Shown: in pieces, positions 1 to 42,334 of the stretch
How the letters are laid out: each line of letters starts with the position of its first letter
Position numbering within the stretch: the stretch's first letter is position 1
NCBI GenBank assembly: GCA_019683805.1
Contig: JADGHQ010000017.1
Location: 1-42,334 of the forward strand
Source: Thermoleophilaceae bacterium
GTDB lineage: Bacteria > Actinomycetota > Thermoleophilia > Solirubrobacterales > Thermoleophilaceae
Direction: 5' to 3'
DNA: 42,334 nt
The notes under the pieces: generated by a model
Told to the model about the DNA's origin: nothing
What the model saw: the letters and a program-made list of their open reading frames with translations, nothing else
Database searches by the model: none
Translations under genes and position numbers: made by a program

Positions 1-446
1 ACCCGCACCACCGAGTCCGCGACGCAGACGGGCTTCTCGTTGCCCTCCACCTCGACCGTGAAGCGCGTGACGATCTGGTACCAGCCGCCGCCCACGTCCT
101 CCACCTCGACGATCTCGGAGCTCGCGCGCACGCGCGACCCCGCAGGGACCGGCGCCGGGAAGCGCACCTTGTTCCAGCCGTAGTTGATGCCGACCTTGAA
201 GCTGGTCGAGCCCATCAGCTGCTCGCGGAACCCGTCGATCATCGAGAGCGTGAGGTTGCCGTGGGCGACAGGCCCGCCGAAGGGGCTCTCCGCCTTGGCG
301 CGCTCCACGTCGACGTGGATCCACTGGTGGTCACCGGAGACCTCGGCGAACTTGTCGATCATCTCCTGGGTGACCTCGCGCCAGTCGCTCGGGCCGCTCT
401 TGCGCCCGACGAGGTCCTTGATTGCGTCTGCTGTTGTCTCTGCCAT
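1..446 (-). CDS. MaoC-like dehydratase (enoyl-CoA hydratase family), 3' end cut by window edge
   Basis: About 148 codons are visible, beginning MAETTADAIKDLVGRKSG; the stop lies beyond position 1, so only a short C-terminal piece is missing (family members are about 150 aa). The hot-dog-fold signature is clear: a catalytic Asp/His segment DHQWIHVDVERA, then FGGPVAHGNLTLSM and later GWNKVRFPAPVPAGSRVR. Members hydrate (R)-specific enoyl-CoA thioesters, and close relatives include NodN-type proteins; the actual substrate cannot be read from the sequence. The ATG at 446 is supported by a TAGGCT box exactly 7 nt upstream, which suggests its own leaderless promoter. It lies 40 nt downstream of the threonine aldolase gene and need not belong to the riboflavin operon. 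Confidence 0.88.
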   Translation of the reverse strand, partial: MAETTADAIKDLVGRKSGPSDWREVTQEMIDKFAEVSGDHQWIHVDVERAKAESPFGGPVAHGNLTLSMIDGFREQLMGSTSFKVGINYGWNKVRFPAPVPAGSRVRASSEIVEVEDVGGGWYQIVTRFTVEVEGNEKPVCVADSVVR

Positions 447-453
447 GCGCGGC

Positions 454-459
454 AGCCTA
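454..459 (-). promoter_or_regulatory. -10 box (TAGGCT) of the MaoC-like gene
   Basis: TAGGCT on the minus strand, followed by 7 nt and the ATG at 446. This is the TANNNT plus 6-10 nt arrangement seen before many genes here and fits leaderless or near-leaderless transcription. No clear -35 element was seen. Confidence 0.5.
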
Positions 460-486
460 CCGCCGGGCAGCCCGGCCCGCGCGCGC

Positions 487-1524
487 TCAGGCGTCGAGCG
501 CGCGGCGCGCGATCGCGAGCGCCCGCTCGATCTGCCCAGCGCTCACGTCGAGGTGCGTGACGGCGCGCAGGCGGCCGCCCGGCGCGTGGCTCAGCTCGAG
601 GCCCTCTGCGGCGCAGCGCCGCTCGAAGCCGGCGGGGTCGGGCACGCTGAAGATCACGATGTTCGTCTCGACCTTCGCGGGGTCGAGCTCGACGCCGGGC
701 AGCGACGCGAGCCCCTTGGCGAGGCGCCTGGCGTTCGCGTGGTCCTCCGCGAGCCTGTCGACGTTGTGGTCGAGCGCGTAGACGCACGCGGCCGCGAGCA
801 CGCCCGCCTGGCGCAGCGCCCCGCCCCACATCTGCTTGTAGCGCCAGGCCTCCTCGATCAGCTCCCGCGAGCCGCAGAGCACGGCGCCGACCGGCGCGCC
901 GAGGCCCTTCGAGAAGTCGAGCCAGGCGGTGTCGAAGCCGGCGGCGAACTCAGCGGGCGCGACGCCCGAGGCGACGGAAGCGTTCATCAGCCGCGCCCCG
1001 TCCAGGTGCGCGCGCAGGCCGTGCTCGCGGGCGACCTCGAGCACGCCGCGCACCTGGTCGAGCGGCCAGACCCGGCCGCCGCCCATGTTCGTCGTCTGCT
1101 CGACCGACACGAGCCGCGAGCGCGGCAGGTAGCGGCTGCCGGGCTCGCGCAGCGCCGCGCGCACCTGCTCGGGCGTGAAGCGCCCGTCGTCGCCGTCGAG
1201 CGGGTTCAGCATCGCGCCCGAGATCGCCGCCGGGCCGCCCGCCTCGGCGACGATCGGGTGCGCGGTGCGGTCGAGGATCGCCTCGTCCCCGCCCGGGCGC
1301 ACGTGCAGCCGGAAGGCGATCGCGTTGCACATCGTGCCGCTCGGCAGGAACAGCCCGGCCTCGTGCCCGAGCAGCTCGGCGACGCGCTCCTGGAGCGCGT
1401 TCACGGTCGGGTCCTCGCGGCGCTGCTCGTCCGCCACCTCCGCCTCGGCCATCGCGCGGCGCATCCCGGGCGAGGGGCGCGTCTGGGTGTCGGAGTAGAG
1501 GTTGATGCGCTCGGGGCCCGCCAT
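487..1524 (-). CDS. ltaE: low-specificity L-threonine aldolase
   Basis: A 345-aa fold-type I PLP enzyme that cleaves L-threonine or L-allo-threonine to glycine and acetaldehyde. The N-terminus INLYSDTQTRPSPGMRRAM, the EDPTVNALQERVAELLGHE segment and the PLP-binding lysine in WLDFSKGLGAPVG (about Lys206) are typical of the beta-eliminating-lyase/threonine aldolase family, and the length is normal. The ATG at 1524 directly abuts the ribH stop codon (0 nt between them), so it is almost certainly translated from the riboflavin operon mRNA. A role in riboflavin synthesis is not known for this family. Glycine supply (a purine/GTP precursor) is a possible link, but that is inference. Confidence 0.93.
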   Translation of the reverse strand: MAGPERINLYSDTQTRPSPGMRRAMAEAEVADEQRREDPTVNALQERVAELLGHEAGLFLPSGTMCNAIAFRLHVRPGGDEAILDRTAHPIVAEAGGPAAISGAMLNPLDGDDGRFTPEQVRAALREPGSRYLPRSRLVSVEQTTNMGGGRVWPLDQVRGVLEVAREHGLRAHLDGARLMNASVASGVAPAEFAAGFDTAWLDFSKGLGAPVGAVLCGSRELIEEAWRYKQMWGGALRQAGVLAAACVYALDHNVDRLAEDHANARRLAKGLASLPGVELDPAKVETNIVIFSVPDPAGFERRCAAEGLELSHAPGGRLRAVTHLDVSAGQIERALAIARRALDA

Positions 1525-1947
1525 CTACGCGAGCTCCCGCCGGAGCTCGACCATGCGCAGGACCGCGCGCGCGGCGTCCTCGCCCTGGTGGCGCTTGCCG
1601 CCGAGCCGGGCGAGCGCCTGGTCGCGGGTCGCGACGGTCAGCACCCCGAAGGAGCAGGGCACGCCGGTGTCGAGCGAGACGCGGGCGATCCCGGCCGCGG
1701 CCTGCGAGCAGACGTACTCGTAGTGGTCGGTCTCGCCGCGGATCACGGCGCCGAGGCAGGCGACGCCCGCGTAGCGGCCCGACACGGCGCAGTACCTCGC
1801 CGCCAGCGGCAGCTCGAACGCGCCCGGCACCTCGTGCACGACCACCTCGCCCTCGGCCGCCTCGAACACGCGGCGGGCGCCCTCGATGAGCCTGGCGGCG
1901 AGGTCCTCGTAGAACGTCCCGACCGCGATCGCGTACCGGTCAGCCAC
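1525..1947 (-). CDS. ribH: 6,7-dimethyl-8-ribityllumazine synthase
   Basis: A 140-aa lumazine synthase. It condenses 5-amino-6-ribitylaminouracil with 3,4-dihydroxy-2-butanone 4-phosphate, the penultimate riboflavin step, and family members assemble into pentamers or 60-mer capsids. Recognisable blocks are [16 protein letters not shown], the substrate-binding [15 protein letters not shown], and [20 protein letters not shown] with the conserved ETDH. Length is slightly short but within the family range. It overlaps the end of ribBA by 8 nt and abuts the threonine aldolase start, placing it fourth in the ribD-ribE-ribBA-ribH operon. Confidence 0.96.
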
Positions 1948-3256
1948 GCGGACGCTCCCGGGCCTCGTCCGGCTGGCGCGAGGCGCTCGCCTGGCGCTCG
2001 CGATCCTGGACGCGCTCGGAGTGGATCATCTCCTCGTCGAGGGCGAGCCCCTGGTGGTGGAGCATGTGCCCCAGCCGGTCCCGCTTGGCGCGCAGGTACG
2101 CGCGGTTGTGCTCGGTCGGCGGGTGCTGGATCGGGATCTGGTCGGTGACGCGCAGGCCGTAGCCCTCGAGGCCGACGATCTTCTTGGGGTTGTTCGTGAG
2201 CAGGCGCATCGAGGTGACGCCGAGGTCGACGAGGATCTGGGCGCCGATGCCGTAGTCGCGGAGATCCGCAGGCAGCCCGAGCTCGAGGTTCGCGTCGACG
2301 GTGTCGAGCCCCTGGTCCTGCAGGTTGTAGGCCTTGAGCTTGTTCAGGAGGCCGATGCCGCGCCCCTCCTGCGAGAGGTAGAGCAGCACGCCCTCGCCCT
2401 CGTCCTCGATCCGCCGGAGCGCGTCCTCGAGCTGCTGCCCGCAGTCGCAGCGCTGCGAGTGGAAGACGTCGCCGGTGAGGCACTCGGAGTGCACGCGCAC
2501 GAGCACGTCCTCCTTGCCCGCCACCTCGCCCTTGACGAGCGCGACGTGGTGCTTGCCGTCGACGAGCGAGCGGAAGCCGACCACCTCGAAGTCGCCGAAG
2601 TCGGTCGGCAGGCGCGTCTCGACGACGCGCTCGATCAGCTTGTCGTGGCGCCGGCGGTAGGCGATCAGGTCGGCGACCGTGATCATCTTCAGCCCGTGCC
2701 GGGCGCAGTAGCGCTCGAGGTCGGGCACGCGGGCCATCGTGCCGTCGTCGTTCATGATCTCGCAGATCACCCCGGCCGGGTAGAGGCCGGCGAGCCGCGC
2801 GAGGTCGACCGCGGCCTCGGTCTGGCCGGTGCGCTCGAGCACGCCGCCCGGCTTCGCCTTGAGCGGGAAGATGTGCCCGGGCTGGACGAGGTCCTCAGGC
2901 CGGCTCGAGGGGTCGATCGCGACCTGGATCGTGCGCGCGCGGTCGTGCGCCGAGATGCCGGTAGTCACGCCCTGCCGCGCCTCGATCGAGACGGTGAAGG
3001 CGGTCTGGAAGGGCGACTCGTTCTTGGCGGCCATCAGGTCGAGCCCGAGCTCGTCGCAGCGCTCGGGCGTGAGCGCGAGGCAGATCAGCCCGCGCCCCTC
3101 CTTGGCCATGAAGTTGATCGCCTCGGGGGTGACGAACTGGGCGGCCATCGTGAGGTCGCCCTCGTTCTCGCGGTCCTCGGCGTCGCAGACCACGACCATC
3201 CTCCCGGCGCGGATGTCCTCGAGCGCCTCCTCGATCGTGCTGAACGGCCCGCTCAT
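1940..3256 (-). CDS. ribBA: bifunctional 3,4-dihydroxy-2-butanone-4-phosphate synthase / GTP cyclohydrolase II
   Basis: A 438-aa fusion supplying both substrates of the riboflavin pathway. Residues about 1-205 are the DHBP synthase domain ([14 protein letters not shown] with acidic metal ligands, then [14 protein letters not shown] and [20 protein letters not shown]). Residues about 210-400 are the GTP cyclohydrolase II domain, with a zinc site in [18 protein letters not shown] and the motifs [13 protein letters not shown] and [13 protein letters not shown] charged tail of about 35 residues follows and is probably disordered. It overlaps ribE by 4 nt (ATGA) and ribH by 8 nt, indicating translational coupling. 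Confidence 0.97.
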
Positions 3257-3840
3257 GCGCGCACCGCGAGCTTCTCGACGTACTTGGCGAGCACATCCAC
3301 CTCCACGTTCACCAAGCTCCCGGGCTCCGCGAGCCCGAGCGTGGTCCTCTCGACTGTCTCCGGAATGAGCGACACGGTGAAGCTCTCGTCGTCGATCGCG
3401 GCGATCGTCAGCGAGACGCCGTCGACCGCCACCGATCCCTTCTCGACCATGTAGCGCAGAAGCCTCTCGGGGCAGGCTATGCGCACGAGCCGCGCGATGC
3501 CCTCCTGCGTGACCGATGCCACGGTTCCCGACCCGTCCACGTGGCCCTGCACGATGTGGCCGCCGAGGCGGTCGCCCGCGCGCAGCGGCAGCTCGAGGTT
3601 GACGGGGTCGCCGGGCGCGAGCGGCCCGAGCGAGGAGCGCCGCAGCGTCTCCGCCATCACGTCGGCGGCGAAGCGGTCCTCGCGCACCTCGACGGCGGTG
3701 AGGCAGACGCCGTTCACGGCGATCGAGTCCCCCACGGAGAGCTCCGCCGCGAGCGGCGTGGCGATCTCGATGCGGGCGCCGGCGCCCGAGCGCGAGGCGC
3801 TGCGCACGCTGCCAGTCCCCTGTACGAGCCCGGTGAACAC
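3253..3840 (-). CDS. ribE: riboflavin synthase, alpha subunit
   Basis: This enzyme dismutates two 6,7-dimethyl-8-ribityllumazine molecules to riboflavin. Two tandem lumazine-binding barrels are visible: the first starts [12 protein letters not shown] and contains [16 protein letters not shown]; the second contains [15 protein letters not shown] and [15 protein letters not shown] chose the GTG at 3840 because the family almost always begins MFTG and a GAGAG ribosome-binding site lies 8 nt upstream; GTG at 3849, adding three residues, is the alternative. The gene begins next to the ribD stop and overlaps ribBA by 4 nt. Confidence 0.95.
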
Positions 3841-3842
3841 GG

Positions 3843-4967
3843 TCACCACTCTCGCATGCGCGCCACTATCAGGACGTCGCCGTCGATCTCCGAGACCTCA
3901 GTGGCGAGCGCGCGCTGGGCGTCGGCGATCGCCTCGACGCCCTGGCCCTCGAGCGGGACGCGGGCGCGGCGGCCGCCCGCGACGAGCGGCGCGACGAACA
4001 CCCGCAGCTCGTCGATCTCGCCGGCGTCCCGGAAGGCGCCCGCGAGGTGCGACCCGCCCTCGAGCAGCAGCGACTGGACGCCGAGCTCGCCGAGCTGGGC
4101 GAGCGCGGACGCGACGCGCGCCGCCTCGTTCTCGCCGGTCGCCACGATCACCTCGGCGCCCGCGGCCTCGAGCTTCGAGACCGCGGCGCGCGAGGCCGCG
4201 CGCGAGCACACCACGGTGAGCGGCGCCTCGCGCGCGGAGGCGACGAGCCTGCAGTCCGCGGGCAGGCGCGCCTCGGAGTCGAACACCACGCGGCGGGGCT
4301 GCCGCTCGACGCCCTCGACGCGCGCGGTCAGCAACGGGTCGTCGACGAGCGCCGTGCCGATCCCCACCGCGACCGCGTCGGACTCCGCGCGCCAGCGGTG
4401 GGCGAGCGCCCGGCTCTCCTCGCTCGAGATCCACTTCGAGTCGCCCGCGGCGGTCGCGACCTTGCCGTCGAGCGTCATCGCGAACTTGAGCAGCACGAGC
4501 GGGCGGCCGCTGCGCGCGTGCTTGCGGAACGGCTGGTTGATGAGCCGCGCCGCGCGCGCCAGCTCGCCGTCCACCATGTCGACGCGGACGCCCTCGTCGC
4601 GCAGGATGCCGAGCCCGCGCCCGCTCGCCTTCTCGGTCGGGTCGTCGGACGCGACGACGACCCGGGCGATCCCGGCCTCGAGGATCGCGTCGGTGCAGGG
4701 CGGCGTCCGCCCGTGGTGGCAGCAGGGCTCGAGCGAGACGTAAAGGGTCGCGCCGGAGGGGTCCTCGGTGGCGCTCGCGAGCGCGACGCGCTCGGCGTGC
4801 GGGGCGCCCGCGGCGGCGTGGAACCCCTCGCCGATAACGCGCCCGTCCTTCACGAGCACGGCGCCGACGAGCGGGTTGGGGCTCGTCTTCCCACGCGCCC
4901 GGGCGGCGAGCTCGATCGCCCGCTCGAGATGTCGCGCATCGCGCTCCGTCGCCGTCAGCTGCGTCAT
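3843..4967 (-). CDS. ribD: bifunctional diaminohydroxyphosphoribosylaminopyrimidine deaminase / reductase
   Basis: About 374 aa, first gene of the riboflavin operon. The N-terminal deaminase domain carries a cytidine-deaminase-type zinc site ([10 protein letters not shown], then [13 protein letters not shown]), preceded by the typical [12 protein letters not shown]. The C-terminal half is the RibD reductase domain, with [17 protein letters not shown] and [13 protein letters not shown] preferred ATG 4967 because it gives the usual start about 10 residues before the first helix. A GTG at 5006 would add a basic, proline-rich stretch that homologues do not need. Neither start has a good Shine-Dalgarno sequence. 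No FMN riboswitch fits in the short upstream region; instead there is a palindrome at 5009-5026. Confidence 0.94.
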
Positions 4968-5008
4968 GGGTGGGCGCGGGATCTGTCGCGGGGCCCGTCG
5001 CCCCACAA

Positions 5009-5026
5009 GTTGACTCGCGAGTCAAC
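5009..5026. promoter_or_regulatory. perfect 18-bp palindrome, probable repressor operator between ribD and the glycan locus
   Basis: GTTGACTCGCGAGTCAAC is perfectly self-complementary over 18 bp and sits in the 89-bp gap between the divergent ribD and first GT39 genes. Its end overlaps by 2 nt a TAAGGT box facing ribD, and it lies just upstream of the TAGCTT box of the glycosyltransferase gene. Size and symmetry suit a dimeric TetR-, GntR- or LacI-type regulator. No regulator gene is adjacent, so its identity is unknown. Confidence 0.5.
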
Positions 5027-5030
5027 CTTA
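5025..5030 (-). promoter_or_regulatory. candidate -10 box (TAAGGT) of the riboflavin operon
   Basis: The only TANNNT match upstream of ribD on the minus strand. Transcription from it would start near 5017, inside the palindrome at 5009-5026, leaving a leader of about 50 nt before the ATG at 4967. Confidence 0.35.
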
Positions 5031-5041
5031 CCAGCGCGGTG

Positions 5042-5047
5042 TAGCTT
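5042..5047 (+). promoter_or_regulatory. -10 box (TAGCTT) of the first GT39 gene
   Basis: TAGCTT, then 9 nt, then ATG 5057: near-leaderless spacing. No Shine-Dalgarno sequence precedes the ATG, which agrees with this reading. Confidence 0.45.
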
Positions 5048-5056
5048 TCCCGCTCT

Positions 5057-6790
5057 ATGCCACGACGCATGCGCGCCGCCGCGTGGCCCGCGTACGCCGC
5101 GCTCGCCGCGGTCGTGCTCGCCGGCCTCTACCTCCGGGTCCGCCACAACGGATACGGGCTCCCCTACGTCTACAACATCGACGAGGGCTCGCACTTCACC
5201 AACCGCGCGGTGGCGATGTTCGGCGGCAGCGCCGACCCCGGCTACTTCCAGAACCCCTCCGCGTTCACGTACCTCGTGCACCTCGCGCTGCGCTTCCGCT
5301 ACGGGCACGGCTGGCCGTTCGGGAGCTTCGACGGCGTGGTGCGCCTCTACGGGAGCGGGGACCCGAGCCCGATCTACGAGCTCGCGCGCACGCTCGCGGC
5401 CCTGGTCTGCGTCGCGGGCGTGCTCGGCGTCTACTGGGTCGGGCGGCGGCTCTTCGGCGCGCGCGAGGGGCTCGTGGCCGCCGCGATCCTCTCGTTCGCG
5501 TTCCTCCCGGTGACCTACTCGCGGATCGCGGTGACCGACGTGGGCACGCTCCTGCCCGTGGCGCTCTCGCTCTACGGGGCGGTGCGGATCCGCGAGCGCG
5601 GCGAGCTGCGCCACTACGCGCTTGCGGGCGCGGGCGCCGGGCTCGCGATCGGCTTCAAGTACACGGCGGGACTCGTGCTGCTCCCGCTGCTGATCGCCGT
5701 CGCCGTGCGGGTGCGCACCGACGGCGCGGCGGCCCCGCTCAAGGGCCTCGCGGCGGGGCTCGCCGCGACGGTCGCGGCGTTCTTCGTGACGACCCCGTAC
5801 TTCTTCATCGACTTCTCGGACGCGCTGCGCCAGCTCCGCGGGCAGGCGACCACGGCGGGAGACTTCCCCAAGGTCGGCCAGGCGCACGACAACGGCTTCG
5901 TCTACTACCTCTGGAGCCTCACCTGGGGGCTCGGCTGGGGCGCTCTCGCCGCGGCGCTCGGCGGCGCCGTGCTGCTAGCGCGCCGCGACCCGATCCGCGC
6001 GCTCCTGCTCGTCGCGTTCCCGCTCGCGCTGTTCGCATACCTGTCGGTGCAGTCGCGCTTCTTCGGGCGGTGGCTCTTGCCGGCCTACCCCGTGCTGGCG
6101 CTGCTCGCGGGCTACGCGCTCGTGCAGGCGGTGGGCGCCGTGCGCGCGCTCCGGCCGGGCGGCCCCGCCGCGGCGGCGGCGCTCGCGCTGCTCACCGCGC
6201 TGGTGCTCGTGCAGCCAATCGCCGCCGACATCCGCACCGCCAGCATCCTGGGGCGGACCGACACCCGCCAGCTCGCGCGCGACTTCCTGGTGCGCCGCTT
6301 CCCGCCGAGCCTGCGCATCGTGATCGAGCCGGCCGTGCCGCCGCGCTACTACCGGCGCGCCCGCCCCGGCCACGAGGCGAGCCCGCGGGCCAAGCAGTTC
6401 GTGCGCGGCTTCATCCGCGACATCCGCGAGACGCGCGTGGACTACGTGACCACGCTCAGCCCCGCGACGATCGACAGGTACCGTCGAGCCGGCTTCTGCC
6501 TCGTGATGACGATGAGCGTCATCCGCGGCAGGGCGGAGAATGACGCGCTGGCGCCCGCGCTCGCCTACTACCGGCGGCTCGAGCGGGAGTCGCGCGTGAT
6601 CTACCACGTGAGCCCCTACGACCCAGGGGTCGAGCACTTGAGGTTCAACTTCGACCACTCGTACGACTACTACCCGACCGCGTTCGCGCGACCCGGGCCC
6701 GAGGTCACGCTCTACCGGCTGAGCCGCTGCAGGCAGGGCTACGGGCCAGTGCCGAAGGGCACGGGCACACCCACGGGGCTAGCGCAGTGA
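5057..6790 (+). CDS. GT39/ArnT-like integral membrane glycosyltransferase (first of tandem pair)
   Basis: A 577-aa polytopic protein. After a basic start and one membrane helix comes the GT-C signature loop VYNIDEGSHFTNRAVAMFGG, with the acidic pair (DE) expected to be catalytic, followed by DPGYFQNPSAFTYLVH. Roughly ten hydrophobic segments extend to about residue 390. The last ~180 residues are soluble and end with FNFDHSYDYYP-AFARPGP. Family members transfer a sugar from a polyprenyl-phosphate donor to a lipid, glycan or protein acceptor outside the membrane; donor and acceptor are unknown here. It overlaps the next gene, an obvious paralogue, by 4 nt. The ATG is supported by the TAGCTT box. 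Confidence 0.82.
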   Translation: MPRRMRAAAWPAYAALAAVVLAGLYLRVRHNGYGLPYVYNIDEGSHFTNRAVAMFGGSADPGYFQNPSAFTYLVHLALRFRYGHGWPFGSFDGVVRLYGSGDPSPIYELARTLAALVCVAGVLGVYWVGRRLFGAREGLVAAAILSFAFLPVTYSRIAVTDVGTLLPVALSLYGAVRIRERGELRHYALAGAGAGLAIGFKYTAGLVLLPLLIAVAVRVRTDGAAAPLKGLAAGLAATVAAFFVTTPYFFIDFSDALRQLRGQATTAGDFPKVGQAHDNGFVYYLWSLTWGLGWGALAAALGGAVLLARRDPIRALLLVAFPLALFAYLSVQSRFFGRWLLPAYPVLALLAGYALVQAVGAVRALRPGGPAAAAALALLTALVLVQPIAADIRTASILGRTDTRQLARDFLVRRFPPSLRIVIEPAVPPRYYRRARPGHEASPRAKQFVRGFIRDIRETRVDYVTTLSPATIDRYRRAGFCLVMTMSVIRGRAENDALAPALAYYRRLERESRVIYHVSPYDPGVEHLRFNFDHSYDYYPTAFARPGPEVTLYRLSRCRQGYGPVPKGTGTPTGLAQ

Positions 6791-8475
6791 TCGCCGTGCG
6801 CCCCCGCACCGACCGCGCCGCCAGGCCGCGCCTGCCGCGCCCGCGACGGCCCGGGCCGCTCGGGCTTGCGGTCGGCGGCGTCGTGCTGGGCGCCCTCGTG
6901 CTGCGGCTCTGGTCGATCCGCCACGGCATGCCCTGGGCGTTCAACTACGACGAGGAGCACCACTTCGTGCCGCGCGCCGTGCAGATGCTCGGCGGCTCGC
7001 TCGACCCCGGCTACTTCGAGAACCCGCCGGCGCTCACTTACCTGCTCTTCGCCGTCTTCAAGCTGCGCTTCCACGCAGGGTTCCCGTTCGGCTCGAGCGG
7101 CTTCGCGCGGGCGTTCCGGAACGACCCCGAGGCCGCGTTCGTGACCGCCCGCGCGGTGGTCGCGCTGATCGGCACTCTCGTCGCCTGGCTCGTGTGGCGG
7201 GCCGGCCGGCGCTTCTACGACGCCCGCGTCGGGCTGCTCGCCGCCGCCCTCGTCGCCTGCGCCTTCCTGCCGGTCTTCTACTCCCACCAGGCGCTGAACG
7301 ACGTCGTCACGCTCGCGCCGCTGACCGTGGGGCTCGTGGGCTGCCTCCTCGTCTACGAGCGCGGGCGGCCGCTCGACTACGCCCTCGCGGGCGGCGCGAT
7401 CGGCGTCGCGACCGCGACCAAGTACACAGCGGGCGCGATGCTCGTCACGCTCGCCGCCGCCGCGCTGCTGCGGCTGCGCGACCGCCGTGACGCCCTCCCC
7501 GCGCTCGCTCGCGGCACGGCGCTCGCCGCCGCCTGCTGCCTCGCCGGCTTCCTCGCCCTCAACCCGTACGCGCTCGCCGACCTCTCGACCTTCAAGGCGC
7601 AGCTCCACGGCCAGTCGGAGACGGCCGGCGGGCTCGCGAAGCTCGGCCAGGACGACGTGCCGGGCTGGCTCTACTACCTCTGGACGCTCACCTGGGGCTT
7701 CGGCTGGGTTCCGCTGCTCGCCGCCGTCGGCGGCACGGCGGCGGCGCTGCGCTCCGACTGGCGGCGCGCGCTCCTGCTCGTGTCCTTCCCCGCCGTGCTC
7801 TTCGTCTACATGGGCGCCCAGGCCCGCTTCTTCGCGCGCTGGCTGCTCCCCGCCTACCCCGCGCTCGCGATCCTCGCGGCCTACGGGATGGTCCGGCTCG
7901 TCGACTCGGCGCCCCTGCGCAGGCGGGCGCGGCCCGCGCTCCTGCTCGCCGCGGCCGCGGTCGCGCTCGTGGCGCAGGGGCTCGTGTCGAGCGTGCGGGT
8001 CGACAGCGTCCTCGCCCGCGCCGACACGCGCACGCTGGCGCGCGAGTGGATGAGGCGCAACGTGCCCGCGGGCGCGGGGCTCGTCGCCGAGCCGCTCTTC
8101 CCTGACGGCTTCTGGACCAGGGGCGGGCGGCGCGCCCCGGACCGCTACCGGCTGTTCCCGATCGAGCCGCCCTTCCAGGGCTACGAGAAGAAGCTCACCC
8201 CCGCCCTCGTCGACCGCTACCGCGCGCAGGGCTACTGCTGGGTCGTCACCGGCAGCTACCAACGCGACCGCGGCATGAAGGCCGGCCTTCCCGGCGCGCG
8301 CGCCTACTACGCGCGGCTCGCGGCCGAGTCGAGCGTGGCGGCGCGCTTCTCGCCCTGGTACGCGGACCGCGACCCCGTCGAGTTCAACTTCGACTGGTCG
8401 TTCGACTACTACCCGCGCGCCTACGCTCGGCCCGGCCCGCTGATCGAGGTCCGCCGGCTGACGGACTGCGGCTGA
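6787..8475 (+). CDS. GT39/ArnT-like integral membrane glycosyltransferase (second of tandem pair)
   Basis: A 562-aa paralogue of the preceding gene with the same plan. The shared blocks are FNYDEEHHFVPRAVQMLGG, DPGYFENPPALTYLL, YYLWTLTWGFGW, ARFFARWLLPAYPALAILAAY, and a C-terminal soluble domain ending FNFDWSFDYYPRAYARPGP. Conservation of the acidic loop suggests both copies are active; differences in the C-terminal domain suggest different acceptors or donors (inference). The GTG start at 6787 overlaps the stop of the first copy (GTGA), so the two are translated together. It converges with the next gene across a strong hairpin. Confidence 0.82.
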   Translation: MIAVRPRTDRAARPRLPRPRRPGPLGLAVGGVVLGALVLRLWSIRHGMPWAFNYDEEHHFVPRAVQMLGGSLDPGYFENPPALTYLLFAVFKLRFHAGFPFGSSGFARAFRNDPEAAFVTARAVVALIGTLVAWLVWRAGRRFYDARVGLLAAALVACAFLPVFYSHQALNDVVTLAPLTVGLVGCLLVYERGRPLDYALAGGAIGVATATKYTAGAMLVTLAAAALLRLRDRRDALPALARGTALAAACCLAGFLALNPYALADLSTFKAQLHGQSETAGGLAKLGQDDVPGWLYYLWTLTWGFGWVPLLAAVGGTAAALRSDWRRALLLVSFPAVLFVYMGAQARFFARWLLPAYPALAILAAYGMVRLVDSAPLRRRARPALLLAAAAVALVAQGLVSSVRVDSVLARADTRTLAREWMRRNVPAGAGLVAEPLFPDGFWTRGGRRAPDRYRLFPIEPPFQGYEKKLTPALVDRYRAQGYCWVVTGSYQRDRGMKAGLPGARAYYARLAAESSVAARFSPWYADRDPVEFNFDWSFDYYPRAYARPGPLIEVRRLTDCG

Positions 8476-8495
8476 CGCGGGCGCGGGCGCGGACG

Positions 8496-8542
8496 AGGTG
8501 TCGCGATTCGTGCATCACGTACGTGCGCAAGTCGCGACACCT
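8496..8542. terminator. 47-nt hairpin between convergent genes
   Basis: AGGTGTCGCGA at 8496-8506 is the exact reverse complement of TCGCGACACCT at 8532-8542, and pairing partly continues inward. It sits in the 106-bp gap between converging glycosyltransferase genes, so it could end transcripts from both sides. Neither side has a T-run, so a factor-independent terminator is not certain; it could instead be one copy of a dispersed palindromic repeat. Confidence 0.5.
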
Positions 8543-8581
8543 GACGCGGCGTGGACGCTCCCCCAGGAGGCGGGGCCTGCC

Positions 8582-10150
8582 TCAGCCTCCCTGGCCGGGG
8601 CAGCGCGCGTACACGCGCCACATGCTGTTGCCCGCGGTGAAGCCGAACGTCGACAGTGGGTAGTTCGACCACCACTTGCGCGCCGAGCTCTGGCTCACGC
8701 CCGTCGTGGAGCGCGCCGCGGCGGGCTCGAAGTTGAAGGTGTTGCCCACGAGCAGCACGCCGCGGCTGGGCGGCAGCGCCTGGTTGATCGAGGCCTCGAG
8801 GTCGTGCTTCGAGAGGCCCGTCTCCCACTCCACCACGGGGATAGCCGAGTGGGTCGGCAGGGTGATCGGCCGGCAGCTCGCGAGCAGCCGCGCGACCGAC
8901 GGCTCCTGCAGGATCGCCTTGAGCTGCCGGTGCTGGCGCTTCACGAACAGCGTCTGGCCGTTGAGCTTGCGCAGGTCGTTGACGAGCGACGGCGCGCGCC
9001 AGCCGACGACGAGCAGCGAGAGGGCCGCCACCGCGACCGCCGCCTTGCGCGCGCGCCCGGGATCCATCGCGGTCCAGCCGGCGAGCGCCACGCCGACCCC
9101 GAGGTTGAGCAGCAGCGACGGGATCACGAGATAGCGCGGGATCACCGACAGCCCGGCGATCGCGATCATCACGAACACCGCCAGCCCTACCGCCGTGAGC
9201 GCGATCGGCAGGGCGGCGCGGCGGCGCAGCAGGTAGGCGGCGAGCAGCACGCCGAGGCCGCCCGCCACGTCGTTGACGATCTTCTCGTTGGCGCCGAGGT
9301 AGTCGGGGATCAGCCCGATCGCCTCGCGGGCCGTGCGGTTGCGGCCGAACTGGCCGGCCACCTCGCGCGTCGAGGTGAGCGAGTGCAGGGGATGGCCCGT
9401 GACCGCCCAGTCCGAGGCGACCCACAGCAGCGGCGGCGCCGCGACGAGCGCCCCGTAGCGGAGGAGCTGCGCGGGCGTCAGCACCGGCCGCAGCCACAGC
9501 AGGTAGAGCCCGGACAGGAGCCACGCCTCCGGGCGCAGCAGGCCGGCGAGCGCCAGCAGCGCGAGCACCGGCAGCCCGCGCCGCGGGCGCCTCAGCTCGA
9601 GCAGCGCGGCCCCGAACACGAGCAGCAGGAAGGGCACGTCGACCATCCCGCGCAGCGCGTAGAAGAGCAGGTCGATGCGGGTGAGCACGAACGCCGTCCC
9701 GATCGCCGCGACCAGCGTGCCGAGCAGGTGCTGCGTGAAGCGGAAGAGCACCACGAGCAGCCCGAGGAAGGAGGCGATCGTGAGCAGCACGAGCAGCCGG
9801 TCGGCGGCGGGGCCGAAGAAGGAGAGCAGGGCGGACACGAGCTCCCAAAGCGGGTGCGGCGTGGGCGTGCGGAAGACGTCGTAATCCGGCAGCCGCCCGT
9901 GCGCGAGCTCCCTGCCCCAGACCAGCGAGTAGTAGCTGTCGTAGTTGGGGTAGGTCGGCCGCGCGAGGAAGGCCCCGAGGGCGACCACGGAGGCGAGCGC
10001 GAGCAGGCGGATGCCGTTGCGGCGGGTCGCGAGCGCCTCCGCGCGGGCGGCCAGGCGCGACTCGCGGCCGGCGCCGGCGGTGGGCGGCGCGAGCACGCCC
10101 GCGGGCACGGGTCGAGGCGCGCCGCGGCTGATCGGTCTGCTCAGGAACAC
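8582..10150 (-). CDS. polytopic GT-C-type membrane glycosyltransferase
   Basis: About 522 aa, unlike the tandem pair but of the same general GT-C architecture. A cytoplasmic basic/proline-rich N-terminus of about 50 residues is followed by a first membrane helix and an acidic loop YPNYDSYYSLVWGRELAHG, then DVFRTPTPHPLWEL. About nine further hydrophobic segments follow, and a C-terminal soluble region ends with GFTAGNSMWRVYARCPG. These features fit polyprenyl-phosphate-dependent mannosyl- or arabinosyltransferases; the substrate is not identifiable. The start is uncertain: GTG 10150 gives the longest reading, with further in-frame GTG codons about 40-55 nt inside. It is transcribed divergently from the GT2 gene, and a TATTCT at 10217-10222 is a possible -10. 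Confidence 0.72.
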   Translation of the reverse strand: MFLSRPISRGAPRPVPAGVLAPPTAGAGRESRLAARAEALATRRNGIRLLALASVVALGAFLARPTYPNYDSYYSLVWGRELAHGRLPDYDVFRTPTPHPLWELVSALLSFFGPAADRLLVLLTIASFLGLLVVLFRFTQHLLGTLVAAIGTAFVLTRIDLLFYALRGMVDVPFLLLVFGAALLELRRPRRGLPVLALLALAGLLRPEAWLLSGLYLLWLRPVLTPAQLLRYGALVAAPPLLWVASDWAVTGHPLHSLTSTREVAGQFGRNRTAREAIGLIPDYLGANEKIVNDVAGGLGVLLAAYLLRRRAALPIALTAVGLAVFVMIAIAGLSVIPRYLVIPSLLLNLGVGVALAGWTAMDPGRARKAAVAVAALSLLVVGWRAPSLVNDLRKLNGQTLFVKRQHRQLKAILQEPSVARLLASCRPITLPTHSAIPVVEWETGLSKHDLEASINQALPPSRGVLLVGNTFNFEPAAARSTTGVSQSSARKWWSNYPLSTFGFTAGNSMWRVYARCPGQGG

Positions 10151-10332
10151 GGCGGCTTGAGAGTCGGGCCCGCGGCAAGGCGAGCTGCTGCTGCGCGCGG
10201 CGCCGCGGAAGTGGGCAGAATAACAGCGACATCCGCCGCGGGCGCCGGGGCTCCTACGGCCGCACGGGAGGGCCGACGACCACACGCCCCGAGCCGCCCG
10301 CGAACCGCGCTTTCGGCCTCCGACCGCTCCGC

Positions 10333-10338
10333 TAGCCT
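10333..10338 (+). promoter_or_regulatory. candidate -10 box (TAGCCT) of the GT2-methyltransferase-flippase operon
   Basis: TAGCCT lies 16 nt before ATG 10355, in the 204-bp divergent gap 10151-10354. The spacing is longer than at most starts in this window, so a short leader is expected. Apart from this box and the TATTCT facing the other gene, I see only GC-rich sequence in the gap. Confidence 0.35.
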
Positions 10339-10354
10339 GAACCGCCGCCCACAC

Positions 10355-11389
10355 ATGAAGCTCATCATCCAGATCCCCTGCTGGAACGAGGAGGAGCAGC
10401 TGCCGGCGACGCTCGCCGACCTCCCGCGCGAGGTGCCGGGCGTCGACACCGTCGAGTGGCTCGTCATCGACGACGGCTCGACCGACCGCACCGTCGAGGT
10501 GGCGCGCGAGCACGGCGTCGACCACATCGTGCGGCTCACCAACAACAAGGGGCTGGCCGCCGCGTGGCAGGCGGGGCTCGACGCCGCCCTCAAGCTCGGC
10601 GCCGACATCATCGTCAACACCGACGCCGACAACCAGTACAAGGCCGCCGACATCCCCAAGCTGGTGGCGCCGATCATCGCGGGCGAGGCCGACATGGTGA
10701 TCGGCGACCGCCAGGTCGAGACGATCGAGCACTTCTCGGCGCTCAAGATCAAGCTCCAGCACCTCGGCAGCGCGGTCGTGCGCCGCGCATCCGGCACCCA
10801 CATCGCCGACACGACCTCGGGATTCCGCGCCTACAACCGCGAGGCGGCGCTCCAGATGCAGGTCGTCTCGAAGTTCACCTACACGCTCGAGACGATCATC
10901 CAGGCGGGGAAGATGACGGTCGCCGTCGACCACGTCCCGATCGGGACCAACCCGAAGATGCGCGAGTCGCGCCTGTTCCCCTCGATGTGGGCGTACGTGC
11001 GGCGCAACGGGATCTCGATCTTCCGCATCTACTCGCTGTACGAGCCGCTGCGTGTGTTCATGACGGCCGCGGCGATCGTCGGCATCGCGGCCGCCGCGAT
11101 CTGGATCCGCTTCCTGGTCGCGTACTTCGGCGGCGAGGGCGCTGGCCACGTGCAGTCGCTGATCCTCGGCGCGGTGCTCTTCATCGCGGCGGTGCAGCTC
11201 GCGGCGCTCGGGGTGATCGGCGACATCCTCGCCGGCAGCCGTGTGCTCAGCCAGCGCATCCTCGAGCGCGTGCGGCGGGTGGAGCTCGAGCTCGGGATCG
11301 AGCCGTCCCACTACGAGCCCGGCAAGCGCGCCGGCGAGACGGAGGCCGCCGAGCAGTCGACCGAGGAACGAGAGGCGCTCAAGCTGTGA
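10355..11389 (+). CDS. family 2 glycosyltransferase, polyprenyl-phosphate sugar synthase type
   Basis: A 344-aa protein. The GT-A domain fills residues about 1-225: IIQIPCWNEEEQLPATL, the nucleotide-binding LVIDDGSTDRT, and the metal-binding DADNQYKAADIPKL in place of a DXD. Two membrane helices follow at about 235-260 and 270-295, then a charged tail. This layout matches DPM1-like enzymes and bactoprenol glycosyltransferases, which load a sugar from an NDP-sugar onto undecaprenyl phosphate. Such a product is the donor that the neighbouring GT-C enzymes would need, which is the main reason to read 5057-13396 as one pathway (inference). Its TGA overlaps the next start (GTGA). Confidence 0.88.
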   Translation: MKLIIQIPCWNEEEQLPATLADLPREVPGVDTVEWLVIDDGSTDRTVEVAREHGVDHIVRLTNNKGLAAAWQAGLDAALKLGADIIVNTDADNQYKAADIPKLVAPIIAGEADMVIGDRQVETIEHFSALKIKLQHLGSAVVRRASGTHIADTTSGFRAYNREAALQMQVVSKFTYTLETIIQAGKMTVAVDHVPIGTNPKMRESRLFPSMWAYVRRNGISIFRIYSLYEPLRVFMTAAAIVGIAAAAIWIRFLVAYFGGEGAGHVQSLILGAVLFIAAVQLAALGVIGDILAGSRVLSQRILERVRRVELELGIEPSHYEPGKRAGETEAAEQSTEEREALKL

Positions 11390-12006
11390 CGACCGCCCGG
11401 CCCGCAACCGTCCCGACCGGCAACACCTACGACAAGTACGGCTCGACTAACCCGATCGTGCGCCGCCTGATGGCGGGCTTCCACGCCTCGCTCGACGAGC
11501 TGTGGGAGAAGGCGGGGCCGCGCTCGGTGCTCGACGTCGGCTGCGGCGAGGGCGTGCTCACCTGCGAGTGGGCGGAGCGCCTCGGCGACGGGCGCGTCGT
11601 CGGCATCGACCTCGACGACCCCAAGCTCGCGGCGGAGTGGGAGGAGCGCCAGCGGCCGAACCTCGAGTACCGCTGCGCCGACGCCACCTCGCTCGAGTTC
11701 GCCGACGGCGAGTTCGACATGGCGGCCGCGATCGAGGTGCTCGAGCACGTGCCCGAGCCCGCGCGCACGCTCTCCGAGATGGCGCGCGTGGCGAGCCGCT
11801 GGCTACTCGTGTCGGTGCCGCGCGAGCCGCTCTGGCGGGCGCTCAACATGGCGCGCGGCGCCTACCTGCGCGACCTCGGCAACACCCCCGGCCACATCAA
11901 CCACTGGTCCAAGCGGTCGTTCGTCGAGCTCCTCTCCCGCTACGGAACGGTCGAGGAGGTCCGCTCGCCGTTCCCCTGGACCATGCTGCTTGTCCGCGTC
12001 GGCTAG
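11386..12006 (+). CDS. class I SAM-dependent methyltransferase
   Basis: A 206-aa protein with the Rossmann motifs SVLDVGCGEGVLTCEWAE (motif I), VVGIDLDDPKLA, CADATSLEFADGEFD and AAAIEVLEHVPEPARTL. These are typical of methyltransferase-11/UbiE-like enzymes acting on small molecules or lipid-linked sugars. The GTG start overlaps the GT2 stop by 4 nt and its own end overlaps the flippase by 17 nt, so it is in the middle of a coupled three-gene operon. A role in methylating (capping or decorating) the lipid-linked glycan is plausible from context only. Confidence 0.87.
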   Translation: MTTARPATVPTGNTYDKYGSTNPIVRRLMAGFHASLDELWEKAGPRSVLDVGCGEGVLTCEWAERLGDGRVVGIDLDDPKLAAEWEERQRPNLEYRCADATSLEFADGEFDMAAAIEVLEHVPEPARTLSEMARVASRWLLVSVPREPLWRALNMARGAYLRDLGNTPGHINHWSKRSFVELLSRYGTVEEVRSPFPWTMLLVRVG

Positions 12007-13396
12007 CACCGGCTCCCGGGCGCCCGCCGCGGCGGGCGGCGGCGGCTCCGCCACGCGCTCCTACGGCCGCGGCGCCGGCGTCCTGGCAGCGGGGATCGGG
12101 GTCACGGGCCTCGTCACCTACTCGTACTTCTCGCTCGCGAGCCACGCGCTGAGCGCCCACGACTACGGCGAGATCTCGCTCCTGTGGTCGGCGATCTTCA
12201 TCGTCGTGTCGGTGCTCTACCGGCCGGTCGAGCAGCTCCTCTCGCGCACGATCTCGGACCGCCACGCACGCGGGCTCGGCGGCACCTCGCACCTGCGCGT
12301 CGCCGCCACCATCCAGCTCGCGCTCGCCGCGCTCTTCGCCGTGGCGGCGCTGATCCTGCGGCCGACGCTCGAGGACGACCTGCTCGGCGGCTCCGCGACC
12401 CTCTACTGGGTCCTCTTCAGCGCGGTGCTCGCGTACGCGGCGAGCTACTTCGCGCGCGGGTTCCTCGCGGGCCACCGGCGCTTCGGGCTCTACGGGGGGC
12501 TCGTGCTGATGGAGGCGACCTCGCGGTTCGCGTTCGCGCTCGCCGTGACGGTCGGGCTCGCCTCCGGCCAGGGAGTCGTGGCCGCCGGCATGGCCGCCGC
12601 CCCGATCGTGTCGCTCGCGGTCGTGCCGTGGGCGCTCGCGCGCAGGCTGAGGCGCCCCGACCCGCCGCCCGCTCCCCATGACAGCCGCACCGCCGAGACG
12701 CTCGACTCCGCGGCGGAGCCCACCGAGACGGGCGGCGCCGGCGCCGAGCCCGAGCTCACGCTCTCGCACGGCGCGAGCTTCGCGGTCGCGGTGCTCGTCA
12801 TCATGGTGTGCGAGCAGACGTTCCTGAACGCGGGCCCGCTGCTCGTGAAGGCGGTCGACGGCGACGGGGGCGCGGCGATCGCAGGGTTCGTGTTCAACGT
12901 GCTGCTGATCGCGCGCGCGCCGCTGCAGCTCTTCCAAGCGGTGCAGACCTCGATCCTCCCCCACCTCACGCGCCTCGCCGCAAGCGGCGAGGCGGACCCC
13001 TTCCGGCGCAGCGTGCAGGTGACGGTGCGCGCGATCGCCGCCTTCGCGGCGCTCGTGGCGCTCGGCTTCCTCGTGCTCGGCCCGTTCGCGATGAAGCTCC
13101 TGTTCGGGGGCGACACGAGCTACGCGCGCGGCGGCCTCGTGGTCGTCTCGATCGGGATGGGGCTCTACCTCTCGGCCGCGACGCTCAACCAGGCGGCGCT
13201 CGCGGCGGGGCGGGCGCGGCGCGCGGCGATCTCGTGGGCGTGCAGCGCGGCGGCGTTCGTCGGCTTCCTGCTAACCCCCGGCTGGGACGACCGCGTGCTG
13301 CAGGTCGAGGTGGGCTACTGCGCCGCGGCGGGGCTGCTCTGCGCGCTGCTCTACGCGCTCTACCGCGGCGGCACGCCCGCGCGCGCGCAGGCCTGA
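11990..13396 (+). CDS. oligosaccharide flippase / polysaccharide biosynthesis membrane protein (MATE/Wzx-like)
   Basis: 468 aa with about 12-14 hydrophobic segments and no soluble domain. The N-terminal half contains AHDYGEISLLWSAIFIVVSV and a DFARGFL-like segment (YFARGFLAGHRRFGLYGG), a pattern common in polysaccharide-export flippases. A hydrophilic linker rich in Pro, Glu and Thr (about residues 225-260) separates the two halves. The likely job is to move a lipid-linked saccharide across the membrane. The only start that keeps the whole first helix is TTG 11990, which lies inside the methyltransferase gene. It runs convergently into the zinc-ribbon gene with only 7 bp between them and no visible terminator. 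Confidence 0.82.
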   Translation: MSASASTGSRAPAAAGGGGSATRSYGRGAGVLAAGIGVTGLVTYSYFSLASHALSAHDYGEISLLWSAIFIVVSVLYRPVEQLLSRTISDRHARGLGGTSHLRVAATIQLALAALFAVAALILRPTLEDDLLGGSATLYWVLFSAVLAYAASYFARGFLAGHRRFGLYGGLVLMEATSRFAFALAVTVGLASGQGVVAAGMAAAPIVSLAVVPWALARRLRRPDPPPAPHDSRTAETLDSAAEPTETGGAGAEPELTLSHGASFAVAVLVIMVCEQTFLNAGPLLVKAVDGDGGAAIAGFVFNVLLIARAPLQLFQAVQTSILPHLTRLAASGEADPFRRSVQVTVRAIAAFAALVALGFLVLGPFAMKLLFGGDTSYARGGLVVVSIGMGLYLSAATLNQAALAAGRARRAAISWACSAAAFVGFLLTPGWDDRVLQVEVGYCAAAGLLCALLYALYRGGTPARAQA

Positions 13397-13403
13397 GCGG
13401 GCG

Positions 13404-13658
13404 TCAGACCGGCTGCAGCATGCTGCCGCCGCAGTTGCGGCACTGCACGTTGCTCAGATCCGACATGCGGGCGATAGTGGCGTGGCTGCCGCAGTCGGGG
13501 CAGGCGGAACGCAGCTCGAAGCGGCGCAGGCAGTTGACGCAGCGGTAGCGCCCGGGGAGCTGCGTGGGCCTCAGCCACGGCTCGCCGCACGACGGGCACA
13601 GCGGCCCGAGGTCGACCGGGTCGTCGCGCCGCGGGAAGCGGTGCGGCCCGCCCGTCAC
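13404..13658 (-). CDS. small double zinc-ribbon protein (YfgJ-like)
   Basis: 84 aa with four Cys-x2-Cys pairs: CPSC, CVNC, CPDC and CRNC, spaced as two zinc ribbons, with LGPLCPSCGEPWLR and SACPDCGSHATIARMSDLSN. The arrangement resembles the YfgJ-type zinc-ribbon family of unknown function; that link is from the pattern only. The GTG start at 13658 overlaps the rsmB stop by 4 nt (GTGA), so it is translated with rsmB and may act with it, or may simply be the last gene of the operon. Confidence 0.75.
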   Translation of the reverse strand: MTGGPHRFPRRDDPVDLGPLCPSCGEPWLRPTQLPGRYRCVNCLRRFELRSACPDCGSHATIARMSDLSNVQCRNCGGSMLQPV

Positions 13659-15055
13659 GCGCCCGTCCCGCGGTCGCGCCGCAGCCGAGCGACGAAGAAG
13701 CCGTCGGTGCCGTGGACGTGCGGCAGGAAGCGCAGCATGCGGCCGTCGTGCGGATGGCGCGCGTCCGGCCACTCGGCGCCGAGGTCGTCGAGCCGGAACC
13801 CCGTGTGGCGCTCGAGGAAGGCCGCGATGCGGAGCTCGTTCTCGGCTGCGGAGATCGTGCACGTCGAGTAGGTCAGCGTGCCGCCGGGGCGCACCTGGCG
13901 GGCGGCGGCGTCGAGCAGCGCGTCCTGCGTGCGCGTGAGCGCCGCGATCCTGCGATCGTCCTTGCGCCAGCGCGCGTCCGGCCGCGACTGGAGCGTGCCG
14001 AGGTCCGAGCAGGGCGCGTCGAGCAGGACGCGGTCGAAGCCCGCCTCGGGCTCGTCGGCGAGCAGCTCCAGCGCGTCGCCTGGGCGCACATGCACGAGCC
14101 GCGCGGCCATCCGGCGGCAGTTGCGTACGAGCGCCTGGGCGCGGCCGGGCGCGCGCTCGATCGCCACGATCTCGCCGCGGTCCTCCATCAGGGCGGCGAG
14201 GTGCGTGGTCTTGGCGCCCGGCGCGGCGCACATGTCGAGCACGCGCTCGCCGGGACGCGGATCGACGAGCCGCCCCACCGCCATCGAGGCGCGCGACTGC
14301 GGCATCAGCGCGCCCTGCTCGAACAGCTCGGAGCCGTGCGCGTCGAACGCGTCGGCGAGCACCAGGCCCTCGCTCAGGCGCGGCGCCGGCTCGCTGGCGA
14401 CGCCGACCTCGGCGAGCGCGCGCTGGAGCTCGTCGCGCGTGAGCACGAGGCAGTTCGCGCGCACGGCGCTCTCGGCGGGCTCGTTGTCGCGGCGCAGGAG
14501 CGCGATCGTGTGGTCGCGCCCGAGCTGCTCCCACCACATGCGCACGAGCCACTCGGGGTGCGAGTGCCGGATCGCCGCCTCGGCGGGGCTGTCCTCCGAG
14601 AGCTCGTCCACCAGCTCGCGCGCCTCGCGGGCCGCGCGGCGCATCACCGCGTTCGCGAACCGGTGCGAGCCGCCGCCGCCGAGCTTCGCGAGCTCCACCG
14701 TCTGCTCGACGGCCGCGTGGTCGGGGACCCCGCCCATGTAGAGGATCTGGAAGAGGCCGAGCAGCAGGGCGTCGCGCAGCGGCGGGTCGATCGACTGGAT
14801 CGGGCGGGCGGACAGGCCGGTGAGCACGTACCTGAGGGTCGCGCTGCGCTGGACGGTGCCGTACACGAGCTGCTGGGCGAACGCGCGGTCGCGCGCGTCG
14901 AGGCGGTGGCGCTCCGCCTCCGCGCGGAAGGCGCGGTCGGCGAAGGCGCCCTCCTCCGCGACGCGGCGCACGACGCGGTAGGCGCAACGGCGCGCGTCGG
15001 AGACCTTCGCGTGCCTGCGCCAGGGGTGACCGTTGAGCAGCACGGAGCGGACCAT
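13655..15055 (-). CDS. rsmB: 16S rRNA (cytosine-5) methyltransferase RsmB/Sun family
   Basis: 466 aa. An N-terminal NusB-like RNA-binding domain (about residues 15-150; DARRCAYRVVRRVAEEGAFAD, QQLVYGTVQR) precedes the m5C methyltransferase domain. That domain has the SAM motif VLDMCAAPGAKTTHLA and the two catalytic-cysteine motifs LDAPCSDLGTLQ and TYSTCTISAAENE. In E. coli this enzyme makes m5C967 of 16S rRNA. The ATG at 15055 shares its A with the fmt stop codon (TGATG). It belongs to the conserved def-fmt-rsmB cluster. Confidence 0.95.
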   Translation of the reverse strand: MVRSVLLNGHPWRRHAKVSDARRCAYRVVRRVAEEGAFADRAFRAEAERHRLDARDRAFAQQLVYGTVQRSATLRYVLTGLSARPIQSIDPPLRDALLLGLFQILYMGGVPDHAAVEQTVELAKLGGGGSHRFANAVMRRAAREARELVDELSEDSPAEAAIRHSHPEWLVRMWWEQLGRDHTIALLRRDNEPAESAVRANCLVLTRDELQRALAEVGVASEPAPRLSEGLVLADAFDAHGSELFEQGALMPQSRASMAVGRLVDPRPGERVLDMCAAPGAKTTHLAALMEDRGEIVAIERAPGRAQALVRNCRRMAARLVHVRPGDALELLADEPEAGFDRVLLDAPCSDLGTLQSRPDARWRKDDRRIAALTRTQDALLDAAARQVRPGGTLTYSTCTISAAENELRIAAFLERHTGFRLDDLGAEWPDARHPHDGRMLRFLPHVHGTDGFFVARLRRDRGTGA

Positions 15056-15969
15056 CAGGCGACCCGGCTCAGCTTTCCGGAGTGGCCGCGGACATAGGCG
15101 GCGGCGTCCATCGCGCGGCCGCCCGCCGGCTGCACCACGAGCAGCTCGAGCGCGCCGCCGGCGCAGCGCAGGAACAGGCGCTCGCCGCTTGCGACGAGCT
15201 CGCCTGGCGCGCCGTCGGCGGCGGCCTGCAGCTCGGCGGCCGCCGCGCGGCGCACGCCCAGGCGCTCGCCGCCGGGCAGCTCGACGTACGCGCCGACGTG
15301 CGGGGTCAGCGCGCGCACGCGCCGCTCGAGGTCCGCGGGCGCGCGCCCGGGGTCGAGCCGGCGGTCCGAGGGCTCGATCCTGGGCGCGATCGTGACGCCC
15401 GTGTCGGGCTGCGGGCGGCATTCGGGGCGCTCGTCGAGCGCTCGCACGAGCAGCTCGCCGCCCACCTCGCGCAGCCGCCGCGACAGCGAGCCGTAGTCGT
15501 CGTCGGGGCGGATCGGCTCCTTGCGCTGCAGGCACACGGGCCCTGCGTCCATCTCGGCTACCGGCACCATGATCGACACGCCCGTCACCTCGTCGCCGGC
15601 GTCGATCGCGCGCTCGATCGGCGCGGCGCCGCGCCAGCGCGGCAGCAGCGACGGGTGCACGTTGAGCATCGGGTGGGCTGACAGGAGCGGCTCCTCGATC
15701 AGGGCGCCGAAGGCGCAGATGCAGACCGTATCGGGTCGTGCGTCGGCGATGGCCGCGATCGCCTCCGGCGAGTTCACCGACTCCGGCTGGTAGACGGGGA
15801 TGCCGAGCAGCCGGGCCGCGTCCGCCACCGGCGGCGAGGCGAGCCTGCGGCCGCGGCCGCGCGGCCTGTCCGGCCGCGTCACGACCAACGACGGCCGGTG
15901 GGCGGAGCGCGCGAGCCGCTCGAGCACGCCCACCGCGAACTCGCTGGTGCCGAGGAAAACCGTGCGCAC
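15055..15969 (-). CDS. fmt: methionyl-tRNA formyltransferase
   Basis: About 304 aa. It formylates Met-tRNAi using 10-formyl-tetrahydrofolate. The start MRTVFLGTSEFAVGVLERL is the standard family N-terminus, NVHPSLLPRWRGAAPIERAI is the catalytic HxSLLP region, and a C-terminal OB-fold domain follows from about residue 195. I chose GTG 15969 over the GTG at 16014 because the family starts there and because TAGCCT stands 8 nt upstream. It is preceded by def (peptide deformylase), which later removes the formyl group. Confidence 0.96.
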   Translation of the reverse strand: MRTVFLGTSEFAVGVLERLARSAHRPSLVVTRPDRPRGRGRRLASPPVADAARLLGIPVYQPESVNSPEAIAAIADARPDTVCICAFGALIEEPLLSAHPMLNVHPSLLPRWRGAAPIERAIDAGDEVTGVSIMVPVAEMDAGPVCLQRKEPIRPDDDYGSLSRRLREVGGELLVRALDERPECRPQPDTGVTIAPRIEPSDRRLDPGRAPADLERRVRALTPHVGAYVELPGGERLGVRRAAAAELQAAADGAPGELVASGERLFLRCAGGALELLVVQPAGGRAMDAAAYVRGHSGKLSRVA

Positions 15970-15977
15970 GGCGCTGG

Positions 15978-15983
15978 AGGCTA
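15978..15983 (-). promoter_or_regulatory. -10 box (TAGCCT) of fmt
   Basis: TAGCCT, 8 nt, then GTG 15969. This spacing, repeated at other genes here, decides the fmt start and implies that fmt can be transcribed separately from def. Confidence 0.5.
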
Positions 15984-16026
15984 TCGGGGGGGCGGGAGCG
16001 TCGGTGACGCGCACGGACTGCGGCCG

Positions 16027-16650
16027 CTAGGCGGCTTCGGCCGCCTGGGCGGCCTCGCGCAGGGCCCTCATTGCCTCCTTGCGCTGCTCGCGCGAGGCGC
16101 GGTCGAGGATCAGCACCCCGTCGAGGTGATCCATCTCGTGCTGGATCACGCGGGCCTCGAAACCCGATGCCTCGACGAGCCTGCGCTCGCCGTGCTCGTC
16201 CTGCGCGCGCACGCGGACATGCACCGCGCGCTCGACGTCGACCGCGACGCCCGGGATCGAGAGGCAGCCCTCCTCGGCGATCTCGACCTCATCGCTCGCC
16301 CACTCGAGCTCGGGGTTCGCGAGCGCGACGAGCGGCGCGTCCGGCCCGACGCGGTAGACGAGCAGCCGCTGCGAGATCCCGATCTGAGGGGCCGCAAGCC
16401 CGACGCCGAGGGCGTCGTTCATCAGCGCGCCCATGCGCGCCACCTGCCGGCGCAGCGCGTCGTCGAAGCGGTCGACCGGGGTGGCGCTGCTCTTGAGGAT
16501 CGGATCGCCGTAGCGGCGGATGAACGACATCGCCGCGCGCCTGCGCGCCTCGACCTCGGGGTCGAGCCTCCGCTCGTCCTCGTGCTCGGGATCGAGCAGC
16601 TCTACCTCGTGGTCCCGCGCCTCGGTCTCGTGCCCGTTCGCCTCGGCCAT
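16027..16650 (-). CDS. def: peptide deformylase
   Basis: 207 aa. All three metalloenzyme motifs are intact: GVGLAAPQIG (about 82-91), EEGCLSIPG (126-134, Cys metal ligand) and HEMDHLDG (171-178, His ligands and catalytic Glu). An acidic N-terminal extension of about 40 residues precedes the usual family start MSFIRRYGDPIL. Translation from the inner ATG at 16530 would give a normal-sized enzyme. However, a TAGACT box exactly 7 nt before ATG 16650 supports the longer form. Confidence 0.95.
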   Translation of the reverse strand: MAEANGHETEARDHEVELLDPEHEDERRLDPEVEARRRAAMSFIRRYGDPILKSSATPVDRFDDALRRQVARMGALMNDALGVGLAAPQIGISQRLLVYRVGPDAPLVALANPELEWASDEVEIAEEGCLSIPGVAVDVERAVHVRVRAQDEHGERRLVEASGFEARVIQHEMDHLDGVLILDRASREQRKEAMRALREAAQAAEAA

Positions 16651-16657
16651 GCAGCCG

Positions 16658-16663
16658 AGTCTA
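16658..16663 (-). promoter_or_regulatory. -10 box (TAGACT) of def, overlapping the priA stop codon
   Basis: TAGACT, 7 nt, then ATG 16650. Its first three bases are the TAG stop codon of priA. Confidence 0.5.
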
Positions 16664-18829
16664 CTGGGGGTCGACGTCGACCGAGAAAGTCACGCCGCGC
16701 TTCGAGAACTCCCCCGCCGCGCGCTCCACGGCCCGCCTCACGGCCGCGATCGCGGCCGCGCGATCGAGCGCCTTGACCACGAGCTGGGCGCGCTCGCGGC
16801 CCTTCAGCCGGAACAGCGGCGCCGGGCCGAGCACCGCAGCGCCGGGCGCGCGGATCGCCTCCCGCACCGCCTCCGCCGCGGCCAGCTCCGGGCCCTGCTG
16901 CTCGCAGCCGCAGACCACGCGGATCAGGTGGGCGAAGGGCGGGTACCGGAGCGCCTCGCGGCGCGCCAGCTCGCTCTCGGCGAAGCCGCGCGCGTCGTGC
17001 CGCGAGGCGTACACGAGCGGCCGCGCCTCGGGATCGATCGCCTGCACGATCACGCGCCCACCCCGCGGCCCGCGGCCGCTGCGACCGGCGAGCTGCGCCA
17101 CGAGCGCGAAGGCGCGCTCCTCCGCGCGGAAGTCGGGGAAGCGGAGCGTCGCGTCCGCGTCGAGCACCACGCCGAGCGTCACGTCCGGGAAGTCGTGCCC
17201 CTTGGCGACCATCTGCGTCCCGATCAGCACCCCCGCCGGCGCGCTGTCGAAGCGCTCGAGCGTGCGCGCGACCGCGCCCCGCTCGGCCGCCGCGTCGGAG
17301 TCGAGCCGGAACACGGGCAGCGGCGCCACGAGCTCCGACAGCTCCCGCTCGAGCCGCTCGGTGCCGATGCCGTGCCGCCCGACCGACACCGACCCGCACT
17401 CGGGGCAGCTCCGCGGCGCGGGCTCCTCGTGCCCGCAGTGGTGGCAGGAGACGACGCCGGCGGCGCGGTGGAGGACGAGCGTGACGTCGCACTGCGGGCA
17501 CTCCCAGACCCGTCCGCACACCCGGCACGAGAGGAAGCTCGACCAGCCGCGGCGGTTGAGCAGCACGATCGCCTTCTCGCCCCGCGCGCGCACCTCGTCG
17601 AGCGCCTCGCGCGTGCGCGCGTGCAGCGGCCCGCGCGTGCCGAGCATCCCGACGATCTCGACCGGCGGCAGCGCGCGCCCGTCGACCCGCTCGGGCATCG
17701 TCAGCCGCCGCATCGCCCGCCAGCTCTCCGGCCGCGGCGTGGCGCTTCCCGCCACCAGCACCGCGCCCGCGTCCGCCGCGCGCCGCTCGGCGACCCGCCG
17801 CGCGTCGTAGCGCGGGTCGCCGTCCTGCTTGTAGGAGGGGTCGTGCTCCTCGTCGATCACGATCAGCCCGAGGTCGCGCACCGGCGCGAACACCGCCGAG
17901 CGCGGGCCGACGCACACGCGCGCCTCGCCCCGCCGCAGCCGTGACCACTCGTCGTAGCGCGCGCCGGCGCCGAGCTTCGAGTGCAGCACCGCCACGAGAT
18001 CCCCGAAGCGCCGCTCGAAGCGCGCGGCGGTCTGCGGCGTGAGCGCGATCTCGGGCACGAGCACGATCGCCGAGCGCCCCCGCTCGAGCGCCGCCGCGAC
18101 CGCCTGCAGGTACACCTCGGTCTTGCCGCTCCCGGTCACCCCGTGGAGCAGGAGCGGCCCGCCCGGCTCCGGCGCGTCGAGCCGCGCCACGATCTCGGCC
18201 AGCGCGTCCCGCTGGGCCGGGGTGAGCTCGAGGCTCGCCGGCCCGCGCGCGCCGACCGTGACGAGATCCGGCCTGCGCGCCAGCTCGACGCGCTCGAGCC
18301 GGACGAGCCCGCGGCGCTCGAGCGAGCGCAGCGTCTGGTGCGAGCAGGCCGCCTCGCGGCAGACGTCGGCGACCGTGCGGCAGCCGCGGCGGAGCGCCTC
18401 GAGCGCGGCGCGCTGGCGCGGGCCGCCCGCGCCCGCGATGATCGCCTCCCGCCCGGCCCGGGTCAGCTCCGCGGCGAGCAGCATGCGCGGGCGGACCCGC
18501 GGGCGGGCGCCGCGCCCCGTGCCGGGCGGCAGCACGAGCTGCAGGCCGCGGGCGGGCGTCGAGCAGTACTCCTCCGCGACCCACAGGCCGAGCCGCACGA
18601 GCTCCGGCGGCACCTCGGGATCGAGCGTCGTGAGCGGCTCCACGAGCCGCTCCTCTGGCACGTCGCTGCGGTCGGACATCCCGACCACCACGCCCAGCAG
18701 GCGCTGGCGCCCGAAGGGCACGACGAGCATCGAGCCGACGTCCACCCCCTCCATGCCGGCGCCGAGCCGGTAGTCGAACGGGCCTCGCAGCGCGCGGGCG
18801 GCGGTCAGCGGCTCGACCTTGGCGATCAC
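16661..18829 (-). CDS. priA: primosomal protein N' (replication restart helicase PriA)
   Basis: About 722 aa. The order is N-terminal 3'-DNA-binding domain (PFDYRLGAGMEGVDVGSMLV), winged helix, and a helicase core with Walker A GVTGSGKTEVYL, motif II VIDEEHD and GSATP. A zinc-binding insertion follows with eight cysteines (CRVC, CPQC, CHHC, CPEC), then helicase motifs IV-VI including TQMVAKGHDFPDV and QLAGRSGRG. All ATPase/helicase motifs are present, unlike mycobacterial-type PriA proteins, which are reported to have lost them. GTG 18829 is set by the family start and a TAGCTT box 7 nt upstream. Confidence 0.95.
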   Translation of the reverse strand: MIAKVEPLTAARALRGPFDYRLGAGMEGVDVGSMLVVPFGRQRLLGVVVGMSDRSDVPEERLVEPLTTLDPEVPPELVRLGLWVAEEYCSTPARGLQLVLPPGTGRGARPRVRPRMLLAAELTRAGREAIIAGAGGPRQRAALEALRRGCRTVADVCREAACSHQTLRSLERRGLVRLERVELARRPDLVTVGARGPASLELTPAQRDALAEIVARLDAPEPGGPLLLHGVTGSGKTEVYLQAVAAALERGRSAIVLVPEIALTPQTAARFERRFGDLVAVLHSKLGAGARYDEWSRLRRGEARVCVGPRSAVFAPVRDLGLIVIDEEHDPSYKQDGDPRYDARRVAERRAADAGAVLVAGSATPRPESWRAMRRLTMPERVDGRALPPVEIVGMLGTRGPLHARTREALDEVRARGEKAIVLLNRRGWSSFLSCRVCGRVWECPQCDVTLVLHRAAGVVSCHHCGHEEPAPRSCPECGSVSVGRHGIGTERLERELSELVAPLPVFRLDSDAAAERGAVARTLERFDSAPAGVLIGTQMVAKGHDFPDVTLGVVLDADATLRFPDFRAEERAFALVAQLAGRSGRGPRGGRVIVQAIDPEARPLVYASRHDARGFAESELARREALRYPPFAHLIRVVCGCEQQGPELAAAEAVREAIRAPGAAVLGPAPLFRLKGRERAQLVVKALDRAAAIAAVRRAVERAAGEFSKRGVTFSVDVDPQ

Positions 18830-18836
18830 CCCCGGC

Positions 18837-18842
18837 AAGCTA
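18837..18842 (-). promoter_or_regulatory. -10 box (TAGCTT) of priA
   Basis: TAGCTT, 7 nt, then GTG 18829. It lies in the 38-bp gap after the drug exporter gene. Confidence 0.5.
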
Positions 18843-18867
18843 TGGGTCGGGCCGGACGAAGCGGCGC

Positions 18868-20517
18868 TCAGCCGAAGGCGGGCGCGCCGCCGGATGGGCG
18901 CCCGCGCCGGACGAGCAGCGCCACTCCCGCCCCCGCGAAGGCCACGAGCGCGCCCACCAGGATGACCGCGTGCAGGCCGTCGAGGAAGGCGAGGTGGCAC
19001 GCCTCGCCGACGCGCCCGGCGAGCTCCGCGCCCGCCGCGCGCGGGAGCGGCGGCGCGAGCCCCTGCGCGACCGCGCCCTTCCACTCGAGCACCGTCCCGG
19101 CGAGGGCCCCGGACACGCCCGCCTCTTCGAGCCGCGCGCCGAGCGCGGCGCCGGCCCTGCCCGCGAGCACCGAGCCGAGCACCGCCGTGCCGAGCACGCC
19201 TCCGAGCTGGTTCGCGGTCGCCTGCAGGCCCCCGGCGATCCCTCCGCGCTCCACGGGCGCGTCGCCCACGATCGCCTGGGTGGCGGAGACGATCACGAGC
19301 CCGAGCGCCACGCCCATCGCGAGGAACCACGGCCAGATCGCGCCGTAGCCCGAGTGGGGCGCAAGCGGCCGCAGGCCGAGCATCGCCGCGCCCAGGATCA
19401 GCATCCCCGCCGCGAGCGGCAGCCGCGGGCCGAAGCGCTCGGTGAGGACGCCGCCGATCGGGGCGGTGAACGCGATCACGCCGGTGAGCGGCAGCATCCT
19501 CACCCCCGTCTCGACGGGCGAGTAGCCGTGCACGCGCTGGAGGTAGAGCGTGATGAAGAAGAGCACGCCGAAGAGCGCAAACAGCCCGATCGCGACGAGC
19601 GCGACACCCGCCGAGAACGAGCGGGAGCGGAACAGGTCGAGCGGGATCAGCGGCTGGCGCGCCGTCGCCTCCCGCCAGGCGAAGGCCGCGAGCAGCGCGG
19701 CCCCCGCGCCGAGAAAGCCGAGCGTGTAGCCGGCGCCCCAGCCGTGCGTCTGCGTCTTCATGATCCCCCACACGAGCGCGAACAGCGAGCCGAGGAGGAG
19801 GGCGACGCCCGGCGGGTCGAGGCCGCGGCCCGAGCGCTCGTCGCGCGACTCCTCGACCGCCGCCCAGGTGACCGCCGCGGCGAGCGCCCCGAGCGGCACG
19901 TTCAGCAAGAAGATCGACTGCCACGACACGTGCTGCGCGAGCATGCCGCCGACGATCGGGCCCGACGCCGTCGCAAGCGACGAGGAGCCGCCCCAGATCC
20001 CGACCGCGCGGTTGAGCTGGCCGGGCGCGAAGGTGGCGCGGATGATCGCGAGCGTGTTCGGCATCAGGAGCGCGCCCGCGAGGCCCTGAGCGACCCGGCA
20101 GGCGATCAGCGGGCCGATCGAGCTCGAGAGCGCGCAGCCGAGCGACGCCAGCGCGAACCCGCTGACGCCGACGCAGAGCACCAGCTTGCGGCCGAAGCGG
20201 TCGCCGAGCTTGCCGCCCGCGACGAGCAGCACCGCGAGCGCGAGCAGGTAGCCGTTGGTCACCCACTGGAGCCCTGCGAGCGAGGCCCCGAGGTCGGCGC
20301 CGATCGTCGGGTTCGCGACCGAGACGACCGTGCCGTCGAGCGCGACCATCATCACCCCGAGCGATACCGCGAGCAGCGTGAGCGTTGGATGCCCACGCCT
20401 CGCCGACAGCCGGGCGAGGGCAGGGAGGAGGCCGCAGGCGTGGTCGAGCTGGGTCACCGATCGTCGTCGGCCGCAGGCGCGACTTAGCTCGTGCTGAGCT
20501 TTGTAAGTCGTTGGCAT
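18868..20517 (-). CDS. MFS drug exporter, DHA2 (14-TM, EmrB/QacA) family
   Basis: 549 aa. Membrane segments start near residue 45. Motif A (GGKLGDRFGRKLVL) and the DHA2-typical first helix ending MMVALDGTVVSVANPTIG are present, as is the conserved second-half segment GGIAGGLQATANQLGGVLGTAVLG. These proteins export hydrophobic drugs by proton antiport; the substrate is unknown. The N-terminal ~40 residues before the first helix are unusual. ATG 20517 is favoured because TAAGCT lies 6 nt upstream; GTG 20457 is the alternative and would put the inverted repeat 20503-20530 well upstream as an operator. Confidence 0.9.
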   Translation of the reverse strand: MPTTYKAQHELSRACGRRRSVTQLDHACGLLPALARLSARRGHPTLTLLAVSLGVMMVALDGTVVSVANPTIGADLGASLAGLQWVTNGYLLALAVLLVAGGKLGDRFGRKLVLCVGVSGFALASLGCALSSSIGPLIACRVAQGLAGALLMPNTLAIIRATFAPGQLNRAVGIWGGSSSLATASGPIVGGMLAQHVSWQSIFLLNVPLGALAAAVTWAAVEESRDERSGRGLDPPGVALLLGSLFALVWGIMKTQTHGWGAGYTLGFLGAGAALLAAFAWREATARQPLIPLDLFRSRSFSAGVALVAIGLFALFGVLFFITLYLQRVHGYSPVETGVRMLPLTGVIAFTAPIGGVLTERFGPRLPLAAGMLILGAAMLGLRPLAPHSGYGAIWPWFLAMGVALGLVIVSATQAIVGDAPVERGGIAGGLQATANQLGGVLGTAVLGSVLAGRAGAALGARLEEAGVSGALAGTVLEWKGAVAQGLAPPLPRAAGAELAGRVGEACHLAFLDGLHAVILVGALVAFAGAGVALLVRRGRPSGGAPAFG

Positions 20518-20530
20518 ATGATGAGCTTAC
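20503..20530. promoter_or_regulatory. promoter with imperfect inverted repeat at the exporter start
   Basis: A locally AT-richer patch. GTAAG (20503-20507) and CTTAC (20526-20530) flank an internal CATATG. The minus-strand TAAGCT box (20524-20529) lies 6 nt before ATG 20517. A repressor bound here would cover both the -10 and the start. Efflux genes are often controlled this way, but no TetR/MarR/PadR gene is adjacent. Confidence 0.35.
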
Positions 20531-21036
20531 GCTGATCGCCGCGTGCGCGCGTCGCGGCACGCGCCGGAGGACGCGCCGCCGCCCGGCTGCCGCGGCCTCA
20601 CTTGCAGACCTCGCACGCGCCCCGGTGGCCCGGCGCCCCGCCCGCCGGACGGGGCGCCGGGCCGCGCGGGGCGGGCGGCGGGCGGCGGCCCCCCCCCCCG
20701 CGGCGCGCGGGGCATGCCGACCTCGCCTGCGATCCCCGCGTCGGTCGAGCCCTCGACCATCTGCAGGTCCTCGACCACGAGCGACGCGCTCACGAGCATG
20801 CGCCGGAACTGCTCGTCCTCGCGGACCGCGGCGAGCCGCTCAGCGGAGCCGCGCAGCTCCATGTAGCCGCCCAGCGAGGCGTTCGGGGCGAGCAGGACGA
20901 CGTCGAAGCTCTCGATCCGGCCGTCCTGCTGCATGCGGCCGTACAGGCCGAGGGCCTCCTCGAAGACCTCGAGGCCGTGCTCCTCGCGCCCGGGGACGGG
21001 CGACCCCCAGCTGATGAACAGCACGCGGTCGGCCAT
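20527..21036 (-). CDS. conserved hypothetical protein, C-terminus probably frameshifted
   Basis: The first ~110 residues look like a real small domain: ADRVLFISWGSPVPGREEHG, FEEALGLYGRMQQDGRIESF and DLQMVEGSTDAGIAGEVG. I do not recognise a named function. The ATG has the best Shine-Dalgarno sequence in the region (AAGGAG, 5 nt spacing). Past residue ~112 the reading frame enters an 11-C tract (20689-20699) and becomes low-complexity Pro/Gly/Arg/Ala with poor third-position GC near its end at 20527. Dropping one base in the tract moves it to a frame with nearly 100% third-position GC that ends HRGACEVCK at 20598. The true C-terminus is therefore uncertain. Confidence 0.6.
   Translation of the reverse strand: MADRVLFISWGSPVPGREEHGLEVFEEALGLYGRMQQDGRIESFDVVLLAPNASLGGYMELRGSAERLAAVREDEQFRRMLVSASLVVEDLQMVEGSTDAGIAGEVGMPRAPRGGGPPPAARPARPGAPSGGRGAGPPGRVRGLQVRPRQPGGGASSGACRDARTRRSA
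20627..20663. repeat. 14-bp perfect inverted repeat (GC-only hairpin)
   Basis: GGCCCGGCGCCCCG (20627-20640) and CGGGGCGCCGGGCC (20650-20663) are exact reverse complements with a 9-nt loop. It sits in the 3' part of the hypothetical gene at 20527-21036, next to the 11-C tract. It could be a terminator without a T-run or a source of polymerase slippage or sequencing error. Confidence 0.5.
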
Positions 21037-21058
21037 CGCCACTCCTTCCGCTCACGGT

Positions 21059-21105
21059 CCGGCGAGCGCCGGGCCTCTTGCCCCGACTCTCGCACCGCAG
21101 CGGTG
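21059..21105. terminator. two short hairpins in the gap downstream of metK
   Basis: CACCGC-A-GCGGTG at 21093-21105 and CCGGCG-AG-CGCCGG at 21059-21072 lie in the 82-bp gap after the metK stop (21119) and before the hypothetical gene. They are candidates for transcription attenuation or termination after metK, but no T-run follows. Confidence 0.3.
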
Positions 21106-21118
21106 GCCTCGCAAGCCG

Positions 21119-22369
21119 CTAAGAGCTGACTGCCTCGGCCGACCCGAGCCCCGCAGCCTGCCGCAGGGCCTCGGCCTTGTCGGTCTTCTCCCAGGTGAAG
21201 TCGTGGTCCTCGCGGCCGAAGTGGCCGTAGGCCGCGGTTTTCTGGTAGATCGGCCGGTGCAGGTCGAGGTACCTGCGGAACGCCCCCGGGCGCAGGTCGA
21301 AGTGCTCGTTGATGAGCTCGACGATCTTCGAGCGCGACACCCGCTCGGTCCCGTAGGTCTCGACCATCAGCGACACCGGGTGCGCCACGCCGATCGCGTA
21401 CGCGACCTGCACCTCGCAGCGGTCCGCGAGCCCCGCGGCGACGACGTTCTTCGCGACGTAGCGCGCGGCGTAGGCGGCGGAGCGGTCGACCTTCGAGGGG
21501 TCCTTGCCGGAGAAGGCCCCGCCGCCGTGGCGGGCGGCGCCGCCGTAGGTGTCGACGATGATCTTGCGCCCGGTGAGGCCGCAGTCGCCCATCGGACCGC
21601 CGATCTCGAACTTGCCGGTGGGGTTCACCAGGAAGTTCCTCTGGAGCTTCTTGGGGTCGTACAGCTCGGGCGGCAGGACCGGGTGCAGCACGTGCTCCCA
21701 GAGGTCGGGCTTGATCAGCGTCTCGGAGTCCACGCCCTCCTTGTGCTGCGTCGAGATCAGCACCTTCTCGATCTCGATCGGGCGGTTGTTCTCGTAGCGG
21801 ATCGTTACCTGCGTCTTGCCGTCCGGGCGCAGGTAGGGCATCACGTCGCCGCGGCGGACCTCGGAGAGCCGGTGCGCGAGCTTGTGCGCGAGCGAGATCG
21901 GCATGGGCATCAGCTCGGGCGTCTCGCGCGTCGCGTAGCCGAACATCATGCCCTGGTCGCCCGCCCCCGCGAGGTCGAACTCGTCGTTGTCGGCGGGGTC
22001 GGTGCGGGTCTCGTACGCCGAGTTCACGCCCTGGGCGATGTCGGGCGACTGCTCGTCGATCGCGGTGATGACGGCGCAGGTGTTGCAGTCGAACCCGTAG
22101 CGGGCGTCGTCGTAGCCGATCTTGCGGATCGTCTCGCGCGCGATCTTGGGGATGTCGACGTAGACGTGCGTCGAGATCTCGCCGGAGACGACGACCAGGC
22201 CGGTGTTCACGAGCGTCTCGCAGGCCACGCGGCCGTCGGGGTCCTCCGCCATCACGGCGTCGAGGACGCCGTCCGAGATCTGGTCGGCCATCTTGTCGGG
22301 ATGGCCCTCCGTCACGGACTCGGAGGTGAAGAGGTACTCGTTGTCGGAGAGGGGCTGCTGTTGGGTCAT
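21119..22369 (-). CDS. metK: S-adenosylmethionine synthetase
   Basis: 416 aa. It makes SAM from ATP and methionine. Signature segments are [32 protein letters not shown] and the phosphate-binding [19 protein letters not shown]. Length and ends are normal. ATG 22369 overlaps the stop of the DUF3352 gene (ATGA), so it is translated downstream of der and that gene. No SAM riboswitch is possible at this coupled junction, and none was seen. Confidence 0.97.
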
Positions 22370-23907
22370 GGGTTCCTGAAGAGAAGCTCGGCGTTGAGTT
22401 GCTCCCCGTCGCGCGCGACATAGGCGCCGGCCGCACCGATCTCGTGGATGTCGCCGCGGACAGCCGCGTACGCCGGGTTCCGTGCCAGGCCTGCCCGATC
22501 GGCAAGCGCAAGGAGCCTGTCGAAGTCGAGGAAGACTACCGAGGCCGGGCCGTCGGGGCGGTCGCCGAGGAGCTGCCGGTAGTCGCCGTCGTCCTCGAGG
22601 CTCCGCCCCGTAGCCGCCGCGGCGATCGCGCCCGGGCCGTTCGCGACGACGAGGTCACCCCCGATCTCCGCGTAGTCGAGCGTGAGCGCCGAGTTGAGCC
22701 GGCTCGTGAACGCCGTCACCCCCGCGACGCGGCGCGTGGAGTATCCGGGGGCCTCGCCCTCGCCCGCGGCGCCGACGAGCCGCGCGAGCGCGGGCTGCAG
22801 CCGGCCGACGAGCTCGATACCCTTCCCCTTCGGCACGCCGCCGAGGGCGAGCGTGAGCCGCGGCTGGCCCGCCCCCGGCGTCAGCGCCAGGGCGGCGGGC
22901 CGCGAGAGCAGCGGCAGCGACTCGCGCACGAGATCCGCGCCGCCGCCGCGCGCGAGCGTCGCGAGGCCGGCGAGCGCGCCCCCGAGCCCGCCGCCGGTGG
23001 CGGCCGGAAGCGCCCTCGCGAGCACGCAGTCGAGCCGCGAGACGGCGACGAACGCCGCGGCGGCGGCCGGCGCGCGCCGCGCCAGCGCCCCTGCGTCGCC
23101 CTCGGGCGGGCAGCCGCCGGACCCCGAGGCGAGCGCCCGCACGTCGAGCTGGAAGCGGCCCGCCCCGGGGGTGAAGGCGAGCGCCGCGGCGCGGACCGGG
23201 CCTGCGCCCGCGGCGTCCGCGAGCAGCGCCACCGGCCGGGCGGCGTAGCGGCGGATCGCGCCCGCGCCCAGCCAGGCGTGCGCGATCCGCTCGCGCGGCA
23301 GCGCCGCCGTCAGCCGCGCGTAGGCGCGCTCGTCCGCCAGCGCGGGCACGCGCCCGGCGCCCGTGTCGAGCGCGGCGCGCAGCGCGCGCTCGGGCCCGAC
23401 GAGCAGCCAGCCCGAGTCGAGCGCGGCGCGCGACCTGCCGAGGTCGTAGAAGCGCGTGCCGCGGTAGCCGCCGCGCCGCGGGAAGCGCGCAAGCGCCTTC
23501 CGTGCGCCGCCCTCGTAGCGCGCCTCGGCGACGAGCAGCGGAAGGACGTGCTCCCCGCCCCCGCCCGGAAGCTCGGCGTAGGCGGCCTCGCCGCCGAGCC
23601 AGGAGCCCGCCGCCCGGTCGAGCCTCAGGCCCGCGGCGGGCGCGAGCGCGAGCGCGAGCAGCCGGTCGCGCGCCTGCGCGAGCAGCGGCAGCCTGCGCGC
23701 AAGGCCGGCCGCGCGTGCCCAGGCCTCGCTCGAGCGGTCGGCCGCGAGGTGCAGGTAGAGGAGCGCGTTCCCCGGCACGCGCCGCGCCGCGCCGTCGGGC
23801 GGCGAGCCGCCGCCCCCGCCGGTGAGCAGCGCGACCGCCACGACCGCGATCGCGACCGCGGGCGCCGCCACCGCGAGCCGGCGCCAAAGCTGAGCTGTCC
23901 TCGTCAA
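22366..23907 (-). CDS. DUF3352-type secreted or membrane-anchored protein
   Basis: About 513 aa. One N-terminal membrane segment ([20 protein letters not shown]) is followed by a Gly-rich linker and a long, Ala/Leu/Gly/Arg-rich extracytoplasmic domain. Blocks such as [18 protein letters not shown] near the start and [21 protein letters not shown] near the end resemble the DUF3352 family (function unknown). The TTG start at 23907 overlaps the der stop (TTGA) and has GGAG 6 nt upstream, so it is coupled to der; its own stop overlaps the metK start. Tight packing between two essential genes suggests steady expression. Confidence 0.75.
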
Positions 23908-25223
23908 CCCTCTCTCCGCGAGCCCCGGGAATCGCGCCCCTTGAAGTCGATCACGAGCGGGACCCCGTCCATGCCGTAGCGGTCCCGCAGGCGATTCTCC
24001 ACGAAGTAGGCGTAGTCGCGGGTCAGCAGCCCGCGGTCGTTCACCTGGATCGCGAAGCGGGGCGGGGCCACGTCGTACTGCGTCATGTAGTACATCCGCA
24101 GGCGCCGGTTGCGCACCACCGGCGGCTGACGCGCCGCCTGGACGTCGGAGAGGAAGCGATTGAGCTCGGGCGTCGGGATGCGGGCGCGCGCCCTCTCCCC
24201 CAGCTCGATCGCCTCGACGAGCAGCCGCTTGACGTTGCGCCCCGTCAGCGCGCTCGCGGTCACGACCTTCGGGCGCAGGCGCAGCTTGCGGTGGATGCGC
24301 GCGCGCTCGTGCTCGAGGTCGGCGCGCTGGATGTCCCACTTGTTGAGCACCGCCACGGTCGCGCAGCCGGACCGCATCGCGAGCTCGGCGATGCGCAGGT
24401 CCTCGGCGGTCACGCCCTCGGAGGCGTCGCACACGACGAGCGCCACGTCCGCGCGCTCGGCCGCGCGCTCGGAGCGCAGCTGCGCGTAGTACTCGATCGT
24501 GCCGGCCACCTTGGTCCGGCGGCGCAGGCCGGCCGTGTCGACGAGCACGAGCGGCCGGCCGTCCACCTCGACGCGCGTGTCGATCGCGTCGCGCGTCGTG
24601 CCCGCGACCTCCGAGACGATCACGCGCTCCTCCCCCAGGAAGCGGTTCACGAGCGAGGACTTGCCGACGTTCGGCCGGCCGATCACCGCCAGGCGGATCG
24701 GCTCGGGCTCGTCGGGCTCCGCCGCCTCCGGCAGGCTCGCCGCGACCCGGTCGAGCAGGTCTCCCGTGCCGAGCCCCTGCGCGCCCGAGACCGGGATCGG
24801 CTCGCCGAGGCCGAGCGCGTAGAACTCGGCGGCGTCGGGGATGGACTTCGCCGAGTCGACCTTGTTCGCCGCCACGAGCACCGGGATGCGCGCGCGCCGC
24901 AGCTCGTCCGCCAGCTCCTCGTCGCCCGGCCGCAGGCCGGCCCGCGCGTCGACCACCAGGATCGCGAGGTCGGCTTCGGCGAGCGCCTGCCGCGCCTGCG
25001 CCTGGACCTGGCGAGCGAGCTCGGTCTCGTCGCTCGCGTCGACGCCACCGGTGTCGACCAGCAGGAAGCGGCGGCCGTTCCACTCGGTCTCGATCTCCTT
25101 GCGGTCGCGCGTGACGCCCGCCTGCTCGTGGACCACCGCCTCGCGGCTCTCGCTGAGCCGGTTCACGAGCGTCGACTTGCCGACGTTCGGGTAGCCGACG
25201 ACCGCCGCCTTCGGGAGCGCCAC
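23904..25223 (-). CDS. der: ribosome-associated GTPase Der (EngA)
   Basis: 439 aa with two tandem Era-like GTPase domains and a C-terminal KH-like domain. G1 motifs are [14 protein letters not shown] (first) and [14 protein letters not shown] (second). G3 motifs are DTGGVD and DTAGLR, and the G4 motifs NKVD and NKWD are both intact. Der acts in 50S subunit assembly. It starts 4 nt after the cmk stop and overlaps the DUF3352 gene by 4 nt. The cmk-der order is widely conserved. Confidence 0.97.
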
Positions 25224-25227
25224 GGCG

Positions 25228-25842
25228 CTACCCCCTCAGGTCGCGCGCCAGCTTCGCGATCTGCGTGACCACGTCCTCGACGGTGCGGTCGGTGGTGTCG
25301 ATCGCGATCGCGTCGGGCGCCGCCCGCAGCGGCGAGTGCTCGCGCCTTCGGTCCTGCTCGTCGCGCAGCGTCTGGTCCCGGAGCACGGTGCGCCAGTCGA
25401 CCCCGAGCTCGGCGGCGCGCCGCCTCGCCCGCTGCTCGGGGCTCGCCGTGAGGAAGATCTTGAGCTCGGCGCCCGGCGCGACGACCGTGCCGATGTCGCG
25501 GCCCTCGGCGACCCAGTCGCCCCGGCGGATGAGCTCGCGCTGCTTCTCCACGAGCGCGGCGCGCACCGCCCGGTCGGTGGCGATCCGCGAGGCGGCCTCG
25601 GTAACCTCGGGCGTGCGGATCGCCGCCGTCACGTCCCTGCCGTTCGCGAGCACGCGCTCGCCGAGCTCGATCTCGAGCGTGCGCGCCACCTCCGCCGGCT
25701 CGCGCCGGTCCTCGAGGGTCGCGAGCGCGGCCGCCCGGTACATGGCGCCCGAGTCGAGATACGTGAAGCCGAGCCGCTCCGCCACGCCGCGCGCGACCGT
25801 GCTCTTTCCCGCCCCGGCGGGGCCGTCGATGGCGATGACCAT
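25228..25842 (-). CDS. cmk: cytidylate kinase
   Basis: 204 aa, slightly shorter than typical (about 220). It phosphorylates CMP/dCMP with ATP. The P-loop [20 protein letters not shown], the [12 protein letters not shown] segment and [11 protein letters not shown] are all clear. A TAGCCT box stands 8 nt before ATG 25842, so it can be transcribed separately from the aromatic genes upstream; der follows after 4 nt. Confidence 0.96.
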
Positions 25843-25850
25843 GGCGCCGA

Positions 25851-25856
25851 AGGCTA
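25851..25856 (-). promoter_or_regulatory. -10 box (TAGCCT) of cmk-der-DUF3352-metK
   Basis: TAGCCT, 8 nt, then ATG 25842. It lies in the 27-bp gap after the small membrane protein gene. Confidence 0.5.
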
Positions 25857-25869
25857 CTTTCCGACGCCG

Positions 25870-26289
25870 CTAGCCACCCGGCAGGCTCGAGCCCGCGAAC
25901 GCGAAGAACCAGACCCCGAACGCGACGAGCGCGATCGACACGCTCACGATCATCACCCGGTCGAGCATCGTCAGCCTGCGTGTCGAGCCGCGCTCGGCGC
26001 GCATGCTCTTGAGCCACGCCGCGCGCGTCGCGCGCTGCTCGACGTTCCCGGTGAGGCGGGCGTAGGTCAGGTCGAGCCGGCGCAGGCCACGGCCGACGAT
26101 CCACATCGACACCGGGATCCCCACGATCACGAGCAGGTAGGGGCCGAGGCTGGGCGCCGAGCTGTCGGTGAGCAGCGACGCGAGCACGAGCCAGCCGACC
26201 GGCACGCCGATCCACATCAGCACGCTCCCGACCGCCATCGCGGCGATCAGCAGGGCTTGGGCGAGGACGACGTGCGGCCGGCGGGTCAT
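25870..26289 (-). CDS. small membrane protein of unknown function
   Basis: 139 aa. Two hydrophobic stretches occupy the N-terminal half (about residues 9-40 and 50-70: MWIGVPVGWLVLASLL, GPYLLVIVGIPVSMWIVG). A basic cytoplasmic stretch RAAWLKSMRAERGSTRRL follows, then a last helix at about 113-133. I do not recognise the family. ATG 26289 overlaps the aroA stop by 4 nt (ATGA), so it is co-translated with the shikimate pathway genes. Confidence 0.7.
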   Translation of the reverse strand: MTRRPHVVLAQALLIAAMAVGSVLMWIGVPVGWLVLASLLTDSSAPSLGPYLLVIVGIPVSMWIVGRGLRRLDLTYARLTGNVEQRATRAAWLKSMRAERGSTRRLTMLDRVMIVSVSIALVAFGVWFFAFAGSSLPGG

Positions 26290-27584
26290 CGCAGCAGTGT
26301 CGCCAGGTCCGCCTCGAAGCCGGGGTAGGACACGCTCGCCGCCTCCATGCCGATCACCTCGACGCCCTCCCGCGACGCGAGGCCCGCGACCGCTCCGAGC
26401 ATCGCCAGGCGGTGGTCGCCGCGCGCCTCGAAGGCGCCGCCGCGCAGGCCGCCGTCGCCGTGTACCACGAAGCCGTCCTCGGTCGCCTCGATGTCGGCGC
26501 CGAGGCCGCGCAGGCCCTCGACCACGCCGGCGATGCGATCGGACTCCTTGTGGCGCAGCTCCCCGGCGCCGCGCACGATCGTGTCGCCCTCCGCGAAGCA
26601 CCCGAGCAGGCCGACGAGCGGCAGCTCGTCGATCGCGAGCGGCACCTCGTCGGGCTCCACCGTGGTGGCCACGAGCGGGGCCGCGGCGACGTCGAGCTCC
26701 CCGATCGGCTCGCGGTCGGGCAGCGGCGCGTCGGGATCCTCGAGGTCGCCGACGATTACCGCGCCCATCCGCTGCGCGATGCGCACGAAGGCGTTGCGCG
26801 TCCAGTTGAGGTCGAGGTGCTCGATCACGATGCGCGAGCCCGGCACGATGCAGGCGGCCGCGATGTGGAAGGCGGCGGACGAGGGGTCGCCCGGCACCGC
26901 CACCGTGTCGAGCTCGAGCTCGTCGACCTGCGAGACGGCGAGCGAGAGCCCGTCGCGCTCGAACGGCACGCGCGCGCGGCAGAGGATGCGCTCGGTGTGG
27001 TCACGGCTCCGGATCGGCTCGCGCACGCGCGTCGAGCCCTGTGCGAGCAGCCCGGCGATCAACACGCACGACTTCACCTGCGCGCTCGCCACCGGGAGGT
27101 CGTAGTCGATCCCGCGCAGCTCGGCGCCGCGCACGCGCAGCGGAGCGGTGCCGCCGTCGGTCTCCACCTCGGCCCCCATCAGGCGCAGCGGCTCGGCCAC
27201 CCGCCCCATCGGGCGCCGGCGGATCGACTCGTCGCCGGTGAGCGTCCACTCCCCGCCCGGCTGCCCCGCGAGCCAGCCGGGCAGCAGGCGGATGAGCGTG
27301 CCGGCGTTGCCGACGTCGAGCATGCCGCCGCTCACCGCCGCGGGGGTGCGCAGGCCGACCCCGCGGATCACGAGGTCGCCGTCCGGGCGCTCCTCGACCG
27401 CGGCGCCGAGCGCGCGCACGGCGGCGAGCGTCGAGAGCGTGTCGTTCGAGCGCAGGTAGTTCGTCACGGTCACGGGCTCGTCAGCCATCGCGGCGAGCAG
27501 CGCCGCGCGGTGCGAGATCGACTTGTCCGCGGGCGGGACGAGCGTGCCGCGCAGCGGCCCGGATGGCTCGAAGCGGCGGTTCAC
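26286..27584 (-). CDS. aroA: 3-phosphoshikimate 1-carboxyvinyltransferase (EPSP synthase)
   Basis: 432 aa. It joins shikimate-3-phosphate and PEP. Key segments are VPPADKSISHRAALLAAMA (catalytic Lys), the NAGTLIRLLPGWL loop, LVGLLGCFAEGDT and LRHKESDRI. The conserved PEP-loop consensus NAGTxxR is kept, here with Leu-Ile after the Thr. The GTG start at 27584 overlaps the tyrA stop (GTGA). Confidence 0.97.
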   Translation of the reverse strand: MNRRFEPSGPLRGTLVPPADKSISHRAALLAAMADEPVTVTNYLRSNDTLSTLAAVRALGAAVEERPDGDLVIRGVGLRTPAAVSGGMLDVGNAGTLIRLLPGWLAGQPGGEWTLTGDESIRRRPMGRVAEPLRLMGAEVETDGGTAPLRVRGAELRGIDYDLPVASAQVKSCVLIAGLLAQGSTRVREPIRSRDHTERILCRARVPFERDGLSLAVSQVDELELDTVAVPGDPSSAAFHIAAACIVPGSRIVIEHLDLNWTRNAFVRIAQRMGAVIVGDLEDPDAPLPDREPIGELDVAAAPLVATTVEPDEVPLAIDELPLVGLLGCFAEGDTIVRGAGELRHKESDRIAGVVEGLRGLGADIEATEDGFVVHGDGGLRGGAFEARGDHRLAMLGAVAGLASREGVEVIGMEAASVSYPGFEADLATLLR

Positions 27585-28657
27585 GACGCGCGCGTCACCG
27601 GGAACCCGAGCTCGCCGATCAGCTCCTCGGCGCGCGCCGCGGCGTCGTCGCCCGCGATCCAGAGCGCCATCTGCCCGGAGCGCATGTCCGGGGCGGGCGA
27701 GAGCGCCATGTCGACGATGTTCACGCCGGCCTTGCCGAGCGAGAGCGCCACGCTCGCGACGATACCCGGCCTGTTGGGCACGGATATGCGCAGCTCGTGG
27801 ACCGGCCCGCCGGCCAGGTCCGCCTCGAGCAGCCGCCGCCGGTCTGCGCGCGCCGCCTCGTTCCAGGTCTCGATCGCGCCCGCGTCGCGCGCGCGCAGGA
27901 GCTCGGCCACGGCGTGCAGGCGGTCCGCCGCCTCGTCGAGCTGCGCGGCGATCGCCTCGCCGTTCGCGAGGTAGATGTCGGTCCAGATGTCGGGGTTGGC
28001 GCCGGCGACGCGCGTCGCGTCGCGGAAGCTCGGGCCCACGCGCGGGAGCGCCTCGCCCTCACCCGCGAGCGCGCGGGCCGCCTGCGAGACGAGCACGTTC
28101 GCCAGCACGTGCGGCAGGTGGCTGACGGTCGCGAGCAGGCGGTCGTGGGTCGCCGCGTCGATCGCGACGGGCTGCGCGCCAAGGCCGACCACGATCCCGT
28201 GCAGGCGCTCGTAGAGGATCCCCGAGGAGCGCTCCCCCGGCGTGAGGTACCACGAGGCGGCGTCGAAGAGGTCGGCGCGCGCGTGCTCGACGCCCGCCGA
28301 CTCGGCGCCCGCGAGCGGGTGGCCGCCGATGAAGCGCGGGTCGGAGGTCGCGTCGGCCACGACGCCCTTCACCGAGCCGACGTCGGAGACGACGCAGTCC
28401 CCGCCCGCCGCCGCGAGCGCGTCGGCGACCAGCGCGGGGAGCGCTCCCACCGGGGCGCACGCGAAGCAGGCGTCCGCGCCCTCGAGCGCCTCGCCCACCG
28501 AGCCCGCGGCGCGGTCGATCGCGCCGCGCTCGCGCGCCGCGGCGAGGGCGGACTCGCGCGCGTCGTAGCCCACGACCTCGGCGCCGTCTATGCGCTCGCG
28601 CGCGGCGAGCCCGATGGAGCCGCCGATCAGACCGACGCCGAGGACCGCGATTCGCAC
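27581..28657 (-). CDS. tyrA: prephenate dehydrogenase with C-terminal ACT domain
   Basis: About 358 aa. The NAD-binding N-terminus IAVLGVGLIGGSIGLAARER, the active-site segment IGGHPLAGAESAGVEHA and the helical dimerisation domain (THDRLLATVSHLPHVLANVL) define the family. An ACT domain from about residue 285 (VHELRISVPNRPGIVASVAL) suggests allosteric control by an amino acid such as tyrosine. It converts prephenate to 4-hydroxyphenylpyruvate. It starts 17 nt after aroF ends and overlaps aroA by 4 nt. Confidence 0.94.
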   Translation of the reverse strand: MRIAVLGVGLIGGSIGLAARERIDGAEVVGYDARESALAAARERGAIDRAAGSVGEALEGADACFACAPVGALPALVADALAAAGGDCVVSDVGSVKGVVADATSDPRFIGGHPLAGAESAGVEHARADLFDAASWYLTPGERSSGILYERLHGIVVGLGAQPVAIDAATHDRLLATVSHLPHVLANVLVSQAARALAGEGEALPRVGPSFRDATRVAGANPDIWTDIYLANGEAIAAQLDEAADRLHAVAELLRARDAGAIETWNEAARADRRRLLEADLAGGPVHELRISVPNRPGIVASVALSLGKAGVNIVDMALSPAPDMRSGQMALWIAGDDAAARAEELIGELGFPVTRAS

Positions 28658-28674
28658 GGGCGGTGCGTCAGGCC

Positions 28675-29700
28675 CTAGACCCGCGCGAGCTCCTTGCCCG
28701 CGAGCGCCGCGGCCTGCTCGACCTTGCGCACGTAGTCGGCGAACTCCTCGTTGCGCACGGCCTGCGGCCCGTCGCAGATCGCCTTCTCGGGCTGCGGATG
28801 GATCTCGACGATTATCCCGTCCGCGCCGGCGGCGGCGGCCGCCAGCGACATCGGCAGCACCCAGTCGCGCCGCCCGGCGGCGTGGCTCGGGTCGATCACG
28901 ACCGGCAGGTGCGACAGCTCCTTGAGCACCGGCACGGCCAGCAGGTCGAGCGTGAAGCGGTAGGAGGGCTCGAACGTGCGGATGCCGCGCTCGCAGAGGA
29001 GCACCTGCTCGTTGCCCTCCTTGAGCACGTACTCGGCGGCCATCAGGAGCTCCTCGATCGTGGCCGAGAGCCCGCGCTTGAGCAGCACCGGCACCCCGGC
29101 GCGGCCGACCTCGGTCAGCAGCGTGTAGTTCTGCATGTTGCGCGCGCCGAGCTGGATCACGTCGGCCACCTCGAGCACGCGCTCGAGGTCGCGCACGTCC
29201 ATCAGCTCGGTCACCACCGGCAGGCCGGTCTCCTCCTTGGCCTCCTGCAGCAGGCGCAGGCCCGCCTCCCCGAGACCCTGGAAGGAGTAGGGCGAGGTGC
29301 GCGGCTTGTAAGCGCCGCCGCGCAGGAGCTGCGCGCCTGCGTCCTTCACCACGTGCGCGGTCTCGAGCATCACCTCGCGCGACTCGACGGTGCACGGCCC
29401 CGCGATCATCATGAAGTGCTGCCCGCCGATCTTGCGCCCGTCGATCTCGACGACGGTGCGCTCGCCCTTCTTGAACTGCGCGGAGGCGAGCTTGTAGGGC
29501 TTGAGGATCGGGACCATGTGATCGACCCCGGGGAAGCCCTCGATGCCGAGGTTGGCGACGTGCTCCCGGTCCCCGATCGCGCCGATCACGGTGACGAGCT
29601 CGCCCCTGGACACGTGGGCGCGCGCGCCGACCGACTCGACGCGGTCCACCACGGCCTGGATCTGGTCGTCGGAGGCCCCCTCTTTCATCACGATCATCAT
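28675..29700 (-). CDS. aroF: 3-deoxy-7-phosphoheptulonate synthase, type I-beta with regulatory domain
   Basis: About 341 aa. This is the entry enzyme of the shikimate pathway (PEP plus erythrose-4-phosphate). An N-terminal ferredoxin-like regulatory domain of about 70 residues ([20 protein letters not shown]) precedes the barrel with [37 protein letters not shown] and [18 protein letters not shown]. Similar enzymes, such as that of Thermotoga, are inhibited by tyrosine or phenylalanine through the added domain. ATG 29700 is the family start; AAAGG lies about 12 nt upstream. The 137 nt before it hold the inverted repeats described at 29757-29839. Confidence 0.96.
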
Positions 29701-29756
29701 TGGAACTACTGACCTTTCGAGTTCTCGCTGGCGAATCCTACGGACGGGCGCGAGGC

Positions 29757-29839
29757 GGTCTGGCAAGACCTGTGGGACAGGCGTCCGGCGGTGCAGCTGC
29801 GCCGGGACTGCGCGCTCTGGCGAGCGGGGCCGGACGCCT
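29757..29839 (-). promoter_or_regulatory. candidate attenuator: three mutually overlapping hairpins before aroF
   Basis: On the minus strand, stem A pairs AGGCGTCCGGC (29839-29829) with GCCGGACGCCT (29789-29779), 11 bp exact. Hairpin B is CCTGT-CCC-ACAGG (29781-29769), sharing bases with A. Hairpin C is GGTCT-TGCC-AGACC (29770-29757), sharing bases with B. Stem A begins inside the stop codon of the small ORF. In addition, GCTGGCGA around Trp29 of that ORF can pair with TCGCCAGC at 29734-29727, close to the aroF start, or, over 7 bp, with TCGCCAG at 29823-29817. No T-run follows, so control at translation initiation or by Rho is more likely than intrinsic termination. Confidence 0.5.
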
Positions 29840-29936
29840 AGCTAAATCGCCAGCCCCGGTAGGAGAACGACACGCCGCGGCCAGCGATCTTGCCGCCGTA
29901 CCGCCACTGGAAGAAGGTGCCGCTCCCGTGAAGCAT
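29838..29936 (-). CDS. aromatic-rich leader peptide upstream of aroF (32 aa)
   Basis: A 32-residue ORF beginning MLHGSGTFFQWRYGG and ending SFSYRGWRFS. Eight of its 32 residues are aromatic (4 Phe, 2 Trp, 2 Tyr), against a few percent expected. About 88% of its codons end in G or C, as in real genes here. It starts 14 nt after the aminotransferase stop, has an AAGAG-like ribosome-binding site, and has TACAAA 8 nt upstream, like the -10 boxes of leaderless genes nearby. Its position just before the first enzyme of aromatic synthesis, followed by competing hairpins, suggests a leader peptide that senses charged aromatic tRNAs. A small functional protein is the alternative. Confidence 0.55.
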   Translation of the reverse strand: MLHGSGTFFQWRYGGKIAGRGVSFSYRGWRFS

Positions 29937-29944
29937 CGGGACTC

Positions 29945-29950
29945 TTTGTA
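29945..29950 (-). promoter_or_regulatory. candidate -10 box (TACAAA) of the leader-aroF unit
   Basis: TACAAA directly follows the TGA of the aminotransferase gene and stands 8 nt before the leader ATG at 29936. It lacks the final T of the TANNNT pattern. Confidence 0.35.
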
Positions 29951-31042
29951 TCAGGTCGCGGGCGCTTCCGCCAGCGCCTCGTCGAGCGCGCGCAGGAAGC
30001 GGTCGTTCTCGGCGCGCGTGCCGTAGGTGACGCGGATGTGGCCCTCGGAGCCGAGCGCGGAGCCCGCCCGCACGATCACGCCGCGCGTGCCGAGGCCGCG
30101 CATCACCTCCCGCTCGTCCCTGCCGCCCAGGTCCACCCAGGAGAAGTTCGCCTGGCTGTCGGTTGTCGCGACGCCGCGCGCCGCGAGCTCCTCCTCCACG
30201 TACAGCCGCTCGATCGCCGTGCGCTCGACGCGCGTGGCCACCTCGTCCTGGTGCAGGAGAGCCTCGGCCGCGGCGGCCTGCGCGAGCGTGTTGACGCTGA
30301 ACGGCTGGCGCACGAGGTCGACCCCGCGGCGGAACTCGGCGTTGCCCGCGAGTGCGTAGCCCGCGCGCAGCCCGCAGAGGCCGTAGACCTTGCTGAAGGT
30401 GCGCAGCAGCACGAGGTTCGGGTGCCTCTCGAGCAGCGGCAGCGACTCGTCCGGGTCCTGGAGCGTCGAGAACTCGACGTAGGCCTCGTCGAGGATCACG
30501 CAGACGTGGCGCGGGAGGCTGGCGACGAAGTCGTCGATCCGGCCGATCGGGAGCGCTGTCGCGGTCGGGTTGTTGGGGTTGCAGACGAGCACGATGCGCG
30601 TCGCGGCCGTCACCTCGCGCGCCATCGCCTCGAGGTCGTGCTCCTGGCGCTCGTTCAGGGGCACCTCGATCGCGCGCGCGCCGGTGAGCGCGGCGAGCGT
30701 CGGGTACATCGAGAAGGCGGGCCAGGCGTAGACGATCTCGGCGCCGGGCTCGAGCATCGCCTGGGCGGCCGCGAGCAGGATCTCGCACGAGCCGTTGCCG
30801 ACCGACACGTGCGCGGCCGGGACCTCGAAGCGCTCCGCGAGGCGGGAGCGCAGCAGGCTCGCGCTCGGGTCGGGGTAGCGGTTGAGCGTGTGCGCCTGGC
30901 GCTCGATCGCCTCGAGCACCTGCGGGTGGGGCGCGAAGGGCGACTCGTTCGAGGCGAGCTTGACGAGCTCGCCGCCGAGCTCGTAGGTGTCCGCCGCGGG
31001 GTACTCGGGGATCGCGCGGACGCGCGCGTTGAACTCGATCAC
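29951..31042 (-). CDS. HisC-family aminotransferase, probably aromatic amino acid aminotransferase
   Basis: 363 aa, fold-type I. ASNESPFAPHPQVLEAI, VGNGSCEILL, NPNNPTATALP, ILDEAYVEF and the PLP lysine in RTFSKVYGLCGLRAGYA (about Lys218) are typical of histidinol-phosphate aminotransferases. The family also contains enzymes that transaminate phenylpyruvate and 4-hydroxyphenylpyruvate. Because it overlaps chorismate mutase by 4 nt and precedes aroF, tyrA and aroA, with no other his gene in view, an aromatic role is more likely here, but dual use cannot be excluded. Confidence 0.9.
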   Translation of the reverse strand: MIEFNARVRAIPEYPAADTYELGGELVKLASNESPFAPHPQVLEAIERQAHTLNRYPDPSASLLRSRLAERFEVPAAHVSVGNGSCEILLAAAQAMLEPGAEIVYAWPAFSMYPTLAALTGARAIEVPLNERQEHDLEAMAREVTAATRIVLVCNPNNPTATALPIGRIDDFVASLPRHVCVILDEAYVEFSTLQDPDESLPLLERHPNLVLLRTFSKVYGLCGLRAGYALAGNAEFRRGVDLVRQPFSVNTLAQAAAAEALLHQDEVATRVERTAIERLYVEEELAARGVATTDSQANFSWVDLGGRDEREVMRGLGTRGVIVRAGSALGSEGHIRVTYGTRAENDRFLRALDEALAEAPAT

Positions 31043-31404
31043 TGCGCCCCCTGGAGGTCCGCGCGCAGCGCGACGGCGTCGCGCAGGTAGACGTGCCGCG
31101 CCTCGGTGTCCGGGTCCGCGTAGCAGTGGAGCAGCATCCGGATCACCCGCGGGAGGGCGCCCGGCACGTCGATCTCGCGGGCGCAGAGCAGCGGCACGCT
31201 GTTGAGCCCGATGCGGCGCGCGGCGACGGCCGGGAACTCGGCGTTCAGGTCGCTCGTGCAGGTGAAGATGCAGCTCACCATGTCCTCGATGCGGAGGCTG
31301 TTGCGAGCGATCACCTCGCGCACGAGCTCCTCGGTGGCCTCGAGGATCGCCTCGGCATCGTTCTCGTCGACGGTGGTTGCGCCGCGCAGGGCTCGGAGCT
31401 TCAT
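31039..31404 (-). CDS. aroH: monofunctional chorismate mutase, AroH class
   Basis: 121 aa. It matches the trimeric Bacillus-type AroH family rather than the all-helical AroQ family common in Actinomycetota: LRALRGATTVDENDAEAI, RIEDMVSCIFTCTSDLNAEFPA and GALPRVIRMLLH. The conserved Arg residues of the active site are in RALRGA and PRVIR. It converts chorismate to prephenate. ATG 31404 has no Shine-Dalgarno sequence; a TAGGGT at 31442-31447 is a possible -10. Its stop overlaps the aminotransferase start (ATGA), making it the first gene of the aromatic operon. Confidence 0.94.
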   Translation of the reverse strand: MKLRALRGATTVDENDAEAILEATEELVREVIARNSLRIEDMVSCIFTCTSDLNAEFPAVAARRIGLNSVPLLCAREIDVPGALPRVIRMLLHCYADPDTEARHVYLRDAVALRADLQGAQ

Positions 31405-31463
31405 ACGGGCGCGGATTGTTCCAGAGCGCGCCGCGGCCGCCACCCTAGCGCGCCGCCCGCTCA

Positions 31464-32162
31464 TCAGCCGCGCGCGGCCTTGCGCAGCCGCTCGACCTCC
31501 GCGGACGTGAGCCGGCGCGCCCTGCCGCGGCCGAGCCCGTCGAGGCGCAGCGGGCCGAAGGCGACGCGCTCGAGCTCGACCACGCGGTGCCCGACCGCCT
31601 CGCACATGCGCCTGACCTGCCGCTTGCGCCCCTCGGCGATGCGGAGCTCGAGCACGCCCGGCTCGAGCTGGCGCACGCGTGCGGGCGAGGTGCGGCCATC
31701 GTCGAGCTCGACGCCCTCGCGCAGCGCGCGCAGCGCGCGCTCGGGCACCGGCGCGGGCGCCACCCTCGCGCGGTAGGTCTTCTCGACCCCGTAGCGGGGG
31801 TGCGTGAGCCGGTTCGCGAGCTCGCCGTCGTTGGTGAGCAGGATCAGCCCGGTGGTGTCCGCGTCGAGCCGCCCGACCGGGTAGAGCCGGCGCTCGGAGC
31901 GCACGAGCGAGGTGACGATCGGGCGCCCGTGGGTGTCGCGCGCGGTCGAGACGACGCCCGGCGGCTTGTTCACCATCCAGACCTCGCGCGCCTCGAGCGC
32001 GACGGGGCTCCCGTCGACGGCCACCCGGCTCGAGTCGTCCACGTCGCGCGCCGGGTGGGTGACCACCTCCCCGTCAACGCTCACGCGCCCGGCCGCGATC
32101 AGCCGCTCGGCCGCGCGCCGCGACGCCACGCCCGCGTGCGCCAGGTACTTCGCAAGCCTCAT
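31464..32162 (-). CDS. rluB: rRNA pseudouridine synthase, RsuA/RluB family
   Basis: 232 aa. An N-terminal S4 RNA-binding domain (MRLAKYLAHAGVASRRAAERL) is joined to the synthase domain with the catalytic Asp in YPVGRLDADTTGLILLTNDGELA. Conserved EKTYRARV and EGRKRQVRRMCEAVGH follow. RluB modifies 23S rRNA and RsuA modifies 16S; the symbol is the likelier of the two given its usual placement near scpAB and cmk-der genes. ATG 32162 is supported by TAGCGT 7 nt upstream. It is transcribed divergently from the LLM gene. Confidence 0.92.
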   Translation of the reverse strand: MRLAKYLAHAGVASRRAAERLIAAGRVSVDGEVVTHPARDVDDSSRVAVDGSPVALEAREVWMVNKPPGVVSTARDTHGRPIVTSLVRSERRLYPVGRLDADTTGLILLTNDGELANRLTHPRYGVEKTYRARVAPAPVPERALRALREGVELDDGRTSPARVRQLEPGVLELRIAEGRKRQVRRMCEAVGHRVVELERVAFGPLRLDGLGRGRARRLTSAEVERLRKAARG

Positions 32163-32169
32163 GCCGATC

Positions 32170-32175
32170 ACGCTA
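32170..32175 (-). promoter_or_regulatory. -10 box (TAGCGT) of rluB
   Basis: TAGCGT, 7 nt, then ATG 32162. It lies back to back with the -10 of the divergent LLM gene. Confidence 0.5.
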
Positions 32176-32184
32176 GCCACTGGC

Positions 32185-32190
32185 TAGGGT
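32185..32190 (+). promoter_or_regulatory. -10 box (TAGGGT) of the LLM oxidoreductase gene
   Basis: TAGGGT, 6 nt, then GTG 32197, in a divergent gap of only 34 bp; leaderless spacing. Confidence 0.5.
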
Positions 32191-32196
32191 GACCGC

Positions 32197-33018
32197 GTGC
32201 GCTTCGCCGTCGGCATCCCCAACGCAGGCGAGTTCGGCGACCCGGCCGTGATCGCCGAGCTCGGCCGCGAGGCCGAGGCGGCCGGCTGGGACGGCGTGTT
32301 CGTGTGGGACCACCTCGCGCGGCGCGAGGGCGTGTGGCCGTGCGCGGACCCGTGGGTGGCGCTCGCCGCGCTCGCCGCCACCACCGAGCGCGTGAAGCTG
32401 GGCGTGATGGTCACGCCGCTCTCGCGCCGGCGCCCGCAGGTGGTGGCGCGCCAGTGCCAGTCGCTCCAGCAGCTCTCCGGCGGGCGCTTCGTGTTCGGCG
32501 CCGGCCTCGGCTCGGCACCCGAGGTGGAGTTCATCCCGTTCGGCGACGAGGGCGACGCGCGCGTGCGCGCCGAGCTGCTCGACGAGGGGCTCGAGGTGCT
32601 GCGCGGGCTCTGGAGCGGCGAGCCGTTCTCGTTCGCGGGCAGGCACCTGCGCGTGGAGGGCGCCCAGTTCGTGCCGCGCGTCGAGATCCCGATCTGGATC
32701 GCCGGGCGCTGGCCCGCGAGGCGCCCGTTCCGGCGCGCGGCCCGCTTCGACGGTGTCTTCCCGCTGCACGACGAAGCCGGGCCGGTCGAGCCGATGTCGC
32801 CCGAGCAGCTTGCCGAGATCGTGGACTACGTGCGCGCGCACCGCGCCGATCCCGAGGCGCCGTTCGACGTGGTGATCGAGGGCGCCAGCGAGCCGGGGCA
32901 GGACGTCTCGGCCTGGGGCGAGGCGGGGCTCACCTGGTGGAACGAGCGCCTGAGCTGGCACCGCGGGCCGCTTTCGGAGGCGCGCGAGCGCCTGCGCGCG
33001 GGGCCGCCGCGCGCCTGA
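32197..33018 (+). CDS. LLM-class flavin/F420-dependent oxidoreductase
   Basis: 273 aa, luciferase-like TIM barrel. FAVGIPNAGEFGDPAVIAEL, WDGVFVWDHLARREG, the TTERVKLGVMVTPLSRRRPQ strand and LSGGRFVFGAGLGS are typical of the family. In Actinomycetota many of these use coenzyme F420, others FMN; the sequence does not decide. The substrate is unknown. The GTG start is set by the family N-terminus and the TAGGGT box. It is followed by rlmN on the same strand after 40 bp, without evidence of a functional link. Confidence 0.88.
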   Translation: MRFAVGIPNAGEFGDPAVIAELGREAEAAGWDGVFVWDHLARREGVWPCADPWVALAALAATTERVKLGVMVTPLSRRRPQVVARQCQSLQQLSGGRFVFGAGLGSAPEVEFIPFGDEGDARVRAELLDEGLEVLRGLWSGEPFSFAGRHLRVEGAQFVPRVEIPIWIAGRWPARRPFRRAARFDGVFPLHDEAGPVEPMSPEQLAEIVDYVRAHRADPEAPFDVVIEGASEPGQDVSAWGEAGLTWWNERLSWHRGPLSEARERLRAGPPRA

Positions 33019-33058
33019 GCAGCGCCAGCGCTCGCGGGCCGCTGCCACACTTGGCGGC

Positions 33059-34048
<990 letters not shown>

Positions 34049-34073
34049 CCCGCATCGAGCGCGGCGGAGGGGC

Positions 34074-34646
34074 CTAGGCGTTCGCGCGCTGCTCGCCGGC
34101 CCTCAGAAGGCGCTCGCGCAGCTCGCCCTCCTCCTCGGGGGTCGGGTCGAACGCGGAGACGTCGGGGAGCTCGTCCAGGCCGCGCAGCCCGAACAGCCGC
34201 TCAAAGAGCTCGGTCGTCCGGTACATCACCGCGCCGAACTGGGAGCGCCCGGCCTCCTCGATCAGCCCGCGCTCGATCAGCGTGCCCACCGCCGACTCGG
34301 ACGCCACGCCGCGGATGCGCGCGATCTCGGGCCGCGAGACCGGCTGCAGGTAGGCGACGATCGCGAGGCACTCCGCCTGCGCCTGGGTGAGCGGCGCGGT
34401 TCGCGGGCGGGCGAGCAGGCGGCGCGCGGCGCGCTCCGCCACGGGGTCGGTCGCGAGCGTGAAGCCGCCCGCCACCTCGCGCAGCACCACTCCGCGCCAG
34501 CCCTCGGCGTAGTGCTCCCGCAGGCGGGCGAGCGCCTCGACGATCTCGCCCTCGCCCACCTCGCACGCGTCCGCGAGCCGCTCGACCGAGACGGGCTCGG
34601 GCGACAGGAACAGCAGCGCCTCGACGATGCGGGCGAGCTCGGTCAC
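34074..34646 (-). CDS. scpB: segregation and condensation protein B
   Basis: 190 aa with two winged-helix domains: LARIVEALLFLSPEPVSVERLAD at the N-terminus, then LTQAQAECLAIVAYLQPVSRPEIARIRG and the second wing RGLIEEAGRSQFGAVMYRTTELFERLFG. ScpB is the kite subunit of the SMC condensin complex. The GTG start at 34646 overlaps the scpA stop by 4 nt. Confidence 0.95.
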   Translation of the reverse strand: MTELARIVEALLFLSPEPVSVERLADACEVGEGEIVEALARLREHYAEGWRGVVLREVAGGFTLATDPVAERAARRLLARPRTAPLTQAQAECLAIVAYLQPVSRPEIARIRGVASESAVGTLIERGLIEEAGRSQFGAVMYRTTELFERLFGLRGLDELPDVSAFDPTPEEEGELRERLLRAGEQRANA

Positions 34647-35365
34647 CGGGCGCTCACCGTGATCGGCCCGAAGCTCTCGTGCTGCTCCCAGCCGGCCTCA
34701 CCCCGCTTGTAGAGCTCGAGCAGCGCCCAGAGCGTCATCGCCTCGGTGAGGCGGTCGGCGCCCTTCACCGCCTCGTCGAAGCTGAACCTGCGCGCCCGGC
34801 GCAGCAGCCCGCGCAGCACGGCGAGGCGCTGCTCCACGGTAACGAGCGGCCGCGCGACGTGGTGCAGCGAGATCGGCTCGGGCGTGCGCAGGAGCCCGCC
34901 GATCGCCTGCGCGAGCCTCACCGGCTCGTACGCCTTCTCGGCCAGCTCGACGGACACCCGGAGCAGCTCGGGCGGCAGCGGCGCCGACCGGTAGCGATGG
35001 CCCGACTCGTCCGCGAGCCGCTCGTGTAGCCAACCCGCCGCCCGCTTGTAGCGCGTGTACTCGATCATGCGCGCGAGCAGCTCGTCGGCGGCCTCTTCCT
35101 GCGGCAGGTCGAGCTCCTCCTCTTCCTCGCTCGGGAGGATCAGGCGCGACTTCAGCTCGAGCAGCGCGGCGATCAGCACGAGGAACTCGGTGGCGGCCTC
35201 GAGGTCGAGCTCGCCCGCGCGCTCGAGGTGGTCCACGTACGCGAGCACCACGTCCGCGAGGTCGACCTCGCGCAGGTCGACCTCCTCCTTCAGCACGAGC
35301 GTCAAGAGCAGGTCGAACGGGCCCTGGAAGACCTCCAGGTCGAGGTCGAGCGACGCGACGGCCAT
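34643..35365 (-). CDS. scpA: segregation and condensation protein A
   Basis: 240 aa kleisin. The N-terminal SMC-binding part reads VFQGPFDLLLTLVLKEEVDLREV, the middle is acidic (SEEEEELDLPQEEA), and the C-terminal winged helix ends with VTVEQRLAVLRGLLRR and FDEAVKGADRLTEAMTLWALLELYKRG (in two adjoining blocks). ScpA closes the SMC ring together with ScpB, encoded just downstream with a 4-nt overlap. ATG 35365 is supported by TAGCCT 8 nt upstream. Confidence 0.94.
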   Translation of the reverse strand: MAVASLDLDLEVFQGPFDLLLTLVLKEEVDLREVDLADVVLAYVDHLERAGELDLEAATEFLVLIAALLELKSRLILPSEEEEELDLPQEEAADELLARMIEYTRYKRAAGWLHERLADESGHRYRSAPLPPELLRVSVELAEKAYEPVRLAQAIGGLLRTPEPISLHHVARPLVTVEQRLAVLRGLLRRARRFSFDEAVKGADRLTEAMTLWALLELYKRGEAGWEQHESFGPITVSAR

Positions 35366-35373
35366 CGCGACGG

Positions 35374-35379
35374 AGGCTA
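35374..35379 (-). promoter_or_regulatory. -10 box (TAGCCT) of scpAB, overlapping the trpS stop codon
   Basis: TAGCCT, 8 nt, then ATG 35365. Its first three bases are the TAG stop of trpS (35379-35377). Confidence 0.5.
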
Positions 35380-36363
35380 CCGGGGCGCCCCGACGCCCAT
35401 CTTCCGCCGGGCGTCCGCGACAATCTCGTGCGAGATCGCGTGGGCCTTCTCCGCGCCCTCCCGCAGCGCGCGCTCGAGCTCGGCCTCGTCGGGGCGGATC
35501 TGCTCGTAGCGCTCGCGCACCGGGCGCAGGTACTCCACCACCTCCTCGGCGACCGCCTGCTTGAAGGCGCCGTAGCCGGAGCCCTCGAACTCGGCCTCCA
35601 CGGCCTCGGGCGCCACCCCGCGCACGGCCGCGAGGATCTCGATCAGGTTCGAGATCCCCGGCTTGTCCGGCCGGCGCTCGACCTCGGAGCCCGAGTCGGT
35701 GACCGCGCTCTTGACCTTCTTCTCGATCGCCCTGGGCTCGTCCAGCACGAGGATCGTGCCCGCCTCGCTGGGCGCGGTGGTGGACATCTTCCGCGTCGGC
35801 TCCTGCAGGTCCATGATGCGCGCGCCCACCTCGGGGATCCGGTGCCGCGGGACCACGAACGTCTCCCCGTAGCGCTCGTTGAAGCGCTCGGCTATGTCCC
35901 GCATCAGCTCGATGTGCTGGCGCTGGTCGTCGCCCACCGGGACCTCGTCCGCGTTGTAGGCGAGCACGTCCGCCGCCTGCAGCACGGGGTAGAGGAAGAG
36001 CCCGGCCGACACGAGCTCGCGCTGCTTCGCGGACTTCTCCTTGAACTGGTGCATGCGGTTGAGGTCGCCGTGCGCGGTCACGCTCGTCAGCAACCAACAG
36101 AGCTCGGTGTGCTCGGGCACGTCGGACTGGCGGAAGAGGATGCAGCGCCCGGGGTCGAGGCCCGCGGCGAGCAGCATCGCGGCGGTGTCGTAGAGGTAGC
36201 GGCGCAGCTCTGCCGGGTCGTAGGCGACCGTGGTCGCGTGGAGGTCGACGATGCAGTAGATCGCCTCGCCCCTGTCCTGACCCTCCACGTACTGGCGGAT
36301 GGCGCCGATGTAGTTGCCCAGGTGCTTGCGCCCCGTGGGCTGGATGCCGCTGAAGATGCGCAC
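35377..36363 (-). CDS. trpS: tryptophanyl-tRNA synthetase
   Basis: 328 aa, class I synthetase. The HIGH-equivalent is PTGRKHLGNYIGAI and the KMSKS-equivalent is KMSTTAPSEAG; LYPVLQAADVLAYNADEVPVG is the conserved tryptophan/ATP pocket region. Length is typical. The GTG start at 36363 has TAGACT 9 nt upstream. The gap to gcvPB is 58 bp with no recognisable tRNA-sensing leader. Confidence 0.97.
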   Translation of the reverse strand: MRIFSGIQPTGRKHLGNYIGAIRQYVEGQDRGEAIYCIVDLHATTVAYDPAELRRYLYDTAAMLLAAGLDPGRCILFRQSDVPEHTELCWLLTSVTAHGDLNRMHQFKEKSAKQRELVSAGLFLYPVLQAADVLAYNADEVPVGDDQRQHIELMRDIAERFNERYGETFVVPRHRIPEVGARIMDLQEPTRKMSTTAPSEAGTILVLDEPRAIEKKVKSAVTDSGSEVERRPDKPGISNLIEILAAVRGVAPEAVEAEFEGSGYGAFKQAVAEEVVEYLRPVRERYEQIRPDEAELERALREGAEKAHAISHEIVADARRKMGVGAPR

Positions 36364-36372
36364 GGGGGCGAG

Positions 36373-36378
36373 AGTCTA
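36373..36378 (-). promoter_or_regulatory. -10 box (TAGACT) of trpS
   Basis: TAGACT, 9 nt, then GTG 36363. Confidence 0.45.
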
Positions 36379-36421
36379 GGAAGACGGCAGCGCTCTCGGT
36401 CGGCTCGCGCCCGCGCTCTCC

Positions 36422-37957
36422 CTAGCGCTCGGCGCCCGAGCCCGGCTGGCGCGGCTGGCGCACGATCGGCTGCCGTGCCGCGCGGGCCTCGTCGAGCCGG
36501 CGCACCGGCGTCGAGTAGGGCGCGTTGCGCGCGATCTCCGGGTCCTCCTTCGCCTCCTCGAGGATCTCGCGGACGATCTCCGCGAAGCGGTCGAGCGTCT
36601 CCTTGGTCTCGGTCTCGGTCGGCTCGATCATCAGCGCCTCGTCCACGAGCAGCGGGAAATACACGGTGGGCGGGTGGACGCGGTGGTCGAGCATGCGCTT
36701 GGCGATGTCGAGCGTCTTGATGCCGAGCTTCTCCCTCGCCCCGCGCCCCGAGAGCACGAACTCGTGCATGCACGTGCGGTCGAAGGCGATCGGCAGGTAC
36801 TCGGCGATCGGCTCCTCGGCGAGCAGGGCGCGCAGGTAGTTGGCGTTGAGGACCGCGGTCTCGGACACGTCCCTGAGCCCGTCGCCGCCCACCGACCGGA
36901 TGTACGCGTATGCGCGCACGAACACGCCGAAGTTGCCGTGGAAGCCGCGCAGACGGCCGATCGACTTGGGGCAGGCGTACTCGAGGTCGAAGCGGGGCGC
37001 GTCCTTGCCGTTCGCGGGCTCGCGCCGCACGACGCGCGGGCACGGCAGGTAGGGCTCGATGCGGTCGGACACCGCGATCGGGCCCGCGCCCGGGCCGCCG
37101 CCCCCGTGCGGCTGGGTGAACGTCTTGTGCAGGTTGAAGTGGACGATGTCGAAGCCCATGTCGCCGGGCCGCGAGATGCCCATCACCGCGTTGAGGTTCG
37201 CGCCGTCGTAGTAGAGGGTGCCGCCGACGTCGTGCACGATCCGCGCGATCTCCTCGATGTTGCGGTCGAAGAGGCCGAGCGTGTTCGGGTTCGTGAGCAT
37301 CAGGCAGGCCACGTCGTCGCTCGCCTTCGCGCGCAGGTCGTCGAGGTCGACGCCGCCGTCGGGCGCCGTCCCGACCTTCACGACCTCGTAGCCGGCCATC
37401 GTGACCGTGGCCGGGTTCGTGCCGTGCGCGGTGTCGGGGGTGAGCACCTTGTGCCGCCGCTCGCCGCGGTCCTCGTGGTAGGCGCGCGTGAGCAGCAGCC
37501 CCGCGAGCTCGCCGTGCGAGCCGGCGCTCGGCTGCAGCGACACGTGCGGGAGCCCCGAGATCTCGGAGAGCGCCCGCTCGAGGTTCCACATCAGCTCGAG
37601 CGCGCCCTGCGCGTACTCCGGGTCCTGGAGCGGGTGGAGCCGCGCGTGCCCGGGCAGCGCCGCCACGCGCTCGTTGAGCTTCGGGTTGTGCTTCATCGTG
37701 CACGACCCGAGCGGGTAGAAGCCGGTGTCGAGATCGAAGTTCTTCCTCGAGAGGTTGTTGTAGTGGCGCACGATCTCGGGCTCCGAGACCTCCGGCAGCG
37801 CCGGGGGCTCGCGCCTGATCGCGTCGTGCGGGAGGAGCTCCTCGATCGGCGTCTCGGGCACGTCGAGCCGCGGGGGCGTGAACGCCCGCCGGCCCTCGCG
37901 CGAGCGCTCGTAGATCGTGAGCGTCGGCTCCCGGGGCACCGCCGTCCGGCCGCTCAC
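36422..37957 (-). CDS. gcvPB: glycine dehydrogenase (decarboxylating) subunit 2
   Basis: 511 aa, the PLP-carrying half of the split P-protein. SCTMKHNPKLNERVAALPGH, LTPDTAHGTNPATVTMAGY and the PLP lysine region FNLHKTFTQPHGGGGPGAGP (Lys in HKT) are diagnostic. With subunit 1 it decarboxylates glycine and passes the aminomethyl group to lipoylated GcvH. Its start overlaps the gcvPA stop by 4 nt (ATGA). Confidence 0.97.
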   Translation of the reverse strand: MSGRTAVPREPTLTIYERSREGRRAFTPPRLDVPETPIEELLPHDAIRREPPALPEVSEPEIVRHYNNLSRKNFDLDTGFYPLGSCTMKHNPKLNERVAALPGHARLHPLQDPEYAQGALELMWNLERALSEISGLPHVSLQPSAGSHGELAGLLLTRAYHEDRGERRHKVLTPDTAHGTNPATVTMAGYEVVKVGTAPDGGVDLDDLRAKASDDVACLMLTNPNTLGLFDRNIEEIARIVHDVGGTLYYDGANLNAVMGISRPGDMGFDIVHFNLHKTFTQPHGGGGPGAGPIAVSDRIEPYLPCPRVVRREPANGKDAPRFDLEYACPKSIGRLRGFHGNFGVFVRAYAYIRSVGGDGLRDVSETAVLNANYLRALLAEEPIAEYLPIAFDRTCMHEFVLSGRGAREKLGIKTLDIAKRMLDHRVHPPTVYFPLLVDEALMIEPTETETKETLDRFAEIVREILEEAKEDPEIARNAPYSTPVRRLDEARAARQPIVRQPRQPGSGAER

Positions 37958-39294
37958 GCGTGCACCTCCTGCCGCGCGACCAGACTCGCGAGCGCGTCGA
38001 TCTGCGCGCGCGTGCGCCGCTCGGTGATCGCCACGAGCAGCCCGTCGGCGTACTCGGGGTAGTCGCGCCCGAGCCTGTAGCCGGGGTTGATCCCGTTCGC
38101 GCGCGCCCGCTCGAAGAAGGCGTCGAGGTCGGGCACGCGCACCGCGAACTCGCGCACCACCGGCCCGGGGTTGATCGGCTCGAGCCCGAGCGCGGTGCGG
38201 GCGTAGTGCGTTCGGCGCAGCATCAGCTCGCCGATCTCGACGATCCCCCGGCGGCCGAGCCAGGCCAGGTACACCACCCCCATCAGCGCGTTCAGCGCCT
38301 GTGAGGTGCAGATGTTGTGCGTGGCCCGCTCGCGGCGGATGTGCTGCTCGCGCGTCTGCAGCGTGAGCACGAAGCCGCGCCTGCCCTCCGCGTCCACGGT
38401 CTCGCCGGCGATCCGCCCCGGCATGCGCCGGATGAACCGCTCCTGCGCGGCGTAGAAGCCGAACGAGGGGCCACCGAAGTCGAGCCGGTTCCCGAGCGGC
38501 TGGCCCTCTCCGACCGCGACGTCCACGCCGTAGTCGCCGGGCGGGCGCAGCACGCCGAGCGTCATCGGGTCGACCGAGCAGACGAGCAGCGCGCCCGTTC
38601 GCTTGGCGGCCTCGGCCAGCGGGCCGAGGTCCTCGACGGTGCCCAGGAAGTTCGGCTGCTGGAGGAAGACCGCCGCCGTGTCGCCGTCCACCGCCGCGGC
38701 GAGCGCGTCGAGGTCGGTGGCGCCGCGCTCGTCGAGCGGCGTCTCCACCACCTCGGCGGCGAAGCCGAGCGAGTAGGTGCGCAGCGCCTGCCGCGAGTGC
38801 GGGTGGACGCCGCGCGAGATGACGAACCTCGCGCGGCCGGTCTCGAGCTTCGCGAGGTAGCCCGCGGAGGCGACCGACGAGGGCCCGTCGTACATCGAGG
38901 CGTTCGCGACCGGCAGGCCGGTGAGCTCCGAGATCGCAGTCTGGAACTCGAACATCACCTGCAGGCCGCCCTGCGAGATCTCGGGCTGGTATGGCGTGTA
39001 CGGCGTCAGGAACTCGGAGCGCGAGGCGATCGCGTCGACCAGCGCGGGCACGTAGTGGTCGTACGCGCCCGCGCCGACGAAGGTGACCTCCTCGTCGGCG
39101 TGGCGGTTGCGCGCGGCGAGCTCCGAGAGGTGCTCGAACACGTCCTGCTCGGACATCCCGGGCGGCAGGTCGAGCTCGCGGCGCAGCCGCACGCTCTCCG
39201 GGATCTCGGCGAACAGCTCGTCCAGCGAGCCGACGCCGATCGCCGCGAGCATCTCGCGGCGATCCTCGTCCGTTGCCGGGGTGTAGCGGGTCAC
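37954..39294 (-). CDS. gcvPA: glycine dehydrogenase (decarboxylating) subunit 1
   Basis: 446 aa, the PLP-lacking half of the split P-protein. RYTPATDEDRREMLAAIGV, FVGAGAYDHYVPALVDAI and LTPYTPYQPEISQGGLQVMF are typical. The two-subunit arrangement is usual in Firmicutes, Thermus and archaea, while many actinobacteria have a single ~950-aa GcvP. The GTG start at 39294 overlaps the gcvH stop by 4 nt. Confidence 0.96.
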   Translation of the reverse strand: MTRYTPATDEDRREMLAAIGVGSLDELFAEIPESVRLRRELDLPPGMSEQDVFEHLSELAARNRHADEEVTFVGAGAYDHYVPALVDAIASRSEFLTPYTPYQPEISQGGLQVMFEFQTAISELTGLPVANASMYDGPSSVASAGYLAKLETGRARFVISRGVHPHSRQALRTYSLGFAAEVVETPLDERGATDLDALAAAVDGDTAAVFLQQPNFLGTVEDLGPLAEAAKRTGALLVCSVDPMTLGVLRPPGDYGVDVAVGEGQPLGNRLDFGGPSFGFYAAQERFIRRMPGRIAGETVDAEGRRGFVLTLQTREQHIRRERATHNICTSQALNALMGVVYLAWLGRRGIVEIGELMLRRTHYARTALGLEPINPGPVVREFAVRVPDLDAFFERARANGINPGYRLGRDYPEYADGLLVAITERRTRAQIDALASLVARQEVHA

Positions 39295-39680
39295 GACTTC
39301 CCGATCGTCTCCCTGTACGCGGCCGCGTCCATGAGCTCGTCGACCTCCGCCGGGTCGCTCAGGCGGACCTTCACCATCCACCCCTCACCATAGGGGTCGT
39401 CGTTCACGCGCTCCGGCGACTCCCTGAGCGCCTCGTTCACCTCCACGATCTCCCCCGAGAGGGGCGCGATCACGTCCGACACGGCCTTGACCGATTCGAC
39501 CTCGGCGTACGCCTGGCCCGCGACGACCTCCGTGCCCACCTCCGGCGGGTCGAAGAACACGACCTCGCCGAGCTGGTCCTGCGCGTACCAAGTGACGCCG
39601 AACGTCGCGTGGTCGCCCTCGATGCGAGCCCAGTCGTGCTCGGCGTGGTAGCGCAGGTCGTCGGGGTACGTCTCTTCCAC
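39291..39680 (-). CDS. gcvH: glycine cleavage system H protein
   Basis: 129 aa. The lipoyl attachment lysine is in AEVESVKAVSDVIAPLSG (about Lys65). FGVTWYAQDQLGEVVFFDPP precedes it and NDDPYGEGWMVKVRLSD follows. GTG 39680 is chosen because AAGGAGGAG lies about 8 nt upstream, within the last codons of gcvT. Its end overlaps gcvPA. Confidence 0.96.
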   Translation of the reverse strand: MEETYPDDLRYHAEHDWARIEGDHATFGVTWYAQDQLGEVVFFDPPEVGTEVVAGQAYAEVESVKAVSDVIAPLSGEIVEVNEALRESPERVNDDPYGEGWMVKVRLSDPAEVDELMDAAAYRETIGKS

Positions 39681-39684
39681 TGGA

Positions 39685-40764
39685 TCACTCCTCCTTGCGG
39701 TAGAGCGGCTTCTCGCGGACCTCCGCAGCCCGCAGCCTGCCGCGAACGTCGACTTCGATACGGGTCCCGGGCCGCGCGGCCGCGACCGGGAGATAGGCCA
39801 TCCCGATCCCGACATCGAGGCACGGCGAGAGCGTCCCGCTCGTGACCTCGCCCCGCGGCTCCCCGTCGATCAGGACGGGGTTGCCCGGGCGCGGGATGCC
39901 CGGCCCGGTGAACGCGAACGGCACGAGCACCTCGGTGGGCTCGAACCCGCGCAGGGCGTCCGAGCCGATGAAGCCGGTGTCGAGCTTGCAGGCCCACCCG
40001 AGCCCCGCCTCGATCGGATTGCGGTCCTCGGACAGGTCGTTCCCGTAGAGGTGGAAGCAGACCTCGAGCCGCAGCGTGTCGCGCGCGCCGAGCCCGGCCG
40101 GCACGGCGCCCTCCGCCGTGAGCGCGTCCCAGACGGCCGCCGCGCCCTCGGGCGGGATCAGGAGCTCGACCCCGTCCTCCCCCGTGTAGCCGGTGCCCGC
40201 CACCAGGCACTCGACGCCCGCGACGCGGGCGCTGGTGTGGCGCATCCGCGCGGGCTCCTCGCCCTCGAGCCGGCGGCGCAGGATCTCGCGGGCGCGCGGC
40301 CCCTGGAGCGCGAGCATCGCGTAGTCCGAGGCCGCGTCGCGCACCCGCACGTCGAAGCCCTCGGCGTGGCGGGAGAGCCACTCGAAGTCGCGCGCGTGCC
40401 TGGCGGCGTTCGTGACGGTGAGGAAGCGGTCGGGGCCGAGGCGGTAGGTGAAGAGGTCGTCGATGACCCCGCCGTCCTCGCGGCAGAGCAGCGCGTACTG
40501 GGCGCCCCCCTCGGGGATCCGCCCGACGTCGTTGGAGAGGAGGCGCTGAAGGAAGCGCTCGGCGTCGGGCCCGCTCGTCTCGATCTCGCCCATGTGCGAG
40601 ACGTCGAAGAGCCCCGCGGCGGTGCGCACCGCCAGGTGCTCTGCGCGGATCCCCTCGTACTGAACGGGCATCTCCCAGCCGGCGAATGCGACGAGCTTCG
40701 CGCCCGCGGCGCGATGGCGCTCGAACAGGGGAGTGCGGCTGAATGTGGGACCGGTGGGGGGCAG
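39685..40764 (-). CDS. gcvT: aminomethyltransferase (glycine cleavage T protein), probable CTG start
   Basis: GcvT releases ammonia from the H-protein-bound intermediate and forms 5,10-methylene-tetrahydrofolate. [32 protein letters not shown] and [15 protein letters not shown] are typical. The first ATG (40671) begins inside the conserved family N-terminus. In-frame translation upstream continues to match the family: [15 protein letters not shown], then [15 protein letters not shown]. No ATG, GTG or TTG exists in frame there. A CTG at 40764, 10 nt after a TAGGGT box, gives the expected length of about 359 aa. The gene is certain; the start codon is inferred. Confidence 0.92.
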
Positions 40765-40774
40765 AGCGGCTGAG

Positions 40775-40780
40775 ACCCTA
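40775..40780 (-). promoter_or_regulatory. -10 box (TAGGGT) of the glycine cleavage operon
   Basis: TAGGGT, 10 nt, then the proposed CTG start of gcvT at 40764. No glycine riboswitch is possible in the short distance to ftsZ, and none was seen. Confidence 0.45.
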
Positions 40781-40814
40781 GCGAGCCGCGCGAAGGTAGC
40801 GCCTGCCCGCCCGT

Positions 40815-40835
40815 CCGGCGGGCCCCGTCCGCCGG
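40815..40835 (-). terminator. GC hairpin downstream of ftsZ
   Basis: CCGGCGG (40815-40821) and CCGCCGG (40829-40835) form a 7-bp stem with a 7-nt loop, starting 4 nt after the ftsZ stop. No T-run follows; a weak or factor-dependent terminator is possible. Confidence 0.4.
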
Positions 40836-40839
40836 GGAG

Positions 40840-41934
40840 CTAGTCCTTGAGGAACGACGGGATGTCGATCTCGTCGTCCGAGATCTCGAGCGACGAGCGT
40901 TGCCGATCGTCCATCGCGATGTCGGCCCGCTCGCGCCGGCGGGGCTCGCCGCGGCGCTCGCGCGTCGTCCCGAGCAGCGGCGCGCCGCCGCGCTTGTCGA
41001 AGCCCGTGGCGATCACGGTCACGCGCACCTCGTCGGAGAGCCCGTCGTCGATCACCGCGCCGAAGATGATGTTCGAGTCGCGGTCGGCCGCGCTCTGGAC
41101 GATCTCGGCCGCCTCGTTCACCTCGAACAGCCCGAGGTCGCTCGACCCCGTGATGTTGAGGAGCAGCCCCGTGGCCCCCTCCACCGACTGCTCGAGCAGC
41201 GGGCTCGAGATCGCGTTCTTCGCGGCCTCGCTCGCGCGGTTCTCGCCGCTCGCGGAGCCGATGCCCATGAGCGCCGAGCCGGCGTCGTGCATGATCGTGC
41301 GCACGTCGGCGAAGTCGAGGTTGATGAGGCCGGGGATCGTGATCAGGTCGGTGATGCCCTGCACGCCCTGCCGCAGCACGTTGTCGGCCTCACGGAAGGC
41401 GTCGAGGATGCTCGTGCGCCGCTCGACGATCGCGAGCAGCTTCTCGTTCGGGATCACGATCAGCGTGTCGACCTGCTCGCGCAGGCGCTGGATGCCCTCG
41501 CTCGCCTGGCGCTGGCGCTGCGAGCCCTCGAACTCGAACGGGCGCGTGACGACCCCGACCGTGAGCGCGCCGATCTCGTGCTTGGCGATCTCGGCGATCA
41601 CGGGCGCCGCGCCGGTGCCCGTGCCGCCGCCCTCGCCCGCGGTCACGAACACCATGTCCGCGCCCTTCAGGGCTTCCTTGATCTCGTCGCGGCTCTCGTT
41701 GGCCGCGCCGTAGCCGACCTCGGGGTCGGCGCCCGCGCCGAGGCCGCGCGTGAGCTGCGACCCGATCTGGAGCTTGATGTCGGCGTCGCACATCTGCAGG
41801 GCCTGCGCGTCCGTGTTCACGGCGATGAACTCGACCCCCTTGAGGCCCGCGTCGACCATGCGGTTGACGGCGTTCGTGCCGCCGCCACCGACGCCGACGA
41901 CCTTGATGACCGCCAGGTAGCTACCCGTCTCCAT
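40840..41934 (-). CDS. ftsZ: cell division protein FtsZ
   Basis: 364 aa tubulin homologue that forms the division ring. The N-terminus [19 protein letters not shown], the tubulin signature [10 protein letters not shown] (about 102-111) and the T7-loop region [11 protein letters not shown] are intact. The C-terminal tail ends in the conserved interaction peptide [10 protein letters not shown] after a short charged linker. It is preceded by a 246-bp gap with a strong promoter, so it has its own transcription besides any read-through from the upstream division gene. Confidence 0.98.
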
Positions 41935-42180
41935 CGCCGTGTTCCTCGCCTTGTCCAGCTCGAAGCTCTAGCTCTGCACCCAGGCTTTTCCGTCTGAGTC
42001 TCAACCGATACTTGAGGCTTTTGTCACGTGCCCCACTCTACGCAAAGTCCGCACTGTAGGCGGTTTTCCGCGAAAGTGTCAACGACCCGCACGATTCGTT
42101 GCACTACCTCAAGCTCTACCCGGGGTTCAGGGTACGGGCAAACCCTCGAGTTGAGCTTTAGGGTCTAGGTGGGGGGACCC
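41935..42180 (-). other. ftsZ upstream region, 246 bp
   Basis: No ORF is supported here. From the far end it holds a small GGGTC/GACCC hairpin after the upstream stop codon (42161-42180), the promoter at 42053-42082, an inverted repeat CAACGA-10 nt-TCGTTG (42080-42085 and 42096-42101) touching the -35, and a leader of about 110 nt. The leader contains CTCAA-7 nt-TTGAG, a small stem near 42000-42016. The stretch is visibly richer in A+T than the genes around it. Confidence 0.6.
42053..42082 (-). promoter_or_regulatory. sigma-70-type promoter of ftsZ
   Basis: The -35 TTGACA (42082-42077) and -10 TACAGT (42058-42053) are separated by 18 bp, the best consensus match in the window. Transcription would start near 42046, giving a leader of about 110 nt. 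Confidence 0.65.
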
Positions 42181-42334
42181 TCAGGGCGCCGCGGCGCCGC
42201 CCGCGGGGGCCGAGGTCGTGCCGATCACGGGAGCTGTGGTGGCGCCGCTCGTCGGAGCTGCGGCCGGGCCGGCGGGGCCGCCCACCCCGCCCGGCGGGCC
42301 CCCGCCGGCGGGCTCGAGCGGCGCGATCGTCGCT
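42181..42334 (-). CDS. C-terminal tail of an upstream gene, possibly FtsQ or another division protein
   Basis: An open frame runs in from the window edge for 50 codons to TGA at 42181-42183. The piece reads ATIAPLEPAGGGPPGG, then a Pro/Gly/Ala/Thr-rich tail ending TTSAPAGGAAAP. Third positions are nearly all G or C, as in real genes here. A flexible tail like this has no diagnostic motif. The gene before ftsZ in Actinomycetota is usually ftsQ (ftsA in some lineages), so the assignment is from position only. Confidence 0.5.
   Translation of the reverse strand, partial: ATIAPLEPAGGGPPGGVGGPAGPAAAPTSGATTAPVIGTTSAPAGGAAAP

What the first reader, a model, noticed from the sequence alone, without database searches (positions are those of the whole stretch)
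5057..13396. Undescribed lipid-linked glycan assembly locus with tandem GT39 paralogues
The block encodes three polytopic GT-C enzymes, a polyprenyl-phosphate-type GT2, a methyltransferase and a flippase, the latter three translationally coupled. Together they could charge a lipid carrier, build or decorate a saccharide, flip it and transfer it. The two GT39 proteins share a C-terminal soluble domain ending FNFD-S-DYYP-A-ARPGP that I cannot match to a known acceptor-binding domain. No sugar-nucleotide synthesis or polymerase genes are present, so the glycan may be a short modification.
Basis: partly seen in the sequence, partly recalled or inferred. Interest (0 to 1): 0.5.

Follow-up and report, generated by a model that had tools for sequence, protein, structure and literature searches.

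The report
Conserved sugar-export and attachment gene cluster
A group of soil actinobacteria keeps a six-gene cluster that most likely loads a sugar onto a membrane lipid, possibly methylates it, flips it across the membrane and attaches it to something on the cell surface; this is a new variant of a known kind of machine whose sugar and target are still unknown.

Summary
The block holds six genes: two tandem GT39-like GT-C proteins, a third GT-C protein on the other strand, and a coupled GT2–methyltransferase–flippase trio. Within the order, 93 of 99 sampled genomes with a GT39 match also carry the GT2 orthologue; in 74 of 92 with printed coordinates the two lie within 10 kb. Predicted structures put both modelled GT-C proteins in the ArnT/STT3/PMT superfamily. 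GT2 matches polyprenyl-phosphate sugar synthases. FLIP is Wzx/PST-type by profile comparison.

[quoted passage not shown] GT2 makes a polyprenyl-phosphate monosaccharide, FLIP moves it, the GT-Cs transfer it to an unknown acceptor. 'Lipid-linked glycan assembly' is only partly supported.

One feature I did not find in print: the methyltransferase family pairs with GT2 genes beyond the order, and there the flippase slot often holds an unrelated PF03706 (MprF-type) protein. Of 47 methyltransferase loci, 25 have the Wzx-type flippase, 10 a PF03706-like protein (8 over the Pfam cut-off), none both, 12 neither.

The parts
5057..6790 (+). GT39a: GT-C glycosyltransferase, PMT_2/PMT (GT39-like), 577 aa, with C-terminal soluble domain
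   Evidence: Pfam PMT_2 55.5 bits; model pLDDT 91.2; VIA-align Z 28.1 to AglB 3waj and 27.4 to ArnT 5f15
6787..8475 (+). GT39b: tandem paralogue of GT39a, 562 aa, GTG start overlapping the GT39a stop
   Evidence: Pfam PMT_2 46.5 bits; separate old clade in tree; overlap read
8582..10108 (-). GTCc: third GT-C protein, 508 aa, no Pfam hit by itself
   Evidence: model pLDDT 85.4; Z 21.5 to ArnT 5f15; 7 of 19 alignment members hit PMT_2 at E<=0.05
10355..11389 (+). GT2: polyprenyl-phosphate sugar synthase type (DPMS/GtrB-like), two C-terminal hydrophobic segments
   Evidence: profile hits DPMS 2.6e-17 and sll0501 about 1e-13; two hydrophobic segments
11386..12006 (+). MT: class I SAM-dependent methyltransferase of a GT2-linked family
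   Evidence: Pfam Methyltransf_11 77.2 bits; alignment A5; neighbourhoods
11990..13396 (+). FLIP: Wzx/PST-type (MOP superfamily) putative flippase; start codon uncertain
   Evidence: hhalign to PF01943 proteins 91%, E 1.1e-6 over 338 columns, with controls; PF01943 27.2 bits in the window, orthologues in G127 and G130 over the 28.2 cut-off

Best explanation
[quoted passage not shown] Step 1 (inferred from family): GT2 transfers one sugar from a nucleotide donor to polyprenyl phosphate on the cytoplasmic side. Step 2 (inferred from gene pairing only): MT methylates that lipid-linked sugar or its precursor. Step 3 (inferred from homology): FLIP, a Wzx-type protein, moves the lipid-linked sugar across the membrane. 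Step 4 (inferred from fold and the conserved DE motif): GT39a, GT39b and GTCc, three different GT-C enzymes, use it outside the membrane on one or more acceptors, probably a cell-wall polymer or a secreted protein. Shown here: the families, folds, coupling and conserved neighbourhood. Not shown: the sugar, the methylation target, flipping, and the acceptor.
For: The GT2 profile matches solved DPMS and, through its membrane segments as well, sll0501 (GtrB by recall). Both modelled GT-C proteins match ArnT, STT3 and PMT structures. FLIP matches PF01943 proteins at 91% (E 1.1e-6); PST–MurJ as positive control gave 97.6%, and FLIP against GT39, GTCc and PF03706 profiles 0.8% or less. GT2, MT and FLIP are consecutive in 25 of 47 MT loci, and a GT2-type gene is next to MT in 36 of 47. 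93 of 99 order-level genomes with GT39 have the GT2 orthologue; 74 of 92 have them within 10 kb. Characterised or proposed systems with the same part list: GacI/GacK/GacL, GacK being Wzx-type (PMC8035078, passages); polyprenyl-P-ribose synthase + MATE-family flippase + GT-C (PMC11127046, abstract and passages); AglD/AglR/AglS (PMC3871713, passages).
Against: No enzyme activity, sugar or acceptor is known for any gene in this family. 52 of 145 order-level genomes with the GT2 have no GT39 match at E<=1e-10 (one search scored only the top three candidates per genome), so GT2–MT–FLIP does not depend on the GT39 proteins. Some GT2 loci lack MT (L056, L058, L059, L063) and one locus of the FLIP group lacks FLIP (L064). 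In 14 of 92 genomes GT39 and GT2 are on different contigs, in 4 on one contig farther apart. The window's own FLIP is below the PF01943 cut-off (27.2 against 28.2 bits), and only 1 of 24 FLIP proteins hits PF01943 in hmmscan at E<=0.01. Wzx-type proteins usually carry pyrophosphate-linked oligosaccharides (general knowledge). Outside the class the GT2 beside MT is mostly not the orthologue (25–31% identical; L136 51%).
Confidence: 0.7

Rival explanations
1. A Wzx-type lipid-linked oligosaccharide pathway: the flippase moves a short pyrophosphate-linked glycan built elsewhere, and the GT-C proteins act as oligosaccharide transferases or extend it. This is.
For: FLIP belongs to the PST/Wzx family by profile; the GT39a model also aligns with the oligosaccharyltransferases AglB, PglB and STT3.
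Against: No initiating phosphoglycosyltransferase, second cytoplasmic glycosyltransferase or polymerase in the block (the rest of the genome was not searched for them). GT2 is of the DPMS/GtrB type that makes monosaccharide donors. Wzx- and MATE-type flippases are already proposed for monosaccharide donors.
Confidence: 0.12
2. Protein O-glycosylation: the GT39 paralogues stand in for the actinobacterial Pmt, which seems to be missing here, and glycosylate secreted proteins.
For: PMT/PMT_2 domains over cut-off; the PMT-type DE motif (recalled) is invariant in 35 rows. PMT_4TMC, a mark of classical Pmt, was found in 0 of 16 genomes including the own one, while the C. glutamicum control rings. 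A secreted-looking protein (judged by eye) adjoins GT39 in two separate lineages.
Against: Strong homologues of that protein (E<=1e-90) occur in only 14 of 99 GT39 genomes. PMT_2 enzymes also glycosylate teichoic acids and cell-wall polysaccharides in Gram-positives (PMC8035078), so the domain does not fix the acceptor. This rival differs from the best explanation only in the acceptor.
Confidence: 0.25
3. The neighbourhood is historical: the genes sit together by chromosome-wide gene-order conservation near the rib operon and do not act as one pathway.
For: Housekeeping neighbours are conserved too; 21 of 24 GT39 stretches have rib genes, while 15 of 24 have GT2.
Against: GT2–MT–FLIP stays together in stretches without GT39 (L068, L069, L071, L072), and GT2-type genes recur beside MT in other classes where no rib match was seen among the genes listed next to MT. 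All six genes are of one functional theme.
Confidence: 0.1

Closest known systems
GacI/GacJ/GacK/GacL of Streptococcus pyogenes (GlcNAc side chain of group A carbohydrate)
   Same: GT-A lipid-sugar synthase, Wzx-type flippase, PMT_2-type GT-C transferase (PMC8035078, passages)
   Different: GT2 has its own hydrophobic segments and no small partner gene lies in the block; a methyltransferase between GT2 and flippase; three GT-C proteins; sugar and acceptor unknown
AglD/AglR/AglS of Haloferax volcanii (terminal mannose of the N-glycan)
   Same: DolP-sugar synthase, AglR for translocation, AglS for transfer; a methyltransferase (AglP) also acts in that pathway (PMC3871713, passages)
   Different: Archaeal; AglP's target is in the tetrasaccharide branch (recalled) and it is not described there as acting with AglD; orthology was not tested
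Citrobacter youngae O1/O2 pentofuranose three-component system (GT136)
   Same: Lipid-sugar synthase, MATE-family flippase, GT-C (PMC11127046, abstract and passages)
   Different: Ribosyl donor from PRPP; different synthase and GT-C families; no methyltransferase described in the three-component module in the passages seen
Gtr systems (GtrA/GtrB/Gtr*) of Shigella and Salmonella
   Same: GtrB-type synthase and GT-C
   Different: The flippase there is GtrA; here it is Wzx-like
Actinobacterial Ppm1/Pmt protein O-mannosylation
   Same: Polyprenyl-phosphate sugar synthase feeding a GT39-type enzyme (PMC5882110, abstract in listing)
   Different: PMT_4TMC found in 0 of 16 genomes searched; flippase and methyltransferase in the cluster

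Membership tests
Multi-component (three-component) transmembrane glycosylation system | Membrane-linked GT-A polyprenyl-phosphate sugar synthase | tested here: met
   PF00535 over cut-off; DPMS and sll0501 structures hit; two C-terminal hydrophobic segments. Activity not tested.
Multi-component (three-component) transmembrane glycosylation system | Flippase of GtrA, Wzx or MATE type | tested here: met
   Family level only: profile match to PF01943 proteins with controls; orthologues in G127 and G130 over the Pfam cut-off, window protein 1 bit below. Flipping not tested.
Multi-component (three-component) transmembrane glycosylation system | GT-C fold transferase | tested here: met
   Predicted models: GT39a Z 27.4 and GTCc Z 21.5 to ArnT 5f15; GT39b by sequence only.
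Multi-component (three-component) transmembrane glycosylation system | Donor is a polyprenyl-phosphate monosaccharide added to an extracytoplasmic acceptor | not testable with these tools
   Needs lipid and glycan chemistry.
GT39 / PMT_2 family | PMT or PMT_2 domain over curated cut-off | tested here: met
   GT39a PMT_2 and PMT, GT39b PMT_2. GTCc by itself has no hit.
Classical protein O-mannosyltransferase (Pmt) | C-terminal PMT_4TMC domain (PF16192) | tested here: not met
   0 of 16 genomes incl. own; C. glutamicum control rings.
Wzx/Wzy oligosaccharide pathway | Initiating phosphoglycosyltransferase and polymerase alongside the flippase | tested here: inconclusive
   Not among the six genes of the block; the rest of the genome was not searched for them.
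MurJ lipid II flippase | Profile similarity to MurJ | tested here: not met
   hhalign FLIP–MurJ 2.4%, E 0.019; weak sub-threshold Pfam MurJ hits in 2 of 24 FLIP proteins; the genome has two separate MurJ genes.
PF03706 (MprF-type) flippase | Profile similarity to PF03706 | tested here: not met
   hhalign FLIP–PF03706 0.6%: the two candidate flippases are unrelated by this test.
S-layer glycosyltransferase AglJ (TIGR04182) | NCBIfam equivalog cut-off 325 bits | tested here: not met
   GT2's best NCBIfam hit, 103 bits.

The most novel reading that the evidence does not exclude
GT2, MT and flippase form an actinobacterial module that exports a methylated polyprenyl-phosphate sugar: the methyl group is put on the lipid-linked donor before flipping, and the flippase recognises it. 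The flippase position is held by one of two unrelated families, Wzx-type in Solirubrobacterales and PF03706 (MprF-type) in other lineages. This would be gene-exchange evidence that bacterial PF03706 proteins can be polyprenyl-phosphate-sugar flippases, as the authors of PMC5898192 proposed for COG0392 from archaeal gene context (passages).
Probability: 0.3. Interest if true: 0.6.

Novelty: new variant of a known kind. Interest (0 to 1): 0.4.

Why it matters
Three searches for glycosylation in Solirubrobacter, Thermoleophilia and Solirubrobacterales listed nothing on the subject (in one search the ten listed papers did not contain 'Thermoleophilia'). If right, the cluster names the lipid-sugar synthase, flippase and transferases of one widely kept surface modification there. 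The exchange of Wzx-type and PF03706 proteins beside GT2–methyltransferase pairs gives a testable handle on which proteins flip polyprenyl-phosphate sugars, a step for which PMC11127046 (passages) says direct evidence has not been shown for the proteins it discusses.

Tried and rejected
Tried without result: phmmer of GT39a against PDB (one chance hit, E 0.31) and its profile (viral fusion proteins, judged chance, plus a weak PMT hit, E 0.058). The GTCc profile gave only implausible hits at E 0.055 or worse; the FLIP profile gave none. NCBIfam gave no hit over its cut-off among those shown. A paper search for a methylated lipid-linked sugar donor listed three papers, none on this by title and abstract; one search was off target.

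Considered and rejected: FLIP as MurJ; GT2 as AglJ; chance neighbourhood. The secreted protein beside GT39 as a universal acceptor was rejected: at E<=1e-15 it is in 28 of 99 GT39 genomes and 5 of 52 GT2-only genomes, at E<=1e-90 in 14 of 99 and 1 of 52 (own count).

Rows dropped or adjusted; six of 99 GT39 genomes lack the GT2 orthologue and one of the other 93 had no printed GT2 coordinate; for G154 and G308 a lower-ranking GT39 copy near GT2 was used (72 of 92 with best copies only); 15 of the 18 out-of-class MT hits were fetched (G442, G688 and G749 were not), and the gene caller missed the MT of L140 and L144, leaving 13 in the 47. The other 34 were mostly gathered around GT39 or GT2 hits, so GT2–MT adjacency is partly ascertained there; among the 13, GT2-type genes are next to MT in 5, two to four genes away in 5 and not seen in 3, PF03706-like proteins lie within two genes in 7, and FLIP in none. 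The PF03706 profile was seeded with neighbours from these loci; by Pfam itself 8 of the 10 are over cut-off, L145 is below (23.5 against 33.4 bits) and L073 has no hit. Of the two missed loci, the candidate near MT in L144 passes (34.4 bits) and that in L140 has no hit. In one search several reference frames were wrongly cut; one search repeats it with 9 PST and 7 MurJ rows. The bootstrap had not settled.
Full report
What is there. The window lies in a 2.56-Mb draft genome (G000, contig C69); the four named loci found by GT39a are Thermoleophilaceae and Solirubrobacterales MAGs. The block 5057–13396 has six called genes. GT39a and GT39b overlap by four bases, GT2 and MT by four, and FLIP overlaps the end of MT if its TTG start is right. 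GTCc is read from the other strand. On the left is the riboflavin operon (ribD and ribBA confirmed; ribE and ribH recognised by sequence); on the right a zinc-ribbon protein, rsmB, fmt, def and priA (zinc ribbon, rsmB and priA; fmt and def recognised by sequence).

What the genes are. GT39a and GT39b carry PMT_2 over its cut-off, and all 35 family members aligned keep D42–E43 and H46–F47 in the first loop; the DE pair is the PMT-type catalytic motif (recalled). AlphaFold models GT39a with mean pLDDT 91.2. Foldseek finds ALG12, STT3, ArnT and ALG9 (best E 1.7e-8), and VIA-align gives Z 28.1 to AglB 3waj (446 aligned, rmsd 5.7) and Z 27.4 to ArnT 5f15 (440 aligned, rmsd 5.9). GTCc has no Pfam hit, but its model (pLDDT 85.4) aligns with ArnT 5f15 at Z 21.5 (415 aligned, rmsd 4.9), and 7 of 19 alignment members hit PMT_2 at E<=0.05. 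GT2 aligns with dolichol-phosphate mannose synthase (2.6e-17) and, through its two C-terminal hydrophobic segments, with sll0501, called GtrB by recall (about 1e-13). MT is a class I SAM-dependent methyltransferase. FLIP is the weakest assignment. By itself it gives only a sub-threshold MurJ hit and 27.2 bits for PF01943 against a cut-off of 28.2, but the orthologues in G127 and G130 pass that cut-off; in hmmscan only 1 of 24 FLIP proteins hits PF01943. Profile against profile it matches nine PF01943 proteins of related genomes with 91% probability (E 1.1e-6, 338 columns). The known PF01943–MurJ relation scored 97.6% in the same test, and FLIP against GT39, GTCc and PF03706 0.8% or less.

Is it conserved? 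Matches to GT39a at E<=1e-10 are in 143 of 399 class genomes, 44 of them outside the order and mostly weak (the first look scored three candidates per genome). GT2 orthologues at E<=1e-75 are in 155 of 399. Within the own family and order, 99 genomes have GT39, 145 have GT2 and 93 have both. Of 92 with printed coordinates, 74 have them within 10 kb, 4 lie farther apart on one contig and 14 on different contigs (72 if only best copies are used; many genomes are drafts). Gene order was read in 45 stretches. Of 24 stretches fetched around GT39, 15 also hold GT2 and 21 hold rib genes; some contigs end early. The tandem GT39a–GT39b pair is in 8 of these 24 plus the window. A tree puts 17 GT39a rows and 18 GT39b-plus-single-copy rows on either side of a fully supported branch (the root is for drawing only). 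The duplication is therefore probably older than the genera of family f1, and both copies keep the catalytic motif, which suggests different acceptors or linkages. Three genomes of genus g23 in family f3 (L005, L039, L046) carry both copies, and these group with the f1 rows rather than with the other f3 rows in both halves of the tree, which suggests transfer.

The methyltransferase tells more. A profile of MT finds relatives at E<=1e-35 in 31 of 396 genomes across the phylum, 18 of them outside the class. Reading neighbourhoods and scanning with profiles gave 47 MT loci. A GT2-type gene is next to MT in 36, two to four genes away in 6, and not seen within five genes in 5. FLIP is next to MT in 25. 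In 10 others a PF03706-like protein lies within two genes. No locus has both and 12 have neither. Of the 10, Pfam puts 8 over its cut-off, L145 below it, and L073 has no hit. Among the 13 out-of-class loci alone, GT2-type genes are adjacent in 5 and two to four genes away in 5, PF03706-like proteins lie within two genes in 7, and FLIP in none; their GT2 is mostly not the orthologue (25–31% identical to the window's, L136 51%), so what persists is a GT2-type gene with MT, not one GT2 lineage. PF03706 genes number 71 in 16 close relatives, about four per genome, so one within two genes by chance would be rare; this density was not measured in the out-of-class genomes. On the MT tree the FLIP-associated rows form one group of 26 rows with a single exception (99/96; bootstrap not settled), while PF03706 association is spread over surrounding lineages. 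PF03706 includes the flippase half of MprF, and the authors of PMC5898192 proposed from gene context in archaea that members of COG0392 are flippases (abstract and passages). Two unrelated candidate flippases taking turns beside GT2–MT pairs is the pattern expected if both move the product of the pair.

How it most likely works. GT2 loads a monosaccharide onto polyprenyl phosphate; MT methylates the sugar (least certain step); FLIP turns the lipid-sugar to the outer face; the three GT-C enzymes transfer it to acceptors. Systems with this part list are known. The review PMC8035078 (passages read) describes GacI, the Wzx-type GacK and the PMT_2-type GacL. [quoted passage not shown] PMC3871713 (passages) describes AglD, AglR and AglS. 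In the passages seen, none has a methyltransferase gene between the synthase and the flippase.

What is against it. Nothing biochemical is known for this family. 52 order-level genomes have GT2 without a GT39 match, four GT2 loci lack MT (L056, L058, L059, L063), and one locus of the FLIP group (L064) lacks FLIP. The acceptor is unknown. Classical Pmt (PF16192) was found in 0 of 16 genomes searched while the C. glutamicum control rings, which leaves room for the GT39 pair as protein glycosyltransferases. A secreted-looking protein (by eye; no Pfam hits) adjoins GT39 in genus g23 (G053, G316, G364) and family f4 (G127, G130, G172, G382). Strong homologues (E<=1e-90) are in 14 of 99 GT39 genomes and 1 of 52 GT2-only genomes (own count from the printed places), so it is at most a local acceptor.

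It is an alpha/beta segment after the last membrane helix (residues about 403–555). Whole-chain alignments with ArnT, AglB and STT3 run to residue 557–559, as expected if it is the usual periplasmic domain of these enzymes. In sequence it is narrow: 4 of 246 phylum genomes at E<=1e-8 (own, G011, G017, G442). It was not folded alone, so a new acceptor-binding role is not excluded.

Verdict. A real, conserved system of a known kind that I did not find described; unusual are the methyltransferase in the core and the exchange of flippase families.

Noticed in passing
window 1525–4967 and 21 of 24 GT39 stretches: Riboflavin genes flank the GT39 genes across the order, also in stretches without GT2–MT–FLIP; no functional link is known.
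   Followed up: partly
L046 14211–15719; L152 6627–8069; L067 10881–12242; G000:C129:983–2407: A roughly 450–500-aa secreted-looking protein without Pfam hits adjoins GT39 in genus g23 and family f4; the window's genome has a homologue on another contig. Candidate acceptor or chance.
   Followed up: partly
L003 8845–9081, L037 10908–11174, L040 13504–13788: A small protein of 78–94 aa with a recurring 'W-L-QP--VR-SYV' motif sits beside GT39b or GT2 in three genomes of the own family; the L003 copy has no Pfam hit.
   Followed up: no
L045, L047, L052, L074: GT39 or GT2 lies beside a recurring set: a PF03706 protein (for L045, L074), two large membrane-type proteins (one with a sub-threshold PMT_2 hit in L045, one similar to GTCc at 76 bits in L074) and a flavin amine-oxidoreductase-like protein, suggesting a wider envelope glycan locus.
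   Followed up: partly
G353:C350:4799–6664: Two GT2 copies facing each other and overlapping by about 20 bases; may be an assembly palindrome in this draft genome.
   Followed up: no
G000:C94:2522–3817 and G000:C113:4195–5493: The window's genome has two near full-length MurJ genes.
   Followed up: no
L063 9574–12039: In one order-level genome the GT2 orthologue is followed by a Mur ligase gene instead of MT and FLIP.
   Followed up: no
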